Of a DNA stretch of 64,000 bases, positions 1-64,000 are shown in pieces. Position 1 is the stretch's first letter. Every line of letters begins with the position of its first letter. Origin of the DNA: Streptomyces sp. NBC_00442 (GTDB lineage: Bacteria; Actinomycetota; Actinomycetes; Streptomycetales; Streptomycetaceae); the NCBI RefSeq assembly GCF_036014195.1, contig NZ_CP107918.1, positions 5,146,001-5,210,000 on the forward strand, read 5' to 3'. The notes below the pieces were generated by a model. It was not told where the DNA came from, searched no databases, and was given only the letters and a program-made list of their open reading frames with translations. The translations under genes and the position numbers were made by a program.

Positions 1-1
1 G

Positions 2-1021
2 GTGTTCGCCGAGGCCGGCATCCTGCCCTCCACCAGCGCCTCCAAGGTCGCCCGCGCCCTGCGCGAGACGGCCCCCGAAAAGCGGCCCGGCCCCACCGGG
101 CGCGCCCCCGGCCCCGCCCTCGCCGACGGCACCGCGGGCGCCCACGTGCTCGGCTACCTGCGCACCCAGCGCGATGCCATCGTCGCCCTCGACCCCGCCG
201 TCCGGCGTGAACTGCCCGACTCCGTCCACCGGATGCGCGTCGCCACCCGACGCCTGCGCAGCGCGTTCACGTCGTACGCCAAGGTCGTCGACCGGGCCGT
301 CACCGACCCCGTCGGCGACGAACTGAAATGGCTCGCGGCCGAACTCGGCGTCGACCGCGACCGGGAAGTCCTCACCCACCGCCTGCGCTCCCACCTCAAG
401 GCAGTGCCCCGCACCCTGCAGCTCGGCCCCGTCCGCGCCCGGCTCCGCATCTGGAGCGCGACCCGCTCCGCCGGCACCCGGCGCCGGATCCTCGCCGCCC
501 TCGACGGCGAGCGCTACCTCGCCCTGCTCGACACCCTCGACGTGCTCCTCGCGGCGCCGCCCCTGCGCCCCGCCGCCGCCCGGCCCGCCGCCGAGGTCCT
601 GCCCAAGGCCGTGCTCAAGGACTACCGGCGCCTGGCCGGCCGCATCGCCACCGCGCTCGATCTCGACCCCGGCCGCGACCGCGACGTCGCCCTCCACCAG
701 GCCCGCAAGGCGGCCAAGCGCGCGCGGTACGCCGCCGAGGCCGCCGCACCCGCGCTCGGCACACCCGCGAAGAAGATCACCAAGCGCCTGAAGGCCGTGC
801 AGAACGCGCTCGGCGACCACCAGGACAGCGTCGTCGCCCGTGAGACCCTGCGGCTCCTGGCCGCCCAGGCCCACGCCGCCGGCGAGTCCGCGTTCACCTG
901 GGGACTCCTGTACGGCCGGGAGGAGGCGACGGCCGCCCGGCGCGAGCGGGACCTGCCGGGACTCTGGGCCCGCGCCGCCCAGGCGAAGCTCCGCAGACGC
1001 CTGCGGGCCGCCGGGGCGTGA
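2..1021 (+). CDS. CHAD-domain protein, 5'-truncated by the window edge (probably CYTH-CHAD)
   Basis: Helical CHAD-domain protein of about 339 visible residues. CHAD domains are all-alpha, rich in conserved His/Arg/Lys, and bind polyphosphate or accompany CYTH triphosphate tunnel enzymes. Visible hallmarks are HRMRVATRRLRSAF near residue 77 and HQARKAAKRARYAA near residue 230, both basic helices typical of CHAD. The frame is open to the first base, and the first residues (EAGILPSTSASKVARAL) read like the end of a CYTH domain, so the true start and the CYTH half probably lie upstream; the GTG at base 2 is then internal. The stop lies 71 bases before the next start, in the same direction. The domain call is firm; the fusion to CYTH is inferred from family habit. 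Confidence 0.85.
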   Translation: MFAEAGILPSTSASKVARALRETAPEKRPGPTGRAPGPALADGTAGAHVLGYLRTQRDAIVALDPAVRRELPDSVHRMRVATRRLRSAFTSYAKVVDRAVTDPVGDELKWLAAELGVDRDREVLTHRLRSHLKAVPRTLQLGPVRARLRIWSATRSAGTRRRILAALDGERYLALLDTLDVLLAAPPLRPAAARPAAEVLPKAVLKDYRRLAGRIATALDLDPGRDRDVALHQARKAAKRARYAAEAAAPALGTPAKKITKRLKAVQNALGDHQDSVVARETLRLLAAQAHAAGESAFTWGLLYGREEATAARRERDLPGLWARAAQAKLRRRLRAAGA

Positions 1022-1092
1022 TCGTCGTGCGAGGGGGCGACCCGGCTCGCGTTACGCTAGAGAGTCGCCCCCTGCCGCCCACGAAGGTCGAG

Positions 1093-3024
<1,932 letters not shown>

Positions 3025-3119
3025 CCTGTCGGCGAGCAGCCCGGCGCCATGGCTGAACGGCTCGTCCCAGCCCGGAAGACAGCGCGGCTGGGGTCCGAGG
3101 TCGCAGGGTATGGCCGGAG

Positions 3120-3151
3120 GAGGCGTCCGGAGCGAGAGCTCCGGGCGCCTC
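3120..3151 (+). terminator. Hairpin terminator after the radical SAM gene
   Basis: A 14-bp stem (GAGGCGTCCGGAGC against GCTCCGGGCGCCTC, one G-T pair) with a GAGA loop, about 95 bases after the stop. There is no U-run, as usual for high-GC actinomycetes. It separates the housekeeping gene from the WXG-type island downstream. Confidence 0.7.
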
Positions 3152-3288
3152 TTAGCTGTTTGCGGACTTCTCCAGCTACTGACCCCGCACAGCCGCAGGG
3201 AGTGAGGCATACCGCGGCGGCATGGCTGCGAACCGGCTTCAGTATGCTGGCGCGTACATATGTCCGACGGCCAGGGGGGCGGAGAGTC

Positions 3289-3711
3289 ATGACACCAGGG
3301 AACCCCTCACCTCATATGCGGATCGATCAGGTTCCGGCAGATGCGAGCGGCATAGTCACCCCTGGTGCCTCAGGTGGTCAGAAGGACCTGGCTTCGACGC
3401 CTGCTGAGAAGCGGGCTGCAGCCGAGGCGATCGAGCGACACATCGAGCCGGACACGAGGACGGCCGGGAACTGGACGGACGAGCAGACCGCCGCGGTCGT
3501 CAAAGCATTCGGCGCCAAGGACGGCCACGGCTGGGTGACGTCGTCCGCGGTGAAGGCCGCCCACAAGCAGTGGGACGAGCAGGTGAGTGGCCTGATGAAG
3601 AGGCTGGCCTCGGAGAAGGCCGCCCTGCGGAGTACCTACACCGTCTTGCAGGGCACGGACTTCGGCGTCCTCGCCCAGGTGCGCGCCTCGTCATCCCTGG
3701 ACGCCTACTGA
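3289..3711 (+). CDS. Small helical protein of a WXG100/type VII-associated gene set
   Basis: Protein of 140 aa, probably all-helical, hydrophilic, with no signal peptide or membrane segment. ATG 3289 is preceded by GGCGGAGAGTC, a good ribosome site; the frame is open farther upstream but that part has no sensible start and runs over the terminator at 3120. The gene lies 51 bases before a large WXG-domain gene, in the same direction, and ends in ASSSLDAY. The residue mix (Trp in DGHGWVTSSAVKAAHKQWDEQ, many Lys/Glu/Ala) fits a WXG100-superfamily partner or chaperone-like protein, but a canonical central WXG turn is not obvious. I do not recognise a named family; the functional suggestion rests on context. 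Confidence 0.75.
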   Translation: MTPGNPSPHMRIDQVPADASGIVTPGASGGQKDLASTPAEKRAAAEAIERHIEPDTRTAGNWTDEQTAAVVKAFGAKDGHGWVTSSAVKAAHKQWDEQVSGLMKRLASEKAALRSTYTVLQGTDFGVLAQVRASSSLDAY

Positions 3712-3762
3712 GTCCATCCAGCCCAGCTTAATGGCCGACTCGGCAGCATCCGGGGGGAAACC

Positions 3763-6053
3763 ATGCCGACGTATCACGAGATCCTCACAGCAGACCTGAC
3801 TACGCTCACCACCGCGGCCGAGCGGTGGGATGGTATGGCCACAGAATTCCACAAGCAGGCGACGGCCTATCGCCGGGATGTTCACGGCATATCCATGGGA
3901 CAGACGTGGTCGGGGCTGAGCGCGGACGCTGCCCATCACACCTTCGACATCACGCTCAAGGAATTCGAGAAGGCACAGGTCGAGAGTAAAGCCATTGCCT
4001 CGCTCTTCCGCGATGCGCATGCGCAGTTCGTAGACTTGCAAAAGAAGCTGCAGACAGCCCGGGATGAAGCGCTCAAGGCCGGCATGAAGGTGTCGGACCA
4101 AGGCGTCGTCGCATACGACTACACCAAGCTCACTCAAGACGAGCACCAGGCTCTCGTGCATGACCCTGACTACCAGGCGAGCGTCAGGAATTCAGTCGCC
4201 TCGTGGCAGCATCGCATCGATCAGTGTGTCCAGGATGCGACCGATGCTGACGAAGGTGTTGAGATCGCCTTCAAGGCTGCCGTTGCCGACTCCGACCTCT
4301 TGGATGGCACGCCGAATGGCTTCAACGGCGAGGCCAAGGGCGACATCGAACAGTACGAGGCGGACAATGCCGCGGACATCGCCACCCGTATCAACAACGG
4401 TGGGCATGTCTCCGCCGCCGATCTCGCCGAGCTTCGGCGGTCCTTCCGTGACAACTCCGACAACAAGGCGTTCAGTCAAACCTTGCTGTCGGACTTGGGC
4501 CCCGACGGAACCATCAAACTCACCAACGCCCTGAACGATCGCGCCTACGCATCCGACAAGGCGAACAAGTCCGAGTACATGGAACTACAAGGCGGGTTGG
4601 CCCACACCCTCGCGACCGCCACGAATGTTCCTGACACGGTGAAGGGCATGCCGCCCGGCTCAAAAGCGTTCGCCCACTGGCTCGCCGGCGAAGACGGTCG
4701 CTTCTACAAACAGTGGAGCGAGAGCCTCGACAAGTTCGGCACGAAGAACTACGGCTCAGAGACCAATCCGCTGTACGGCTACCAATCGCTGGCCAGCATG
4801 ATGGAACAGAGCGACAAGAAGTTCGACGATCAGTTCCTGTACCAAGTGACTGACGACATGATCGCTGCCGAGAAGAAACACCCAGGGATATTCACGGAAT
4901 GGGGTCCCGGACACGACGGTACCCGGGCCGATGCCCTTGATTCCACGCTCAACGTGATGAGCCGCAACCCCGAGGCAGCCACGGCGTTCTTTGACCCCGC
5001 GGGGAACGGCCCCGCGAGCGACCACGTCGGCAACGACCACCTGCACTACCTCGCGGGCCATGGAGACGGTACCCGCGACTGGCCCAAGCACGTCTATACC
5101 GGTGTTGCTTACCTGGAGCAGGACGACCCACTGAGCCGGACGGGTCTGGCTGCTGCCCTGCAGGCCGGGGCGACGGGCACGTGCCCTGTCCCGTCGCGCA
5201 GGAACCACTGCCGACGTTTACACACACGGCGGAGCAGACTCGCGTCATGGACGGCATCCTCAGGGCTCTCGACCAGGGACCGTCGACAGAGGTTCACCAC
5301 AACCTTCAGGTGCCAATTGCGCGGGCGATCGCTGAGTACACGCCGGACAGCCACGAGATCCTGGGCGGTCTCGACGGTGACTATGCGACGCACATGAAGA
5401 ACGGCTACTTCATGGACTCCGACCACCCCGACAGGGCGCACCTGTCCACCCCGATGGACACCATGATCCACGTGATGCGAGGGGTGTCCGAAAACCCCGA
5501 CGCCTACGCCACGATGGACAAGGCGGAGACGCGGTACATCAACGCCGAGCTGGACAAGTTGCCGCATGGTGCCGCGGGTTACTCCGAGAGCAACCCACTT
5601 GCCAAGTCGGGGGCAGCCCTCGGCGCGTACGACGCGATCCGGGAAGACGTGCTCAACGACGAACGGACGGGGGCCTACAGCGCAGCGGACTGGAAGTCGA
5701 AGGTCGCCTACCACATCATCGGCGGCGCCATCACCCCCATGGCCATCCCCACCGCGGGTGGGTCCATCGCCGTGGGGGATGGTTTGCAGCGTGGCGTGGA
5801 CACCTTGGCGTGGGTGTGGGGAAACGACATGAAGGCAGACGCCGACGCCAAGGCCAATGAGGCCATCAACGACCGATACCTGGACACCAACACGAGGATG
5901 CAGGTCTTGGTCGACGGCTGGGGCAGGGAGCGTTACGACATGGACACCCCGGAAGGCAGAGACCACGTCCAAGGACTGACCAAGGAGATCCGCTCGGGGC
6001 ACACCACAGGCGTGGCAGACGCGCGTGCTTATCTCACTGACACGACCAACTGA
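3763..6053 (+). pseudogene. Large WXG-domain protein (DUF6571-like), interrupted by a frameshift near 5167
   Basis: The N-terminal 120 residues form a WXG100-like helical hairpin with a WSGLSADAA turn at about residue 47, typical of type VII secretion substrates and of the streptomycete family I recall as DUF6571. After that comes a long alpha-rich region of unknown function. The frame that starts at 3763 degenerates after ALQAGATG (5166-5180), whereas the homologous continuation (PLPTFTHTAEQTRVMDGIL) is in the frame ending at 6053. Adding one G to the GGGG at 5167-5170 restores a single protein of about 763 aa reading QAGGDGHVPCPVAQEP across the join. It may be a true mutation or a base-call error. 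Left unrepaired, the first frame would end at 5397 after an aberrant Arg/Ser-rich tail. No toxin active site is visible at the C-terminus. Confidence 0.75.
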
Positions 6054-6060
6054 ACGCCCT

Positions 6061-7128
6061 ATGGATGAGACAGGCCGGATGACTGCCCCCGCATCTCCTG
6101 AGACACCGACTGCCCCGCCGTGCCCCAAGCGGCTCGGACGTGGAGCCTTGCCCGTGCTGGTTGTCGGGTTGCTGGTCGTGGCGGCAGCGGGCTCAGGGGT
6201 GTGGTGGTGGGGGATGGTTGACGACGCCGACGGGCCGGTCGACTGTTCGGCGCTGCTTTCCAACGTCAAGATCAAGGACGCTCTGGGAGCCGGGTATCAG
6301 AAGGGCATGTCCTGTTCGGAGTTGGGCACGGCCTTGCAGACGGCTGCAGGCGGGAAGGGTACCGAGGGGCATACTGCGGCGCAGGTGCGAGCCATGCGGG
6401 AAATTCTGCAGGGCACGGACGATGCCCTCACCAACTCCGGGCAGAAGTCGATCGACCCGTCTCTCCGTCTTCCCCTCGCGGAACTGATCGCGGACTACGC
6501 GCCGGACACCTACGAGATCTTCAAAGGGCTCGACGCCCGCTACGTCGAGCACGCTTCGGATGATCGGCCTTGGAGCGATGCTGCCGGCGTGCACATGGCA
6601 GTCTGGGACGACACTCTCATCCGCGTCACCCGGGCGGTTGCGGCCAGTCCGAACGCGTACGCACGCGTCCGCGATGCTCAGACTCGCCAGTCCGCTCGCA
6701 TTTTGACCCGCATCCCGCACCCAGCTCGCGGAGTGACACTCACTCTGCCCCCCGTCGGCAACTCCGTGGCCCTCGGAGTGCTCGACGCCATTGCGCACGA
6801 TGTCAGCCAGAGCTCTTCGGCGGGGGCAGGGAAAAAGTGGAGGAGCGATGTCATCGAGGCGCTGAAGCAATCGGCACCGAACCCACCACCGAGCTACGAA
6901 TCCGATCCGGTCGGCTACATCCGTGGCAATTGGGCGGCTCAACTGGACGCTGCTGACACGGCGGCCGAGTCCAAGGGCTTTACCGAACAGGGTGTACGAC
7001 TCCTCGACATCTGGGCCAAGGGGCGTGCGGACGGCTTCAAGGCCTCCGAGAGTCTCCGCGCTGACTGCCGTAATAGCCAATACGACAGGTACAGCGACGT
7101 GGTGCACGCGCTGAGTAAGAAGCCGTGA
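6061..7128 (+). CDS. Membrane-anchored paralogue of the C-terminal half of the WXG-domain protein
   Basis: Protein of about 355 aa with a single N-terminal transmembrane helix (VLVVGLLVVAAAGSGVW, near residues 28-46) after a basic patch, so the bulk probably faces outside. The soluble part aligns by eye with the end of the preceding gene: ADYAPDTYEIFKGLDARYV here against AEYTPDSHEILGGLDGDYA there, then DDTLIRVTRAVAASPNAYA against MDTMIHVMRGVSENPDAYA, and RIPHPARGV against KLPHGAAGY. The start is ATG 6061, seven bases after the preceding stop, or ATG 6079 behind AGACAGGCCGG. It ends in a strong hairpin (7157). It could be a tethered partner, decoy or immunity-like relative of the upstream protein; no function is known to me. 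Confidence 0.75.
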   Translation: MDETGRMTAPASPETPTAPPCPKRLGRGALPVLVVGLLVVAAAGSGVWWWGMVDDADGPVDCSALLSNVKIKDALGAGYQKGMSCSELGTALQTAAGGKGTEGHTAAQVRAMREILQGTDDALTNSGQKSIDPSLRLPLAELIADYAPDTYEIFKGLDARYVEHASDDRPWSDAAGVHMAVWDDTLIRVTRAVAASPNAYARVRDAQTRQSARILTRIPHPARGVTLTLPPVGNSVALGVLDAIAHDVSQSSSAGAGKKWRSDVIEALKQSAPNPPPSYESDPVGYIRGNWAAQLDAADTAAESKGFTEQGVRLLDIWAKGRADGFKASESLRADCRNSQYDRYSDVVHALSKKP

Positions 7129-7156
7129 GTTCGAGGGCACTGTCGCGACAGACCCC

Positions 7157-7188
7157 GAGCGTCAGCTCGGAGCGCCGAGCTGACGCTC
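7157..7188 (+). terminator. Perfect 14-bp hairpin closing the three-gene island
   Basis: GAGCGTCAGCTCGG and its exact complement CCGAGCTGACGCTC flank a four-base loop (AGCG), 28 bases after the stop of the membrane-anchored paralogue. This marks the end of the island transcript. Confidence 0.8.
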
Positions 7189-7533
7189 CTGTGTGAGGTA
7201 GGAACGTACTCGCCGGGGCCCGGAGAAGGCCCAGTAGCGCCTGGGCCAAGGAGCGGTACACGTCCACCTCGCCGGACGCGGACTGGAACAATCCGTAACC
7301 CGAGTCTGTATGTACACGCCGACGGATGACTTCTGGATGGGCGGCATCCTCGGCCCGACCAACAAGGCGACCGGCGAGGGGTGTCGTGGCGATCTCCGTC
7401 ACGTCTCCGTGCTGCGCTGCGGATTCACCCGAGGGCTCGGCAACGAACGAGCTACTCTCACAGCCCTCTCCGCAGCTCTCAGGCATACGCGGCGGCGTCG
7501 ACCGCGAGCCGACGAAATCAAGGAGATCCCGCG
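7189..7533. other. Gene-poor stretch of about 345 bases
   Basis: No gene can be supported. A short forward frame from ATG 7310 overlaps the next start by ATGA, but it has no ribosome site and a composition like random high-GC frames. On the reverse strand a stretch around 7210-7400 (GYGLFQSASGEVDVYRSLAQALLGLLR) looks more protein-like and may be the remnant of a decayed gene. I could not identify its parent family. Confidence 0.35.
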
Positions 7534-7896
7534 ATGAGCGGTCGCGCCCGTCCCTCCGCCTCCCGGGCGCCGACAGGTACGGTCGGACGAATATCCGGCA
7601 ACCGGCCCCTGTTGAGCGCATCGGCGTGCGGCCTCGTCCTCGTTCTGGGGCATCCGGGCGCGGCCTACTTCGTCTTCCTCGCCTACATGGCCAGGCCCGC
7701 CGGCCCCTGGGACAGTGAGACCGTCGCCCACTCCGGTTTCGCCGCGGGTCTTGCCCTGGTCCTCTCGGCGGTGATGGCGGCGCTGACATGGCCCTGTGTC
7801 AGGTTCGCCTGGCTGCGCGGATGGTGGTACACCCTTCCAGCGGTGCTCGCCGTCGCCGCACTGCTGCGGCTCACCCTGCTCGCCCCCCACCTCTGA
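7534..7896 (+). CDS. Small multi-pass membrane protein, unknown function
   Basis: Protein of 120 aa. ATG 7534 follows AAGGAGATCCCGCG, a near-ideal ribosome site, which decides the start over upstream codons in the same frame. A basic N-terminus of about 30 residues is followed by three or four hydrophobic stretches (LLSASACGLVLVLG, AAYFVFLAYMA, FAAGLALVLSAVMAALTW, TLPAVLAVAALLRLTLLA), so it probably crosses the membrane three or four times. It is followed 57 bases later by another gene in the same direction. I do not recognise the family. Confidence 0.7.
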   Translation: MSGRARPSASRAPTGTVGRISGNRPLLSASACGLVLVLGHPGAAYFVFLAYMARPAGPWDSETVAHSGFAAGLALVLSAVMAALTWPCVRFAWLRGWWYTLPAVLAVAALLRLTLLAPHL

Positions 7897-7953
7897 CGCA
7901 GGTCAGGAGGCCGGGCGAGCAACGTTTGGACCCCTTCGTGCGTCCTGGACGGC

Positions 7954-9132
7954 ATGGAGAACCGTCCGTCCCCGCAGCCCTCCGAAGGCTGCCTCACCGT
8001 CGTGGTCCGCGTGCCCGTGCGGATCGTCGTCTTCGTGCTCGTCGTGCCCGTGCGAATGGTCTGGGACCTGCTCGTGGCCGGTGCGAAGGTGCTGCGGCGA
8101 AGGGTGTTCACGCCGCTGTGGCGGGTGCTGGTCGTGATCCCGTCCGGGTGGTCGTACCGGGTCGTGCTGACGCCGGCCGGGCATGCGATCGCGTGGCTGG
8201 GGAGGGTGGTCGGGGCGGGGCTCGGTGCGGTCGGGCGGGGACTTGCGGCCGCTGGAGCGTGGGGTGTGCGGATGCTGCTCGTGGCGCCCTCGGTGTGGGT
8301 GTACCGGGTCGTGCTCGCGCCGGCCGGGCGGGCCGTCGGGTGGGTGCTGAGCGGGGTCTGGCTCGGACTCGCGTGGGTGGGGCGGGGAGTCGGGCGCGGG
8401 CTCGTCCGGGCGGGCCGGGGGATCGGCGCCGGGCTTGCCCGGGTGGGCAAGGGGGTCGGGGTCGGCCTCGTATGGGGCCTTCGGGCCCTGTTCGTGTGGC
8501 CCTGGAGTGCGTTGTGGCGCCGGGTGCTCGCGCCCGTGCTGCGGTACGGGCTCGTCGTGCCGGCGGCATGGCTCTACCGGTACGTGCTCATCCCGGTCGG
8601 GCACGGGACCGCCCGGCTCGTGACGCTGGCCGGGGCCGGGCTCGCCGCGCTCGGTGTGCTGCTCCTCGTGGTTCCCGCCCGGTGGCTGTACCGCGCGGTC
8701 CTGACGCCGCTCGGGCGGGGCGCCCTCGTCGTCGTGCGCGAGATCGGCGTGGCGATCGGGTTCGCCTGGCGGGCCGCCGGGTTCGTTTCGCGGGCCGTGG
8801 GGCGGGGGCTCGCGTGGCTCGTCCGGAATTTTGTCGGGCTGCCGGTGCGCTGGGTGTACGCGACCCTGCTCACGCCCGTCGGGCACTGGGTGCGGGACGC
8901 CGTGCTCCGACCGGCCCGGCGGGCCCTGCGCGAGGCCGGCCGGGCCGCGCGCCAAGCGCTGGTCTCGGCCCGCGAGACCGTGCGCACGGCCCGGCGCGAC
9001 GCCTGGCGGGCGCTGGTCGGCGGGCCGGCGCGGGAACTACCGGAGCACCGGGCGCGTACTCTGGGTAGTACAACTACTGCCTCCGGCGCGGTGCCCGCCC
9101 CCGAGATCTCCCTCAGCAAAGCGGAGGGATGA
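7954..9132 (+). CDS. Repetitive Trp/Tyr-rich protein with amphipathic repeats, unknown function
   Basis: Protein of 392 aa built from a degenerate unit of about 70 residues whose anchor reads P-x2-W-x-Y-R-x-V-L-x-P-x-G. Copies are IPSGWSYRVVLTPAGH (about residue 62), APSVWVYRVVLAPAGR (111), VPAAWLYRYVLIPVGH (205), VPARWLYRAVLTPLGR (240) and LPVRWVYATLLTPVGH (295). Between anchors are Gly/Arg/Val-rich stretches such as VGAGLGAVGRGL, which could form amphipathic or membrane-lying helices. The C-terminal 80 residues are Arg/Ala-rich and hydrophilic. There is no signal peptide. It sits 45 bases before the TIGR03936 gene. I recognise the unit as internal duplication but know no function; membrane association is inference. 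Confidence 0.7.
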   Translation: MENRPSPQPSEGCLTVVVRVPVRIVVFVLVVPVRMVWDLLVAGAKVLRRRVFTPLWRVLVVIPSGWSYRVVLTPAGHAIAWLGRVVGAGLGAVGRGLAAAGAWGVRMLLVAPSVWVYRVVLAPAGRAVGWVLSGVWLGLAWVGRGVGRGLVRAGRGIGAGLARVGKGVGVGLVWGLRALFVWPWSALWRRVLAPVLRYGLVVPAAWLYRYVLIPVGHGTARLVTLAGAGLAALGVLLLVVPARWLYRAVLTPLGRGALVVVREIGVAIGFAWRAAGFVSRAVGRGLAWLVRNFVGLPVRWVYATLLTPVGHWVRDAVLRPARRALREAGRAARQALVSARETVRTARRDAWRALVGGPARELPEHRARTLGSTTTASGAVPAPEISLSKAEG

Positions 9133-9222
9133 GCCGGGCGGCGGACGGGCCGTGACCGGAGGGGCCCCCACAGGACGGTGGGCGGCGCTCGCCGCGCCCG
9201 CCCCGCACGAGGAGAAGAACCA

Positions 9223-10044
9223 CTGGGCAAGCGACAGCCCGAAGGCCCGCCGCCCGCACCCGCGGTGCAGCGCATCCGCCTGCGCTACACCAAGCGCGGC
9301 CGCCTCCGGTTCACCAGCCACCGAGACTTCCAGCGCGCCTTCGAGCGCGCCCTGCGCCGCGCCGAGGTGCCCATGGCGTACTCGGCGGGCTTCACCCCGC
9401 ACCCCAAGGTGTCGTACGCCAACGCGGCCCCCACCGGCGTCGGCTCCGAGGCCGAGTACCTGGAGATCGCGCTCACCGCACAGCGCGACCCCGAGAAACT
9501 GCGCGCCCTGCTCGACGAATCGCTGCCCACCGGGCTCGACGTCATCGACGCGGTCGAGGCGCGCACCTCCGGTCTCGCCGACCGGCTGACCGCCTCCGTC
9601 TGGGAGCTGCGGCTCGACGGCGTCACCGTCGAGGCGGCCGAGAAGGCCGTCGGGACGTTCCTCGCCGCCGAGACCGTCGAGGTCCAGCGCAAGACCAAGA
9701 ACGGCATGCGCACCTTCGACACGAGGGGCGCCGTTGCCGAGCTCCAGGCTCTTTCCCCGCAGGCCGATAGGCCTCTCGACGACGCCTGTGCGATACTGCG
9801 GCTGGTAGTGCGGCACCTGACACCTGCCGTACGACCCGACGACGTCCTGTCCGGTCTCCGAGCTGTGGCCGACCTGGCGCCGCCGGTCCCCGCAGCGGTG
9901 ACCAGGCTGGCGCAGGGGCTCTTCGACGAGGAGTCCGGCACGGTGACCGACCCGCTCGCGCCCGACCGCGAGGCAGCCCCGGCCGCTCCACAAACGGCCG
10001 CCGGGACCGTCTCTGCGACGGCGCCGGAAGGTCCCGCCGCGTAA
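9223..10044 (+). CDS. TIGR03936 radical-SAM-associated protein (DUF2344)
   Basis: Protein of 273 aa of the DUF2344 family, which pairs with or is fused to the TIGR03960 radical SAM protein; a member of that family lies at 1093-3024. The core begins VQRIRLRYTKRGRLRFTSHR and continues through the family hallmark YSAGFTPHPKVSYANA (about residues 60-75). Starts are ambiguous: CTG 9223 has GGAGAAG five bases ahead and gives LGKRQPEGPPPAPAVQR, which matches how homologues begin; GTG 9178 is also in frame but would add a low-complexity extension. The C-terminal 40 residues are Ala/Pro-rich. It runs toward RNase E 237 bases downstream; the pairing with RNase E in actinomycetes is a recurring context. 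The biochemical role is unknown. Confidence 0.8.
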   Translation: MGKRQPEGPPPAPAVQRIRLRYTKRGRLRFTSHRDFQRAFERALRRAEVPMAYSAGFTPHPKVSYANAAPTGVGSEAEYLEIALTAQRDPEKLRALLDESLPTGLDVIDAVEARTSGLADRLTASVWELRLDGVTVEAAEKAVGTFLAAETVEVQRKTKNGMRTFDTRGAVAELQALSPQADRPLDDACAILRLVVRHLTPAVRPDDVLSGLRAVADLAPPVPAAVTRLAQGLFDEESGTVTDPLAPDREAAPAAPQTAAGTVSATAPEGPAA

Positions 10045-10281
10045 GGGCGGCCGTCGTAGCGCAGCCCTGGCACTCGGGAGCCACCTGGGTCGGGCCGCGC
10101 ACTGACCTAAAAGACTTTCGCCAGGCCGTGCGTACATCGCGCAGGGAACCGGCGAGCCAGACATATCAGCTCCCGTGCGGCGCCCGCGCCCCGGACGGCG
10201 GCACCCGCGCACATCACGCGGGACGTGCCGCCGGACCGGAACAGGCGCGGCGCCCGGGAGCGTGACGGGAGCTACGCCCGC

Positions 10282-13200
10282 ATGCTCGAGCAGAACGAAC
10301 CCGGTACGGCCGGGGACAACACGACCAACGACCAGAACAGCCCCAGCGACACGCTGCCGCCGCGCCGCAGGCGCCGCGCGGCGTCGCGGCCCGCCGGCCC
10401 CCCGGCCGGTGCGCAGGGCACCGAGACCGCGGCACCGGCCGCGGAGCAGAACACCGCGCAGGCCGCACCGGCCGCCGACGAGACCGCGGCTCCGGCCCCG
10501 CGCACTCGCCGCCGCGCCACGCGCACCGCGAGCGCGCCCGCCGGTGCGCCGCAGGCCGCAGAGGCAGCGCAGACACCGGCAGCGCAGACGCCCGCGCAGA
10601 CACCGGCACAGGCGCCGGCCTCCGCCGAGGCGCCCGCCGCCCAGGCCGGTGACGACGGCGCCGAGGTGTCCGCGCCCCGTGGCCGCCGCCGTGCCACCCG
10701 TAAGGCGACCGCCCCGGCCGGTGCGCCGCAGGCCGCCGAGGAGATCGAGGTCGTCGAGGCCCCGGTCGTCGCCGCGGCGCCCGAGAACGTCGGCGAGGAC
10801 GAGCCCGCCGAGGCGCCCGCGCCCCGCACCCGCCGTCGCGCCACCCGCAAGGCGACCGCCCCGCAGACCACGGTCGCGGCCCCCGCCGTCGCCGAGGCCG
10901 TCGCCCCCGCCGAGGTCGACGAGGCAGCCGAAGCGGAGGAGGACGAGGAGGCCGTCGTCGAGGCGCCCGTCGTCGAGGCGCCCGCGCCGCGCACCCGTCG
11001 CCGTGCCACCCGCAAGGCGACCGCCCCCGCCGGATCCCCGCAGCCCGCGGCCGCCGAGCAGCCGGCCGAGGCCCCCGCCCCGGCCGCCGCACAGACCCCG
11101 GCCGCGGTCGAGACCCCGGCCGCCGCCGAGGACGAGGCGCCGCGCGGCCGCGGCCGCCGCCGTGCTGCCCGGCCCGTCTCCACCCCGCAGTTCACGCCCG
11201 TCGAGCCGGAGCCGCAGCCCGCGCCGCAGGCCGAGGAGCCCCAGCCCGCCGGGCGCTCCCGCCGCCGCGCCACGCGTCCCGCCGTCGCCGTGTTCCAGGC
11301 ACCGGTCTTCACCGAGCCCATGTTCCAGACGCCGGAGACGGCCGCGGCCGCCGCTGCCGCCGCCCGCGTCGAAGAGCCCGCAGCGCCCGCCGAGGCCGCC
11401 CAGTCCGTCGAGGACGACGTGACGGCCGTCCAGACCGCCAACGAGCCGGCCGAGCCGCAGGGCCGCTCGCGCCGTCGTCGCCGTCGTGGCGAGAGCGCCG
11501 AGCCCGTCCAGGACAAGCCCGCCGCTGAGCCGGTCGAGGAGCAGACGGAGGAGCCCGCCGAGGCCGACGCCGACGTGGACTCCGACGAGGGCGACGACGA
11601 CCGTCCCTCGCGCCGCCGTCGCCGTGGCGGCCGTCGCCGTCGCCGCGGCGACTCCGCCGAGGCGGAGGACGCCGCGGAGGAGCAGACGTACGAGCCGGCC
11701 GAGCAGGCCGAGCACAGCGACGCCCCCGCCGAGTCCGAGGAAGAGGACGACGAGGACGACGACACCGACGGCACCCCGTCCGCCGCGGGCACCAGCAGCA
11801 GCCGTCGCCGGCGCCGCCGCCGTCGCCGCTCCGGCGACTCCGGCCCCGAGGCCGAGACCGGCGCCGACGACCCCGAGCGCACCGTCGTCAAGGTCCGCGA
11901 GCCGCGCACCACCCGCGAGCGCATCGATGCCGCGTCCGGCTCCACCTCCGCCGACGAGGTCCAGTCCATCAAGGGCTCGACGCGTCTGGAGGCCAAGAAG
12001 CAGCGCCGCCGCGAAGGCCGCGAGCAGGGCCGCCGCCGCGTCCCGATCATCACCGAGGCCGAGTTCCTGGCCCGCCGCGAGGCCGTCGAGCGCGTCATGG
12101 TCGTCCGCCAGAGCGGCGAGCGCACCCAGATCGGCGTCCTGGAAGACAACGTGCTCGTCGAGCACTACGTCAACAAGGAGCAGGCCACCTCGTACGTCGG
12201 CAACGTCTACCTGGGCAAGGTCCAGAACGTGCTGCCGTCGATGGAGGCCGCGTTCGTCGACATCGGCAAGGGCCGCAACGCCGTCCTGTACGCCGGTGAG
12301 GTCAACTTCGAGTCGCTCGGCATGGGCAACGGCCCGCGCCGCATCGAAGCCGCCCTCAAGTCCGGCCAGTCGGTGCTCGTCCAGGTCACCAAGGACCCGA
12401 TCGGCCACAAGGGCGCCCGCCTGACCAGCCAGGTCTCGCTTCCCGGCCGCTACCTGGTCTACGTGCCCGAGGGCTCGATGACCGGCATCAGCCGCAAGCT
12501 GCCCGACACCGAGCGCGCGCGCCTCAAGACCATCCTCAAGAAGATCGTCCCCGAGGACGCGGGCGTCATCGTGCGCACCGCCGCCGAGGGCGCCAGCGAG
12601 GACGAGCTGCGCCGCGACGTCGAGCGCCTCCAGGCGCAGTGGGCCGACATCCAGAAGAAGGCCGGCCAGATCTCGACGTCCTCGCCGTCGCTGCTCTACG
12701 GCGAGCCGGACATGACCGTCCGCGTCGTCCGCGACATCTTCAACGAGGACTTCACGAAGGTCGTCGTCAGCGGTGACGAGGCGTGGGAGACCATCCACGG
12801 CTACGTCGCGCACGTCGCCCCGGACCTCACCGAGCGCCTGACGCGCTGGACCAGCGAGGTCGACGTCTTCGCGACGTACCGGATCGACGAGCAGCTCGCC
12901 AAGGCGCTGGACCGCAAGGTCTGGCTGCCGTCCGGCGGCTCGCTGGTGATCGACAAGACCGAGGCGATGATCGTCGTCGACGTCAACACCGGCAAGTTCA
13001 CCGGCCAGGGCGGCAACCTCGAAGAGACCGTGACGAAGAACAACCTCGAAGCGGCCGAGGAGATCGTGCGCCAGCTGCGGCTGCGCGACCTGGGCGGCAT
13101 CGTCGTCATCGACTTCATCGACATGGTCCTGGAGTCCAACCGCGACCTGGTCCTGCGCCGGCTGCTCGAATGCCTGGGCCGCGACCGCACCAAGCACCAG

Positions 13201-14274
13201 GTGGCCGAGGTCACCTCGCTCGGCCTGGTCCAGATGACCCGCAAGCGGGTCGGCCAGGGCCTGTTGGAGTCGTTCTCGGAGACCTGCGTCCACTGCAACG
13301 GGCGCGGCGTGATCGTGCACATGGAGCAGCCGGCCGCCTCCGGCGGTGCGGGCAAGCGCGCCAAGAAGCGCGGCCGCGGCGGCGCCGAGCACGACCAGCA
13401 CACCCACGAGCACGAGGCCCACGAGGCCCCGGATGCCGACGACATCGAGGTCGTCGAGACCGAGGCGGAGGTCGCCGCCGAGGTCGCGGCGCCCGTCGCG
13501 CTCGCCGAGCCCGAGTTCGTGCCCGACGAGGAGCTGTACAGCAGCGTCGCCGAGGCGGAGTCCGCGGCCCGCGGCGGCAGGTCCCGCCGCCGCGCCACCC
13601 GCAAGGCCTCCGCGCCGGCCGGTGCGCCCCGCGCCGCGGCCGTCGAGACCCCGGCGGCCCCGGCTCCCGCGGTCGAGGAGCCGGAGGCCGTGCAGGCTCC
13701 GGCGGCGGTGACGGTCGCCTCGTTCATCGAGGACGACGCGCCGCGCGGCCGGACCCGTCGCCGCGCCACCCGGAAGGCGACCGCCCCGGCGGGCGCGCCG
13801 GCCACGGCCGCCGCGGAGCCGGTCGTGGTCGTCACGGAGCCCGAGCACAAGGCCGAGGAGCCGAAGGCGCCGGAGCCCGTGGCCGAGCCCGCCGCGTCGG
13901 TGGCCGAACCCGTCGTCGAGGAGGCGCCCGTCGCCGCCCCGCCGAAGGCGCGCCGCCGTGCGACCCGCAAGGCCACGGCCCCGGCCGGTTCACCCTCGGG
14001 CGCCGAGGACGCCGCGGTCGTCGTGGTGGAGTCCGCCCCGGCCGCCGAGGAGTCCGCCCCGGCCGAGCCCGCGGACGCCGCCGACGAGGCCGCACCGGCC
14101 AAGAAGGCGGCCCGCAAGACGGCGAAGAAGGCCACCGCCAAGAAGGCCGCCACGAAGAAGACGGCGGCCAAGAAGACGGCGGCGAAGAAGACGACTGCCA
14201 AGAAGGCCGCCACCAAGAAGACGGCGGCGGCCGAGCAGGCGCAGTCCTCGGTCTCGGCGCCGGCCGACAGCTGA
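10282..14274 (+). CDS. rne: Ribonuclease E/G
   Basis: Single-strand endoribonuclease of the RNase E/G family, initiating mRNA decay and rRNA/tRNA maturation. About 1330 aa. The conserved catalytic block runs from an S1 domain (GVLEDNVLVEHYV, about 618) to the DNase I-like domain, where the metal-binding acidic residues lie in MIVVDVNTGKF (D900) and VVIDFIDM (944-947), and the Zn-link CVHC (1002-1005). About 580 residues precede this block and about 320 follow, all low complexity. They carry repeated basic boxes RRRATRKATAPAG, three Arg-only clusters, acidic stretches and a final Lys/Ala tail like histone H1. ATG 10282 follows ACGGGAG; an upstream GTG (10225) has no ribosome site. A 237-base leader precedes it and may allow autoregulation, as in other RNase E genes. 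Confidence 0.93.
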   Translation: MLEQNEPGTAGDNTTNDQNSPSDTLPPRRRRRAASRPAGPPAGAQGTETAAPAAEQNTAQAAPAADETAAPAPRTRRRATRTASAPAGAPQAAEAAQTPAAQTPAQTPAQAPASAEAPAAQAGDDGAEVSAPRGRRRATRKATAPAGAPQAAEEIEVVEAPVVAAAPENVGEDEPAEAPAPRTRRRATRKATAPQTTVAAPAVAEAVAPAEVDEAAEAEEDEEAVVEAPVVEAPAPRTRRRATRKATAPAGSPQPAAAEQPAEAPAPAAAQTPAAVETPAAAEDEAPRGRGRRRAARPVSTPQFTPVEPEPQPAPQAEEPQPAGRSRRRATRPAVAVFQAPVFTEPMFQTPETAAAAAAAARVEEPAAPAEAAQSVEDDVTAVQTANEPAEPQGRSRRRRRRGESAEPVQDKPAAEPVEEQTEEPAEADADVDSDEGDDDRPSRRRRRGGRRRRRGDSAEAEDAAEEQTYEPAEQAEHSDAPAESEEEDDEDDDTDGTPSAAGTSSSRRRRRRRRRSGDSGPEAETGADDPERTVVKVREPRTTRERIDAASGSTSADEVQSIKGSTRLEAKKQRRREGREQGRRRVPIITEAEFLARREAVERVMVVRQSGERTQIGVLEDNVLVEHYVNKEQATSYVGNVYLGKVQNVLPSMEAAFVDIGKGRNAVLYAGEVNFESLGMGNGPRRIEAALKSGQSVLVQVTKDPIGHKGARLTSQVSLPGRYLVYVPEGSMTGISRKLPDTERARLKTILKKIVPEDAGVIVRTAAEGASEDELRRDVERLQAQWADIQKKAGQISTSSPSLLYGEPDMTVRVVRDIFNEDFTKVVVSGDEAWETIHGYVAHVAPDLTERLTRWTSEVDVFATYRIDEQLAKALDRKVWLPSGGSLVIDKTEAMIVVDVNTGKFTGQGGNLEETVTKNNLEAAEEIVRQLRLRDLGGIVVIDFIDMVLESNRDLVLRRLLECLGRDRTKHQVAEVTSLGLVQMTRKRVGQGLLESFSETCVHCNGRGVIVHMEQPAASGGAGKRAKKRGRGGAEHDQHTHEHEAHEAPDADDIEVVETEAEVAAEVAAPVALAEPEFVPDEELYSSVAEAESAARGGRSRRRATRKASAPAGAPRAAAVETPAAPAPAVEEPEAVQAPAAVTVASFIEDDAPRGRTRRRATRKATAPAGAPATAAAEPVVVVTEPEHKAEEPKAPEPVAEPAASVAEPVVEEAPVAAPPKARRRATRKATAPAGSPSGAEDAAVVVVESAPAAEESAPAEPADAADEAAPAKKAARKTAKKATAKKAATKKTAAKKTAAKKTTAKKAATKKTAAAEQAQSSVSAPADS

Positions 14275-14361
14275 CGGCCGCCGGACGTCAGTTGACGGTT
14301 GACGGCTGACAGAAGTCAGCTGATGACCGTCGTCCGCCGGTTGCCGGCCGACAGCTGACGG
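14262..14361. repeat. Cluster of short TGACGG-type repeats after rne
   Basis: The 15-mer GCCGACAGCTGACGG occurs at 14262 (spanning the rne stop) and again at 14347. Between them the words GTTGACGG, GGCTGACAG and GTCAGCTGA recur on both strands. No gene is visible between 14275 and the galU start. Confidence 0.55.
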
Positions 14362-14419
14362 ACAGCCTCCGCTCAGCGGACGTACACCGAGCGGTAGTTG
14401 GCTGATGCGAGGCCCAGGA

Positions 14420-14447
14420 GCCCGCCCCCGGAACAACGGGGGCGGGC
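14420..14447 (+). terminator. Hairpin terminator between rne and galU
   Basis: GCCCGCCCCCG and CGGGGGCGGGC form a perfect 11-bp stem around GAACAA, followed by TTCGTCGT. It lies just 31 bases before the galU start, so it may act as a terminator for rne or as a regulatory hairpin in the galU leader. Confidence 0.7.
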
Positions 14448-14478
14448 TTCGTCGTACGAAGGAGAGTCCGCGCCCCGC

Positions 14479-15351
14479 ATGAGTGCGATCAGCAAAGCCG
14501 TCATCCCCGCAGCCGGGCTCGGCACCCGGTTCCTCCCGGCCACCAAGGCCACGCCCAAGGAGATGCTGCCGGTGGTGGACAAGCCGGCGATCCAGTACGT
14601 GGTGGAGGAGGCGGCCGCGGCGGGCCTGTGGGACGTCCTCATGGTCACCGGCCGCAACAAGCGTCCCCTGGAGGACCACTTCGACCGCAACCACGAGCTG
14701 GAGTCCGTGCTGGCCCGCAAGGGCGACGCGGCGCGGCTCGCCAAGGTGCGCGAGTCCAGTGACCTCGCCGCGATCCACTACGTACGCCAGGGCGATCCCA
14801 AGGGGCTCGGGCACGCGGTCCTGTGCGCCGCCCCGCACGTCGGCGACGAACCCTTCGCGGTGCTGCTCGGCGACGACCTGATCGATGCCCGCGACCCGCT
14901 CCTCGCCCGCATGGTGGAGGTCCGGGAACGCCTGGGCGGCAGCGTCGTCGCGCTCATGGAGGTGGCGCCCGAGCAGATCCACCAGTACGGCTGCGCGGCC
15001 GTCGAGCCCACCGGCGAGGACGATATCGTCCGTGTGACGGGCCTGGTGGAGAAGCCCGAGCGGGCCGCGGCGCCCTCGCACCTCGCGGTGATCGGACGCT
15101 ACGTCCTGGACCCGGCCGTCTTCGAGGCGCTGCGCCGCACCGGGCCCGGCCGTGGCGGCGAGATCCAGCTGACCGACGCGCTCAACCGGCTCGACACCGT
15201 GCACGGGGTGGTCTTCACCGGGCGCCGGTACGACACGGGGGACCGGGGGGAGTACCTGCGGGCCATCGTCCGTCTGGCGGGCGAGCGGGCGGATCTGGGC
15301 CCGGACTTCCGGTCGTGGCTGCGTGGTTTCGTCGCGGAGGAGTGCGGGTAA
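14479..15351 (+). CDS. galU: UTP--glucose-1-phosphate uridylyltransferase
   Basis: Makes UDP-glucose from UTP and glucose-1-phosphate, a precursor for cell-surface glycans. Protein of 290 aa. The N-terminal nucleotide-binding signature is AAGLGTRFLPATKATPKEM (about 11-29), with VVDKPAIQYVVEEA following; VTGLVEKP lies in the middle and TGRRYDTGDRGEYL near the end, all diagnostic of GalU. ATG 14479 has AAGGAGAG 13 bases ahead. It lies between rne and rplU in the same direction, with hairpins on its 5' side and its own promoter likely. UDP-glucose from this enzyme would feed galE at 19609 and the glycosyltransferases that follow. Length is near the family norm. Confidence 0.95.
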   Translation: MSAISKAVIPAAGLGTRFLPATKATPKEMLPVVDKPAIQYVVEEAAAAGLWDVLMVTGRNKRPLEDHFDRNHELESVLARKGDAARLAKVRESSDLAAIHYVRQGDPKGLGHAVLCAAPHVGDEPFAVLLGDDLIDARDPLLARMVEVRERLGGSVVALMEVAPEQIHQYGCAAVEPTGEDDIVRVTGLVEKPERAAAPSHLAVIGRYVLDPAVFEALRRTGPGRGGEIQLTDALNRLDTVHGVVFTGRRYDTGDRGEYLRAIVRLAGERADLGPDFRSWLRGFVAEECG

Positions 15352-15361
15352 TGACGCTGGT

Positions 15362-15390
15362 TTGACCCACCACGCCCGGCCCCGTAGCCT
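15362..15390 (+). promoter_or_regulatory. Vegetative promoter for rplU-rpmA-obg
   Basis: TTGACC and TAGCCT separated by exactly 17 bases, close to the principal sigma (HrdB-type) consensus. Transcription from here would give a leader of about 125 bases before rplU, long enough for ribosomal-protein feedback structure. Confidence 0.65.
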
Positions 15391-15521
15391 TGTCCCTCGG
15401 CGTGTTTATATACGCGCCTGCCCCTGAGCACCTCACCTCCCGGTCCGCCGGGGGAGGCCCCCTGCTTTCCTGCGGGACGGCTGGCTTCAAGGGTTCCGTA
15501 TCGAGCGAGAGAGAGATCCGC

Positions 15522-15842
15522 GTGTACGCCATCGTGCGCAGCGGTGGTCGCCAGCACAAGGTTGCTGTCGGCGACATCGTTGAGGTTGACAAGATTTCCA
15601 CTGCCAAGGTTGGCGACACGGTCGAGCTCTCGACCCTGCTCGTTGTCGACGGCGACGCCGTGACCAGCGACCCGTGGGTCCTTGACGGCATCAAGGTCAC
15701 CGCCGAGATCGTGGACCACCACAAGGGTGCCAAGATCGACATCCTTCGGTACAAGAACAAGACCGGTTACCGCCGTCGCCAGGGCCACCGCCAGCAGTAC
15801 ACGGCGATCAAGGTCACCGGCATCCCCACGGCTGCGAAGTAA
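15522..15842 (+). CDS. rplU: 50S ribosomal protein L21
   Basis: Protein of 106 aa beginning [14 protein letters not shown] (GTG start) and carrying the L21 signature [21 protein letters not shown] within residues 66-90. The ribosome site GAGAGAGATCC stands before GTG 15522; the frame is open upstream but reads as leader. It is followed 14 bases later by rpmA, the usual order L21-L27-Obg. The leader between the promoter at 15362 and the start is unusually long for a ribosomal gene and may be regulatory. Confidence 0.97.
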
Positions 15843-15856
15843 GGGACTGAGGAGAC

Positions 15857-16111
15857 ATGGCACACAAGAAGGGCGCATCGTCCACTCGGAACGGTCGCGA
15901 CTCCAATGCTCAGCGGCTCGGCGTCAAGCGCTTCGGCGGCCAGACCGTCAACGCCGGTGAGATCCTGGTCCGCCAGCGCGGCACCCACTTCCACCCGGGT
16001 GCGGGCGTCGGTCGCGGTGGCGACGACACCCTGTTCGCGCTGCAGGCCGGTGCGGTGCAGTTCGGCACCCACCGTGGCCGCAAGGTCGTGAACATCGTTC
16101 CGGCTGCCTGA
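15857..16111 (+). CDS. rpmA: 50S ribosomal protein L27
   Basis: Protein of 84 aa. The N-terminus [15 protein letters not shown], which reaches the peptidyl transferase centre, and the motif [18 protein letters not shown] are diagnostic of L27. The start ATG follows GAGGAGAC and is 14 bases after rplU. No N-terminal extension of the cleaved Firmicutes type is present. A hairpin at 16145 separates it from obg, which may reduce obg expression relative to the ribosomal genes. Confidence 0.97.
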
Positions 16112-16144
16112 TCACTTAGGCATCTGTAGAGCGATTTCAGCGGA

Positions 16145-16185
16145 GGCGGACCTCACTTCCCTTTCGGGAAGCGGGTCCGCCTTTC
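16145..16185 (+). terminator. Hairpin between rpmA and obg
   Basis: GGCGGACC pairs with GGTCCGCC, with a second inner stem TTCCC/GGGAA around TTTC, followed by TTTCG. It may be a partial terminator or attenuating hairpin within the rplU-rpmA-obg operon. Confidence 0.65.
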
Positions 16186-16257
16186 GCGTGTTACAGAATA
16201 GACATCCCCGTATCTTCCCCCTGGCCTCCGGCTCGGGGGCCTCAGGAGGCACATCCC

Positions 16258-17697
16258 ATGACCACCTTCGTGGACCGCGTCGAGCTGCACGTCGCCGCGG
16301 GTAACGGAGGCCACGGCTGTGCCTCCGTCCACCGTGAGAAGTTCAAGCCGCTCGGCGGCCCTGACGGCGGCAACGGCGGCCGTGGCGGCGACGTCACCCT
16401 GGTCGTCGACCAGTCCGTGACGACGCTCCTCGACTACCACCACTCGCCGCACCGCAAGGCCACCAACGGCCAGCCCGGTGCCGGCGACAACCGCTCCGGC
16501 AAGGACGGACAGGACCTGGTCCTGCCCGTGCCCGACGGCACCGTCGTCCTCGACAAGCAGGGCAACGTGCTGGCCGACCTGGTCGGCGAGGGCACCACGT
16601 ACGTCGCGGGCCAGGGCGGCCGCGGCGGCCTCGGCAACGCGGCGCTCGCCTCCGCCCGCCGCAAGGCCCCCGGGTTCGCGCTGCTCGGCGTGCCGGGCGA
16701 GTCCGGGGACATCGTCCTCGAACTCAAGACCGTCGCCGACGTGGCACTCGTGGGTTACCCGAGCGCCGGCAAGTCCTCGCTGATCTCCGTGCTCTCGGCC
16801 GCCAAGCCGAAGATCGCGGACTACCCCTTCACCACCCTGGTCCCGAACCTCGGTGTGGTGACGGCCGGCTCGACCGTCTACACCATCGCCGACGTTCCCG
16901 GGCTGATCCCCGGCGCCAGCCAGGGCAAGGGTCTCGGCCTGGAGTTCCTGCGGCACGTCGAGCGCTGCTCGGTGCTCGTGCACGTCCTGGACACCGCGAC
17001 CCTCGAATCCGACCGCGATCCGGTCTCCGACCTCGACATCATCGAGGAGGAGCTCAAGCAGTACGGCGGGCTCGACGACCGGCCGCGCATCGTAGTCCTC
17101 AACAAGATCGACATCCCGGACGGACAGGAGCTCGCGGACATGATCCGGCCGGAGCTCGAAGAGCGCGGCTACCAGGTCTTCGAGGCCTCCGCCGTCGCCC
17201 GTACGGGCCTAAAGGAACTGTCCTTCGCGCTCGCCGGGATCGTGGCGCAGGCGCGGGCCGCCAAGCCCAAGGAGGAGGCGACCCGCATCGTCATCCGGCC
17301 GAAGGCCGTCGACGACGCGGGCTTCACCGTCACCTTCGATCAGGTGAACGAGGTCTACCGGGTGCGCGGCGAGAAGCCGGAGCGCTGGATCCGCCAGACC
17401 GACTTCAACAACGACGAGGCCGTGGGCTACCTGGCCGACCGCCTCAACCGCCTCGGCGTCGAGGACGCCCTCATGAAGGCCGGTGCCCGTACGGGTGACG
17501 GCGTGGCGATCGGGCCCGAGGAGAACGCGGTCGTCTTCGACTGGGAGCCGACGATGATGGCGGGCGCCGAGATGCTGGGCCGCCGTGGCGAGGACCACCG
17601 CCTGGAGGCCCCGCGACCGGCCGCGCAGCGTCGCCGGGACCGGGACGCGGAGCGGGACGAGGCGGACCAGGAATTCAAGGAGTTCGGGCCGTTCTGA
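16258..17697 (+). CDS. obg: Obg/CgtA GTPase
   Basis: Essential GTPase that binds the 50S subunit and, in Streptomyces, is linked to the onset of differentiation. Protein of 479 aa with three domains: the glycine-rich Obg fold (1-158; [14 protein letters not shown]), the G domain (G1 GYPSAGKSS near 166-174, G3 DVPGLI, G4 NKID), and the C-terminal OCT domain (about 340-425). The final 40 residues are charged and variable. The start ATG follows CAGGAGGCACATCCC. It lies 146 bases after rpmA, downstream of a hairpin. The length is typical of streptomycete Obg, which has a longer tail than the E. coli protein. Confidence 0.96.
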
Positions 17698-17738
17698 CGG
17701 GGTTCCGGTGCGGGGTGCGGCGCTTTCGCGCGGCTCCC

Positions 17739-17865
17739 CGCACCCCTTTGAAGCGACCCGGTGTCGACGGGTCGCGCCCGCCGTGGCGGAGCCGCGCAGT
17801 GTCGCAGTCCCGCGCCCCTTTGAGGTGACCCGGTGTCGAGCGGTCGCGCCCGCCGTGGCGGAGCC
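17739..17865. repeat. Two near-identical 55-bp direct repeats after obg
   Basis: A unit of about 55 bases is present at 17739-17793 and 17811-17865. Both copies share CGCACCCCTTTGAAG or a one- or two-base variant, then CCCGGTGTCGA and TCGCGCCCGCCGTGGCGGAG. The region is non-coding. Units of this flavour (CGCGCCCCTTTGA) are scattered between streptomycete genes and probably fold as hairpins. Confidence 0.65.
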
Positions 17866-17957
17866 CCAGGGGTGGGGGGCGTGGGAATCGGCCACTGCCT
17901 GGGGGCGGGGTGCTGGGCGGGGCAGGGGGCACAGCCGGCTCCCGTAGGATGCGGCGC

Positions 17958-19592
17958 GTGACCCAGAGCCCCACCTCTTTGGCCAACGCCCCGGGCGTCA
18001 GCGTCGTCGTCATCGCCTACAACGACGCCGAGCTCGTCGCTGCCGCCGTGCGGTCGGCGCTCACGCAGGGGCCGGCGGTCAAAGAGGTCGTGGCCGTCGA
18101 CGACTGCTCGGGCGACGGCACCGCCGCCGTCCTCGACCAGCTGGCCACCACCGAGCCCCGCCTGCGCGTGGTGCGCCGCAAACAGAACAGCGGCGGCTGC
18201 GGAACGCCCCGCAACGACGGGATCGCCGCCGCCACCGCCCCGTACGTGATGTTCCTCGACAGCGACGACGTGCTGGCGCCCGGCGCCGTACCCGCGCTCC
18301 TGGCCGCGGCCGAGGAGCACGGCACCGAGGTCGCTGTCGGCCGCGTCGTGCGTCGCGAGCTGCCCGCCGGAACCGATGTGCGGTGGATGCCGGGCCTGTA
18401 CCGGGAGGCGGCCGTGTACGAGACGCCCGAGGACGAGCCGGGCCTGCTCCACGACACGCTGTGCGTCAACAAGCTGTACCGGCGAGACTTTTTGACGGAT
18501 CGTCAACTTCGTTTCCCCGATGGCAGGTTCGTCTACGAGGACTTCGTCTTCACGGCCCGCGTGTACGCGGAGACCCCCCGCGTGGCGGTCGTTCCCGAGC
18601 TCGTCTACGTGTGGCACGTGCGCCGTTCGGCCGCCGATGTCTCCCTCTCGCTGGCCCGCAAGGACGTCGCCAACTGGCAGGCGCGCATCGCCGCCCACAC
18701 CGAGGCCGTCGAGGCGTTCGGGGCGACCGGCCACAAGGGGCTCGCGGCCGCCTGCCGCACCAAGTTCGTCGACTACGACCTGGGTCTGTACCTGCGCGAG
18801 CTGCGCGTGCGCGACGTCGGCTACCGGGCGGACTGGTGGCGGCTGACCCGCGACTACCTCGCCGGATTCCAGCCCGCCGAACTGGCCGCCGCCGCCGCCC
18901 CGGCCCGCTGGCTCGCCCACGTGGTGCTCGCCGCCGATCAGCCCCGCGACCTGGACCGGCTGGCCCAGCTCGCCGCCGACCCGGCACGCCTCATCCCGCC
19001 GTACGCCACTGCCGGCGCCGCCCCCGTGTGGGCCGAGGACCTCGCGGACGTACCGCTGGACGGTCTCGACGCGCTGCCGGCCCAGCGGCTCCCGGTCACC
19101 GTCGACGCGACCCTGCTCGCCGGCCGGCGCGGCGTCCTCAGGCTGCGCGTGCACGAACTGTACGGGCGGCTCGCGGCGAGCGGCGCCCCGGCGAGGGCCG
19201 ACGTGGAGTTCGTGCCGCGGGACGGCGAGGAAAGCGTACTGACGGTCACCGCGCCGCTGCGCGCGACGCGAGCGGGCTGGGCGGGGCAGACCCTCGTGCC
19301 GCTGGCCCGCCTCGCCGCGCTGGGCGGCCGCGGCACCCAGGTCTGGGACCTGCGGGTCCGCCTCGACACCGCGTCGGGTCCGGGCGTGTGCACGTCACTC
19401 AGGGCGCGGCCGCCAGGACTGCGGCGCACGGCCGTCCCCGGCAGCCGGTACGGTGTTCTGCTGGTGCAGCCGTACCGGACGTCGAGCGGATCGCTCTCGG
19501 TGCGGCTCGCCTCCGGAGTGCAGGGGGCCTTCGGGGTGGTGCGCGGGAAGCTGCGCAGACTGGCCCGGACGGCCCGTTCAAGGCGACGATGA
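17958..19592 (+). CDS. Family 2 glycosyltransferase with long C-terminal domain
   Basis: Protein of about 544 aa. The first 250 residues are a GT-A fold: VSVVVIAYNDAELVAAAVRS, the nucleotide-site VAVDDCSGDGT, NSGGCGTPRNDGI and the DXD-type LDSDD (D101). The rest is beta-rich and resembles the extensions seen in poly-glycosyltransferases of wall polymers. The GTG at 17958 lies seven bases after TAGGAT, suggesting a leaderless transcript; ATG 17949 would overlap that hexamer. It stands 16 bases before galE and reads with it. Its GT2 domain is a paralogue of those at 22540 and 26823, sharing the NSGGCGxPRN motif with the latter. Likely acceptor: teichoic-acid-like wall polymer, by context only. 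Confidence 0.85.
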   Translation: MTQSPTSLANAPGVSVVVIAYNDAELVAAAVRSALTQGPAVKEVVAVDDCSGDGTAAVLDQLATTEPRLRVVRRKQNSGGCGTPRNDGIAAATAPYVMFLDSDDVLAPGAVPALLAAAEEHGTEVAVGRVVRRELPAGTDVRWMPGLYREAAVYETPEDEPGLLHDTLCVNKLYRRDFLTDRQLRFPDGRFVYEDFVFTARVYAETPRVAVVPELVYVWHVRRSAADVSLSLARKDVANWQARIAAHTEAVEAFGATGHKGLAAACRTKFVDYDLGLYLRELRVRDVGYRADWWRLTRDYLAGFQPAELAAAAAPARWLAHVVLAADQPRDLDRLAQLAADPARLIPPYATAGAAPVWAEDLADVPLDGLDALPAQRLPVTVDATLLAGRRGVLRLRVHELYGRLAASGAPARADVEFVPRDGEESVLTVTAPLRATRAGWAGQTLVPLARLAALGGRGTQVWDLRVRLDTASGPGVCTSLRARPPGLRRTAVPGSRYGVLLVQPYRTSSGSLSVRLASGVQGAFGVVRGKLRRLARTARSRRR

Positions 19593-19608
19593 GGACGTGG
19601 ACTCGCAT

Positions 19609-20589
19609 ATGACATTTCTGATCACTGGCGGCGCCGGATACATCGGTTCCCACGTCGTGAGGGCCATGACGTCGGCGGGCGAGAGCGTGGTCGTCCTCGA
19701 CGACCTCTCCACCGGTGACAAGGGCCGCGTGCCGCAGGACGTGCCGCTGGTGGTCGGCTCCGTCCTGGACCGCGAACTCCTCGACCGCACCTTCGCCGAG
19801 CACGCGATCACCGGCGTGGTGCACCTCGCGGGCAAGAAGCAGGTCGGGGAATCGGTCGAGATCCCGCTGCACTACTACCGCGAGAACGTGTTCGGCCTGA
19901 CCGTGCTCCTGGAGGCCGTCGCCGCCGCGGGCGTACGCACCTTCCTGTTCTCCTCCTCCGCCTCCGTGTACGGCATGCCGGACGTCGACCTCGTCACCGA
20001 GGACACCCCGTGCCTGCCGATGAGCCCGTACGGCGAGACCAAGCTGGCCGGCGAGTGGCTGGTGCGCGCCGCCGGAAAGGCGCACGGCATCTCCACCGGA
20101 TGCCTGCGCTACTTCAACGTGGCGGGCGCCGCCGCCCCCGAACTCGCCGACACCGGCATCTTCAACCTCGTACCGATGGTGTTCGAGAAGCTGGAGGACG
20201 GGCAGCCGCCGCGCATCTTCGGCGACGACTACACGACCCCCGACGGCACGTGTGTGCGCGACTACATCCACGTCGAGGACCTCGCCGACGCCCACCTGGC
20301 CGCCGCCCGCAAGCTCGCCGAGGCGGCGGAGGCCGGCGAGTACGGCGACCTGACGGTCAACATCGGCCGCGGCGAAGGCGTTTCGGTGCGCGAGATGGTC
20401 GACCTGATCAACGAGATCAGCGGCCGCGGCATCGCCCCCGAGGTCCATCCGCGCCGCGCGGGCGACCCGGCGCGCGTGGTCGCCTCCGCCGACCGCATCG
20501 CCGCCGAACTCGGCTGGAAGGCGCACCACGACGTGCGCTCGATGATCTCCTCCGCGTGGGACGGGTGGCGCCACCACCGCGACGGCTGA
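19609..20589 (+). CDS. galE: UDP-glucose 4-epimerase
   Basis: Interconverts UDP-glucose and UDP-galactose. Protein of 326 aa, extended SDR fold: the NAD-binding motif GGAGYIGSH at residues 7-15, the serine of SSSASVYG, the catalytic YGETK (Y141, K145) and YFNVAGA. ATG 19609 was chosen since MTFLITGGAGYIGSH is the normal N-terminus; the ribosome site is GAGGACGTG. It follows the glycosyltransferase by 16 bases, so the two are co-transcribed, and ends at a strong hairpin. Because neighbours are wall-polymer glycosyltransferases rather than galT/galK, its role here is likely supply of UDP-galactose (or a related hexose) for surface glycans rather than galactose catabolism. Confidence 0.94.
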   Translation: MTFLITGGAGYIGSHVVRAMTSAGESVVVLDDLSTGDKGRVPQDVPLVVGSVLDRELLDRTFAEHAITGVVHLAGKKQVGESVEIPLHYYRENVFGLTVLLEAVAAAGVRTFLFSSSASVYGMPDVDLVTEDTPCLPMSPYGETKLAGEWLVRAAGKAHGISTGCLRYFNVAGAAAPELADTGIFNLVPMVFEKLEDGQPPRIFGDDYTTPDGTCVRDYIHVEDLADAHLAAARKLAEAAEAGEYGDLTVNIGRGEGVSVREMVDLINEISGRGIAPEVHPRRAGDPARVVASADRIAAELGWKAHHDVRSMISSAWDGWRHHRDG

Positions 20590-20610
20590 CCCCGGCACGC
20601 ACACGACGAG

Positions 20611-20638
20611 AAAGGCCCCGCCGACCGGCGGGGCCTTT
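20611..20638. terminator. Bidirectional terminator between galE and a convergent glycosyltransferase gene
   Basis: AAAGGCCCCGCC and its perfect complement GGCGGGGCCTTT around GACC, with T-rich flanks on both strands. It lies between the stop of galE (+) and the stop of the minus-strand gene at 20666, so it serves both. Confidence 0.9.
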
Positions 20639-20665
20639 CTCGCGTGCGCCGAGCAGCCGGTGCGG

Positions 20666-22540
20666 TCAGCGTCCGCGCAGCACCCCGGCCGCCCTGCGGC
20701 GCACCTGGCGGACCAGCGGCACCGGCACGGTCAGCCGCACCGGTTCGCCGGAGGAGTCGGTCACCGCGAGGTCCCGGCTGAACCCGCCGGCGGCGAGCCG
20801 CAGACGCAGTTCCCAGGTGCCCGGTGCGGCCCCTTCGGCGGTGGCGCGGGCCGAGACGCGGCCGTGGGCGTCGACCTCGGTGGGCGTGGGGGCGGTCAGG
20901 GTGCGCCCGCCGGAGACCAGGAGCAGCCGGGCCTCGCCCGTGCCCGGCAGCCAGCCCGGCACCGTGACGCGGGCGGCGGCCTCGACCCGGCCGAAACGGG
21001 TGCGTGCGACCGTGCCCCGCGCCGTGGTGGGGAGCAGCTTGCGGGTGTCGCCGATGTCGAGGTTGAGGTGCTGATGGGCGACCGAGTGGAACAGCGCCGC
21101 CGCGCCGGGACCCGCCGCGCCCCGGTCGACGATGCGGGGCTCCGGCGAGACGTCGTAGTCGCTGCCCTCCGGCCGCGCCAGCCACGCCTCCTTGCGCAGC
21201 TCGCCCGCGCTCACCACGATCCGCATGCTCCATATGCCGTCCGGCAGCGGTTCGCCGTCCGCGGCCCGGCCGACGTCGACGGACAGCGTGTACGTGCCGT
21301 CGTCGGCGACATCGGCGGGCACCCAGTACGTGTAGCCCTGGCGGCGCAGCAGCACGCCGGCCCTCTGGCCCGCCGCGGGGATCTCGGCCAGCAGGGCGGA
21401 GCCGGTGAGCCGCAGCACCGGCCCGTCCCAGGCGTAGGAGTCGACCCGCTGGTTCAGCCGGACCCGGGTGGTGGTGTCGTAACAGGAGTCCGGGATCGCC
21501 CGCTCGGGGTCGCGGAAGTAGGGGTAGGCGGCGTACGCGCGGTCGCCCTCCAGGAGCGCCGGGGGCAGCGCGCCCTCGGTGTCGGCGCGGACGATCTCGG
21601 TGAGTTCGTCGAGCAGGCCGTTGCGCAGGCAGTGCACCCGCAGGCGCAGCCGCGGCGGCAGCGCCTCCACGATCGGCTCGGTGGTCCACTCGTCGAGCAG
21701 CACCCGGGCGGCGTCAGCGATCTCCTTGCGGCCCGCCTCGTCGCGGGCCAGGTAGGGCTCGGCGAACATGCTGAGGACCTCGCCGTGGAAGTGACGCTCC
21801 ATCAGTTTGTCCCGCTCGCGGCCGGCCGGCACCAGGTCGGCGAGGGTGCGCAGAATGCCGCCGACGAAGGCGAGTTGGTCGACCCAGTCGACGTCCTGGC
21901 TGCTGGCGTTGGTCCCGTCGCCGCGCCCTTCGAGGTAGTAGCAGTCATGGTTGGCGACGACGGAGATCTTCCGGGCGTGCAGCACCGCGGGGACGGCGAA
22001 GGCCACGTCCTCGTTGAGCAGCCGGTGCTCCGCGAACCGCAGCCCGTGCTTCTCGATCAGCGAGCGGCGCCACAGCTTGTACGGGGCCAGCGTCCAGTAC
22101 ACGGGCGAGTCGTAGAGGCTGACCTCGGGGCTCGTGGTCCGGAACTCCACCGGCGCGGTCCGGCCGACGCCCACGATCCGGCCGTACACGACGTCCGAGT
22201 CCTCGCGGTCGGCCATCGCGACCATCCGACGCAGGGCGTCCCGGCCGAGGTAGTCGTCGGAGTCGAGGAAGAAGAGGTAGGTGCCGCGGGCCATCGTGAT
22301 GCCCACGTTGCGGGGCTTGCCCGCGCCGCCGGAGGGCTCCTGGTGGACCACCCGGACGTTGTCGTGGGCGCGCGCCCACGCATCGAGCCAGTCGCCGCTG
22401 CCGTCCGACGAACCGTCGTCCACCGCGATCACTTCGAGCTTGCGCCGCCCGAGGGTCTGGGCCTCGACGGACTCCAGGCAACGCTCCAGGTATCGCAGAG
22501 TGTTGTGCACCGGGACGATCACGGTAACAACGGGGTCCAT
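20666..22540 (-). CDS. Family 2 glycosyltransferase with C-terminal wall-polymer-type domains
   Basis: Protein of about 624 aa. GT-A motifs: VVTVIVPVHNTLRYLERC at the N-terminus, VIAVDDGSSDGSGDWLD, GGAGKPRNVGI and FFLDSDDYL. The layout (N-terminal GT2 of about 320 residues, then a long beta-rich part in which YDTTTRVRLNQRV and YTYWVPADV stand out) resembles TarS/TarP-like enzymes that decorate wall teichoic acid, although the acceptor is unknown. ATG 22540 has GAGGA nine bases ahead; GTG 22546 is the alternative. It is convergent with galE, and the upstream DNA contains an AT-rich run (22616-22632) exceptional for this genome that may hold the promoter. It is the third GT2 paralogue of the cluster. 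Confidence 0.85.
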   Translation of the reverse strand: MDPVVTVIVPVHNTLRYLERCLESVEAQTLGRRKLEVIAVDDGSSDGSGDWLDAWARAHDNVRVVHQEPSGGAGKPRNVGITMARGTYLFFLDSDDYLGRDALRRMVAMADREDSDVVYGRIVGVGRTAPVEFRTTSPEVSLYDSPVYWTLAPYKLWRRSLIEKHGLRFAEHRLLNEDVAFAVPAVLHARKISVVANHDCYYLEGRGDGTNASSQDVDWVDQLAFVGGILRTLADLVPAGRERDKLMERHFHGEVLSMFAEPYLARDEAGRKEIADAARVLLDEWTTEPIVEALPPRLRLRVHCLRNGLLDELTEIVRADTEGALPPALLEGDRAYAAYPYFRDPERAIPDSCYDTTTRVRLNQRVDSYAWDGPVLRLTGSALLAEIPAAGQRAGVLLRRQGYTYWVPADVADDGTYTLSVDVGRAADGEPLPDGIWSMRIVVSAGELRKEAWLARPEGSDYDVSPEPRIVDRGAAGPGAAALFHSVAHQHLNLDIGDTRKLLPTTARGTVARTRFGRVEAAARVTVPGWLPGTGEARLLLVSGGRTLTAPTPTEVDAHGRVSARATAEGAAPGTWELRLRLAAGGFSRDLAVTDSSGEPVRLTVPVPLVRQVRRRAAGVLRGR

Positions 22541-22615
22541 CGGCACACATCCTCGACTGGAAGCACGACTGCGGGACGCCACGGCCGCGGGTCGCGGTGC
22601 CGGTACGCCGATACA

Positions 22616-22632
22616 GCTTTTCTTTTTTATTG
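22616..22632. promoter_or_regulatory. AT-rich tract upstream of a minus-strand glycosyltransferase gene
   Basis: On the minus strand this reads AATAAAAAAGAAAAAGC, 76 bases ahead of ATG 22540. A 17-base block with only two or three G/C is very rare in DNA of this composition. It could be an UP-like promoter element, a regulator site, or the U-run of a terminator for a plus-strand transcript. Confidence 0.4.
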
Positions 22633-22708
22633 GACGACGTGTGGGGGAGCTGTGTCAAAGGGGTGTGAGTATTCCGCCTGTGTGGGTTCTTCGCAGGTGA
22701 GGGCGGCG

Positions 22709-22745
22709 AAAGGCCCCGGCACACACACCGTGTGCCGGGGCCTTT
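22709..22745. terminator. Strong 16-bp hairpin terminator
   Basis: AAAGGCCCCGGCACAC and its exact complement GTGTGCCGGGGCCTTT enclose ACACC. It lies 51 bases beyond the stop of the minus-strand GT4 gene (22796) and so ends the TagF-GT4 operon. It also insulates the next minus-strand gene. Confidence 0.9.
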
Positions 22746-22795
22746 TCGATCAGTGGCCGCGCCCGTCGGGGCGCCACCGCGTGCCGCGGTGGACT

Positions 22796-23962
22796 TCAGC
22801 GCTCCAGGAAGGTGAAGAGCTCCTCCCAGCGCCGGACGATCTCCTCGGTCCGGTACCGCTGGATGTTCTCGCGGGCCGCGTCGCCGAGCCGGTCGCGCAG
22901 CTCCTGGTCGCCGAGGAGGCTGTCCAGACGGCGGGCGAAGGCGAGCGTGTTGCCGGGCGGCGCGAGCAGGCCGTCCTCGCCGTCCCTGATGATCTCGCGG
23001 ATTCCCGGGGCGACGTCGAAGGCCACGCACGGCACCCCCGTCGCCATCGCTTCCAGGAGGGACAGCGGGAAGCCTTCGCCGCGCGAGGCCAGGGTGAAGA
23101 CCGAGCCGTCCCGCAGCGCGGCCGCCGGGTCGTCGGTGCGGCCCATCCACTCCACCGAGCCGTCGAGACCGAGCTCCGTGCACTGGCGGCGCAGCGCCGC
23201 CTCGTCGGAGCCGTTGCCGTACACGCGCAGCGTCCAGCCCGGGTGGAGCGGGGCCACCTCGGACCAGGCGTCCAGGAGCAGGTCGGTGCCCTTCTCCTCG
23301 TGGAGGCGGCCGATGCTCACCACGTGCTTGCCGGTGCGCGGCGACGGCGTCCCGGGGAAGAACGGCAGCGGGTTGGGCATGAAGTCGACGTTGTCGAGCC
23401 TTTGCTGGGCCCACAGGTCGGCGTCCTCGCGGGTCAGCGCGAGCAGCCGGTCGACGCCGCCGTAGTACCGCTTGACGCGGCCGAACCGGGAGGACTTGCG
23501 GCACGCCTCGAACGACTCGTGCGTCATGCCGATGACGGTGACCGAGGAGGTGTCGGCGAGCGCCACCCACTCCATCGCCCACACCTGCGTGACGATGACG
23601 ACCGCGCCGGGCCTGGCCCGGCGGAACATCCGGGTCAGCTTGGCGGCCTGCTCGTGCATGGCCGCGGTGCGGGCGGCGCGGCGCCGGTGGTCGGCCACGT
23701 TCAGCTTGCCCTTGATGCCGCGCGGCCCCGGCACCGACGGCGGGTGCACGTCGTACAGCGTCGTCGTCCCGTACGGCAGGTCGTCGCCGAGGTCGAAAGG
23801 GTGCGAGGGCGGCGTGATGCCCACGATGTGCACCAGGTTGCCGCGGGCCGCGAAGAGCCGGGCCATCTGGTGCGACCAGGTCGCGACGCCGCCCAGCTCG
23901 TTGACGGCGTTGGAGACGAAGAAGATGTCACGGCCGCCGTCCTTGGCGGGCTGCTCGGTCAC
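22796..23962 (-). CDS. Family 4 glycosyltransferase
   Basis: Retaining GT-B enzyme of 388 aa. The N-terminal domain opens DIFFVSNAVNELGGVATWSHQM, the glycine loop of GT4 acceptors. The C-terminal domain has VVSIGRLHEEKGTDLLLDAW and the family signature EGFPLSLLEAMATGVPCVAF (E-x7-E nucleotide-sugar site). No membrane segment is seen. The GTG start overlaps the stop of the upstream GT2-TagF gene by four bases (GTGA), so the two are translationally coupled and probably act on the same polymer. Donor and acceptor cannot be told from sequence. It ends before a strong terminator. Confidence 0.9.
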   Translation of the reverse strand: MTEQPAKDGGRDIFFVSNAVNELGGVATWSHQMARLFAARGNLVHIVGITPPSHPFDLGDDLPYGTTTLYDVHPPSVPGPRGIKGKLNVADHRRRAARTAAMHEQAAKLTRMFRRARPGAVVIVTQVWAMEWVALADTSSVTVIGMTHESFEACRKSSRFGRVKRYYGGVDRLLALTREDADLWAQQRLDNVDFMPNPLPFFPGTPSPRTGKHVVSIGRLHEEKGTDLLLDAWSEVAPLHPGWTLRVYGNGSDEAALRRQCTELGLDGSVEWMGRTDDPAAALRDGSVFTLASRGEGFPLSLLEAMATGVPCVAFDVAPGIREIIRDGEDGLLAPPGNTLAFARRLDSLLGDQELRDRLGDAARENIQRYRTEEIVRRWEELFTFLER

Positions 23963-26823
23963 TTGCCGCTCCCGGGTGTGAAGAACTTGGCGACGATGCT
24001 CTGGGCCGCGGTGCCCTGGTCGTACTCGCCGAACTCGGCCGTGAAGCGCTCGCGCGCCGCGGCGTACTCGGTGTCCGCCGCCTTGAGCCCCTCCACCGCC
24101 GCGAACAGCTCGCCCTCGGTGGCGACGACCGGTCCCGGCGCCTTGTCGCGCAGGTCGAAGTAAGTGCCCCGGCTCTCGTCGGCGTACTCGTCGTAGTCGT
24201 ACGCGAAGAAGACCATCGGGCGGTCCAGGAGCGCGTAGTCGAACATCAGCGACGAGTAGTCGGTGATCAGGCCGTCGGCGAGGACCAGCAGCGGCGAGAT
24301 GTCGTAGCCGCTGGACACGTCGATCACCTTGCCGCGCACCGACGGCGGCAGGACGACCTGGTTGAGGTAGTGCGAGCGGATCAGCAGCGTGTACTCGTCG
24401 CCGAAGCGCTCGGCGAACGCCTCGACGTCGAAGGGCAGCTCGAAGCGGCGCACCGCGCCCTGCGGCGTGGCCCGGAACGTCGGCGCGTACAGCAGGACCT
24501 TCTTGGCCGGGTCGATCTTCAGGGCCTCGGCGACGGGGCCGCGCTCGCGCTCACCGGAAGCGGACTCCGCCTCGCGGGCCTTGACCAGCTCGTCGTTGCG
24601 CGGATAACCGGCGCGCAGCAGCCTCTCCTCGCGCAGCCGGAAGCCGCGGGCGAGGGTGCGCACGTCGTGCTCGGAGCGGACGAGGAAGTGGTCGAAACGG
24701 TCCAGGGCCCTTTGGTGGCGCTCCCGCTCGCCACGGCCGAGCACCTTCATCTGCGGCAGGTCGAAGCCCATCCGCTTGAGCGCGCTGCCGTGCCAGGTCT
24801 GGATGTACGTGGTGCCCGCCCGCTTGGCCAGCGACGCCGGGAAGCCCTGGTTGTCGATCCAGAACTCGGCCTGCGCCAGCGCCCGCAGATAGGCGTAGCT
24901 CCAGCGCCGCACCAGCGTGGCGTCCTTGGGGAAGCCGGCCGGCTTGCTGCCCTCGTAGGACCAGACGGCCTCGAAGTCGACGCCCTGGCGGCGCATCTCG
25001 TCGTAGATCGCCTTCGGGCTGTCGCTGAACTGCTTGCCCATGTGGCTCTCGAAGACCACCAGACCCTTGCGGATCGGCAGCTTGCTGAGCACCTCGTCGT
25101 AGACCCGGACCTTGGTGGCGCCCGAGCTGAGGTCCTTCTTCGCCCGGCGGGCCTTGCGCAGGCCCTTCTTGGCGACGCCGGCGGCCTTGCTGCGCAGCGC
25201 CTCCTCGATCAGGCCCTGGGCGCGCACGGTCGCCGCGCCCTGGGCCGTCAGGACGTAACTCAGGTTGCCCTTCTTGGAGACCGAGGGCTCGATGCGGTCG
25301 GAGACGAGACGGGTCAGCCGGGGCCGCACGTGGAGCGGGTGCCCGCTGTTCACGTCGATGCTGCCGGCCGAGACGCGCGTGGCGACCGCGTCACCGTCGA
25401 TGTCCAGGTTGAGCCACACGTCCCAGACCACGTCGATGATGCCCAGCGGGCGCAGCTTGCGGGCGATGTCCGCCTCCGCCTTCCAGTCCAGCGTGCGCCC
25501 CGCGTGGGTCAGCGAGGTGAGCGGGAAGTGGAAGGACTGCAGGCTGGTGCGGCGGGCCCGGAACTCCAGGGAGCCGCGCAGCTCGGCCGTGGGCTTGACG
25601 CGGCCCAGCGGGTTGACCACCGAGCCGCCGAGCCGGACCTTGCCGTGGCCGTCGTCGGCGTAGGAGGTGAGCCGGTTGCCCAGGGACAGCTTGGCCAGCG
25701 GGCGGGTGTGGTACCCGGCGTCGGTGACGTCGAGGATGCGGGCGCCGTCCGGGTCGTCGAGGTGCTCGCCGCACCAGTAGACGCGGCCGTTCTTCTCCAC
25801 CAGCGGGGCGGTCAGCTTCCCCGGGCTGATGAGGGCGTCCGCCGCCGGCATCAGGTTGGCCCAGTCCTCCTGGCCCAGCAGATACGCGCAGATCGCCTGG
25901 ATGGGCTGGACCTCGGCGTAGGCCTGCGGCGAGATGGTCGCCAGATAGCTGTTGGCGAGCTCGGCGAACTCGTGCCGGTACTCGTTGTCGAGCAGCGGGA
26001 GATCGCGCAGATGGAGGACGAGGTCGTGCTTGAGGAACTTGACGTCCTTGCGGAACTTGAGGTCGTCGTAGCCCTTCGAGTCGAGCAGGTCGTCGACGCG
26101 CCGGTGGATCTCCATACGGTGCACGAAGTTGGCGATCTCGTGCCGCCGGTTGCTGATCGACTTCGCCGCGGAGTTCTCCACGACGTTCCAGAAGTACACG
26201 TGGTTGGGGATCAGCGTGATCCGGCGGGCCGCGACATAGGCCTGCGCCGAGAACAGCAGGTCCTCGTAATGGATGCCGACCGGGAAGGTCAGCTCCTGTT
26301 CGAGCAGGAACTCACGCCGGTAGCACTTGTTCGTGGACAGGGTGTCGAAGACCAGCAGGTCCGGCATCTCGGTGATCGATTCGAGCGTCCGGGTCGCCGA
26401 GTAGATCCACGGATACCACTCGACGGTCTTGCCGTGGCGGCTGTCGACGTGGACGCGGACGCACATGCCGGAGACGAGGTCGGCCCCGGTGCGCTCGGCC
26501 GCGGCGACCATGTTCCGGCAGGCGTTCTCTTCCAGGACGTCGTCGCTGTCGAGGAATATCACGTACGTGCCGAGGGCCTCGGAGATGCCGTGGTTGCGCG
26601 GTGCCCCGCAGCCGCCGCTGTTCTGCGGCAGCTGGAATGCCCGGACCCGTCCGGGGTTGGCGGCCTGGAGCTCCTGCGCGACCTGGAAGGAGCGGTCCTT
26701 GCTGCAGTCGTCGACGATCAGGACCTCGACGCTCTTGTGGGTCTGGTCCAACACGGACTGGACGGCCGTCGGCAGTCGATCGGCATCGTTGTAGACGATG
26801 ACGATCACGGAGACGTCAGGCAC
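23959..26823 (-). CDS. GT2-TagF fusion: glycosyltransferase plus CDP-glycerol:poly(glycerophosphate) glycerophosphotransferase-type domain
   Basis: Protein of about 954 aa, cytoplasmic, peripheral membrane by family. Residues 1-300 form a GT2 domain (VSVIVIVYNDADRLPTAVQS, VLIVDDCSKD, NSGGCGAPRNHGI, FLDSDDVL). Residues 300-560 are a linker with beta-rich parts and a Lys/Arg-rich patch (KKGLRKARRAKKD). Residues about 570-950 are a TagF-type domain with QTWHGSALKRMGFD and LITDYSSLMFDYALLDRP, the conserved His- and Asp/Ser-containing motifs of glycerol- and ribitol-phosphate polymerases. GTG 26823 has GAGG five bases ahead; GTG 26829 overlaps that site. It heads an operon with the GT4 gene. Inferred role: polymerisation and glycosylation of a teichoic-acid-like wall polymer. 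Confidence 0.88.
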   Translation of the reverse strand: MPDVSVIVIVYNDADRLPTAVQSVLDQTHKSVEVLIVDDCSKDRSFQVAQELQAANPGRVRAFQLPQNSGGCGAPRNHGISEALGTYVIFLDSDDVLEENACRNMVAAAERTGADLVSGMCVRVHVDSRHGKTVEWYPWIYSATRTLESITEMPDLLVFDTLSTNKCYRREFLLEQELTFPVGIHYEDLLFSAQAYVAARRITLIPNHVYFWNVVENSAAKSISNRRHEIANFVHRMEIHRRVDDLLDSKGYDDLKFRKDVKFLKHDLVLHLRDLPLLDNEYRHEFAELANSYLATISPQAYAEVQPIQAICAYLLGQEDWANLMPAADALISPGKLTAPLVEKNGRVYWCGEHLDDPDGARILDVTDAGYHTRPLAKLSLGNRLTSYADDGHGKVRLGGSVVNPLGRVKPTAELRGSLEFRARRTSLQSFHFPLTSLTHAGRTLDWKAEADIARKLRPLGIIDVVWDVWLNLDIDGDAVATRVSAGSIDVNSGHPLHVRPRLTRLVSDRIEPSVSKKGNLSYVLTAQGAATVRAQGLIEEALRSKAAGVAKKGLRKARRAKKDLSSGATKVRVYDEVLSKLPIRKGLVVFESHMGKQFSDSPKAIYDEMRRQGVDFEAVWSYEGSKPAGFPKDATLVRRWSYAYLRALAQAEFWIDNQGFPASLAKRAGTTYIQTWHGSALKRMGFDLPQMKVLGRGERERHQRALDRFDHFLVRSEHDVRTLARGFRLREERLLRAGYPRNDELVKAREAESASGERERGPVAEALKIDPAKKVLLYAPTFRATPQGAVRRFELPFDVEAFAERFGDEYTLLIRSHYLNQVVLPPSVRGKVIDVSSGYDISPLLVLADGLITDYSSLMFDYALLDRPMVFFAYDYDEYADESRGTYFDLRDKAPGPVVATEGELFAAVEGLKAADTEYAAARERFTAEFGEYDQGTAAQSIVAKFFTPGSGK

Positions 26824-27130
26824 TGGCACCTCAATCCATTTGCGCTCATGGCATGCGGTTCAACGCTACCTGGTGCGGGGGCCCCTCAAAGCAGCCGCCC
26901 ACGGGGGCGCCGGACCGCTCCGGCCGGGATGTCCGCGCCCATCGGCACCGTTCTTTACGCAAATGTGAAGAGGGCCGGGCAACCGGCGGCGCGCCGAGCG
27001 CATCTCCCCAAGGGGCGAGACCATGGCCCGCTCGCCCACCGGAAACGTCATACTTCACCTCGAACCCATGGCTGGCACGCCAGGATGCGGCGGGCGAAGT
27101 GGACACACGGCGAGCGAACGAGAAGGCACG
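26824..27130. other. Divergent intergenic region between the TagF and YfhO operons
   Basis: About 300 bases hold the divergent promoters of the two glycopolymer operons. Apart from the minus-strand promoter candidate, the AT-richer block TTCTTTACGCAAATGTGAAG near 26960 and CATACTTCACC near 27048 are possible plus-strand promoter or operator elements. No gene is supported. Confidence 0.5.
26863..26890 (-). promoter_or_regulatory. Candidate promoter of the GT2-TagF operon
   Basis: On the minus strand TTTGAG and TAGCGT are separated by 16 bases. The -10-like box is about 40 bases ahead of GTG 26823, giving a short leader that contains the GAGG ribosome site. Confidence 0.5.
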
Positions 27131-29713
27131 GTGCTGAAAACCTCCCCCGCGGGACCGGCGACCACCGAGGAGACCAGCCGTCCGCGCAGGAAGCTGCCCG
27201 GGACCCAGACGATCGCAGCGACCCTGTCGGCCGTGATCTCCATGGGTGCCTACTGCCTGGCGATGGCCGCCCACGGGACCTATCCCTTCGGTTCGCGCTC
27301 ACGGGCCGTCAACGACCTGGGCAACCAGTTCGTGCCCTTCCACGCGCACCTGTGGGACCTGTTGCGCGGGAACACCTCCGGGGACCTGCTCTTCAACTGG
27401 AGCAGCGGCTACGGCGTCCCCTTCCTCGGGGACTTCTTCACGTACCTCATGAACCCCTTCTCCTGGCTCGTCGCGCTCTTCCCGCGCGACCAGGTCGAGG
27501 TGCCGGTCTTCCTGGTCACCCTGCTCAGCGCCGGCCTCGCCGCGTTCCTCATGACCGTTCTGCTGGGCCGCCTGAGACCGGGCTCGCCCTGGCTGCGCGC
27601 CCTGCTCTCGGTCGGCTACGCCGTCAGCGCGTGGATGATCTCCGACGGCTTCTCCGACCCCATGTGGATGTGGGGCCTGGCCGCCTTCCCGCTCCTCGGC
27701 ATCGCCTCCGACTGGTGCCTGCGCGGCCGCCACTGGATCCTCGGCACCCTCCTCGTCTTCACCGCATGGGCCGGAAACTTCTACATCGCCGCCATGGCCA
27801 CCATCGGCATGGGCCTGGTCTTCGTGGTCCGCCTGCTCCTTGAGGACACCCCGGCCGGACAGCGTCTGAACGCGCTGCTGCGGGCCGGCGCCATGACCGC
27901 CACCGGTGTGCTCCTCGCCGCCCCCGTCCTCACCGTCGGCCTCAAGGCCAGCAAGCTCTCGCAGCCCGCGCCCGACGCCACCTACCCGGGCCCGCCCGGC
28001 TACGCCGACTACCTGGCGCACCTGCTCCCCGGCGGACTGCTCGCCCCCGCACCGCAGGTCTCGGTCGGCATCCTGCCGCTGCTGCTCGTGTTCACCCTTC
28101 CCTTCGTGCGGCGGGTGCCGGGCAAGGAGCGGATCGCCTGGTGCGTCCTGCTCGTCCTGGTCGCGCTCTCCTACACCTGGACGCCGACGATCCTGCTCTG
28201 GCACGGCCTCGCCATGCCGAACGGCAGCCCCTACCGCGCATCCGTCGCCCTCACCGCGATGCTCGTGATCGTCGCCTGGATGGCGCTTGCGCGCCGCCCG
28301 CGCCCGCTGGAACTCCTGGGCGGCGCCGCGGTGACCGCCGTCGTGGTGGCGCTCGGCGCCCGCAGCATCTACATGGTGCGCGCGTCCTGGCTGCTCACCA
28401 TCGGCGGCGGGGCACTCGTCCTGGTGCTGCTCGTGCTCCTGTACCGCCACCGCGGTGACCGCGGGCCCCGCATCGCGCTGACCGGCCTCCTCGCCTGCAC
28501 GGTGTTCGTGTCCACCGCGTACACCGTCTTCTCGGTCACCTCGATCCGCGACAGCAGCGCCTGGTGGGCCCCGAAGCGGACCCTGGACGCCCACTCGCTC
28601 GCCGCCCGCGACGCCGTCACGGCGCACGCCGACTGGCCGGCCACCCGCAGCGACACCGGGCCGCACGAGTTCGCCAACAACGACCCGATGCTGCTCGGTG
28701 GCGAAGGCGGCTCGTACTACAGCAGCTACGTCCCGGCCAGGACCGCCGAGGCGCTGCACTCCCTCGGCGCCGGCTGGTACATCCAGGGCCGGCACACCCT
28801 GAGCTTCACCGACCCCGTCGGCCGCGCGATCATGGGCGTCGGCAGCTACCTGGACTGGGCCAAGAACCCCGACGGTTTCGTGCGGCGGTCCGTGGCGGCG
28901 CCGCCCGTCGTCACCCTGCGGCCGGGCGCCCCCACCGACGCCCACGCCGACGACGCCTCGGTCTTCGCCCGCCAGGAGCGCGTGCTGGGGACCACCGTCT
29001 ACGACGTGCCCGCCCTCACCCCCGCCGGCGGCCCCGCTGCCACCACCCGGCCGAACGGAGAGCGGCGCCTGCCCGGCAACGAGACGGGCTCCAAGTGGAC
29101 GTCATTCAGCGCCAGTTGCACCCCCGGTACCCAGGCCTATTGGTACGCGCCCTGGTACGCGGGCAGCGTCCAGGCGCTCGGCAGGACCCAGGAGCAGCAC
29201 GGCCGGGCCACCATGACCAGCAACACCCTGCTCGCGCTCGGCACCGTCCCGGCCACGGGCAAGTTCACCGTCGCGTTGGGCACTCACAAGGTCCAGGACA
29301 TCCCGGCGTTCCCGGTCGGGTGCCTCGACCCTGCGAAGCTCAAGGCCGCCGTCCAGGAACTCAAGGCCACGGCGCCCGTGAAGGTGACGGCCGGCGGACA
29401 CTCGATCGCCGCCACCTTCCGCGAGGGCACCACGGGAACCGCCGTCATCTCCACGCCCGCCGCCGCCGGTTGGATGTGCTCGGTCGACGGCGGTGCCGCA
29501 CGGCCCCCCGCTACGCTGGGCGGGCTGATGGCGGTGAGTCTCGACGACGGCGGAACCCGGGTGTCGTGCTCGTTCCGGACCCCTGGGCTCACGTCCGGGC
29601 TCCTCGCGAGCGGCCTGGCTCTGATGGTGCTCATCGCCGTGGGGGTCGGCGGCGCGCTCCGCACCCGGTCATCCCGTATCTCCGCCACCTCCTCTCCCCA
29701 CGGAAAGCGCTGA
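27131..29713 (+). CDS. YfhO-family multi-pass membrane glycosyltransferase
   Basis: Protein of about 860 aa, GT-C-like. The N-terminal half has around 12-14 hydrophobic segments; the early loop SGDLLFNWSSGYGVPFLGDF and FSDPMWMWGLAAFPLLG are typical of the YfhO family. The C-terminal 350 residues are mostly extracellular, with one last helix (GLLASGLALMVLIAVGVGGAL). In Bacillus and Listeria, YfhO transfers sugar from an undecaprenyl carrier to lipoteichoic acid outside the membrane. GTG 27131 follows AGAAGGCACG; the frame is open upstream but non-hydrophobic. It overlaps the next gene's ATG by one base (TGATG), forming a YfhO / GT2 / GtrA set. Confidence 0.87.
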   Translation: MLKTSPAGPATTEETSRPRRKLPGTQTIAATLSAVISMGAYCLAMAAHGTYPFGSRSRAVNDLGNQFVPFHAHLWDLLRGNTSGDLLFNWSSGYGVPFLGDFFTYLMNPFSWLVALFPRDQVEVPVFLVTLLSAGLAAFLMTVLLGRLRPGSPWLRALLSVGYAVSAWMISDGFSDPMWMWGLAAFPLLGIASDWCLRGRHWILGTLLVFTAWAGNFYIAAMATIGMGLVFVVRLLLEDTPAGQRLNALLRAGAMTATGVLLAAPVLTVGLKASKLSQPAPDATYPGPPGYADYLAHLLPGGLLAPAPQVSVGILPLLLVFTLPFVRRVPGKERIAWCVLLVLVALSYTWTPTILLWHGLAMPNGSPYRASVALTAMLVIVAWMALARRPRPLELLGGAAVTAVVVALGARSIYMVRASWLLTIGGGALVLVLLVLLYRHRGDRGPRIALTGLLACTVFVSTAYTVFSVTSIRDSSAWWAPKRTLDAHSLAARDAVTAHADWPATRSDTGPHEFANNDPMLLGGEGGSYYSSYVPARTAEALHSLGAGWYIQGRHTLSFTDPVGRAIMGVGSYLDWAKNPDGFVRRSVAAPPVVTLRPGAPTDAHADDASVFARQERVLGTTVYDVPALTPAGGPAATTRPNGERRLPGNETGSKWTSFSASCTPGTQAYWYAPWYAGSVQALGRTQEQHGRATMTSNTLLALGTVPATGKFTVALGTHKVQDIPAFPVGCLDPAKLKAAVQELKATAPVKVTAGGHSIAATFREGTTGTAVISTPAAAGWMCSVDGGAARPPATLGGLMAVSLDDGGTRVSCSFRTPGLTSGLLASGLALMVLIAVGVGGALRTRSSRISATSSPHGKR

Positions 29714-30705
29714 TGATGAAGCTGTCGGTCGTTGTCCCCTGTTACAACGAAGACGCGGTCATTGACCAGTTCGACACCAAGACCCGCAGCGCGCTCGACG
29801 CCCTCGGGCTGGAGTACGAGATCTGCTACGTCGACGACGGCAGCCGCGACAAGACGCTCCTGCGCCTGCGGGACCTGGCCGAAAAGCACCCCGACGCCAC
29901 CCGCTACGTCTCCTTCAGCCGCAACTTCGGCAAGGAGGCCGGCATGCTCGCCGGGCTGCGCGAAGCCACCGGCGACGCCGTGGTCATCATGGACGCCGAC
30001 CTGCAGCACCCGCCGGAGCTCATCGGGCGCATGATCGACCTCTACCAGCTCGGCCACGACCAGATCATCGCCCGCCGCACCCGCGAAGGCGACAAGAAGG
30101 TCCGCTCCGCGCTGAGCAGCATCTACTACCGCGCGGTCAACAGGTGGGTCGACGTCGAACTCACCGACGGCGTGGGCGACTTCCGCATGCTGTCGCGCCC
30201 CGCCGTGGACGCGCTGCTCTCGCTCGGCGAGTACAACCGCTTCTCCAAGGGCCTGTTCTCCTGGATCGGCTTCGACACCGTCACCTTCGACTACCAGAAC
30301 GCCCAGCGCGAGGCCGGCGAGACCAAGTGGAAGTTCGGCTCGCTCCTGAACTACGGCATGGACGGTCTGATCTCCTTCAACAACAAGCCGCTGCGCCTGG
30401 CGATCTGGCTCGGCGTCCTGCTCGCCGGCGTCGGCGCGGCCTACGCCCTGTGGATCACCGTCGCCGCCATCGCCTACGGCGTGAGCACCCCCGGTTACGT
30501 CACCCTCGTCGCGATCATCGTCGGCCTCGGCGGGGTGCAGATGATGATGCTGGGCCTGATCGGCGAGTACATCGGCCGCATCTACTACGAGACCAAGCGC
30601 CGCCCGCACTTCCTGGTCAAGGAGGCGCACGGCTTCCCGGGCAAGCCGGAGGGCGTCCAGCGCCGCGCCGCGCTGCGCGCCGACCAGAGCGACCAGGTGG
30701 TCTGA
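29713..30705 (+). CDS. Polyprenyl-phosphate glycosyltransferase (CsbB/GtrB-like)
   Basis: Protein of 330 aa. The GT2 domain shows LSVVVPCYNEDAVIDQF, YVDDGSRDKT, FSRNFGKEAGMLAG and the acidic MDADLQHPPE; two C-terminal transmembrane helices (LAIWLGVLLAGVGAAYALW and LVAIIVGLGGVQMMMLGLIG) end with EYIGRIYYETKRRP, the arrangement of GtrB/CsbB/DPM1-like enzymes. These charge undecaprenyl phosphate with a sugar on the cytoplasmic face. The start ATG overlaps the YfhO stop (TGATG), and the stop overlaps the GtrA start in the same way, so all three are translationally coupled. Confidence 0.93.
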   Translation: MMKLSVVVPCYNEDAVIDQFDTKTRSALDALGLEYEICYVDDGSRDKTLLRLRDLAEKHPDATRYVSFSRNFGKEAGMLAGLREATGDAVVIMDADLQHPPELIGRMIDLYQLGHDQIIARRTREGDKKVRSALSSIYYRAVNRWVDVELTDGVGDFRMLSRPAVDALLSLGEYNRFSKGLFSWIGFDTVTFDYQNAQREAGETKWKFGSLLNYGMDGLISFNNKPLRLAIWLGVLLAGVGAAYALWITVAAIAYGVSTPGYVTLVAIIVGLGGVQMMMLGLIGEYIGRIYYETKRRPHFLVKEAHGFPGKPEGVQRRAALRADQSDQVV

Positions 30706-31133
30706 TGCCGAGTCAGCTCGCGCAGGTGATCCGGTTCGGCTTCGTCGGCGGGGTCAACACCTGCACCTTCTACGCCTTCTACTGGCCGTTGCTCCACCTG
30801 GCGCACCTGCCGTACTTCATCGCGTACACCATCGCCTTCCTGCTGAGCATGGTCGGCTCGTTCTTCCTGAACACCTACTTCACCTACCGCACCAAGCCGA
30901 GCTGGAAGAAGTTCCTGCTGTTCCCGCTCACCAACGTCACGAACTTCGTGGTGCAGAGCGCCGGGCTGTTCGCGCTCGTGCACTGGGTCGGGATGAACAA
31001 GACGATCGCCCCGCTGGTCGCCGCCGTGGTCGCGATCCCGTTCACTTATGTGCTGTCCCGTCGGATCCTGGTGCCCCGCAAGGACGGGACGGACGAGGCC
31101 GAGGCGGCGGCGCCGAAGATCCCGGTGAAGTAG
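30705..31133 (+). CDS. GtrA-family small membrane protein (candidate lipid-sugar flippase)
   Basis: Protein of 142 aa with four predicted transmembrane helices. It begins VIRFGFVGGVNTCTFYAFYW and includes FFLNTYFTYRT, both characteristic of GtrA. GtrA/GtcA proteins are thought to flip undecaprenyl-phosphate-linked sugars to the outer face, where a YfhO-type enzyme uses them. The ATG overlaps the stop of the GT2 gene by one base. The tail is charged (KDGTDEAEAAAPKIPVK). A 64-bp perfect palindrome follows. Confidence 0.92.
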   Translation: MPSQLAQVIRFGFVGGVNTCTFYAFYWPLLHLAHLPYFIAYTIAFLLSMVGSFFLNTYFTYRTKPSWKKFLLFPLTNVTNFVVQSAGLFALVHWVGMNKTIAPLVAAVVAIPFTYVLSRRILVPRKDGTDEAEAAAPKIPVK

Positions 31134-31177
31134 CGGGCGTTCGGCGTCCGCCGTCCGGGGTCCGCCCTCCAGGGCCC

Positions 31178-31241
31178 GGCGTCCGGCACGTGCGAAGGGG
31201 CGGACACCGCGGTGTCCGCCCCTTCGCACGTGCCGGACGCC
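31178..31241. terminator. 64-bp perfect palindrome between convergent genes
   Basis: The left arm (31178-31209) is the exact reverse complement of the right arm (31210-31241), with no loop and no mismatch; the centre reads GGACACCGCGGTGTCC. It is 44 bases after the gtrA-like stop and touches the stop codon of the convergent PIG-L gene, so it can terminate both transcripts. As DNA it could extrude a cruciform. Confidence 0.9.
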
Positions 31242-33448
31242 TACACGCGGCTGCCGGCGCTCTCCCGCACCGCCGCGCCCCACTCGCCGAACCGGGCGCC
31301 CGGCCTGCTCTGGCGGGCGGCGTACAGCTGGCCGTCCGTGCCGAGCACCACGAGCACACCGCGGCCCGCCGCGTCCTGGGTGACGCCCGGTATCCCCACG
31401 AACGGAAGCCCCGGGGCCTCCCAGCCGTCCGGCCGCGCCGAGTCGTGCGAGGAGGGGACCACCCGGCCCTGATCGTCCCTGGCCGCGAGCACCATCGGGG
31501 TGCCGTTCCCGGTGAGCCGGGACACCGCGATCCTCCCGTAGCCGCCCACCGGTGCGCGCCGCTCCACCTTCCACAGCCCGGACGGACCGGCGGGGGAGGC
31601 GACGGCCACCTGTGCGGTGCCCGCCTGGCGGTAGACCGCGCACACCCCGCTCTTGCCGTCCGCGGCCAGGCTCACCGCGCTGCCCGACGGCGTCAGACCC
31701 GTCGGCGCCGTCAGCGCCGGCAGCTCACCGGGGGCGGGGGACATCCAGTGCAGCACCGTTTTGGCGATGGGGGCCACCACGTGGAGCCGGCCCGAACGGT
31801 CGACCAGCGCGTCGATCCCCTCCACCACCAGCGGGTGCAGCGGCGGCTTGCCCCCCGGGTGGTCCAGGAGCCGCCAGGGGCTCCAGCCCTTGCCGCCGCG
31901 GCCGCTGCGCAGCGCGATGTCGCCCGCCCAGTTCCGCGCCACCACGTGCACCGTGCCGTCCGGGCCGACCGCGGTCGCGGGGAAGCCCGTCTCCAGCGTC
32001 TTCTCGGCGGCCGTGTCCGGCGCTCCCAGCGAGCTCCACGCGCCGAACGTGGGCACCCCGTCGGCGCCCACGCCGACCTGCGAGACGCAGACCAGCTCCT
32101 TGTGGTGCTTGCGCCCGCCGAACGGCAGCACCGTACGCACCGCGAACAGCTGAAGCGTTCCGTCGGGGTGGCGCACGACCTCCACCTGGGGCTCGACCGG
32201 CCCGCCCGCGCTGCCCACCGCGTCGAACGGCCCCACCCACGGGCCCTTGCCCGCCGCCTGCTCCACCCAGCACCGCACCGCGCCGTTCAGCACCGCGAAC
32301 GCCGCGAGCCGGCCGTCCTTCAGCGGCGCCACCCAGCGCGACGTGCCCGGGGCGCGGGTGCGGGTGCCGCGCGCCCAGCCGGCGCCGCCGCCCTTCAGGC
32401 CGTTGGGCCCCACCTTGAGGTCGCCGCAGCCCGCGGGATCCCCGCAGTCACGGTGGTCGGCCCAGCCGTAGGCGTTGAGGAGCTGGGAGTTGCGCCGGGT
32501 GGTCGCCGCGTCCAGGGACGGTGGCGTGTAGTTGGTGGGGTAGCCGACGTAGTTGGACACCGAGGCGGCGCGGCGCGTGCCGCTGCCCCAGTACCGCTCC
32601 ATCGCGGCCTGCATGAACTGGGCCGACGAGGTGTGGTCCTGATGGTCCAGATAGCTCAGGCCCCGCAGTATCGTCGGCGCGCTCATCATCGCCACCGTCT
32701 CGCGCGGCGCGTGCATGGGCGTGGGGTCAAGGGTCCGTATCACCGTCGGGTTGACCCGCGCGATCGTCGCCACCAGCGCGTCGATGATCTGGTCGCGGGT
32801 GTAGGCGCGCGGCATCCGCACCGTGCTGCCCGTGCCCGGCAGCGTGGGCAGCTCCTTGACGGCGCCCAGCCACAGACCGCGCATGCTGACCGGGCGGGGC
32901 ACGCTCACGTAGCGCGCCTCGCACAGCCCCATGTAGATCAACTGCACGTGCGGCGCGGCCTGCAGATAGTGCAGCTCCGAACGGAAGCCGGGCAGCAGCT
33001 CCACCGGCTCCACCGTCCACGGGCTGTTGTCGTCACCCGTCGCCATCAGGGCGTTGGCGGCGCGCAGTCCATTGATCCTGGCCCGCGCGAACCCCGGCCG
33101 GTCGGTGCGCATCGTCTTGAAGTGGGAGGACTTGCCCGGCGCGTTGCGCCCGTCCGACTCGCCACTGGTCATGCACACCGTGACCGAGAGGGAGCCGCTG
33201 CGTATCGACTGCTCCAGGTCCGGGTTCATGAAGTAGATGCTGTCGTCGGCGTGGGCGATCACATGCAGATACGCCTGATCGGCCGAGTCGGACGCGGGCT
33301 TTCCGGTCGTGGTGCCCGTGGAGGAGGCCGAGTCCCCGGAACCGCCGCGTGGCGCCAGCCACTGCCACCCGCCGTAGGCGAGCGGCGCCGCCACGAGACC
33401 GCCCCCGGCGACCCGCAGCAGACGTCGGCGAGGTGGTGACGACGGCAT
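31241..33448 (-). CDS. Exported PIG-L family deacetylase with C-terminal beta-propeller-like region
   Basis: Protein of 735 aa. The N-terminus SSPPRRRLLRVAGGGLVAAP is a Tat-like signal. Residues 60-310 are a PIG-L/LmbE domain: the zinc motif is HVIAHADDSIYFMNPDL (H66, D68, D69), where the usual AHPDDE has become AHADDS. A later HQDHTSSAQF supplies the third metal histidine. From about residue 380 to the end, repeated blades such as DGTVHVVARNWAGDIALRS and DRSGRLHVVAPIAKTVLHW suggest a sugar-binding beta-propeller. PIG-L enzymes remove acetyl from N-acetylglucosamine-type sugars; here a wall glycan is the likely substrate. ATG 33448 has AAGGAG nine bases ahead. It ends at the palindrome. Confidence 0.87.
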   Translation of the reverse strand: MPSSPPRRRLLRVAGGGLVAAPLAYGGWQWLAPRGGSGDSASSTGTTTGKPASDSADQAYLHVIAHADDSIYFMNPDLEQSIRSGSLSVTVCMTSGESDGRNAPGKSSHFKTMRTDRPGFARARINGLRAANALMATGDDNSPWTVEPVELLPGFRSELHYLQAAPHVQLIYMGLCEARYVSVPRPVSMRGLWLGAVKELPTLPGTGSTVRMPRAYTRDQIIDALVATIARVNPTVIRTLDPTPMHAPRETVAMMSAPTILRGLSYLDHQDHTSSAQFMQAAMERYWGSGTRRAASVSNYVGYPTNYTPPSLDAATTRRNSQLLNAYGWADHRDCGDPAGCGDLKVGPNGLKGGGAGWARGTRTRAPGTSRWVAPLKDGRLAAFAVLNGAVRCWVEQAAGKGPWVGPFDAVGSAGGPVEPQVEVVRHPDGTLQLFAVRTVLPFGGRKHHKELVCVSQVGVGADGVPTFGAWSSLGAPDTAAEKTLETGFPATAVGPDGTVHVVARNWAGDIALRSGRGGKGWSPWRLLDHPGGKPPLHPLVVEGIDALVDRSGRLHVVAPIAKTVLHWMSPAPGELPALTAPTGLTPSGSAVSLAADGKSGVCAVYRQAGTAQVAVASPAGPSGLWKVERRAPVGGYGRIAVSRLTGNGTPMVLAARDDQGRVVPSSHDSARPDGWEAPGLPFVGIPGVTQDAAGRGVLVVLGTDGQLYAARQSRPGARFGEWGAAVRESAGSRV

Positions 33449-33754
33449 CCGGCACGCTCCTTGTTGCATCCATGCGCCCCGAATCCCCCGGAGGCTCCGC
33501 CATGGAGTTGATCGACCAGTCATCAGAAGGGAGGGGGTACCAGCGCCAGAGGTTTCACTTCCGACCTTAAATTTGCCTCGCCGGTACAAAGCCGCACGGC
33601 AGGGCCGTGTGGGCTTCAACACCCCATCGGGCCATGGCTTCCCCGGTTTTCATACTTTTTCGATCTTAATGAGTCTCCGTCCGGTCCCGTTGAGGCTGTC
33701 CGCCGGTTGGGACTTCCAAGCGCCGCCCCGCCGTCCTGGCATAGATTTCGCCGT
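33449..33754. other. Divergent intergenic region between the PIG-L gene and proB
   Basis: About 300 bases without a gene. It is AT-richer than its surroundings (CCTTAAATTTGCC near 33564; TTTTCATACTTTTTCGATC near 33646). It holds a hairpin at 33589-33616 (AAGCCGCACGGC against GCCGTGTGGGCTT with one wobble and one bulge). Both divergent promoters should lie here; TAGATT at 33742 is the candidate -10 of proB. Confidence 0.5.
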
Positions 33755-34882
33755 GTGACAGTGGCAAGGCAGCAGGTGGCACAGGCCCGCCGCATCGTAG
33801 TCAAGATCGGGTCCTCCTCACTCACCACCGCGTCCGGCGGCCTCGACGCGGACCGCGTCGATGCCCTCGTCGACGTGCTCGCCAAGGCGCGCGGCGGCGG
33901 CGAGAAGGACATCGTCCTCGTCTCCTCCGGCGCCATCGCCGCCGGCCTCGCCCCCCTCGGCCTGCGCCGCCGCCCCAAGGACCTCGCCCGCCAGCAAGCG
34001 GCCGCCAGCGTGGGCCAGGGCCTCCTCGTCGCCCGCTACACCGCCTCCTTCGCCCGTTATGGCGTACGCGTCGGACAGGTCCTGCTCACCACCGACGACA
34101 CCAGCCGCCGCGCCCACTACCGCAACGCCTACCGCACCCTGGACCAGCTCCTGGCCATGGGCGCGCTCCCCGTCGTCAACGAGAACGACACGGTCGCCAC
34201 CGACGAGATCCGCTTCGGCGACAACGACCGCCTCGCCGCCCTCGTCGCCCATCTGGTCCGGGCCGACCTCCTCGTCCTGCTCTCCGACGTCGACGGCCTC
34301 TACGACGGCGACCCGTCGAAGCCCGGGACCTCGCGCATGGACGAAGTGCACGGACCTGAGGACATCGCCCACGTCCGGATCGGCAGCGCGGGCAAGGCCG
34401 GAGTCGGCACCGGCGGCATGGTCACCAAGGTCGAGGCCGCCCGTATCGCCGCCGCCGCGGGCATCCCCGTCGTCCTCACCTCCGCGAGCCAGGCCGCCGA
34501 CGCGCTCGCCGGGCGCGCCACCGGCACCCACTTCCACCGCACCGGACGCCGCTCGGCCGACCGGCTCCTGTGGCTGGCCCACGCCTCCACCCCGCAGGGC
34601 GCCCTCATCCTCGACGACGGAGCCGTACGCGCCGTCGTCGAAGGCCACAAGTCCCTGCTCCCGGCCGGAATCGCCGCCGTCGAGGGCGAGTTCGCGGCCG
34701 GTGACCCCGTCGAACTGCGCGATCTCCAGGGCCGTGCCGTGGCCCGCGGCCTCGTCACCTTCGACGCGAAGGAGATCCCCCAGCTGCTCGGCCGCTCCAC
34801 CCACGACCTCGCTCGCGAACTCGGCCCCGGCTACGAGCGCGAAGTCGTACACAGGGACGATCTGGTCGTCCTGCACCCCTGA
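33755..34882 (+). CDS. proB: Glutamate 5-kinase
   Basis: First step of proline synthesis, ATP + glutamate to glutamyl-5-phosphate. Protein of 375 aa: amino-acid-kinase domain (IVVKIGSSSLTTASGG, VSSGAIAAG, NENDTVA, RFGDNDRLAA, LLSDVDGLYDGDP, GTGGMVTKVEAA) followed by a C-terminal PUA domain from about residue 285. GTG 33755 lies seven bases after TAGATT, a likely -10, so the mRNA may be leaderless; no Shine-Dalgarno is seen. It is followed by a small conserved gene and then proA. The usual feedback site for proline lies in the kinase domain. Confidence 0.96.
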   Translation: MTVARQQVAQARRIVVKIGSSSLTTASGGLDADRVDALVDVLAKARGGGEKDIVLVSSGAIAAGLAPLGLRRRPKDLARQQAAASVGQGLLVARYTASFARYGVRVGQVLLTTDDTSRRAHYRNAYRTLDQLLAMGALPVVNENDTVATDEIRFGDNDRLAALVAHLVRADLLVLLSDVDGLYDGDPSKPGTSRMDEVHGPEDIAHVRIGSAGKAGVGTGGMVTKVEAARIAAAAGIPVVLTSASQAADALAGRATGTHFHRTGRRSADRLLWLAHASTPQGALILDDGAVRAVVEGHKSLLPAGIAAVEGEFAAGDPVELRDLQGRAVARGLVTFDAKEIPQLLGRSTHDLARELGPGYEREVVHRDDLVVLHP

Positions 34883-35035
34883 AACGGCTGAAAGTCCAGC
34901 CTCAGGGCAGACACCTTCAGGAAAACCGCCCCGCGCCCGGCCTCGGGCTGGTCAACTTTGAAGCGGTGGTACGCACGGAACGGCAATCCGCGCAGTACCG
35001 CACCGCATCGCACACAGCAGCGCAGGAGGCCGCCG

Positions 35036-35494
35036 GTGAGACGAGCGCGCCCGGGGGCGGCGCCCCGAGGGACGACGGCTGAGCGGACCCTGACCAGCGT
35101 GGGTACGGGGGCCGACGCCGAACGCGGAGAAGCACCCGACGAGCCGGGGGACACCCCCAGGCTGTGGCACATCACGCTCAGCGTCTCGGGAGCCGAGGCG
35201 CAGCTGACCGAGGTCCGCCGAGGCCTCGAACAGCTCGCCCACGACCACCCGTTCCTGCTGACCAGCCGGTATGCCAACGACCACGCCGAGATCCGCTACT
35301 GGGAAGAGGCCCGCGACCTGCACGACGCGGCGGCCGTCGCGCTGCGCCTGTGGGGCGAGCACCGCTCCACGGCCAAGCTCCCGCCGTGGGAGATCGTCGG
35401 CCTGGAGGTCATCGACCGCGGTACCTACCACCAGCGGCTGGCGGAGGGATACGGCCCACCCCCGGCCGCCCCCATCGGCGTCCACCCGTTCTGA
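35036..35494 (+). CDS. Conserved small protein between proB and proA, unknown function
   Basis: Protein of about 152 aa. The first 45 residues are Arg/Ala/Gly-rich and poorly conserved in character. The remaining part (LWHITLSVSGAEAQLTEV to the end) looks like a compact alpha/beta domain of about 105 residues. It includes LTSRYANDHAEIRYWEEARD and WEIVGLEVIDR. GTG 35036 has GGAGG seven bases ahead, the best ribosome site; the family may begin later. I recall similar proteins at this location in other streptomycetes but no function. It is followed by the minisatellite at 35508. Confidence 0.75.
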   Translation: MRRARPGAAPRGTTAERTLTSVGTGADAERGEAPDEPGDTPRLWHITLSVSGAEAQLTEVRRGLEQLAHDHPFLLTSRYANDHAEIRYWEEARDLHDAAAVALRLWGEHRSTAKLPPWEIVGLEVIDRGTYHQRLAEGYGPPPAAPIGVHPF

Positions 35495-35507
35495 CCCGGT
35501 TTCCGCC

Positions 35508-35736
35508 GGCCTGCGGGGCTTCGGCGGGTGGACGTGGTTGCCGTCGGCCTGCGGGGCTTCGGCGGGTGGACGTGGTTGCCGTCGGCCTGCGGGGCTTCGG
35601 CGGGTGGACGTGGTTGCCGTCGGCCTGCGGGGCTTCGGCGGGTGGACGTGGTTGCCGTCGGCCTGCGGGGCTTCCGCGGGCGGATGCGGTTTCCGCCGGC
35701 CTGCGTGGGCTTCCGCGGGCCGACGCGGTTGCCGCC
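35508..35736. repeat. 38-bp minisatellite upstream of proA
   Basis: Four identical 38-base units begin at 35508, 35546, 35584 and 35622, each starting GGCCTGCGGGGCTTCGGCGG. Diverged units follow at 35660 (38 bases) and 35698 (39), then a partial unit at 35737. Since 38 is not a multiple of three the repeat cannot encode a periodic peptide. It starts 14 bases after the stop of the small gene. Confidence 0.93.
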
Positions 35737-35751
35737 GGCCGGTGTGGTTTC

Positions 35752-35781
35752 CCGGTGCCGGTGCCGGTGCCGGTGCCGGTG
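35752..35781. repeat. Hexanucleotide microsatellite (CCGGTG)x5
   Basis: Five perfect copies of CCGGTG, followed by one degenerate copy. It lies directly behind the 38-bp minisatellite and about 170 bases ahead of proA. Such a run is prone to slippage. Confidence 0.9.
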
Positions 35782-35953
35782 CGGGTGCGGCTTAGGCCTG
35801 GCGGCCCGGTTCCGCCCTGCGGGCGTGGCGTCCGCCGGCCGGAACCGGATCCCGCGGCCCGGCCCGGCGCCGGCGTCCGGCCCGGCCCCCGCTCCCGTCT
35901 CGGGGAGTGGAACCGGGGCGAAACGCCCGGGGGCCGCCCATTAGTCTGCGGAC

Positions 35954-37255
35954 ATGGCTTCGCACTCCTCGCCCTCCCCGGCCTCCTCGCCCGACGACAC
36001 GTCCCCGGTCACCCGGACCGCCCACCGGGCCCGCGCCGCGGCCGCCGAGATCGCGCCACTTCCGCGCGCGGTCAAGGACGAGGCGCTGCTCGCGATCGCG
36101 GACGCCCTCGAAGCGCGGACCGCCGAGATCGTCGAGGCCAACGCGGCCGACGTGGCCAAGGCCCGCGAGGCCGGCACCAGCGAGACCGTCATCGACCGGC
36201 TCACCCTGACGCCCGAGCGGGTCGCCGCCATCGCCGCCGACGTACGCGACGTGGCGGCCCTGCCCGACCCCGTCGGCGAGGTCGTCCGCGGCTCCACCCT
36301 GCCCAACGGCATCGACCTGCGCCAGGTCCGCGTCCCGCTCGGCGTCGTCGGCATCATCTACGAGGCCCGGCCCAATGTGACCGTGGACGCCGCCGCCCTC
36401 TGCCTCAAGTCCGGCAACGCGGTCCTGCTGCGCGGCTCGTCCTCCGCCTACGCCTCCAACACCGCCCTGGTGGGCGTCGTGCGTGATGCCGTCGCGAGCG
36501 CGAGCCTGCCCGCCGACGCCGTCCAGCTCGTGCCCGGCGAATCCCGTGATTCCGTACGGGAGTTGATGCGCGCCCGCGGCCTGGTCGACGTCCTCATCCC
36601 GCGCGGCGGCGCCTCCCTGATCCGCACCGTCGTCGAGCAGTCCACCGTCCCCGTCATCGAGACCGGCACCGGCAACTGCCACGTGTACGTCGACGCCCAG
36701 GCCGATCTCGACATGGCCGTCGACATCCTGATCAACTCCAAGGCGCAGCGCCCCTCGGTCTGCAACTCCGCCGAGACCCTCCTCGTCCACCAGGACATCG
36801 CCGACGCCTTCCTGCCGCGCGCTCTGGACGCCCTCGCCGACGCCGGGGTCACCGTCCACGCCGACGAACGGGTGCGGGCCTTCGCCGACGCCTCCAAGGC
36901 CACCGTCGTCGCGGCCACGGTCGAGGACTGGGAGGCCGAGTACCTCTCGTACGACATCGCCGCCGCCGTCGTCGACTCCCTCGACGCGGCCGTCGCCCAC
37001 ATCCGGCAGTGGACGTCGGGGCACACCGAGGCCATCGTCACCACGTCACAGGCCGCGGCCCGGCGCTTCACCCAGCTCGTGGACTCCACGACCGTCGCCG
37101 TCAACGCCTCCACCCGGTTCACCGACGGCGGCCAGTTCGGATTCGGCGCCGAGATCGGCATCTCCACCCAGAAGCTGCACGCCCGCGGCCCCATGGGCCT
37201 GCCCGAACTGACCTCCACGAAGTACATCGTGACCGGCGACGGCCACATCCGATAG
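35954..37255 (+). CDS. proA: Glutamate-5-semialdehyde dehydrogenase (gamma-glutamyl phosphate reductase)
   Basis: Second step of proline synthesis, NADPH-dependent reduction of glutamyl-5-phosphate. Protein of 433 aa in the ALDH superfamily. Visible landmarks: [43 protein letters not shown], and the catalytic cysteine in [12 protein letters not shown] (about residue 273), ending [22 protein letters not shown] as in all ProA. ATG 35954 lies six bases after TAGTCT, implying a leaderless transcript and therefore a promoter inside the repeat-rich gap separating it from proB. The length is normal for actinobacteria. Confidence 0.97.
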
Positions 37256-37455
37256 CCGAGCACGGGCGGACTCGTGGCCGACCACTGGCTGACTCGTGCC
37301 CGCTCACTGGACGACCACGGGACGACCACCGGCCGACCACTGGCGGGCCTCCTGTCGGCTGCCGGCCGGCCGCCGGGTGACGACAACTCGCCTCCGGTAC
37401 GGCCGAGTTCGGCCACCGACTGCCCAAATCGACCGCTCGGGTCTACGCTGAACGG

Positions 37456-38166
37456 GTGCCGGACGACGCAGGGGGCGGGCCGTTCCCGGACGGCTGGGAG
37501 CCCGACGACGACCGCGGGGGCGCGGACGATGACTTCGCCTCCGTGGTGTTCGACGAGGACTTCGTGCGCGCCGCCGCCATCCACGAACCCACGGCCGTCG
37601 AGCGTCTGCTCGCCGCCGCACAGGCCCGCGCCGACGCCGAGGCTGCCCGCGCCCGTGCCGGTGCCGGTGCCCCCGACGACGATCCCTACGACGACGGCCA
37701 CGACCCCTACCGCCCCGGCCGAGATCCGGACGACCTCGGCGGCCCCGGCCTGTCCGGCGGCGCCGAGGCCGGCCCCTACGGCCGTTTCGGCGGTGTCCTG
37801 CGCCCGTATCGCGGCAGCGCCCGCTGGCACCGGCCCATCGCCTGGCTGATGGCCGTGATCATGGGCATCGGCATGGTCGCGCTCGCCTTCTCGGCCGTCT
37901 ACCGGGGCGCCTCCTCCGACCACGAGGACAAGGCCCCGCCCCCGGCCACCAGCAACGTGGACAACCCGACCAACGCCGCGGGGCCCGGCGCCGCGGTGGC
38001 TCCGGGCACCGTAGCGACCCCGCGCCCCGGCGCCGCCCCCGCCCCCGGCGGCCTCCCTCTGCCGCCCCCGGCCGCCGCCCCGCGCTCCTCCGTACCCGCC
38101 TCCGCACCCGCCTCCTCGCTCGGCTTCGACGCCTCGCCCGTGCCGGCCGCGCCCCGGGTTCCCTAA
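37456..38166 (+). CDS. Single-pass membrane protein with acidic N-terminus, unknown function
   Basis: Protein of 236 aa. A cytoplasmic acidic N-terminus with the motif DFASVVFDEDFVRAAAIHEP (about 26-45), a transmembrane helix (WLMAVIMGIGMVALAFSAVY, about 128-150), and a Pro/Ala-rich external tail of about 80 residues. GTG 37456 follows TACGCT by six bases (leaderless pattern). The next gene (38321) shares the DExxSVVFDExFVRAA motif and the same layout, so the two are paralogues. The Pro/Ala tail resembles wall-spanning segments. No enzyme domain is visible. Confidence 0.8.
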   Translation: MPDDAGGGPFPDGWEPDDDRGGADDDFASVVFDEDFVRAAAIHEPTAVERLLAAAQARADAEAARARAGAGAPDDDPYDDGHDPYRPGRDPDDLGGPGLSGGAEAGPYGRFGGVLRPYRGSARWHRPIAWLMAVIMGIGMVALAFSAVYRGASSDHEDKAPPPATSNVDNPTNAAGPGAAVAPGTVATPRPGAAPAPGGLPLPPPAAAPRSSVPASAPASSLGFDASPVPAAPRVP

Positions 38167-38320
38167 GGCTCCCCGGCCCTCCCCGGCCCCGTGGCGCAGG
38201 CCGGGCCCGGCCCTTCCCTCACGCCTCCTGAGCAGCACCGGAACCATCGCGCGGGAACTCGTCGGAACTTGTCGCGCACCAGCGCGTTTACCTTCCCCCC
38301 GGCAGACCTACCCTGAAGGT

Positions 38321-39403
38321 ATGGCAGGGCGTGGAGTGCCACCCGAGGGGACACCTGAGGGCCTCCCCGGCGGAGGTGACGACGAGTATCGGTCCGTCGT
38401 CTTCGACGAATCGTTCGTCCGTGCTGCCCGCCTTCAGGAGCTCTCCGCCCAGGAGCGCATGCGCGAACACGCACAGGCCGTACGCTCCCGGCCGAGCTGG
38501 TCTCTCAGAGCTTCCTCCAAACCCGCCATCGCCTTGGTGCTGCTGCTCCTGATCGCCTTCAGCACCGCCATCTACATGGGCGTACGCCACCCCTACGTGC
38601 CCCCGGCCACGAGCCATCCCGACACGATGCGCATGACCGTGGTGCCGCTGGCCCCACAGGGCCCGGTGCCCGGGGGCGACGCCGAGCAGCTCTTCGCCCA
38701 CAGCCCGGCCGCCGCCTACCGCACCGGTGACGCCGGGATCACCCTGCCCCCGGCCACCAAGACCGCGCACTTCTCCGAGGCCCAGGTCATGGACGCCCTC
38801 TCCATCGCCAGGGACTATCTGATCAAGTCGTCCCTCGACCCCGCCGTCCTGGCCGGGGGCCCGGCCCGGCAGATCCGGGTGCTGCTCGACCCGGACCTGA
38901 TGGGCCAGTTCGACCAGAGCCTGGCCGCCCCGGCCGACGACGGCAGACACGCCGCCACCGGCTGGCTGGTGCGCTTCGACCCGGCCAAGGTGGCCTTGGC
39001 CGACCCCCACATCCGCGTCCAGGGCGCGATGACGTACTCGGAGGTCGGCTCGGACGCGCTCGACGTCAGCACCGACTACGTCTTCGTGTACGCCCTGCGC
39101 CCGGCCGGCGACGGGCCGCACGCGGGCGACGCCTCGCTGTTCATGGTCCGCCGCGAGGTCCACTTCCGGCTGGACAGCGAGGATCTGCGCCTGGACCGCA
39201 CCGAGGTGCAGGCCAGCGTCGTGGAGGCCGGGCCGCAGGCATGCTCGGCCGATCTGGCCGGACGGCTGGTCCCGCTCCTGGCGGGGCAGCGGGCGAGCGC
39301 ACAGGGCCCGGTGGCTACCGATCCGTACGCGACCGGTCCCGCCCCCGAGGGCTTCTGCGCCACCCTGGCCACCGGGGCCCAGCCCTCGACCCCCGCGGGC
39401 TGA
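38321..39403 (+). CDS. Single-pass membrane protein, paralogue of the preceding gene
   Basis: Protein of 360 aa. N-terminal motif DEYRSVVFDESFVRAARLQE (about 21-40), a transmembrane helix (PAIALVLLLLIAFSTAIYMG, about 68-88), then an external domain of about 265 residues with two or three cysteines (ACSADLAG, GFCATLA) and acidic and aromatic character. No catalytic motif is visible. ATG 38321 is six bases after TACCCT, which has TTTACC 16 bases farther up, a credible promoter for a leaderless mRNA. The shared N-terminal motif with the previous gene suggests both are recruited by the same cytoplasmic partner. Confidence 0.82.
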   Translation: MAGRGVPPEGTPEGLPGGGDDEYRSVVFDESFVRAARLQELSAQERMREHAQAVRSRPSWSLRASSKPAIALVLLLLIAFSTAIYMGVRHPYVPPATSHPDTMRMTVVPLAPQGPVPGGDAEQLFAHSPAAAYRTGDAGITLPPATKTAHFSEAQVMDALSIARDYLIKSSLDPAVLAGGPARQIRVLLDPDLMGQFDQSLAAPADDGRHAATGWLVRFDPAKVALADPHIRVQGAMTYSEVGSDALDVSTDYVFVYALRPAGDGPHAGDASLFMVRREVHFRLDSEDLRLDRTEVQASVVEAGPQACSADLAGRLVPLLAGQRASAQGPVATDPYATGPAPEGFCATLATGAQPSTPAG

Positions 39404-39416
39404 CCCGCGGCCGCCC

Positions 39417-39498
39417 CTCCTCAGCCCTCCCCGTCCGCTCCCCGGCTTCCCCGTCTGCTCCTCGGCTTCCCCGTCTGCTCCTCAGCCCTCCCCGTCTG
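39417..39498. repeat. 20-bp tandem repeats between convergent genes
   Basis: Four units of 20-21 bases at 39417, 39438, 39458 and 39478, each close to CTCCTCGGCTTCCCCGTCTG. The array fills the gap between the stop of the membrane protein gene and the stop of the minus-strand M48 gene. It is pyrimidine-rich on the plus strand. Confidence 0.85.
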
Positions 39499-39499
39499 C

Positions 39500-40627
39500 T
39501 CAGCCTTCCCTGCCTCCTCGGTCCTCCCCGTCACCGTTGTGCCCCGGCTTGTCGTTCGGCGCCGCGGAATCCGGGCCGGACGCCTTGTCCGTGGGGCGCG
39601 TGCCGCCCGCGCCCGTGAACCTGTCCCGCAGCTTGACGCCCAGGTCGGCCGTGCCGCCCGCGATGTCTCCGACCAGCTTCATGAGCGGGTCCTTGCTGCT
39701 CTTGACCGCGTCCGCGTAGGAGGCCGCGGACTCCCGGAAGGAGTCGGTCACCGAGGTGTCCTTGTCCTCGTCGCGGCGCGGATAGTGGCCGTCCATGATC
39801 CGCTGGTAGTCGCGGCTCTCCGCCCACTTCTTCAGTTCGGCGGCGCGCACCGTGGTGAAGGGGTGGGTGCGGGGCAGCACGTTGAGGATCTTGAGGACGG
39901 AGTCGCGCAGATCGCCCCCCGACTCGTACTCCTCGGCCTGCTCCAAGAACGCGTCCACGTTCATCTCGTGCAGGTGGTTGCCGCCCGCTATCTTCATCAG
40001 CCCCCGCATCGAGGCCTTCAAATCCTGGCCCACCAGCAGGCCGGCCCGGTCCGCCGACAGCTCCGACTTGCGGAACCATTCGCGCAGCGCCGTCACGATC
40101 GCCATGATCGCGACGTTGCCCAGCGGGATCCAGGCGACCTTCAGGGCGAGACTGGTGAGGAAGAGCAGGATCGTGCGGTAAACGGAGTGGCCGGAGAGGG
40201 CGTGGCCCACCTCGTGACCGACGACCGCGCGCATCTCCTCCTCGTCGAGCAGTTCGACCAGGCCAGTCGTCACCACGATGATCGGCTCGTCGAGACCGAT
40301 GCACATCGCGTTGGGTTGCGGGTTCTGCGTGACGTACATCGGAGGGACCTTCTCCAGGTCCAGGATGTAACAGGCGTCCCGCAGCATGGAGTTGAGGTGG
40401 GAAAACTGGGCGTCGCTCACCCGCACCGAGTCCGAGAGGAACAGAAGTCTCAGGCTTCGCTCGGGCAGCAGCCCGCTCAGCGCCTTGAAGACGGTGTCGA
40501 AGCCGGTCAGCTTGCGCAGCGCGACCAGCGCCGAGCGGTCCGCGGGGTGTTCGTAGGCCCGGGAGGAGATCCCGGGAAACCTGCGCCGCTGCCTGCTCGG
40601 CACGTTGTCGTTGATGTCCTCGGTCAT
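39500..40627 (-). CDS. M48 family zinc metallopeptidase (HtpX-like)
   Basis: Protein of 375 aa. The zinc site is VVGHEVGHALSGH (HExGH form of HEXXH, about residues 138-147), followed by two hydrophobic segments (TILLFLTSLALKVAWIPLG, VAIMAIVTAL) and the glutamate ligand helix SELSADRAGLL. This order is that of HtpX/Oma1-type M48 proteins, which act in membrane protein quality control. The last 75 residues are charged and carry DLGVKLRDRFTGAGG. The ATG at 40627 follows AGGGGG. The gene is convergent with the preceding membrane protein gene. Confidence 0.9.
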   Translation of the reverse strand: MTEDINDNVPSRQRRRFPGISSRAYEHPADRSALVALRKLTGFDTVFKALSGLLPERSLRLLFLSDSVRVSDAQFSHLNSMLRDACYILDLEKVPPMYVTQNPQPNAMCIGLDEPIIVVTTGLVELLDEEEMRAVVGHEVGHALSGHSVYRTILLFLTSLALKVAWIPLGNVAIMAIVTALREWFRKSELSADRAGLLVGQDLKASMRGLMKIAGGNHLHEMNVDAFLEQAEEYESGGDLRDSVLKILNVLPRTHPFTTVRAAELKKWAESRDYQRIMDGHYPRRDEDKDTSVTDSFRESAASYADAVKSSKDPLMKLVGDIAGGTADLGVKLRDRFTGAGGTRPTDKASGPDSAAPNDKPGHNGDGEDRGGREG

Positions 40628-40743
40628 GGGTGCCCCCTGTCATGTGTCATTCGAGTGTTGGCTCGTCCCCCTGACGACATCCACATTAGGCGGTGGCGAT
40701 ACCGTGGCCCGGGGGCCTGTGGATAACTTCGAGGAGACCTGTC

Positions 40744-40926
40744 ATGCCCGACGCCATGCCGGACGTCGTCACCGCTCTCGCCGCCGCCTCCGGCCACGGC
40801 CCGGGTGCCCTGCTGCGGATCCTGCTCCTTGCCTCCATGGTCGGAGCGGCCCTGCTGGCCTGGTTCCTGCTGCGCGGATACCGGTCGGACGGCGACGCCG
40901 ACGACAACAACGACAACAACGACTGA
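40744..40926 (+). CDS. Mini-membrane protein with Asp/Asn tail
   Basis: Protein of 60 aa: an N-terminal amphipathic part, one transmembrane helix (ALLRILLLASMVGAALLAWFLL) and the tail DGDADDNNDNND. ATG 40744 follows GAGGAGACCTGTC, a strong ribosome site. It is divergent from the M48 gene, with about 115 bases between the starts. Unknown function; similar mini-proteins lie near nadD in related genomes as I recall. The acidic end may bind metal or a partner. Confidence 0.65.
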   Translation: MPDAMPDVVTALAAASGHGPGALLRILLLASMVGAALLAWFLLRGYRSDGDADDNNDNND

Positions 40927-41007
40927 GTCGGCGTGAGCGTGCCCGGACCGCCCGCATACGATGTGGGCGAAGTCTCCGCCCCGACTCCCGGATAGGTCCT
41001 GCCGAAG

Positions 41008-41169
41008 ATGAGCCTCCACAGCACCGCCGCCAACCTGGTCTCGCTCGCCGAAGGCGCCGAGCACGGTGGCAACCACAACAGCCTGCAGCCCTGGTTGACG
41101 GGCGGCGGCGCGCTGTTCGCCCTGCTCCTGCTGCTCTGGATCACCACCCGCTTCAACCGCGACCGCTGA
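41008..41169 (+). CDS. 53-aa membrane protein upstream of nadD
   Basis: Short frame MSLHSTAANLVSLAEG followed by EHGGNHNSLQPWL and one transmembrane helix (GGGALFALLLLLWITTRF), ending FNRDR. ATG 41008 has GAAG just ahead, a weak ribosome site. Despite its size the composition is protein-like: a His/Asn-rich N-terminus with positive residues after the helix. It is 37 bases ahead of nadD. No function known to me. Confidence 0.65.
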   Translation: MSLHSTAANLVSLAEGAEHGGNHNSLQPWLTGGGALFALLLLLWITTRFNRDR

Positions 41170-41206
41170 TCCGGGGCCGTAAGCCGGGCCAGTAGGCTCT
41201 GCACGC

Positions 41207-41824
41207 ATGGGAGAGCAGGAAGTGCCTACCGGTCCGGTGAAGCGACGCATCGGTGTGATGGGCGGAACGTTCGATCCGATCCATCACGGACACCTCGTGG
41301 CCGCCAGCGAGGTGGCCTCGCAGTTCCATCTGGACGAGGTCGTCTTCGTCCCGACGGGGCAGCCGTGGCAGAAGAGCCACAAGCTGGTGTCCCCGGCCGA
41401 GGACCGCTATCTGATGACGGTCATCGCCACCGCCTCCAACCCGCAGTTCTCGGTCAGCCGTATCGACATCGACCGCGGCGGGGCGACGTACACCATCGAC
41501 ACCCTGCGGGACCTGCGCGAACGCAACAGCGACGCGGACCTGTTCTTCATCACCGGCGCCGACGCGCTGGCCCAGATCCTCACGTGGCGCGACGCCGAGG
41601 AGCTGTTCTCGCTCGCCCACTTCATCGGAGTGACCCGCCCCGGCCATGTGCTGACGGACGACGGGCTCCCCGAGGGCGGGGTCTCGCTGGTGGAGGTTCC
41701 GGCGCTGGCGATTTCCTCCACGGGGTGCCGGGCGAGGGTCGCGCAGGGCGAACCCGTCTGGTATCTGGTCCCCGACGGTGTGGTCCGCTACATCGACAAA
41801 CGGCAGCTGTACCGCGGCGAGTGA
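41207..41824 (+). CDS. nadD: Nicotinate-nucleotide adenylyltransferase
   Basis: Joins ATP and nicotinate mononucleotide to deamido-NAD, a step common to de novo and salvage NAD synthesis. Protein of 205 aa. The nucleotidyltransferase motif [15 protein letters not shown] (about 19-33) and the C-terminal [15 protein letters not shown] (the SSTxxR motif) identify NadD. ATG 41207 lies eight bases after TAGGCT, another leaderless-type start. It is 46 bases ahead of the LCP-like gene; nadD, LCP and rsfS follow each other as in other streptomycetes. Confidence 0.96.
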
Positions 41825-41870
41825 GACCAGCTGTAGCGCCAGTACGTCGGCGAGTGAGAGAAGGCCACCG

Positions 41871-43610
41871 GTGAACGACCGCCAGTACGACCCGCACGCG
41901 CCCCAGGTGCAGCTGGTCGGGTACGACGAGTACGGCCGGCCGGTGTACCAGCAGGTCCAGCCGCAGCAGCAGGCGTACGACCCCTACGCGCAGCCCCAGG
42001 ACCCTCAGCGGCAACCGGGGTACGGCTACGACCAGGCGTACGTCCCGCAGCAGTCGACGTACGACCCCTACGCGCAGCAACAGCCGCAGCAGCCACACGA
42101 GTTCCCGGGTACCCAGGAGTTCCCCCAGCAGGGCTACGGAACCGGCGACGGCTACGGAACCGGCGACGGCTACGGGCACGGCAGCGACTACGGACGCGGT
42201 AACGACCACGGGCAGGACTACGGCACCGCTCAACAGCCTGCCGTCGCCCAGGAGCCGACGGCGTCCGAGCCGGCTCCCGAGCCGCGGTCCGCACCCGTCG
42301 TGCCCCAGCAGCGTCGGGACGAGGGCGACGAGAAGGGCGAACGCGACTACCGCACGGAGCAGTTCTCCTTCATCGAGGAGCCCGACGAGGACTCCGAAGA
42401 CGTCATCGACTGGCTGAAGTTCACCGAGAGCCGCAGTGAGCGCCGCGAAGAGGCCAAGCGCCGGGGCCGCAACCGCGTCGTCGCGCTCGTCGTGGCGCTC
42501 GCCCTCGTGATGGTGGGCGGCGTCGGCTACCTCTGGTTCGCGGGCAAGCTGCCGGGCCTGTCGTCATCGTCGGACTCCAAGGAGGGCGCCACCACGGCCG
42601 GCCCGCAGAAGCGCGACGTGATCGTGGTCCACCTCCACAACACCAAGGCGGGCGGCACCTCGACGGTGCTTCTCGTCAACAACGCGACCACGAAGCAGGG
42701 CACCACAGTGCTGCTGCCCAACTCGCTGGCCGTGACCGACGACGACGGCAACCGCACGACCCTGGGCAAGTCGGTGGACGCGGACGGCTCGCAGGGAACC
42801 CGTGAGGCGCTCTCCAACCTCCTGGGCGCCAAGATCACGGGTACCTGGCGTCTGGACACCCCGTACCTGGAAAACCTCGTCGATCTCGTGGGGAACATCG
42901 ACATCAGTACGGATGTGGACGTTCCCGCCGCCAAACAGGGCGCCGATCCCGTGGTGAAGAAGGGCGACGACCAGACGCTCTCCGGCCCGATGGCCGTCGC
43001 CTACGCCACCTACCGCGGCCCCGGCGAGGCCGAGACGAAACAGCTCCAGCGGTTCGGCGCGGTGATGTACGGGGTGCTCCGCAAGATCTCCGACGATCCG
43101 AAGGCGGCCACCGTCACCGTCCAGACCCTCGCGCAGATCCTGGACCCCTCGCTGCCCGAGAGCGACCTCGGCGCCTCCCTGGCCAAGCTCGCCGAGCACG
43201 CCAAGGTCGGGGCGTACAAGACGGCGGTGCTTCCGGTGCAGGCCGACGGCACGCTGAGCCAGCAGACCAGTGACAGCGTGGTGAAGGACATCCTCGGTGG
43301 CCGGCTCGGCGGCGGATCCGATCAGGGCTCCGCCGTGCGGGTCGGCGTCAAGAACGCCAGCGGCAACACCAAGGCGGCCCAGTCCGCCCGGATCACCCTG
43401 GTCAACGGCGGCTATGCGTTCGTCGACGCCGGAAACGCCGGAACACAGGCCACCTCGCAGGTCCTGTACGGCGACGCGGCGAAGAGGGGGAGCGCCGTCG
43501 AGGTCGCCAAGACGCTCGGCCTGCCGGACGGCGCGGTCAAGCAGGGCGACGCGGCCGCCAACGCCGATGTGTCGGTCGTGATCGGCAAGGACTACAAGGC
43601 ACCGAAGTGA
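41871..43610 (+). CDS. LCP/LytR-like membrane protein with LytR_C domain
   Basis: Protein of 579 aa. Residues 1-140 are Gln/Tyr/Pro-rich and cytoplasmic with repeats (AYDPYAQPQ, GYGTGDGYGTGDGYG). A transmembrane helix (VVALVVALALVMVGGVGYLW) lies at about 203-222. The external region starts with an LCP-like domain and ends with a LytR_C domain (VRVGVKNASGNTKAAQSARI, about 485-575). LCP proteins transfer wall polymers onto peptidoglycan. Here the usual arginine-containing SIPRD motif reads VLLPNSLAV, so the catalytic arginines appear missing, and it may be a non-enzymatic homologue. GTG 41871 follows GAGAAGGCCACCG. It sits between nadD and rsfS. Confidence 0.85.
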   Translation: MNDRQYDPHAPQVQLVGYDEYGRPVYQQVQPQQQAYDPYAQPQDPQRQPGYGYDQAYVPQQSTYDPYAQQQPQQPHEFPGTQEFPQQGYGTGDGYGTGDGYGHGSDYGRGNDHGQDYGTAQQPAVAQEPTASEPAPEPRSAPVVPQQRRDEGDEKGERDYRTEQFSFIEEPDEDSEDVIDWLKFTESRSERREEAKRRGRNRVVALVVALALVMVGGVGYLWFAGKLPGLSSSSDSKEGATTAGPQKRDVIVVHLHNTKAGGTSTVLLVNNATTKQGTTVLLPNSLAVTDDDGNRTTLGKSVDADGSQGTREALSNLLGAKITGTWRLDTPYLENLVDLVGNIDISTDVDVPAAKQGADPVVKKGDDQTLSGPMAVAYATYRGPGEAETKQLQRFGAVMYGVLRKISDDPKAATVTVQTLAQILDPSLPESDLGASLAKLAEHAKVGAYKTAVLPVQADGTLSQQTSDSVVKDILGGRLGGGSDQGSAVRVGVKNASGNTKAAQSARITLVNGGYAFVDAGNAGTQATSQVLYGDAAKRGSAVEVAKTLGLPDGAVKQGDAAANADVSVVIGKDYKAPK

Positions 43611-43817
43611 GCGGCCGCGGGACGCCGAAGCGGCGGGCAGCAGGGCCTCCGGGCGGACGGCCTGCAGGGCCCCGGATGAGGGACCGGAAGGCCCTCGGGT
43701 GAGGGGTGGGAAGGCACTGGAGCGACGGCTCGGAGGCAATCCTTTCGGGGCTGTCGGCGGTCCGTGAGATCCTGGAATTCGATCTGATCCGATCTGACCG
43801 CCGACGAAAGCCTGCTT

Positions 43818-44255
43818 GTGACCGCCACGGACCGTTCCATCGAGCTCATCACCGCCGCCGCCCAGGCGGCTGCCGACCGGCTCGCGCACGACATCATCGC
43901 GTACGACGTCAGTGATGTGCTGTCGATCACCGACGCCTTCCTGCTCGCCTCCGCGCCCAACGACCGCCAGGTCAAGTCGATCGTCGACGAGATCGAGGAG
44001 CGGCTCAACAAGGAGCTCGGCGCCAAGCCGGTGCGCCGCGAGGGCGACCGCGACGCCCGCTGGATCCTGCTCGACTACGTCGACATCGTCGTGCACGTCC
44101 AGCACAGCGAGGAGCGCGTCTTCTACGCCCTCGAGCGCCTGTGGAAGGACTGCCCCGAGCTGCCCCTTCCCGACGACGCCATGAAGACCCGGGGCAAGGC
44201 CGCCGAGCACGCCACGCTGACCGGCGCCGACGAAACGGACGGTGAGCTGAGCTGA
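43818..44255 (+). CDS. rsfS: Ribosomal silencing factor RsfS
   Basis: Binds L14 of the 50S subunit and blocks joining of subunits when nutrients are low. Protein of 145 aa. The signature DVSDVLSITDAFLLASAPND (about 31-50) and WILLDYVDIVVHVQ (about 75-88) are those of RsfS/Iojap. The GTG start at 43818 has weak GAAAG ahead. The stop overlaps the CTG start of the next gene by four bases. The nadD to rsfS neighbourhood is widely conserved. Confidence 0.95.
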   Translation: MTATDRSIELITAAAQAAADRLAHDIIAYDVSDVLSITDAFLLASAPNDRQVKSIVDEIEERLNKELGAKPVRREGDRDARWILLDYVDIVVHVQHSEERVFYALERLWKDCPELPLPDDAMKTRGKAAEHATLTGADETDGELS

Positions 44256-44908
44256 ACGGCACCACCACGAGCGGCCGGGGCCGCCGGATAGTCCTGTGGC
44301 GGCACGGCCAGACGGCCTGGAACCTGGAGCGCCGCTTCCAGGGCTCCACGGACATCGAGCTGACGGAGACGGGCGTCGGTCAGGCGCACCGGGCCGCCCG
44401 CCTGCTGGCCGCCCTGAAGCCCGACGCGATCGTGGCCTCCGACCTCCAGCGGGCCGCCGCCACGGCCGCCGAGCTGGCGGCCGTGACGGGCCTGCCCGTC
44501 GACCACGACGCGGCCCTGCGGGAAACGTACGCGGGCGCCTGGCAGGGGCTCACGCACGAGGAGATCGTCGACCGGTACGGCGAGCAGTACGCGGCGTGGA
44601 AGCGCGGCGAGCCGGTGCGCCGGGGCGGTGGCGAGCTGGAGACCGAGGTCGCCGACCGGGCCGCCCCGGTCGTACTGCGCCATGCCGACAAGCTGCCCGA
44701 CGGCGGCACCCTCGTCGTCGTCAGCCACGGCGGCACCATCCGCACCACCATCGGGCGTCTGCTCGGTCTTGAGGCGCACCACTGGGAGGGCCTTGGCGGG
44801 CTCACCAACTGCTGCTGGTCCGTTCTCGGCGAGGGCGCGCGCGGCTGGCGCCTGCTGGAGCACAACGCCGGCACACTCCCCGAGCCGGTCCTCGGCGACG
44901 ACGACTAA
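44252..44908 (+). CDS. Histidine phosphatase family protein with CTG start
   Basis: Phosphoglycerate-mutase-like phosphatase of about 218 aa. The catalytic motif is VLWRHGQTAWN (H18 is the phosphorylated residue), with the second histidine in VVVSHGGTIRTT. Translation from the first ATG/GTG/TTG in this frame would lose the RHG motif, so the start must be upstream. CTG 44252 overlaps the rsfS stop (CTGA) with GGTGAG ahead and gives LNGTTTSGRGRRIVLWRHG. It is therefore translationally coupled to rsfS. The phosphorylated substrate is unknown: mutases, CobC-like and sugar phosphatases all share the fold. Confidence 0.88.
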   Translation: MNGTTTSGRGRRIVLWRHGQTAWNLERRFQGSTDIELTETGVGQAHRAARLLAALKPDAIVASDLQRAAATAAELAAVTGLPVDHDAALRETYAGAWQGLTHEEIVDRYGEQYAAWKRGEPVRRGGGELETEVADRAAPVVLRHADKLPDGGTLVVVSHGGTIRTTIGRLLGLEAHHWEGLGGLTNCCWSVLGEGARGWRLLEHNAGTLPEPVLGDDD

Positions 44909-44937
44909 CCGCTGCTCAGAGGTGGTGAGGGCCGGAT

Positions 44938-44967
44938 TTCACTTTCCGGCAGATCACAGGCTAGAGT
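44938..44967 (+). promoter_or_regulatory. Promoter of the first tRNA-Ala gene
   Basis: TTCACT and TAGAGT with an 18-base spacer, ending 53 bases ahead of the mature tRNA. This fits a principal-sigma promoter with a short 5' leader. Confidence 0.6.
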
Positions 44968-45020
44968 TCTTCTTGTTCGCAGCGCGGGACCGCCCAAGAA
45001 GCGGAAACAAGGCGAACAGC

Positions 45021-45093
45021 GGGGCTATAGCTCAGTTGGTAGAGCGCCTGCATGGCATGCAGGAGGTCAGGAGTTCAATTCTCCTTAGCTCCA
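45021..45093 (+). tRNA. tRNA-Ala (anticodon GGC)
   Basis: A 73-base cloverleaf. The acceptor stem GGGGCTA pairs with TAGCTCC (one G-T pair). The D arm is GCTC-AGTTGGTA-GAGC. The anticodon arm is CCTGC-ATGGCAT-GCAGG with anticodon GGC, reading GCC/GCT. The T arm is AGGAG-TTCAATT-CTCCT. CCA is not encoded. An identical copy lies at 47073. Confidence 0.97.
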
Positions 45094-45099
45094 CAATCG

Positions 45100-45126
45100 G
45101 ATCCCGTCCCCTCGTGGGGCGGGATC
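45100..45126 (+). terminator. Terminator after the first tRNA-Ala
   Basis: GATCCCGTCCCC pairs with GGGGCGGGATC (one bulged T) around TCGT, followed by TTCTTG. It stands seven bases after the tRNA. Confidence 0.8.
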
Positions 45127-45324
45127 TTCTTGTTGCCCTCAACGTGTTGCCCGGGTCGTCCGGATTGAATGGGTCACACCGGTTCCGTCCGGTCCGTCCG
45201 TGCTTGTCCCGACCCTGGTCGCCTGGCCGGTCTCGTATCCCGACAGCACTGACCCTGTTGCGAGGACATGGCAGAATCGGGACGGCCGGAGGGGGACGAC
45301 GGACCGAACGGGAGGGAGTGCGCG

Positions 45325-45495
45325 ATGCCCGCGAGTCGCGAAGAATTCCCACAACCGCCCGGCGGCCCGACCGCGCCGGTGGCCGGCGCCCGCCTCAACT
45401 GCCCGTCCTGCGGCTCCTCCCATGTCGCCCAGATGCTCGGCGACAACGGCGGAGTGTCCTACGTGTGCACGGCCTGCGGCCACAGCTGGAGCTGA
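45325..45495 (+). CDS. Small zinc-ribbon protein
   Basis: Protein of 56 aa: a short Pro-rich N-terminus, then a TFIIS-like zinc ribbon NCPSCGSSHVAQ and YVCTACGHSWS (four Cys in two CxxC pairs). ATG 45325 has GGAGGGAG six bases ahead; ATG 45268 in frame upstream lacks such a site. Its stop is two bases before the next small zinc protein, so the two form an operon. Ribbons of this size bind nucleic acid or a polymerase, but no direct function is known. Confidence 0.8.
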   Translation: MPASREEFPQPPGGPTAPVAGARLNCPSCGSSHVAQMLGDNGGVSYVCTACGHSWS

Positions 45496-45497
45496 AC

Positions 45498-45731
45498 ATG
45501 GGTGCACACAGGCGGAAATGCGACTGGTGCGGCAGCGGTACGCCCATCGTCAGGGACATGGATCCGGTCAACACCGACTACCAGTACTGGTGCGAGGAAT
45601 GCGCGCGGGCGCTGATCATAAAGGGCGACCCGATCGAGACGTATCGGGAACTCGAAGGGGAGCCGATCTATGGCCGCCTCCTTGAGGCGCACTGCACGTT
45701 GAAGCGGTTCTACTCCTTCGCCACGGCCTGA
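45498..45731 (+). CDS. Small zinc-finger-like protein
   Basis: Protein of 77 aa with two cysteine knuckles, KCDWCGSG and WCEECARALI, plus a lone Cys in EAHCTLKRF. It is acidic to neutral with no membrane segment. ATG 45498 starts two bases after the preceding stop. Its last 116 bases are antisense to the end of the minus-strand GT87 frame, so one of the two 3' ends overlaps the other. I recall close homologues in Streptomyces but no function. Confidence 0.78.
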   Translation: MGAHRRKCDWCGSGTPIVRDMDPVNTDYQYWCEECARALIIKGDPIETYRELEGEPIYGRLLEAHCTLKRFYSFATA

Positions 45732-46956
45732 ACCCGAACGCGACCGCCCGCCGCGGCCGGGGTGCCGCCGCCCGCGACAGCCTCAGCGCGGCCAGTACGA
45801 GGAAGCCCGCCCCGGCCAGCGGATAGAGCGCGGAGAGCGCCATGTCGCCGCCGCCCTGGGCGAGTTCGGGCCGGCTCGTGCCATGTGGGACCCACCACAG
45901 CGCGTACGTGGCGAAGACGGCACCGAGCAGCGCCCAGCGGGGCCTCTCGACGCCGAGCAGGACCACCATCGGCACGCACCACACCCAGTGGTGCGACCAG
46001 GAGACGGGGCTCACGAGCAGTCCCGTGACGGCGCAGGACATCGCGGCCCAGGCGCGTTCACCGCGCAGCTCGGCACGGACCGCGACGGCGAGGCCCAGGG
46101 CGGCCGTGACGGCCGCGGCCGCCGTCCACCACGGCCCCGGGTCGCCCGTGTGCAGCAGGCGGGCCAGCACCCCGCGCAGCGACTGGTTCGCGGTGTCCTC
46201 GGCATGGCCGACACGGCCCGCCTCGAAGACCATGGACGTCCAGAAGCGCACCGAGTCGTACGGCAACACCGCGGCGGCCGCCGCGGTGGCGGCGCAGAAC
46301 ACCGAAGCGGCCCTCAGGGGCACGGCCAGGGACGTGTTCCCGGCGCCGCTCCTCGCCCGGACGATGCCCGCGATCAGCAGGAACAGCGCGAACAGGGCGG
46401 GTGTGAGCTTCAGTGCGGCGGCCAGGCCGATGCCGGTGCCCGCCCAGCGGTGTCCCTCCCTGCGGGTGAGGTCCCACAGCACCGCGACGGCGAGCAGCAG
46501 ATTGATCTGGCCGTAGCGCAGCGTCGTCCACACCGGCTCGCACCACACGGCGAGCGCGCCGATCCACAGGGCGGCCCCTGGCGGCCGTCGCCACCCCGCG
46601 AGCCGCAGCGACAGATGGGCGAGGGCGAGCAGCAGCGCCAGGTTGACGACGGTGGCGAGGGCCCGCAGTTGTGTGACGCCGGGCAGGGTGAGCGGGGTGA
46701 ACAGCAGTGCCGCGAAGGGCGGGTAGGTGGTGGGCAGCCGGGCGTGGGTCGCGCGCATCGCGTACAGGTCGGCGCCGGCCCGTACGGTCCGGCCCTCGGC
46801 CCGGTAGACCATCAGATCGATCATCGAGACCCCGGCTGCCCGCTGGGCGGCCCAGAAGGCCGCGAAGGAGAGCAGGCAGACGGCGGCCGCGAGGGGCAGG
46901 GTGCGGCGGGTGGAGGGGGAGCGGGCAGCGGTGTGCGCGAGCGCCTTCACGGTCAC
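45616..46956 (-). CDS. GT87 (DUF2029) membrane glycosyltransferase
   Basis: Polytopic GT-C protein of about 446 aa. The extracytoplasmic loop after the first helix carries MIDLMVYRAEGRTVRAGADLYAM, in which the acidic pair required by polyprenol-dependent mannosyltransferases is expected. TTYPPFAALLFTPLTLP and GVLARLLHTGD are also usual in alpha-(1,2)-mannosyltransferase relatives. About 9-10 hydrophobic helices are visible. GTG 46956 lies eight bases after TAACGT (minus strand), the leaderless pattern. The last 38 residues are Arg/Ser-rich and antisense to the zinc-protein gene, so the frame may be extended by mutation of an earlier stop. Probably builds lipid-linked or wall mannans. Confidence 0.82.
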   Translation of the reverse strand: MTVKALAHTAARSPSTRRTLPLAAAVCLLSFAAFWAAQRAAGVSMIDLMVYRAEGRTVRAGADLYAMRATHARLPTTYPPFAALLFTPLTLPGVTQLRALATVVNLALLLALAHLSLRLAGWRRPPGAALWIGALAVWCEPVWTTLRYGQINLLLAVAVLWDLTRREGHRWAGTGIGLAAALKLTPALFALFLLIAGIVRARSGAGNTSLAVPLRAASVFCAATAAAAAVLPYDSVRFWTSMVFEAGRVGHAEDTANQSLRGVLARLLHTGDPGPWWTAAAAVTAALGLAVAVRAELRGERAWAAMSCAVTGLLVSPVSWSHHWVWCVPMVVLLGVERPRWALLGAVFATYALWWVPHGTSRPELAQGGGDMALSALYPLAGAGFLVLAALRLSRAAAPRPRRAVAFGFRPWRRSRTASTCSAPQGGGHRSAPLRVPDTSRSGRPL

Positions 46957-47001
46957 GAAGGTGGACGTTACCGTCCTTCTTCGTACAGAACGGAAACCGA
47001 T

Positions 47002-47032
47002 TTGGTGAAGCACCGGGGTGACCGTGTAATGT
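47002..47032 (+). promoter_or_regulatory. Possible promoter of the second tRNA-Ala gene
   Basis: TAATGT at 47027 with TTGGTG 19 bases upstream. The -10 box is good, the -35 weak. The distance to the tRNA (40 bases) is comparable to the first copy. Confidence 0.45.
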
Positions 47033-47072
47033 TCTCGATGTCGCCGAGGGAAACCGGGCGGCGCGAAAGCAA

Positions 47073-47145
47073 GGGGCTATAGCTCAGTTGGTAGAGCGCC
47101 TGCATGGCATGCAGGAGGTCAGGAGTTCAATTCTCCTTAGCTCCA
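47073..47145 (+). tRNA. tRNA-Ala (anticodon GGC), second copy
   Basis: Identical over all 73 bases to the gene at 45021, including the GGC anticodon and the G-T pair in the acceptor stem. CCA is not encoded. It has its own upstream -10 candidate and its own terminator, so it is an independent transcription unit. Confidence 0.97.
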
Positions 47146-47150
47146 CAGTG

Positions 47151-47189
47151 AAGAAGGCGGGCCATCCGAATCGGATGGCCCGCCTTCTT
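47151..47189 (+). terminator. Terminator after the second tRNA-Ala
   Basis: AAGAAGGCGGGCCATCCGA and its exact complement flank a single base, five bases after the tRNA. A 19-bp perfect stem, much stronger than that of the first copy, with TTCTTG at the end. Confidence 0.9.
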
Positions 47190-47250
47190 GTCGTCGTGCC
47201 TGCTGTATGTCGTGGCTGCTGTATGCGGCTCCGACCGATGGCGTGCACAG

Positions 47251-47282
47251 GCCCCGAAGGGGTGAATGCTCCCGTTCGGGGC
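47251..47282 (-). terminator. Weak hairpin near the end of the NuoF-like gene
   Basis: GCCCCGAA pairs with TTCGGGGC across a 16-base loop, about 46 bases past the stop of the minus-strand NuoF-like gene. It is the only terminator candidate for that operon. Confidence 0.4.
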
Positions 47283-47327
47283 CCGTGACGATCAGCAACA
47301 ATGATCAGAAGCAATCATCGAAAGCGG

Positions 47328-48887
47328 TCAACTCCGGCCGCTGCCGAGGGCTTTGCGGCTGACCTGGGGGAGTGCGGCCGGGGCCCGCTCGATCCGTAGC
47401 GCGAGCGCGGGGCAACGGCGCACGGCCCGCTGTGCGCGTCCCCGCAGATGGGTCGGTACGGCGGCGTCCGGGACCAGGGGATAGCCGTCGGGGCCCAGCC
47501 GGATCAGCTCCGGCACGATGTCCGCGCAGAGCCCGTGCCCCTCGCACAGCGTCCAGTCGACCACCACCTTCTCGCCGCTCGGCACGCCCTCGTCCTGCCG
47601 GCCGGGGCCGGGCAGGGGAAGTACGCCCATGGTCGGACGCCCGCAGCCCCCGCCCAGCACATGGGCCGCGAGATCGTCCGTGAACGCCGCCAGCGTCGAG
47701 GCGAGGAACCGGGCCGAGCCGTCCGGATGCTTGCAGGCGCCGCGGCCCACTACCGCCTGTGTCACCTCGCGCAGCGCCTCCAGGGCGGCCGGTCCGCCAC
47801 CTCCCAGGACGTCGGCGAGCCCGGCCGCGGCAGCGGGCAGGCCGAGCCTGCACGGGCCGCACTGGCCGGCCGTCTCGGCGGCGAGCCACCTGGCGACCCT
47901 CAAGGCCTCACCGAGCGCACACGTTCCCGCTCCGATCGGCAAGATGGCGCCCGCTCCCAGGGCGCCGCCGAGCGCCGACAAGGAGGCGCGGGAGAGGGCC
48001 GCGTCATGGGCGGCCACCGCGTTCAGCCAGCTGCCGTGATAGCCGCCGGTCAGGACGCCCTGGGGCAGCGAGGGCGCCCCCGCCAATTGCAGGACGTAGC
48101 GCAGCGGCACCCCGGTGGGGGCCTCGACCACCATGGGGCGGGCGACCGCGCCGGAGATGGTCAGCAGGACGGTGCCGGGCTCACTGGAGTCACCGGTGTT
48201 GCCGAAGCGGCGCGGGCCGAGCCGGGCGGCCACCGCGAGCTGCGCGAACGTCTCCGCGTTGGAGAGCAGCGTCGGCGCGCCCCCGACACCCGACTCGGCG
48301 GCCCGCTCGCGCCGGCCCGGCGGCAGGGCGGGTCCGCCGTCCACCGCCCGGATCACCGCGGACGCCTCGCCGGACACCATGCGCTCGGGGGTGCGGACCA
48401 CGCGGGCGCGCAGCGGGGAACTGCGCTTGTCGGTGAGGCCGCGCTCCTCGAAGGCGGCCCGCACGGACGCTTCTGTGGAGTCGCGCGTGACGGCGACCAC
48501 CAGGGTGCGGGCGCCGAGCGCCTCGGCGGCCAGCAGGGCGCCGTCCAGGACGAGATGGGGGGCGCGGCACACCAGGACCGTGTCCTTGCGGCAGGCGGGC
48601 TCGCCCTCGCTCGCGTTGACGACCACGACCGGGCGTATCCCGCGCCGGATCGCCGCGGACGCGACCGCGCGAAGCTTGCGGCCGAAGGGGAAACCCGCGC
48701 CGCCACGGCCGTTGAGGGCGACGTCGTCGGCGAGCTGGGCCAGACGCTCGCCGTTGATCGGCTCCAGCGCACCGTGCACCTTGAGGTGCATCGGCAGCGC
48801 CAGGCGCTCGACGAGATCGAAGCCCGCGGTCAGATGGGGCAGGCCCACGACGCGAACCTCGGGAACATCGGGGAGGGGGCTGTTCAT
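47328..48887 (-). CDS. NuoF-like NADH/FMN iron-sulfur protein with C-terminal ferredoxin domain
   Basis: Protein of 519 aa. The FMN/NADH part shows LNGRGGAGFPFGRKLRAV and VVVNASEGEPACRKDTVL. The SLBB-like region includes VEAPTGVPLRYVL. The Fe-S part reads ETAGQCGPCRLG with a later GRGACKHPDG. Compared with NuoF (ESCGQCTPCR), the first cysteine is Ala, so one cluster ligand is missing or supplied differently. The last 70 residues hold a ferredoxin-like domain (DWTLCEGHGLCADI and RRCPALA: three cysteines, 3Fe-4S style). ATG 48887 has CAGGAG ahead. The gene follows a haem membrane protein by 28 bases, so the pair probably passes electrons from NAD(P)H to a membrane haem. Acceptor unknown. Confidence 0.85.
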   Translation of the reverse strand: MNSPLPDVPEVRVVGLPHLTAGFDLVERLALPMHLKVHGALEPINGERLAQLADDVALNGRGGAGFPFGRKLRAVASAAIRRGIRPVVVVNASEGEPACRKDTVLVCRAPHLVLDGALLAAEALGARTLVVAVTRDSTEASVRAAFEERGLTDKRSSPLRARVVRTPERMVSGEASAVIRAVDGGPALPPGRRERAAESGVGGAPTLLSNAETFAQLAVAARLGPRRFGNTGDSSEPGTVLLTISGAVARPMVVEAPTGVPLRYVLQLAGAPSLPQGVLTGGYHGSWLNAVAAHDAALSRASLSALGGALGAGAILPIGAGTCALGEALRVARWLAAETAGQCGPCRLGLPAAAAGLADVLGGGGPAALEALREVTQAVVGRGACKHPDGSARFLASTLAAFTDDLAAHVLGGGCGRPTMGVLPLPGPGRQDEGVPSGEKVVVDWTLCEGHGLCADIVPELIRLGPDGYPLVPDAAVPTHLRGRAQRAVRRCPALALRIERAPAALPQVSRKALGSGRS

Positions 48888-48915
48888 GGTCGTACTCCTG
48901 CTGTCGCGGGCTCCG

Positions 48916-50091
48916 TCACGGGCGTTCTCCGGCGACCGAGCCCGGCGGGGAGTGCCAGGGCTCGCCGGCGGCCGGCGACTGGTAGGGCGTGGCCGGCGCG
49001 GGGGAGGGCAGCGGCTCCGGAGGACGCGGCGACGGAGCGGGCCAGCGGGCGGCGGGCGGCGCGGCCGGGGGAGCCGGAACGGGCGGAGGGGCGAGCGAGA
49101 CCGCGCGGTAGGCCGCCGAGATGCCCGTACCCGCGTCGATGCGGGGCGGCGGGGAGGCGGGGCGGTAGCGGTGCGGCGCCTCGTGCGGGGGCTCGTGGAG
49201 GGCATACGTCTCCTCGAACTGCCGTGTCGCGTCGAGGGCTTCGTGAGGAGGCCGGGCCGCCCGCAAGGGAGGTGCGGGCTCAGCCTCATAAGAGGGCGGC
49301 CTGACGGGATGGGAGGGCGGTGTGACGGGCCGCGGGGGGACGTCCCCTGTGGCGGGCTCGGCCCGTTCGGCGTCCTGGCCCTGCCGCAGCGGGGCGAGCC
49401 GGGCGGAGATGCGGCGCTTCACCGGTCGGGGCAGCGCGCGTACGGCCAGCGCGCCGGCCACGCCCGCCAGGCTCAGGCCGTACATCGTGACCACCCAGGC
49501 GGCCGGGGGGCGCCCCGCGAACAGGCCGTGCAGCAGGGCGAAGCACCAGGTGGGATAGGCGAGCATGTGGACCGCACGCCAGCGTCCCGCGATACGGCTC
49601 GGCGTGGCGAAGGCGCTGCGCATGGCACCCGTGACGGCCGTGAGGACCATCAGGACCGCGGCGAGCGAACCGAATCCGATCAGGCCCGACGCTCCGGTCA
49701 CGCCGAGCCCGAACGGCACCACGGCGCCCAGGAGCCCGACATGGCCGAGCGCGACCTTGACGGTGACGTGCAGGAGGAGGAAGCCGACGGAGGCGATCGC
49801 GGTGGCGCGGTGGACGGCCTGCGCCATGAGGCGGTCACGCGAGGTGAGGAGCAGCCGGTCGGTGGCGAGCAGGCCCCAGGCTACGGAGGCGGTCAGCGAG
49901 ACCAGCGAGAGGACACCGGCGGTGAAGTCCAGAGCGGCCCGCAGGCCGTCGGACGAGAGGAGCGCCAGCGGCGGTATGAGCAGGGCGACGACGCCGAGGG
50001 CGGCCGCCGAGAGTCCGCCCTTGCGGGCCGGACGGCCCCGTGCGGGGTTCTGACGAAGACGGTGCGGGGTGAGCGGATTGCGAGGTTTCAT
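48916..50091 (-). CDS. Ferric-reductase-like/cytochrome b-type membrane protein
   Basis: Protein of 391 aa. Five to six transmembrane helices lie in residues 25-230. Two histidine pairs are spaced as in FRE/NOX haem proteins: HRATAIASVGFLLLH (H-x13-H) and HMLAYPTWCFALLH (H-x12-H). This implies two stacked haems b across the membrane. The last 160 residues are Pro/Ala/Arg-rich and probably disordered. The ATG at 50091 has GGAGTC ahead, and TAGCAT upstream could be its -10. It is the first gene of a two-gene operon with the NuoF-like protein, which would act as its flavin/Fe-S partner, replacing the fused FAD/NADPH domain of true ferric reductases. Confidence 0.8.
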   Translation of the reverse strand: MKPRNPLTPHRLRQNPARGRPARKGGLSAAALGVVALLIPPLALLSSDGLRAALDFTAGVLSLVSLTASVAWGLLATDRLLLTSRDRLMAQAVHRATAIASVGFLLLHVTVKVALGHVGLLGAVVPFGLGVTGASGLIGFGSLAAVLMVLTAVTGAMRSAFATPSRIAGRWRAVHMLAYPTWCFALLHGLFAGRPPAAWVVTMYGLSLAGVAGALAVRALPRPVKRRISARLAPLRQGQDAERAEPATGDVPPRPVTPPSHPVRPPSYEAEPAPPLRAARPPHEALDATRQFEETYALHEPPHEAPHRYRPASPPPRIDAGTGISAAYRAVSLAPPPVPAPPAAPPAARWPAPSPRPPEPLPSPAPATPYQSPAAGEPWHSPPGSVAGERP

Positions 50092-50152
50092 GGTGGGGCG
50101 ACTCCGAATGGTTCGGCAAAGCGGTCCCGTGGCGGCATGCTAGGTCGCCCCA

Positions 50153-50164
50153 TACCGGCCGGTA
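50153..50164. promoter_or_regulatory. 12-bp palindrome upstream of the cytochrome b-type gene
   Basis: TACCGGCCGGTA, a perfect palindrome 62 bases ahead of ATG 50091 and next to a TAGCAT -10 candidate on the minus strand. It could be an operator for a dimeric regulator. Confidence 0.35.
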
Positions 50165-50312
50165 CGGGGTTTGAGCGGTTGCCCCAGAAGAGGGGGGTAC
50201 GCGGAGTAACCTCGCCCCGGCCCCTTGTGGACGCGCTGTCGACACCCCTCAGGGATCCGCGCCCCACACCCCCCACGGGTACTCCGTGCGAGGCCTGCGG
50301 TACCCTGACGCC

Positions 50313-50351
50313 ATGCGTGCCGTACGCCTTCTGCTTAGCGAGCCGCGCTGA
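50313..50351 (+). CDS. Leu-rich leader peptide of leuS (12 aa)
   Basis: The frame reads MRAVRLLLSEPR then TGA. Residues 6-8 are three consecutive leucines encoded CTT CTG CTT; CTT is rare in such high-GC DNA. The ATG stands six bases after TACCCT, so the message is probably leaderless. A terminator with six T's follows at 50397, and leuS begins 147 bases after the leader stop. This is the layout of a classic leader-peptide attenuator responding to charged tRNA-Leu. Confidence 0.72.
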   Translation: MRAVRLLLSEPR

Positions 50352-50396
50352 ACACTGCCGACCGATGAACAGATCCGGTCGGACTCGGCGCGGCGC

Positions 50397-50420
50397 CCCC
50401 TCCTGTGCGAGGGGTTTTTT
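50397..50420 (+). terminator. Attenuator terminator upstream of leuS
   Basis: CCCCTC pairs with GAGGGG around CTGTGC and is followed by six T's, the only canonical stem-plus-U-run terminator in the window. Upstream hairpins compete for space: CCGACC/GGTCGG (50358-50382), and the longer-range GCCGCGC (50342) with GCGCGGC (50388). Stalling at the Leu codons would change which of these form. Confidence 0.75.
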
Positions 50421-50498
50421 CGTTTGGCGATTCGATCACGGATCGATGAGCGAACGCTCGTAACCGCCGGCAGAGACGATCGATGGAGCTTTGAGGAC

Positions 50499-53372
<2,874 letters not shown>

Positions 53373-53402
53373 GGCCCGAAACGGCACTGGGGGCTTCCCC
53401 CT

Positions 53403-53445
53403 ACGGGCAGGTTGGGGGTTCCGCGGGAACCCACGGCCTGCCCGT
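53403..53445 (+). terminator. Hairpin after leuS
   Basis: ACGGGCAG at 53403 pairs with CTGCCCGT ending at 53445, with an inner stem GGGTTCC/GGGAACCC. It lies 30 bases after the leuS stop and forms a long compound hairpin. Confidence 0.7.
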
Positions 53446-53488
53446 TCCGTTTACGGTGGAGGGGACGACACCGACCGAGGGGACGTTC

Positions 53489-54238
53489 ATGGAAGCCGCG
53501 ATCCTGATCCTGGCACTGCTGTTCGTCGCCTTCGTGGGGCTCGGCGTGTACGTGACGGTCAAGGTGGTCGGCGCCGCCAAGCGGGGCGTGGAGCGTACGG
53601 TCACCCAGGCCCGCAGGACCGTCGAGGACACCACGCTGCGCGCCAAGAGCGTGGGGCAGCCCGGCGTCGCGGGCCAGCTCGCCCAGCTGCGCCTCTCGCT
53701 GCGCACCTCGATGCGGGCCACCCAGGAGGCGCTGCACGCGCGGCTCGCCGAGGACGCGTCCCTGAAGGAGTCCCTCGCCCTGTTCGAGCGGCTCAGCGGG
53801 CACGGCCACGAACTGGACGACGAGCTCAGGCGCCTCGAGCGGGAGCCGGACAAGCGCAGGATCGCGGACCGGATGCCGGAGCTCCGCGAGCGCACCGAAC
53901 GGATCACGCGCTCCGCGGACTCACTGCGCTGGGCCGCCCGGGACCGGGCCCGGCAGTTCGCCGACGACGAGCTCGCCTCGCTCAGCGAGCAGATCGAGAT
54001 GGAGTCGGGCGCCCTGCGGGACTGGTCGGTCAAGGCGCCCACGGCGGACGGATCCGCGTCCTGGGATGATCTTTCGGACAACAACGTGCCCGCGCCGGGT
54101 CGCGCGTCCCAGGAGCCGCAGCGCGGCGGGCCGGCTCGCGAGGAGCCCCCGGCCGGGACACCGCAGGCGATAGGCACCGCCCAGCCGCAGGTGAGGTACC
54201 CGTGGCAGAAGGCACCCCGCCCCGAAGCCACGAGCTGA
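53489..54238 (+). CDS. Membrane-anchored coiled-coil protein, unknown function
   Basis: Protein of 249 aa. A single N-terminal transmembrane helix (AAILILALLFVAFVGLGVYV, residues 3-22) precedes about 150 residues of charged helix with heptad-like Leu spacing (ALFERLSGHGHELDDELRRLE, RMPELRERTERITRS), then a Pro/Gly-rich tail of about 70 residues ending RYPWQKAPRPEATS. ATG 53489 has GAGGGGACGTTC ahead. The layout resembles scaffold or stress-sensing proteins of the inner membrane. I do not recognise a named family. degV follows in the same direction 113 bases later. Confidence 0.75.
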   Translation: MEAAILILALLFVAFVGLGVYVTVKVVGAAKRGVERTVTQARRTVEDTTLRAKSVGQPGVAGQLAQLRLSLRTSMRATQEALHARLAEDASLKESLALFERLSGHGHELDDELRRLEREPDKRRIADRMPELRERTERITRSADSLRWAARDRARQFADDELASLSEQIEMESGALRDWSVKAPTADGSASWDDLSDNNVPAPGRASQEPQRGGPAREEPPAGTPQAIGTAQPQVRYPWQKAPRPEATS

Positions 54239-54351
54239 GCCGGCGGACACCGGCAGGAGCCGTGGGAACCGCGCCGTCGCCACCGACCCGAACTGATCAT
54301 TCCACCAGGCCGGACTGCCGCGCGGCGCCCTCGGCGGGTAACCTCCCGCTC

Positions 54352-55197
54352 ATGTCCCGCCATGTCGCGATCGTCACCGATTCAACGGCCTATCTGCCGC
54401 CGCAGACGATGGAGCGGCACAGCATCACCGCCGTGCCGCTGACCGTCGTCCTGGGGGACCAGGCGCTGGAAGAAGGCACGGAGATCTCGGCCCGCTCGCT
54501 GGCCCTCGCCCTGCAGAAACGACGCTCCGTCACCACGTCGAGGCCGAGCCCCGCGGTGTTCGCGGACACCTACGCGAAGATCGCCGAAGCGGGTGCCGAG
54601 GGGATCGTGTCGCTGCACCTGTCGGCCGAGTTCTCGGGCACCTACGACGCCGCCGTGCTCGCGGCCAAGGACGCTCCCGTGCCGGTGCGCGTGGTCGATA
54701 CCGGGATGGTTGCGATGGCCCTCGGATTCTGCGCGCTGGCCGCGGCCCAGGTCGCCGATGCGGGCGGCACCCTGGACGAGGCAGTGGCCGCTGCCGAGAA
54801 GCGGGCCGGCGCGACCTCCGCCTTCTTCTACGTCGACACCCTCGACTATCTGCGCCGAGGCGGCCGCATCGGCGCCGCGCAGGCGCTGCTCGGCTCGGCC
54901 CTCGCCGTCAAGCCGCTGCTCCAGCTCGACGACGGCCGGATCGAGATGCTGGAGAAGGTGCGCACCGCTTCCAAGGCCATCGCCCGCCTGGAGGAGATCG
55001 TGGCCGACCGGGCGGGAAGCAGCCCCGTCGACATCGCGGTGCACCATCTCGCGGCGCCCGAGCGCGCCGCCGCACTGGCCGACAGGCTGCGGGCGCGGGT
55101 GCCTGGGCTGGTCGACCTGTACACCAGCGAGGTGGGGGCGGTGATCGGCGCGCACACGGGGCCGGGCCTGCTCGGCGCCATCGTCTCGCCGCGCTGA
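54352..55197 (+). CDS. DegV family fatty-acid-binding protein
   Basis: Protein of 281 aa of the DegV (FakB) family. The N-terminus HVAIVTDSTAYLPP, the middle TTSRPSPAVFADTY, and the lipid-binding part ISLHLSAEFSGTYDAA-like (VSLHLSAEFSGTYDAAVLA) and DTLDYLRRGGRIG are diagnostic. FakB proteins present fatty acids to a kinase (FakA) for phospholipid synthesis; no FakA gene is visible here. ATG 54352 is seven bases after TAACCT, a leaderless-type start. It stands upstream of comEA with DnaA-box-like sites in between. Confidence 0.92.
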   Translation: MSRHVAIVTDSTAYLPPQTMERHSITAVPLTVVLGDQALEEGTEISARSLALALQKRRSVTTSRPSPAVFADTYAKIAEAGAEGIVSLHLSAEFSGTYDAAVLAAKDAPVPVRVVDTGMVAMALGFCALAAAQVADAGGTLDEAVAAAEKRAGATSAFFYVDTLDYLRRGGRIGAAQALLGSALAVKPLLQLDDGRIEMLEKVRTASKAIARLEEIVADRAGSSPVDIAVHHLAAPERAAALADRLRARVPGLVDLYTSEVGAVIGAHTGPGLLGAIVSPR

Positions 55198-55306
55198 GCC
55201 GGTTCGAGGGAGGGTGGAATTCGGGCGGTGGGGGGAATCCGCGGGCTGAACCGCGCGACGCGAGCGGAAATCCGCGCGGGCTGATTCCCTCCAGCGGGTG
55301 ACCGGG

Positions 55307-55333
55307 TTATCCACAACTGGTGGGTTGTCCACC
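55307..55333. promoter_or_regulatory. Two DnaA-box-like sites upstream of comEA
   Basis: TTATCCACA at 55307 is a perfect consensus DnaA box; TTGTCCACC at 55325 differs by one base from the streptomycete box TTGTCCACA. They are direct repeats spaced 18 bases apart, about 60-80 bases ahead of the comEA start. They may titrate DnaA or regulate the gene. Confidence 0.55.
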
Positions 55334-55385
55334 GGAATTGAGGGTGATCAGCGGGTTCGCCCCGACGTGCCTAACGTTTCGTGGC

Positions 55386-56480
55386 ATGGCAATCAGATCA
55401 CCACGCACCGCCACGAGCGGACCCGGCCGGGCCCCCGGCTCCGACGGGCGAAGCCGGCCCGGTCACGGCCGCCGCAGCCGCACCGCGCGGCCCTGCGCCC
55501 CGGTCCCGACCGCACGCGGCCGCGCGGCCGCGCTCTTTCTCCCACCGCCTCCGGGTGGGCCACCGCCTCCGGGCACGGCCGCCCCGCCGCACGAGCCTCC
55601 ACCGGCTCCCTCCTCATACCCGCCCGAACCGGCCGGGCGGGTGACTCCGGCCCACTGCGCCGCCGCACCGGGGGCGGGTGAGCGGGTCTGGGCTGCCGTG
55701 CGTGAACGGCTGCCGCTGTGGGCGCAGTCCAGGCTGAGTCTCGCGCCGCGCAGTCTGGCGGCGCTGTGCCTGGTCCTCCTCGTCACGGCCGGCTTCACGG
55801 CGCAGCACTTCTGGGCCGGACGTCCGCAGTCCGTACGCGCCCCGGACCTGGCCGAAGGGCAGGGGCCGCCCGCGCACGGCATGAAAAGCGCGGGCAACGA
55901 CGCGGAACGCGGGGCCGGAGGCGGGGCGAGAGGTGGGACGACCGGTGGAACGACCGACCGGGTGGGCGCCGCGGCGATGTCCGGGCCGGTGGCCCAGCCG
56001 ACGCCCTCGCCGGCCGGAGTGCTGGTCGTGGACGTCGCAGGGAAAGTGCAGCGGCCCGGGGTCTACCGCCTGCCCGCCGGATCGAGGGTCGCCGACGCCC
56101 TGACCGCGGCCGGAGGTGTGCGGAACGGAGCGGACGTGACCGGGCTCAACCGTGCGAGGCCGCTCACCGACGGGGAACAGGTGCTGGCCGGTGTGCCGGG
56201 CGCGGCACTTGGCGGACCGGGCGTGGGCGGCGCTTCCACCGGCGCCTCCGTCGCAGGCTCCCACAGCGGCTCGACGGGCGGGCCGGGCGGTCCGGTGAGC
56301 CTCAACTCCGCCTCGGCACAACAGCTGGACACGCTGCCGGGCGTCGGCCCCGTACTCGCCCAGCACATCGTCGACTACCGCGCCCAGCACGGCGGCTTCC
56401 GCTCGGTCGATGAACTGCGCGAGGTCAAGGGGATCGGCGAGGGGAAGTTCAACGACCTGCAAGCCCTGGTGCGGCTGTGA
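55386..56480 (+). CDS. comEA: ComEA-type DNA-binding membrane protein
   Basis: Protein of 364 aa. The first 110 residues are Pro/Arg/Ala-rich and cytoplasmic. A transmembrane helix (LAALCLVLLVTAGFTAQHFW) lies at about 122-142. Outside are an SLBB domain (VVDVAGKVQRPGVYRLPAG, about 218-270) and a helix-hairpin-helix pair (LNSASAQQLDTLPGVGPVLA to the end), which binds double-stranded DNA. In competent bacteria ComEA holds DNA for ComEC; in Streptomyces the pair is conserved though natural competence is not established. ATG 55386 stands eight bases after TAACGT. The stop overlaps the comEC start by four bases (GTGA). Confidence 0.92.
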   Translation: MAIRSPRTATSGPGRAPGSDGRSRPGHGRRSRTARPCAPVPTARGRAAALFLPPPPGGPPPPGTAAPPHEPPPAPSSYPPEPAGRVTPAHCAAAPGAGERVWAAVRERLPLWAQSRLSLAPRSLAALCLVLLVTAGFTAQHFWAGRPQSVRAPDLAEGQGPPAHGMKSAGNDAERGAGGGARGGTTGGTTDRVGAAAMSGPVAQPTPSPAGVLVVDVAGKVQRPGVYRLPAGSRVADALTAAGGVRNGADVTGLNRARPLTDGEQVLAGVPGAALGGPGVGGASTGASVAGSHSGSTGGPGGPVSLNSASAQQLDTLPGVGPVLAQHIVDYRAQHGGFRSVDELREVKGIGEGKFNDLQALVRL

Positions 56481-59400
56481 ACCGCCTGAAGATCCATGCC
56501 GAGTCGGGCGCCCGGCTGGGGGCGGCCAACCCGTACCGGGAAGGACCGACGGACCTCCGCCTGGTCGGACCGGCCCTGGGCGCCTGGGGTGGCGCGGCCT
56601 GTGCCGTGAACTCCTCGATGAATCAGGCGAGTTGGGCGGCCGCGCTGTGTCTCGCGGTGGCGACCGTGCTGGTCGCGCCGGCCGTTCGGCGCGGGGTGCG
56701 GCGACGGGCCGGGAGTTCGAGGTCGGGGGAGGCCGATGCAACAGAAGAGGCGGATGCGGCAGGAGAGGTTGAAGGGGGCTGGAGGTATCGGGGCGCGGTC
56801 GCCGGGGTGTTGGTCTGTGTCGCGGTCGGGATCATGGCGGGCGGGCTGCACGCAGAGGAGGCGCGCCGGGGTCCCTTGCCGGGCCTGGCGAGGGAGTTCC
56901 GGCAGGTCACCGTGGAATTGGTGCTGAGCACCGACCCGAGGCCGACCCGCGCGGGCGGCTGGGGCGGAGCCTCGGTGGTGGTGGACGCGGAGGTGCGGCG
57001 TGTCGTCGGAGCGGACGGCGGAACGCGTGGCGTGCACACCCCGGTCCTCGTCCTGGCGCCCGGCAGCTGGCAGGGGCTGCTGCCCTCCACCCGGCTGCGG
57101 GTGACCGCGCGGCTCGCACCGGGCGACGGGAAGATCGCCGCCGTGCTCAAGGTGGCGAACGGGCCACCCCGGGTCGCGGGCGCACCAACTGCCGTGCAGA
57201 GACTGGCGGGTGAGCTGCGCGCCGGGCTGCGCTCGGCGGCCCAAGGGCTCGCGCCGGATGCGCGGGCGCTGTTGCCCGGCCTGGTCGTCGGCGACACGTC
57301 GAGGGTCACGCCCGAACTGCGCGCCGCATTCCGGGCGACCGACCTCACCCACCTCATGGCGGTGTCGGGCAGCAATTTGATGATCATTCTCGCCCTGCTG
57401 ATCGGACCACCGGGGAGGGCGCTGCTGGCCGAGCGGGGCGGCCTCGCGCCACGTCTCGGGATTCCCCTGCGCCTGACCGCCGTGCTCGGCGGGGCGCTCA
57501 CCCTCGCCTTCGTCGTGGTGTGCCGACCGGAGCCGAGTGTGCTGCGCGCCGCCGCGTGCGGGCTTGTCGCCCTGCTGGCCATCGGCACGGGCCGGCGCAG
57601 ATCCCTGATCCCGGCGCTGGCGGCCGTCGTACTGCTCCTGGTGCTGTACACGCCCGAACTGGCCCGCAGTTACGGGTTCCTGCTCTCGGTCCTCGCCACC
57701 GGGGCGCTGCTCACGATCGCGCCGGGGTGGAGCCAGGCGATGCGACGGCGCGGGGTGCCCGACCGGCTCGCCGAGGTGCTGGCCGCCGCGGCGGCGGCGC
57801 AAGCGGTGTGCGCGCCGGTGGTGGCGGTGTTCGCGGCGCGGATCAGCCTGGTCGCGGTGCCCTGCAACCTGCTGGCCGAACCGGCGGTGGCCCTGGCGAC
57901 GGTGGCGGGATTCGCCGCACTGGCGGCGGCCCCGGTCGCGCTGCCGGTCGCCGAGTTCTTCGCCTGGTGCGGAAGTTGGCCCACGCGCTGGATCGCGACG
58001 GTGGCCCGGACCGGAGCGGCACTGCCCGGCGCCGAGTGGGGGTGGCCGGGCGGCTGGTGCGGGGGAGCGCTGCTCGCGTTCGTCACCGTGGTGCTCGTGC
58101 TCGTGGCGCGGAAGCTGCCCCGGTATCCCTGGGCGGCCGCGGCGCTCGCCCTGGCGCTGTTGCTCGCGGTGGTGCGGCCGGCCCCGCTCACCAGGATCGT
58201 CACCGGCTGGCCGCCGCCCGACTGGTCGTACGCCATGTGTGACGTCGGTCAAGGGGACGCCACGGTGCTGGCGGCGGGGGCGGGGACGGCCGTGGTGATC
58301 GACGCCGGACCCGAGGCCCTGCCCGTCGACCGCTGCCTCCATGAACTGGGCGTCACCCGGATCCCCTTGCTCCTGCTGACCCACTTCCACGCGGACCACG
58401 TGGGGGGCCTCGCCGGGGTGTTGCGGGGGAGGTCGGTCGGGGTCATCGAGACGACGGGCTACGCGGAGCCGCCCGACCAGGCGGCATTCGTGCGGCGAAT
58501 CGCGGCGGCGCACGGGGTGTCCGTGACGACGGCCGCATACGGCGAACGGCGCACGCTGGGCGGGCTCTCGTGGGAGGTGCTGTGGCCGCCGCCGGAACCG
58601 GGGCCGGTGCCCGACGGGCCGAACGACGCCAGCGTCACCCTGCTCGTCCACACCGCCGGCGGGCTGAGCCTGCTGCTGCCCGGCGACCTCGAACCCCCCG
58701 CCCAGCGAAGGCTGTTGCGGCAGAACCCGGCGCTGGCCCACGTGGACGTCCTGAAGGTGGCCCACCACGGTTCGGCACACCAGGACCCGGGGCTGCTCGG
58801 GCTCGTACGCCCGAGACTGGCGCTCATCTCCGTCGGGCTGGGCAACCGATACGGCCATCCCGCGCCGGGCACGATCGCCGTGCTGCGCGCGTGGGGCGCC
58901 GCGGTCCTGCGGACCGACACGGACGGGGCGATCGCGATCACCGGGGTGGGCGGCGGCCTGCGCGCGGTGCCCCGGGGACCCGACGCGACGCGGGCGGGAG
59001 CGGTGCGCCGGGCCTCGCCTCCTGAGACGACGGCCGCATGCGACGGGTGTGCGGGAGCGGTGCGCCGGGCCTCGCCTCCTGAGACGACGGCCGCATGCGA
59101 CGGGTGTGCGGGAGCGGTGCGCCGGGCCTCGCCTCCTGAGACGACGGCCGCATGCGACGGGTGTACGGCCGGTCCGTCAGCGCGTTGGCAGGGAGCGGAA
59201 CCGGACAAACGGAATGGCCAATTCGGGCCTCTGGTGACAGGTGCCTCAACTGTGCGCAGGCGCCGCGTTTGCCACGAACAGCACAACAGTGATCGAATGC
59301 GTCTTCGTCAAGGGGCCGCAGACCTGCTGTGGCGAGGACGGACGAGGATGTCTGCCCCCTGCGCGGCCCGGCAGATTCTTCTTCGCACGGGGGTGCGTGC

Positions 59401-59878
59401 ACAGTGTTCAGCCGCTGGTTCGGCAAGAGCTCGACCAGTTCTCCACTTCGTACCGGGCCCCTGGCGGGCCTGTCCGTCCCGTCGACCGGGGGCGTGCTCG
59501 GCTGCCGGGTGCTCGACCCCGTCAACGAGCCTGTCCAGCGGGCCGAGTTCGTGGTCAGCGATACCTCGGGCCGACGGGTCGTCGGCGGTGAGACCGACCC
59601 GTTCGGCACGGTGGTCACCACGGTGCCGGCGGGCGAATACCGGCTGGCCGTCACGGCCGAGGGATACACGCCCTTCCACGGCAACGCCACCGTCACCGCG
59701 AGCGGGCTCACCGCGCTCGGCGACATCATGCTCCAGGTCGCCGCCCCGGTGGCGCTGCCGGATCCCGGTGAGTGGGAGCTCGACCCGACGCACTCCCAGA
59801 TCGGGTTCACAGCGAGTCACATCGGACTCGCCCGTATCCACGGCCGGTTCAACACGTTCGCCGGGGCCATCCGCATAG
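56477..59878 (+). CDS. comEC: ComEC/Rec2 DNA channel protein; open frame abnormally extended past the expected end
   Basis: The homologous part is about 837 aa (to about 58990): N-terminal membrane helices, an OB-like domain (about 160-240), the Competence domain with many helices (LTHLMAVSGSNLMIILALL, about 285-560), and a C-terminal metallo-beta-lactamase domain (MCDVGQGDATVLA, THFHADHVGG about 635-644, LKVAHHGSAHQD). The GTG overlaps the comEA stop by four bases. The frame then enters three perfect 57-bp repeats (19 aa each) and runs without stop to 59878, overlapping the YceI gene in the same direction for 475 bases. A TGA in the neighbouring frame at 59023, repeated in each unit, would end the protein at about 849 aa if one base were missing upstream. 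The true end is therefore uncertain. Confidence 0.8.
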   Translation: MNRLKIHAESGARLGAANPYREGPTDLRLVGPALGAWGGAACAVNSSMNQASWAAALCLAVATVLVAPAVRRGVRRRAGSSRSGEADATEEADAAGEVEGGWRYRGAVAGVLVCVAVGIMAGGLHAEEARRGPLPGLAREFRQVTVELVLSTDPRPTRAGGWGGASVVVDAEVRRVVGADGGTRGVHTPVLVLAPGSWQGLLPSTRLRVTARLAPGDGKIAAVLKVANGPPRVAGAPTAVQRLAGELRAGLRSAAQGLAPDARALLPGLVVGDTSRVTPELRAAFRATDLTHLMAVSGSNLMIILALLIGPPGRALLAERGGLAPRLGIPLRLTAVLGGALTLAFVVVCRPEPSVLRAAACGLVALLAIGTGRRRSLIPALAAVVLLLVLYTPELARSYGFLLSVLATGALLTIAPGWSQAMRRRGVPDRLAEVLAAAAAAQAVCAPVVAVFAARISLVAVPCNLLAEPAVALATVAGFAALAAAPVALPVAEFFAWCGSWPTRWIATVARTGAALPGAEWGWPGGWCGGALLAFVTVVLVLVARKLPRYPWAAAALALALLLAVVRPAPLTRIVTGWPPPDWSYAMCDVGQGDATVLAAGAGTAVVIDAGPEALPVDRCLHELGVTRIPLLLLTHFHADHVGGLAGVLRGRSVGVIETTGYAEPPDQAAFVRRIAAAHGVSVTTAAYGERRTLGGLSWEVLWPPPEPGPVPDGPNDASVTLLVHTAGGLSLLLPGDLEPPAQRRLLRQNPALAHVDVLKVAHHGSAHQDPGLLGLVRPRLALISVGLGNRYGHPAPGTIAVLRAWGAAVLRTDTDGAIAITGVGGGLRAVPRGPDATRAGAVRRASPPETTAACDGCAGAVRRASPPETTAACDGCAGAVRRASPPETTAACDGCTAGPSARWQGAEPDKRNGQFGPLVTGASTVRRRRVCHEQHNSDRMRLRQGAADLLWRGRTRMSAPCAARQILLRTGVRAQCSAAGSARARPVLHFVPGPWRACPSRRPGACSAAGCSTPSTSLSSGPSSWSAIPRADGSSAVRPTRSARWSPRCRRANTGWPSRPRDTRPSTATPPSPRAGSPRSATSCSRSPPRWRCRIPVSGSSTRRTPRSGSQRVTSDSPVSTAGSTRSPGPSA
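58994..59164. repeat. Three perfect 57-bp tandem repeats at the end of comEC
   Basis: Units start at 58994, 59051 and 59108 with GCGGGAGCGGTGCGCCGGGC and are identical over 57 bases. In the comEC frame each encodes 19 residues containing RRASPPETTAACDGC. In another frame each carries a TGA. Confidence 0.93.
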
Positions 59879-60291
59879 GGGAGCGCATGGAGGGGTCCGC
59901 GATGCACGTCATCATCGACACCGCCTCCATCGACACCGGCGTCCAGATGCGCGACGACCACCTGCGGTCGGGCGACTTCCTGGACGTGGGGAGCTATCCG
60001 ACGATGGAGTTCTACAGCGACCGCTTCGTACACCGGGGCGGCGGACGGTGGGCGATCATCGGCGGGCTCACGCTGCACGGCGTGAGCCGCACGGTGACGC
60101 TCGACACGCAGTACCTGGGCCTGGGAACGGGGCTCGGCGGCGAGACCAGGGGTGCCTGCCGGGCCACCACCGAGCTGCACCGCGAGGACTTCACGCTCAC
60201 CTGGCAGACCATGCTCGCCCGGGGCATCGCGGCGATCGGATCGTCGATCTCGATCGACCTCGACATCCAGGTCGTGCCGAAGACGGGCTGA
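59404..60291 (+). CDS. YceI family protein with N-terminal beta-sandwich domain
   Basis: Protein of 295 aa in two parts. Residues about 20-130 form a carboxypeptidase-regulatory-like beta-sandwich (VLGCRVLDPVNEPVQRAEF, GETDPFGTVVTTVPAGEYRL). Residues about 130-295 form a YceI lipocalin-like barrel (WELDPTHSQIGFTASHIG, RSGDFLDVGSYPTMEFYSD, LTLHGVSRTVTLD) that binds polyisoprenoid-like lipids in relatives. GTG 59404 gives VFSRWFGKS, which is how streptomycete homologues begin. No signal peptide is present, so it is probably cytoplasmic. The 5' part overlaps the extended comEC frame, which argues that comEC really ends earlier. Confidence 0.87.
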   Translation: MFSRWFGKSSTSSPLRTGPLAGLSVPSTGGVLGCRVLDPVNEPVQRAEFVVSDTSGRRVVGGETDPFGTVVTTVPAGEYRLAVTAEGYTPFHGNATVTASGLTALGDIMLQVAAPVALPDPGEWELDPTHSQIGFTASHIGLARIHGRFNTFAGAIRIGERMEGSAMHVIIDTASIDTGVQMRDDHLRSGDFLDVGSYPTMEFYSDRFVHRGGGRWAIIGGLTLHGVSRTVTLDTQYLGLGTGLGGETRGACRATTELHREDFTLTWQTMLARGIAAIGSSISIDLDIQVVPKTG

Positions 60292-60374
60292 GCGGGCCCG
60301 ACGGCTGCCCCGCTGCGGTCCATGCCGTACGGGGTCGCCGAGCGAGGTCGTCGTACGGGGTGCGCCGTACGGAG

Positions 60375-60623
60375 TCAGGGGGATTCCAGCCAGCCGTCGT
60401 GGTCGGCGACCAGGGTGTCCAGGGCCTTCGGGTCCAGGCGGCCGTCCGGGTCCTCCACGACGACGAGCCACTGGGCGTCCTCGGCGTCGTCCTCGCCGGC
60501 CAGGGCGTCGCGCACGAGCTGCGGCTCATCGGCGAGGCCGAACAGGTCGGACAGCTCGGTGGCGACCTCCTCGGCGGCGTCGCGGTCCGGGAGCACCAGT
60601 ACGTGTCGGGTCACATCGTTCAC
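60375..60623 (-). CDS. Small acidic protein, unknown function
   Basis: Protein of about 82 aa, strongly acidic (DRDAAEEVATELSDLF, LAGEDDAEDAQWLVVVEDPDG), predicted alpha/beta, with no cysteines or membrane segment. GTG 60623 has GGAGA eight bases ahead; ATG 60641 (88 aa) is in frame but lacks a ribosome site. It is divergent from holA and convergent with the YceI gene. Its even acidic spread and the end HDGWLESP look like a genuine conserved protein rather than a chance frame. I do not know a function. Confidence 0.72.
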   Translation of the reverse strand: MNDVTRHVLVLPDRDAAEEVATELSDLFGLADEPQLVRDALAGEDDAEDAQWLVVVEDPDGRLDPKALDTLVADHDGWLESP

Positions 60624-60716
60624 CTGGTCATTCTCCGACATGCCGGGCGGGGTGGTGCCCGGTGGGGGGAGCGGACCGACGGGCACTGTCGGTGGCCCGT
60701 GGGATGCTGGACGACG

Positions 60717-61703
60717 ATGGCCACCAGGAAGAATTCCACCGACGATCCGCTCGCCCCCGTCACGCTCGCCGTGGGCCAGGAGGACCTGCTCCTCGACCGC
60801 GCCGTGCAGCAGGTGGTGGCGGCCGCCCGTGCCGCCGACTCCGACACCGACGTGCGTGACCTGACCTCCGACCAGGTTCAGCCCGGCACGCTCGCCGAGC
60901 TGACCAGCCCCTCGCTCTTCGCGGAGCGGAAGGTCGTGGTCGTACGCAACGCGCACGATCTGTCCGCGGACACGATCAAGGACGTGAAGGCGTACCTCGA
61001 CTCTCCCGCCGAAGAGATCACCCTGGTGCTCCTGCACGCGGGCGGCGCCAAGGGCAAGGGGCTGCTCGACGCCGCGCGCAAGTCGGGGGCGCGGGAAGTG
61101 GCGTGCCCCAAGACCACGAAGCCGGCCGAGCGGCTCACCTTCGTACGGCAGGAGTTCCGGGCGCTGGGGCGTTCGGCCACGCCGGAGGCCTGCCAGGCGC
61201 TGGTCGACTCGATCGGCAGCGATCTGCGCGAGCTCGCTTCCGCGGTGTCGCAGCTGTGCGCGGACGTGGAGGGGACGATCGACGAGGAGGTCGTCGGGCG
61301 GTACTACACGGGCCGTGCGGAGGCCTCCAGCTTCACCGTCGCCGACCGGGCGGTGGAGGGGCGGGCCGCGGAGGCGCTGGAAGCGCTGCGGTGGTCGCTG
61401 TCGACGGGGGTCGCGCCGGTGCTGATCACGAGCGCGCTCGCGCAGGGGGTGCGGGCAATCGGGAAGCTGTCCTCCGCGCGGGGGGGCCGGCCGGCGGATC
61501 TCGCACGGGAGTTGGGGATGCCGCCGTGGAAGATCGACCGGGTGCGGCAGCAGATGCGGGGGTGGACGCCGGAGGGGGTTTCTTCGGCCCTGCGGGCCGT
61601 GGCTGAGGCGGATGCGGGGGTAAAGGGTGGGGGGGACGATCCCGAGTACGCCCTGGAGAAGGCGGTCGTCGCGATTGCCCGAGCGGCTCGGGCGGGCCGC
61701 TAG
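60717..61703 (+). CDS. holA: DNA polymerase III subunit delta
   Basis: Clamp-loader wrench subunit that opens the sliding clamp. Protein of 328 aa. Hallmarks: VTLAVGQEDLLLDRAVQQVV at the N-terminus, LTSPSLFAERKVVVVRNAHD (about 60-80), and the C-terminal collar part with SSFTVADRAVEGRAAEALEAL and HolA-typical MPPWKIDRVRQQMRGW. ATG 60717 has GGACG ahead; the frame is open far upstream but only as a shadow of the YceI gene. It follows ComEC/ComEA as in many bacteria (comEA-comEC-holA). Repeats follow. Confidence 0.94.
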   Translation: MATRKNSTDDPLAPVTLAVGQEDLLLDRAVQQVVAAARAADSDTDVRDLTSDQVQPGTLAELTSPSLFAERKVVVVRNAHDLSADTIKDVKAYLDSPAEEITLVLLHAGGAKGKGLLDAARKSGAREVACPKTTKPAERLTFVRQEFRALGRSATPEACQALVDSIGSDLRELASAVSQLCADVEGTIDEEVVGRYYTGRAEASSFTVADRAVEGRAAEALEALRWSLSTGVAPVLITSALAQGVRAIGKLSSARGGRPADLARELGMPPWKIDRVRQQMRGWTPEGVSSALRAVAEADAGVKGGGDDPEYALEKAVVAIARAARAGR

Positions 61704-61762
61704 GCCTCTCGCCGGCCCGGGGTTCGAGATCACCCGGGGCTTGCCCCCGGGCCCCTTGCCGT

Positions 61763-62180
61763 CGTGTGCGGACCGAGCCCGTGTCTCGCGCAGTTCCTCG
61801 CGCCCCTGTACCCGCTGTTGTCTGCGGACCGTGCCCCCTGACCCCGCTTTCGCGTGCGGGCCTGTGCGTGGCTGGTCGTGCAGTTCCCCGCGCCCCTGGG
61901 GGCCTGGGCTTCGCCCTGCCCCCCGGGCCCCTTGGACGGCCGGTTTTCGTGTGCGGACCGAGCCCGTGTCTCGCGCAGTTCCTCGCGCCCCTGTACCCGC
62001 TGTTGTCTGCGGACCGTGCCCCCTGACCCCGCTTTCGCGTGCGGGCCTGTGCGTGGCTGGTCGTGCAGTTCCCCGCGCCCCTGGGGGCCTGGGCTTCGCC
62101 CTGCCCCCCGGGCCCCTTGGACGGCCGGTTTTCGTGTGCGGGCCGTGCCCCGCGTCTCGCGCGGTTCCCCGCGCCCCTGA
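61763..62180. repeat. 185-bp tandem repeat array after holA
   Basis: Two complete, essentially identical 185-base units start at 61763 and 61948, and a third partial unit starts at 62133. Each full unit contains two copies of the short word CAGTTCCTCGCGCCCCTG or CAGTTCCCCGCGCCCCTG. The array fills most of the 543 bases between holA and the convergent acyl-CoA carboxylase genes; no gene is supported in it. Confidence 0.93.
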
Positions 62181-62191
62181 CGGGGCGCGGG
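62168..62191. terminator. Hairpin at the end of the 185-bp array
   Basis: CCCGCGCCCC and GGGGCGCGGG form a perfect 10-bp stem around TGAC. It is the last member of the recurring CCGCGCCCCTG family, here with its complement, and lies between convergent genes. Confidence 0.6.
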
Positions 62192-62246
62192 AGAGGCAAC
62201 CTCGGCCCTTCGGGCGCGAAACGGGGTCTGGGGTGGGGCCGCAGGG

Positions 62247-62441
62247 CTAGGCGGCTCGGCGCCAGCTCACTGGGGGCTGGTAAGGGTGGCGGCGCCAGGC
62301 CGCCAGGGGGATCACGGGGGCCAGAGGCAGGGCGGGTTCTCCGGTCAGGGAGAGGAGGACCACGGCCAGAGCCGCCAGCTCGGCCTCGGTCGGGGTGCCT
62401 TTCAGCACGCGGAACAGGGGCTCAGTCGAATCGTTCGGCAC
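62247..62441 (-). CDS. Acyl-CoA carboxylase epsilon subunit
   Basis: Protein of 64 aa that binds the beta subunit and raises activity of actinobacterial acyl-CoA (propionyl-/acetyl-CoA) carboxylases. Typical features: FRVLKGTPTEAELAALAVVL at the N-terminus and the Trp/Arg/Pro-rich end AAWRRHPYQPPVSWRRAA. It starts nine bases after the beta-subunit stop, and so is in the same operon. The size is within the family range. Confidence 0.88.
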   Translation of the reverse strand: MPNDSTEPLFRVLKGTPTEAELAALAVVLLSLTGEPALPLAPVIPLAAWRRHPYQPPVSWRRAA

Positions 62442-62450
62442 GCTCGCTCC

Positions 62451-64000
62451 TCACTGCGGTGGGTTGCCGTGCTTGCGGGACGGCAGGTCTGCGTGCTTCG
62501 TGCGAAGCATCGCCAGGGCGGAGGACAGCACGGCCCGTGTCTCGGCCGGGTCGATCACGTCGTCGACCAGGCCCCGCTCGGCTGCGTAGTACGGGTGCAT
62601 CAGTTCTGATTTGTACGCCGCGATCTTCGACGCGCGCACCGCCTCCGGATCGTCCGAACTCGCTATCTCCCGGCGGAAGATGACGTTCGCCGCACCTTCC
62701 GCGCCCATCACCGCGATCTCGTTGGTGGGCCACGCGTAGGTGAGGTCCGCGCCGATGGACTGGGAGTCCATGACGATGTACGCGCCGCCGTAGGCCTTGC
62801 GCAGGATGAGGGAGATGCGGGGGACGGTCGCGTTGCAGTAGGCGTACAGGAGCTTCGCGCCGTGGCGGATGATCCCACCGTGCTCCTGCGCGACACCCGG
62901 CAGGAAGCCCGGCACGTCGACCAGGGTGAGGAGCGGGATGTTGAAGGCGTCGCAGAGCTGCACGAAGCGGGCCGCCTTCTCACTTGCCTCGATGTCGAGG
63001 ACGCCCGCGAGGAACTGCGGCTGGTTCGCCAGGATCCCCACCACGCGGCCGTCGATCCGGGCGAGGGCGCAGATGATGTTGCGTGCCCAGTGCTCATGGA
63101 CTTCGAGCAGGTCGCCGTGGTCGACGATCTCCTCCACGACCTTGCGCATGTCGTACGGGCGGTTGCCGTCGGCCGGCACCAGGTCGAGGAGCACGTCGTT
63201 GCGGCGGTCGGCGGGGTCGTCACCGGGCGGCAGCGGCGGGGGCATCTCCCGGTTGTTCGACGGGAGCATCGAGATGAGGTAGCGCACCTCCGCGAGGCAC
63301 GTCTCCTCGTCGTCGTGGACGAAGTGGGCCACGCCCGACACCCCGGCGTGCACGTCCGCGCCGCCGAGCCCGTTCTGGGTGATCTCCTCGCCCGTCACCG
63401 CCCGCACCACGTCGGGCCCTGTGATGAACATCTGCGATGTATCGCGGACCATGAAGACGAAGTCGGTCAGGGCGGGGGAGTACGCCGCGCCACCGGCGCA
63501 CGGGCCGAGCATCACGCTGATCTGCGGGATCACACCCGAGGCCCGCGTGTTGCGCTGGAAGATGCCGCCGTAGCCGGCGAGCGCGCTGACGCCCTCCTGG
63601 ATACGGGCGCCCGCGCCGTCGTTCAGCGACACCAGCGGGACACCGGCCGCGATGGCCATGTCCATGATCTTGTGGATCTTCGTGGCATGCGCCTCACCCA
63701 GCGCGCCGCCGAAGATACGGAAATCGTGGGCGTACACGAAGACCGTACGGCCCTCCACCGTGCCCCAGCCGGTGACCACACCATCGGTGTACGGCTTCTT
63801 CGCCTCCAGCCCGAACCCCACCGCACGGTGCCGGCGCAGCTGCTCGATCTCCTGGAAGGAGCCCGGGTCCAGGAGCAGGTCGATGCGCTCGCGGGCGGTC
63901 AGCTTGCCCTTGGCGCGCTGGGCCTCGGTCGCCTTCTCGCTCGGCCCGAGCCTCGCCTGCTCGCGCAGTACGTGCAGTTCGGCGACGCGCACGGCCGCGG
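62451..64000 (-). CDS. Acyl-CoA carboxylase beta (carboxyltransferase) subunit, 5'-truncated by the window edge
   Basis: At least 513 residues of a biotin-dependent carboxyltransferase. The reading begins RVAELHVLREQARLGPSEKA then AKGKLTARERIDLLLDPGSF, the standard N-terminal region. Further motifs are GGALGEAHATKIHKIMDMA, GPCAGGAAYSPALTDFVFM (oxyanion hole of the N half), FLPGVAQEHGGIIRHGAKLL and RKAYGGAYIVMDSQS (C half). It forms hexamers and makes malonyl- or methylmalonyl-CoA for lipid and polyketide synthesis. The frame is open to the window end, so the start lies beyond base 64000. The epsilon gene follows by nine bases. Confidence 0.93.
   Translation of the reverse strand, partial: AAVRVAELHVLREQARLGPSEKATEAQRAKGKLTARERIDLLLDPGSFQEIEQLRRHRAVGFGLEAKKPYTDGVVTGWGTVEGRTVFVYAHDFRIFGGALGEAHATKIHKIMDMAIAAGVPLVSLNDGAGARIQEGVSALAGYGGIFQRNTRASGVIPQISVMLGPCAGGAAYSPALTDFVFMVRDTSQMFITGPDVVRAVTGEEITQNGLGGADVHAGVSGVAHFVHDDEETCLAEVRYLISMLPSNNREMPPPLPPGDDPADRRNDVLLDLVPADGNRPYDMRKVVEEIVDHGDLLEVHEHWARNIICALARIDGRVVGILANQPQFLAGVLDIEASEKAARFVQLCDAFNIPLLTLVDVPGFLPGVAQEHGGIIRHGAKLLYAYCNATVPRISLILRKAYGGAYIVMDSQSIGADLTYAWPTNEIAVMGAEGAANVIFRREIASSDDPEAVRASKIAAYKSELMHPYYAAERGLVDDVIDPAETRAVLSSALAMLRTKHADLPSRKHGNPPQ

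Follow-up and report, generated by a model that had tools for sequence, protein, structure and literature searches.

Attenuators of leuS have been proposed in Streptomyces before. In 2005, classical attenuators consisting of a leader ORF, an antiterminator, and a terminator were predicted ahead of leuS in S. coelicolor and S. avermitilis (PMC1262725), and in 2021 the leader peptide LeuL2, MRAVRLLLSEPR, was listed ahead of leuS in S. lividans TK24, where RNA-seq gives a leaderless transcript and where a hairpin and a run of U lie downstream of the leader (PMC8079986). A text search of the open-licence literature for this peptide returned PMC8079986 alone. The preliminary description of the present locus, which held that an attenuator on leuS would be less usual, understates this prior work. 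A 2010 study by Lopatovskaya et al., whose authors overlap with those of the 2005 paper, reportedly dealt with attenuation of amino-acid and aminoacyl-tRNA operons. Among the matches listed from the open-licence literature we found no experiment on leucine control of leuS, and the Term-seq work on S. clavuligerus (PMC8269248) does not use the word "leuS" in its main text.

The ilvB1 attenuator of Mycobacterium tuberculosis (PMC13236596) and the ilvB-II motif of Corynebacterium (PMC10272879) likewise combine a short ORF rich in branched-chain codons with an intrinsic terminator, and in the ilvB-II motif a stem spans the ORF (PMC10272879). Reporter responses are described for these leaders, which differ from the leuS element in their gene and codons and in their proposed antiterminators, whereas we find none supported for leuS (PMC13236596, PMC10272879). 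In the M. tuberculosis model, a ribosome that has reached the stop codon covers the antiterminator (PMC13236596). In S. coelicolor, mutations of the ilvB leader codons are quoted as being without effect on regulation (PMC1262725). The leuA leader (LeuL1; LEU element) is also leucine-rich, and leaderless in S. lividans, but in the passages cited it has no typical terminator and a pseudoknot is proposed (PMC1262725, PMC8079986); our covariance model for the leuS element (see below) matches the leuS site alone in the window's genome. The element can also be set beside the trp, his, phe, and leu attenuators of enterobacteria, in which the position of the ribosome on a short ORF chooses between RNA structures. 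It differs from these in its leaderless transcript, predicted here, and in that no mutually exclusive antiterminator was found.

The window analyzed is a stretch of 64,000 nucleotides, positions 5146001-5210000 of a single 7.73-Mb contig, presumably of a Streptomyces. Its leuS upstream region shares with LeuL2 of S. lividans TK24 the same 12 residues, a hairpin with a U-run, and the same downstream gene, and a leaderless start like that of LeuL2 is predicted for it (PMC8079986). The features are as follows.

50301..50306, plus strand: predicted -10 promoter hexamer TACCCT, six bases 5′ of the leader ATG, from which a leaderless transcript is predicted
50313..50351, plus strand: leader ORF, MRAVRLLLSEPR and stop, LeuL2-like; peptide identical in S. 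lividans TK24 (PMC8079986)
50328..50336, plus strand: putative regulatory Leu codons CTT CTG CTT, the third (50334-50336) being the invariant one
50342..50351, plus strand: 5′ strand of the P1 helix, GCCGCGCUGA, formed by the last leader codons and the stop
50358..50382, plus strand: variable hairpin within the P1 loop, absent from several relatives
50385..50394, plus strand: 3′ strand of the P1 helix, UCGGCGCGGC
50397..50420, plus strand: intrinsic terminator, CCCCTC-CTGTGC-GAGGGG and six T, predicted from sequence alone
50499..53372, plus strand: leuS, leucine--tRNA ligase, 957 aa (NCBIfam TIGR00396, leuS_bact, equivalog; E 5.2e-268)

The leader frame reads ATG CGT GCC GTA CGC CTT CTG CTT AGC GAG CCG CGC TGA. 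Its last codons and stop form, with the bases just 5′ of the terminator, the ten-pair helix that we call P1. The putative terminator stem (50397-50414) and the TTTTTT that follows it (50415-50420) lie between leader and leuS. The preliminary description had placed the leader frame, TACCCT, CTT CTG CTT, the terminator with six T's, and leuS exactly where we find them, and it had noted that GCCGCGC (50342-50348) is able to pair with GCGCGGC (50388-50394), a pairing that does end two bases short of the terminator stem. When folded, the RNA from 50313 to 50421 has a z-score of -2.74, and 3 of 200 shuffled sequences fold equally well. The upstream neighbor is probably a 391-aa frame on the opposite (minus) strand (48916-50091), which has no NCBIfam match; a 782-aa frame on the plus strand (48115-50463) overlaps the leader and is taken to be spurious.

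The comparison covers 178 regions upstream of leuS: 149 belong to the window's family (presumably Streptomycetaceae), nine to other families of its order, and 20 to the rest of the class (presumably Actinomycetia); they were chosen from several hundred listed places and not drawn at random, and the 20 class-level regions all carry the window's LeuS class. A short ATG frame with a Leu run is found in 159 of the 178, and GTG-start leaders add two in the family, one in the order, and five in the class. Every region of the window's family has the leader ORF (149/149; 147 ATG and two GTG), as does every sister-family region of the order (9/9; one starting with GTG and one, L101, cut off past the Leu codons), together with 9 of the 20 regions from elsewhere in the class. 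In L101, a TAG directly after the Leu codons ends the leader; P1 is retained, and so is a stem that resembles a terminator and carries a T-run.

P1 together with the terminator was recovered in 162 of the 178 regions by an automatic finder that is anchored on the terminator and the stop codon and not on Leu, and that accepts P1 only with at least 8 of its 10 pairs. The finder had flagged a further region, L119 (making 163), which was removed as it has no leader peptide. Five more regions were recognized by eye, and 11 are without the arrangement.

The start of the leader is marked by a hexamer of the form TANNNT, 5-8 nt upstream, in 156 of the 159 ATG leaders, which were chosen irrespective of the motif; in background windows the hexamer occurs 23 times in 1932. 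The three misses are leaders in which an internal ATG had been taken as the start. None of the 162 leaders has a Shine-Dalgarno-like string ahead of its start, as expected for leaderless messages. A strict sigma-70 scan returned no promoter at the leader site, and the relatives show no evident -35 element. The earlier suggestion of a leaderless leader message thus agrees both with the hexamer in the relatives and with the RNA-seq data for the identical S. lividans leader (PMC8079986).

One Leu codon is all but invariant in these leaders. In the 162 leaders the third codon of the Leu run is CTT 160 times and CTC twice, always at the same distance from P1, with four codons separating it from the stop. 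The start of the leader varies in length, while the spacing to P1 does not, and the two codons ahead of the third are mostly CTG, CTC, or CTT in variable order. One leader (L116) has only one Leu codon, exactly at the third-codon place. Among 98 matches to the covariance model across the class, the third codon encodes Leu in all 98 (CTT 91, CTC 6, CTG 1) and the second in 97. The stop can lie at the beginning of P1 (TAG in 11 of the 98) or past it (L228, for example), and the position of the Leu codon is unchanged.

CTT was described as rare in this DNA, and codon counts bear this out: In 26 ORF proxies from the window, which are long high-GC3 frames and not annotated genes, it accounts for 25 of 1221 Leu codons, and leuS, with 75 Leu codons, has no CTT at all. 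By the usual decoding rules, one tRNA reads both CTT and the common CTC. The retention of CTT at 50334-50336 in spite of this is therefore likely to have a reason beyond the choice of tRNA, whether decoding speed or the RNA sequence itself.

Covariation in P1 depends on the depth of the comparison. In 54 aligned relatives, P1 is paired in 99.6% of cells, a figure that partly reflects selection, since the alignment was drawn from the output of the finder and its sequences were thus pre-selected for P1. Double changes occur in only three cells of this set, a number reached by 17 of 500 shuffles, so covariation there is weak. Across the 98 class-wide matches, 10 of the 16 pairs of P1 and terminator show double changes, in 74 cells (45 in P1 and 29 in the terminator), counted as sequences and not as evolutionary events in an alignment fitted to the model's structure; none of 500 shuffles reaches 74 cells, and versions slid along the alignment give 2-6. 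The P1 pair adjoining the loop is broken in 19 of the 98. In three leaders the peptide is altered and the pairing kept (Arg to His in L050 and L055, Arg to Cys in L117). P1 is thus an RNA helix that adjoins the terminator, includes the coding end of the leader, and covaries class-wide.

Twelve-codon frames are common, and the leader might be a chance frame next to an ordinary terminator. Frame, promoter, codon, and covarying helix are all conserved in relatives, however, and this conservation refutes such an origin. The alignment of relatives proposed in the preliminary description has therefore come out in favor of the leader-peptide attenuator of leuS that it put forward: Leu codons are conserved, the third of them at the level of the codon, and the helix running from the leader's end to the terminator covaries across the class.

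T-boxes control some aminoacyl-tRNA synthetases. In actinobacteria, T-boxes of an unusual kind lie ahead of ileS (PMC1262725). A T-box or another described riboswitch could in principle act on leuS. An Rfam scan of 49900-50800 with E-values up to 1 returned no match to a T-box or to any other family, which leaves this explanation with hardly any probability.

In the window's genome (7.7 Mb), the covariance model has one match, the leuS site (E 3.2e-19; the window's own sequence is part of the model). It matches 118 of 296 genomes of the class, in 51 of 114 genera, or 90 of 268 genomes when the window's genus is left out. A pattern scan gave 30 named loci, and those confirmed by the model include Jiangella, Saccharomonospora, Amycolatopsis, Actinopolymorpha, and Prauserella. 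For 44 genomes outside the genus, those present in both genome lists and having a model match, we checked the gene that follows. The match lies 49-196 nt 5′ of the best leuS match in 40 of the 44, and of the other four, one lies before a leuS-like stretch (L212), one runs into a contig end (L214), one lies before ilvB (L213), and one before cimA (L215). Among the 40 leuS genes, identity to the window's LeuS, calculated with a 150-residue query, is 41-50% in 21 and 66-75% in 19.

Several further arrangements were seen in the course of these scans. Two Actinopolymorpha loci, L247 (3589-3674 and 6416-6504) and L250 (564-649 and 3377-3462), have tandem pairs of leuS, each gene with its own leader, of which the second in L247 looks decayed; in each pair, one leuS is 38-39% and the other 56-69% identical to that of the window. 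Genome G550 carries leuS genes of both identity classes on separate contigs (L216 and L217), with an attenuator before each. A metagenome bin labeled Chloroflexi (L234), probably misbinned, holds the element together with a leuS that shares 65% identity with that of the window.

A similar plan occurs ahead of cimA and ilvB in five genomes. The cimA-like loci (L215, 259-338; L218, 261-342; L219, 2253-2331; L220, 2174-2254) have leaders such as MPSQVLIIVRRAG, which the leuS model matches as well, and share the leader-end helix adjoining a terminator. The gene at L215 is citramalate synthase (TIGR00977), and the genes at L218, L219, and L220 look alike. A literature search on attenuation by cimA leaders found nothing relevant. 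In L213 (294-374), the leader VRVITLVLRGRAG precedes the gene for the large subunit of acetolactate synthase, again with the same plan.

Leader and terminator might conceivably hold leuS expression at a fixed low level, or answer to a signal other than Leu-tRNA, such as the general translation rate, Rho, or a protein. The dispensable leader codons quoted for S. coelicolor ilvB (PMC1262725) would fit such a scheme, as would the fact that no leucine response of leuS appeared among the open-licence literature matches listed. Against it, a Leu codon holds one fixed position in every leader from the finder (162/162) and from the model (98/98), and 40 of the 44 checked matches stand directly ahead of leuS. 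We therefore consider either scheme improbable.

We favor a ribosome-mediated transcription attenuator of leuS in which a stalled ribosome weakens P1 and RNA polymerase then passes, and we put its probability at roughly two-thirds. The transcript would begin at the leader ATG. With charged tRNA-Leu plentiful, the ribosome would complete the leader and depart; the leader end (50342-50351) would then pair with 50385-50394 as P1, the adjoining terminator would form, and most transcripts would end there. When Leu-tRNA is short, the ribosome would stall with the third Leu codon (50334-50336) in its A site and cover roughly half the bases of the P1 5′ strand. P1 would be weakened or lost, and either its freed 3′ strand would disturb the terminator or the terminator would be weak without P1, so that RNA polymerase could proceed into leuS.

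Folding gives the background to this scheme. In minimum-energy folds of 146 distinct RNAs, P1 is present in all 146 and the terminator in 144, the two forming together, so P1 does not compete with the terminator for base pairs. The GCCGCGC/GCGCGGC pairing noted earlier, and set aside there, is the conserved core of the element, and in the predicted folds it coexists with the terminator. We simulated the edge of a ribosome on RNAs truncated ahead of the terminator's GGGG, with three bases of its 3′ arm out (n = 146). When zero to three bases on the 5′ side of P1 are masked, at least 138 of the 146 RNAs keep the helix; 70 keep it with four masked, 59 with five, and 10 with six.

The usual footprint of a ribosome extends ~15 bases downstream of the first base of the P-site codon. 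By this measure, an A site on the third Leu codon would leave five bases of P1 covered, against two for the second codon and none for the first. The masking threshold of P1 thus matches the codon that evolution has held constant, and this is our main reason for placing P1 on the side of termination. The simulation is not uniformly favorable. With five bases masked, the truncated RNAs give a mixed outcome, 71 of the 146 folding into a candidate antiterminator and 59 keeping a remnant of P1. When the terminator arm has emerged in full, 142 of the 146 RNAs masked at five bases still hold a remnant of P1 with at least four pairs, as do 67 when six are masked, which counts against the scheme. A ribosome at the stop codon would mask P1 too, so the attenuator model needs quick release. 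Ribosome stalling, masking, and the promotion of termination by P1 are what we infer from these comparisons; escape from termination would come about either by kinetic interference or because a six-pair terminator is weak without P1.

The textbook order reverses these roles: P1 would be the antiterminator, a stall at the first Leu codons would leave P1 free to hinder the terminator and leuS would be read, and a ribosome at the stop would cover P1 and let the terminator form. The layout resembles the M. tuberculosis ilvB1 attenuator, which is described in that order (PMC13236596); a ribosome at the stop codon would indeed cover 50342-50351, and the second Leu codon is near-constant too (97/98). 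But P1 and the terminator do not overlap and are held together in the minimum-energy folds (146 and 144 of 146), and the invariant codon is the one whose stall would mask half of P1, L116 having that Leu codon alone. Since P1 and terminator coexist, P1 as antiterminator is not our first choice, and we judge it rather unlikely, with a better claim than leucine-independent control.

The preliminary description could draw no clean antiterminator, and we likewise found none that convinces: The folding of the 146 RNAs yielded no conserved one. The candidate it suggested pairs 50384-50393, largely the P1 3′ strand, with the terminator loop and its GAG, and forms in 115 of the 146 truncated, masked RNAs; in full-length RNA, the terminator wins over it in 139 of the 146. 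Across 58 hairpin types, a median of 58% of random loops do at least as well as the natural one, and no type is in the best 10%. In a permutation over 30 haplotypes, restricted to terminators starting CCCCTC, natural loops fit their own partner no better than those of others (P = 0.27). The terminator loops of Saccharomonospora, Amycolatopsis, and Prauserella are altogether different. The loop of one clade does beat 92%-96% of random loops, a weak point in the candidate's favor. Having failed in random-loop, permutation, and full-length folding comparisons, this structure is kept as a possible variant only. Lengthening P1 by way of codon 10 so that it reaches the arm of the terminator was also considered and rejected, as codon 10 varies.

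The arrangement before leuS, a probable attenuator, is real, well conserved, and already known in Streptomyces. The species named in the cited passages of PMC1262725 and PMC8079986 are S. lividans, S. coelicolor, and S. avermitilis; we find the element in other families as well, with covariation and an invariant codon. What goes beyond these passages is the comparative anatomy, the single invariant codon, and the presence ahead of two LeuS classes. Tentatively, and with less confidence than we have in the attenuator itself, the element may be an ancient device of actinobacteria, found class-wide and lacking a dedicated antiterminator, in which a ribosome stalled at one invariant Leu codon, at constant spacing, would open a helix on which the terminator depends. 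Such a device might have outlived its enzyme, as it stands before leuS of two identity classes and in tandem pairs, and the same plan may serve cimA and ilvB in some lineages.

The occurrence of one attenuator before leuS genes of two identity classes, tandem pairs included, suggests that synthetases were replaced in place under a retained control element, the enzyme being exchanged while its control was kept. The comparison also brings two questions within reach of a test: which of the Leu codons is the one read, and whether termination is aided or blocked by the conserved helix. Should termination require P1, the leuS element would attenuate with no need of a classical antiterminator.
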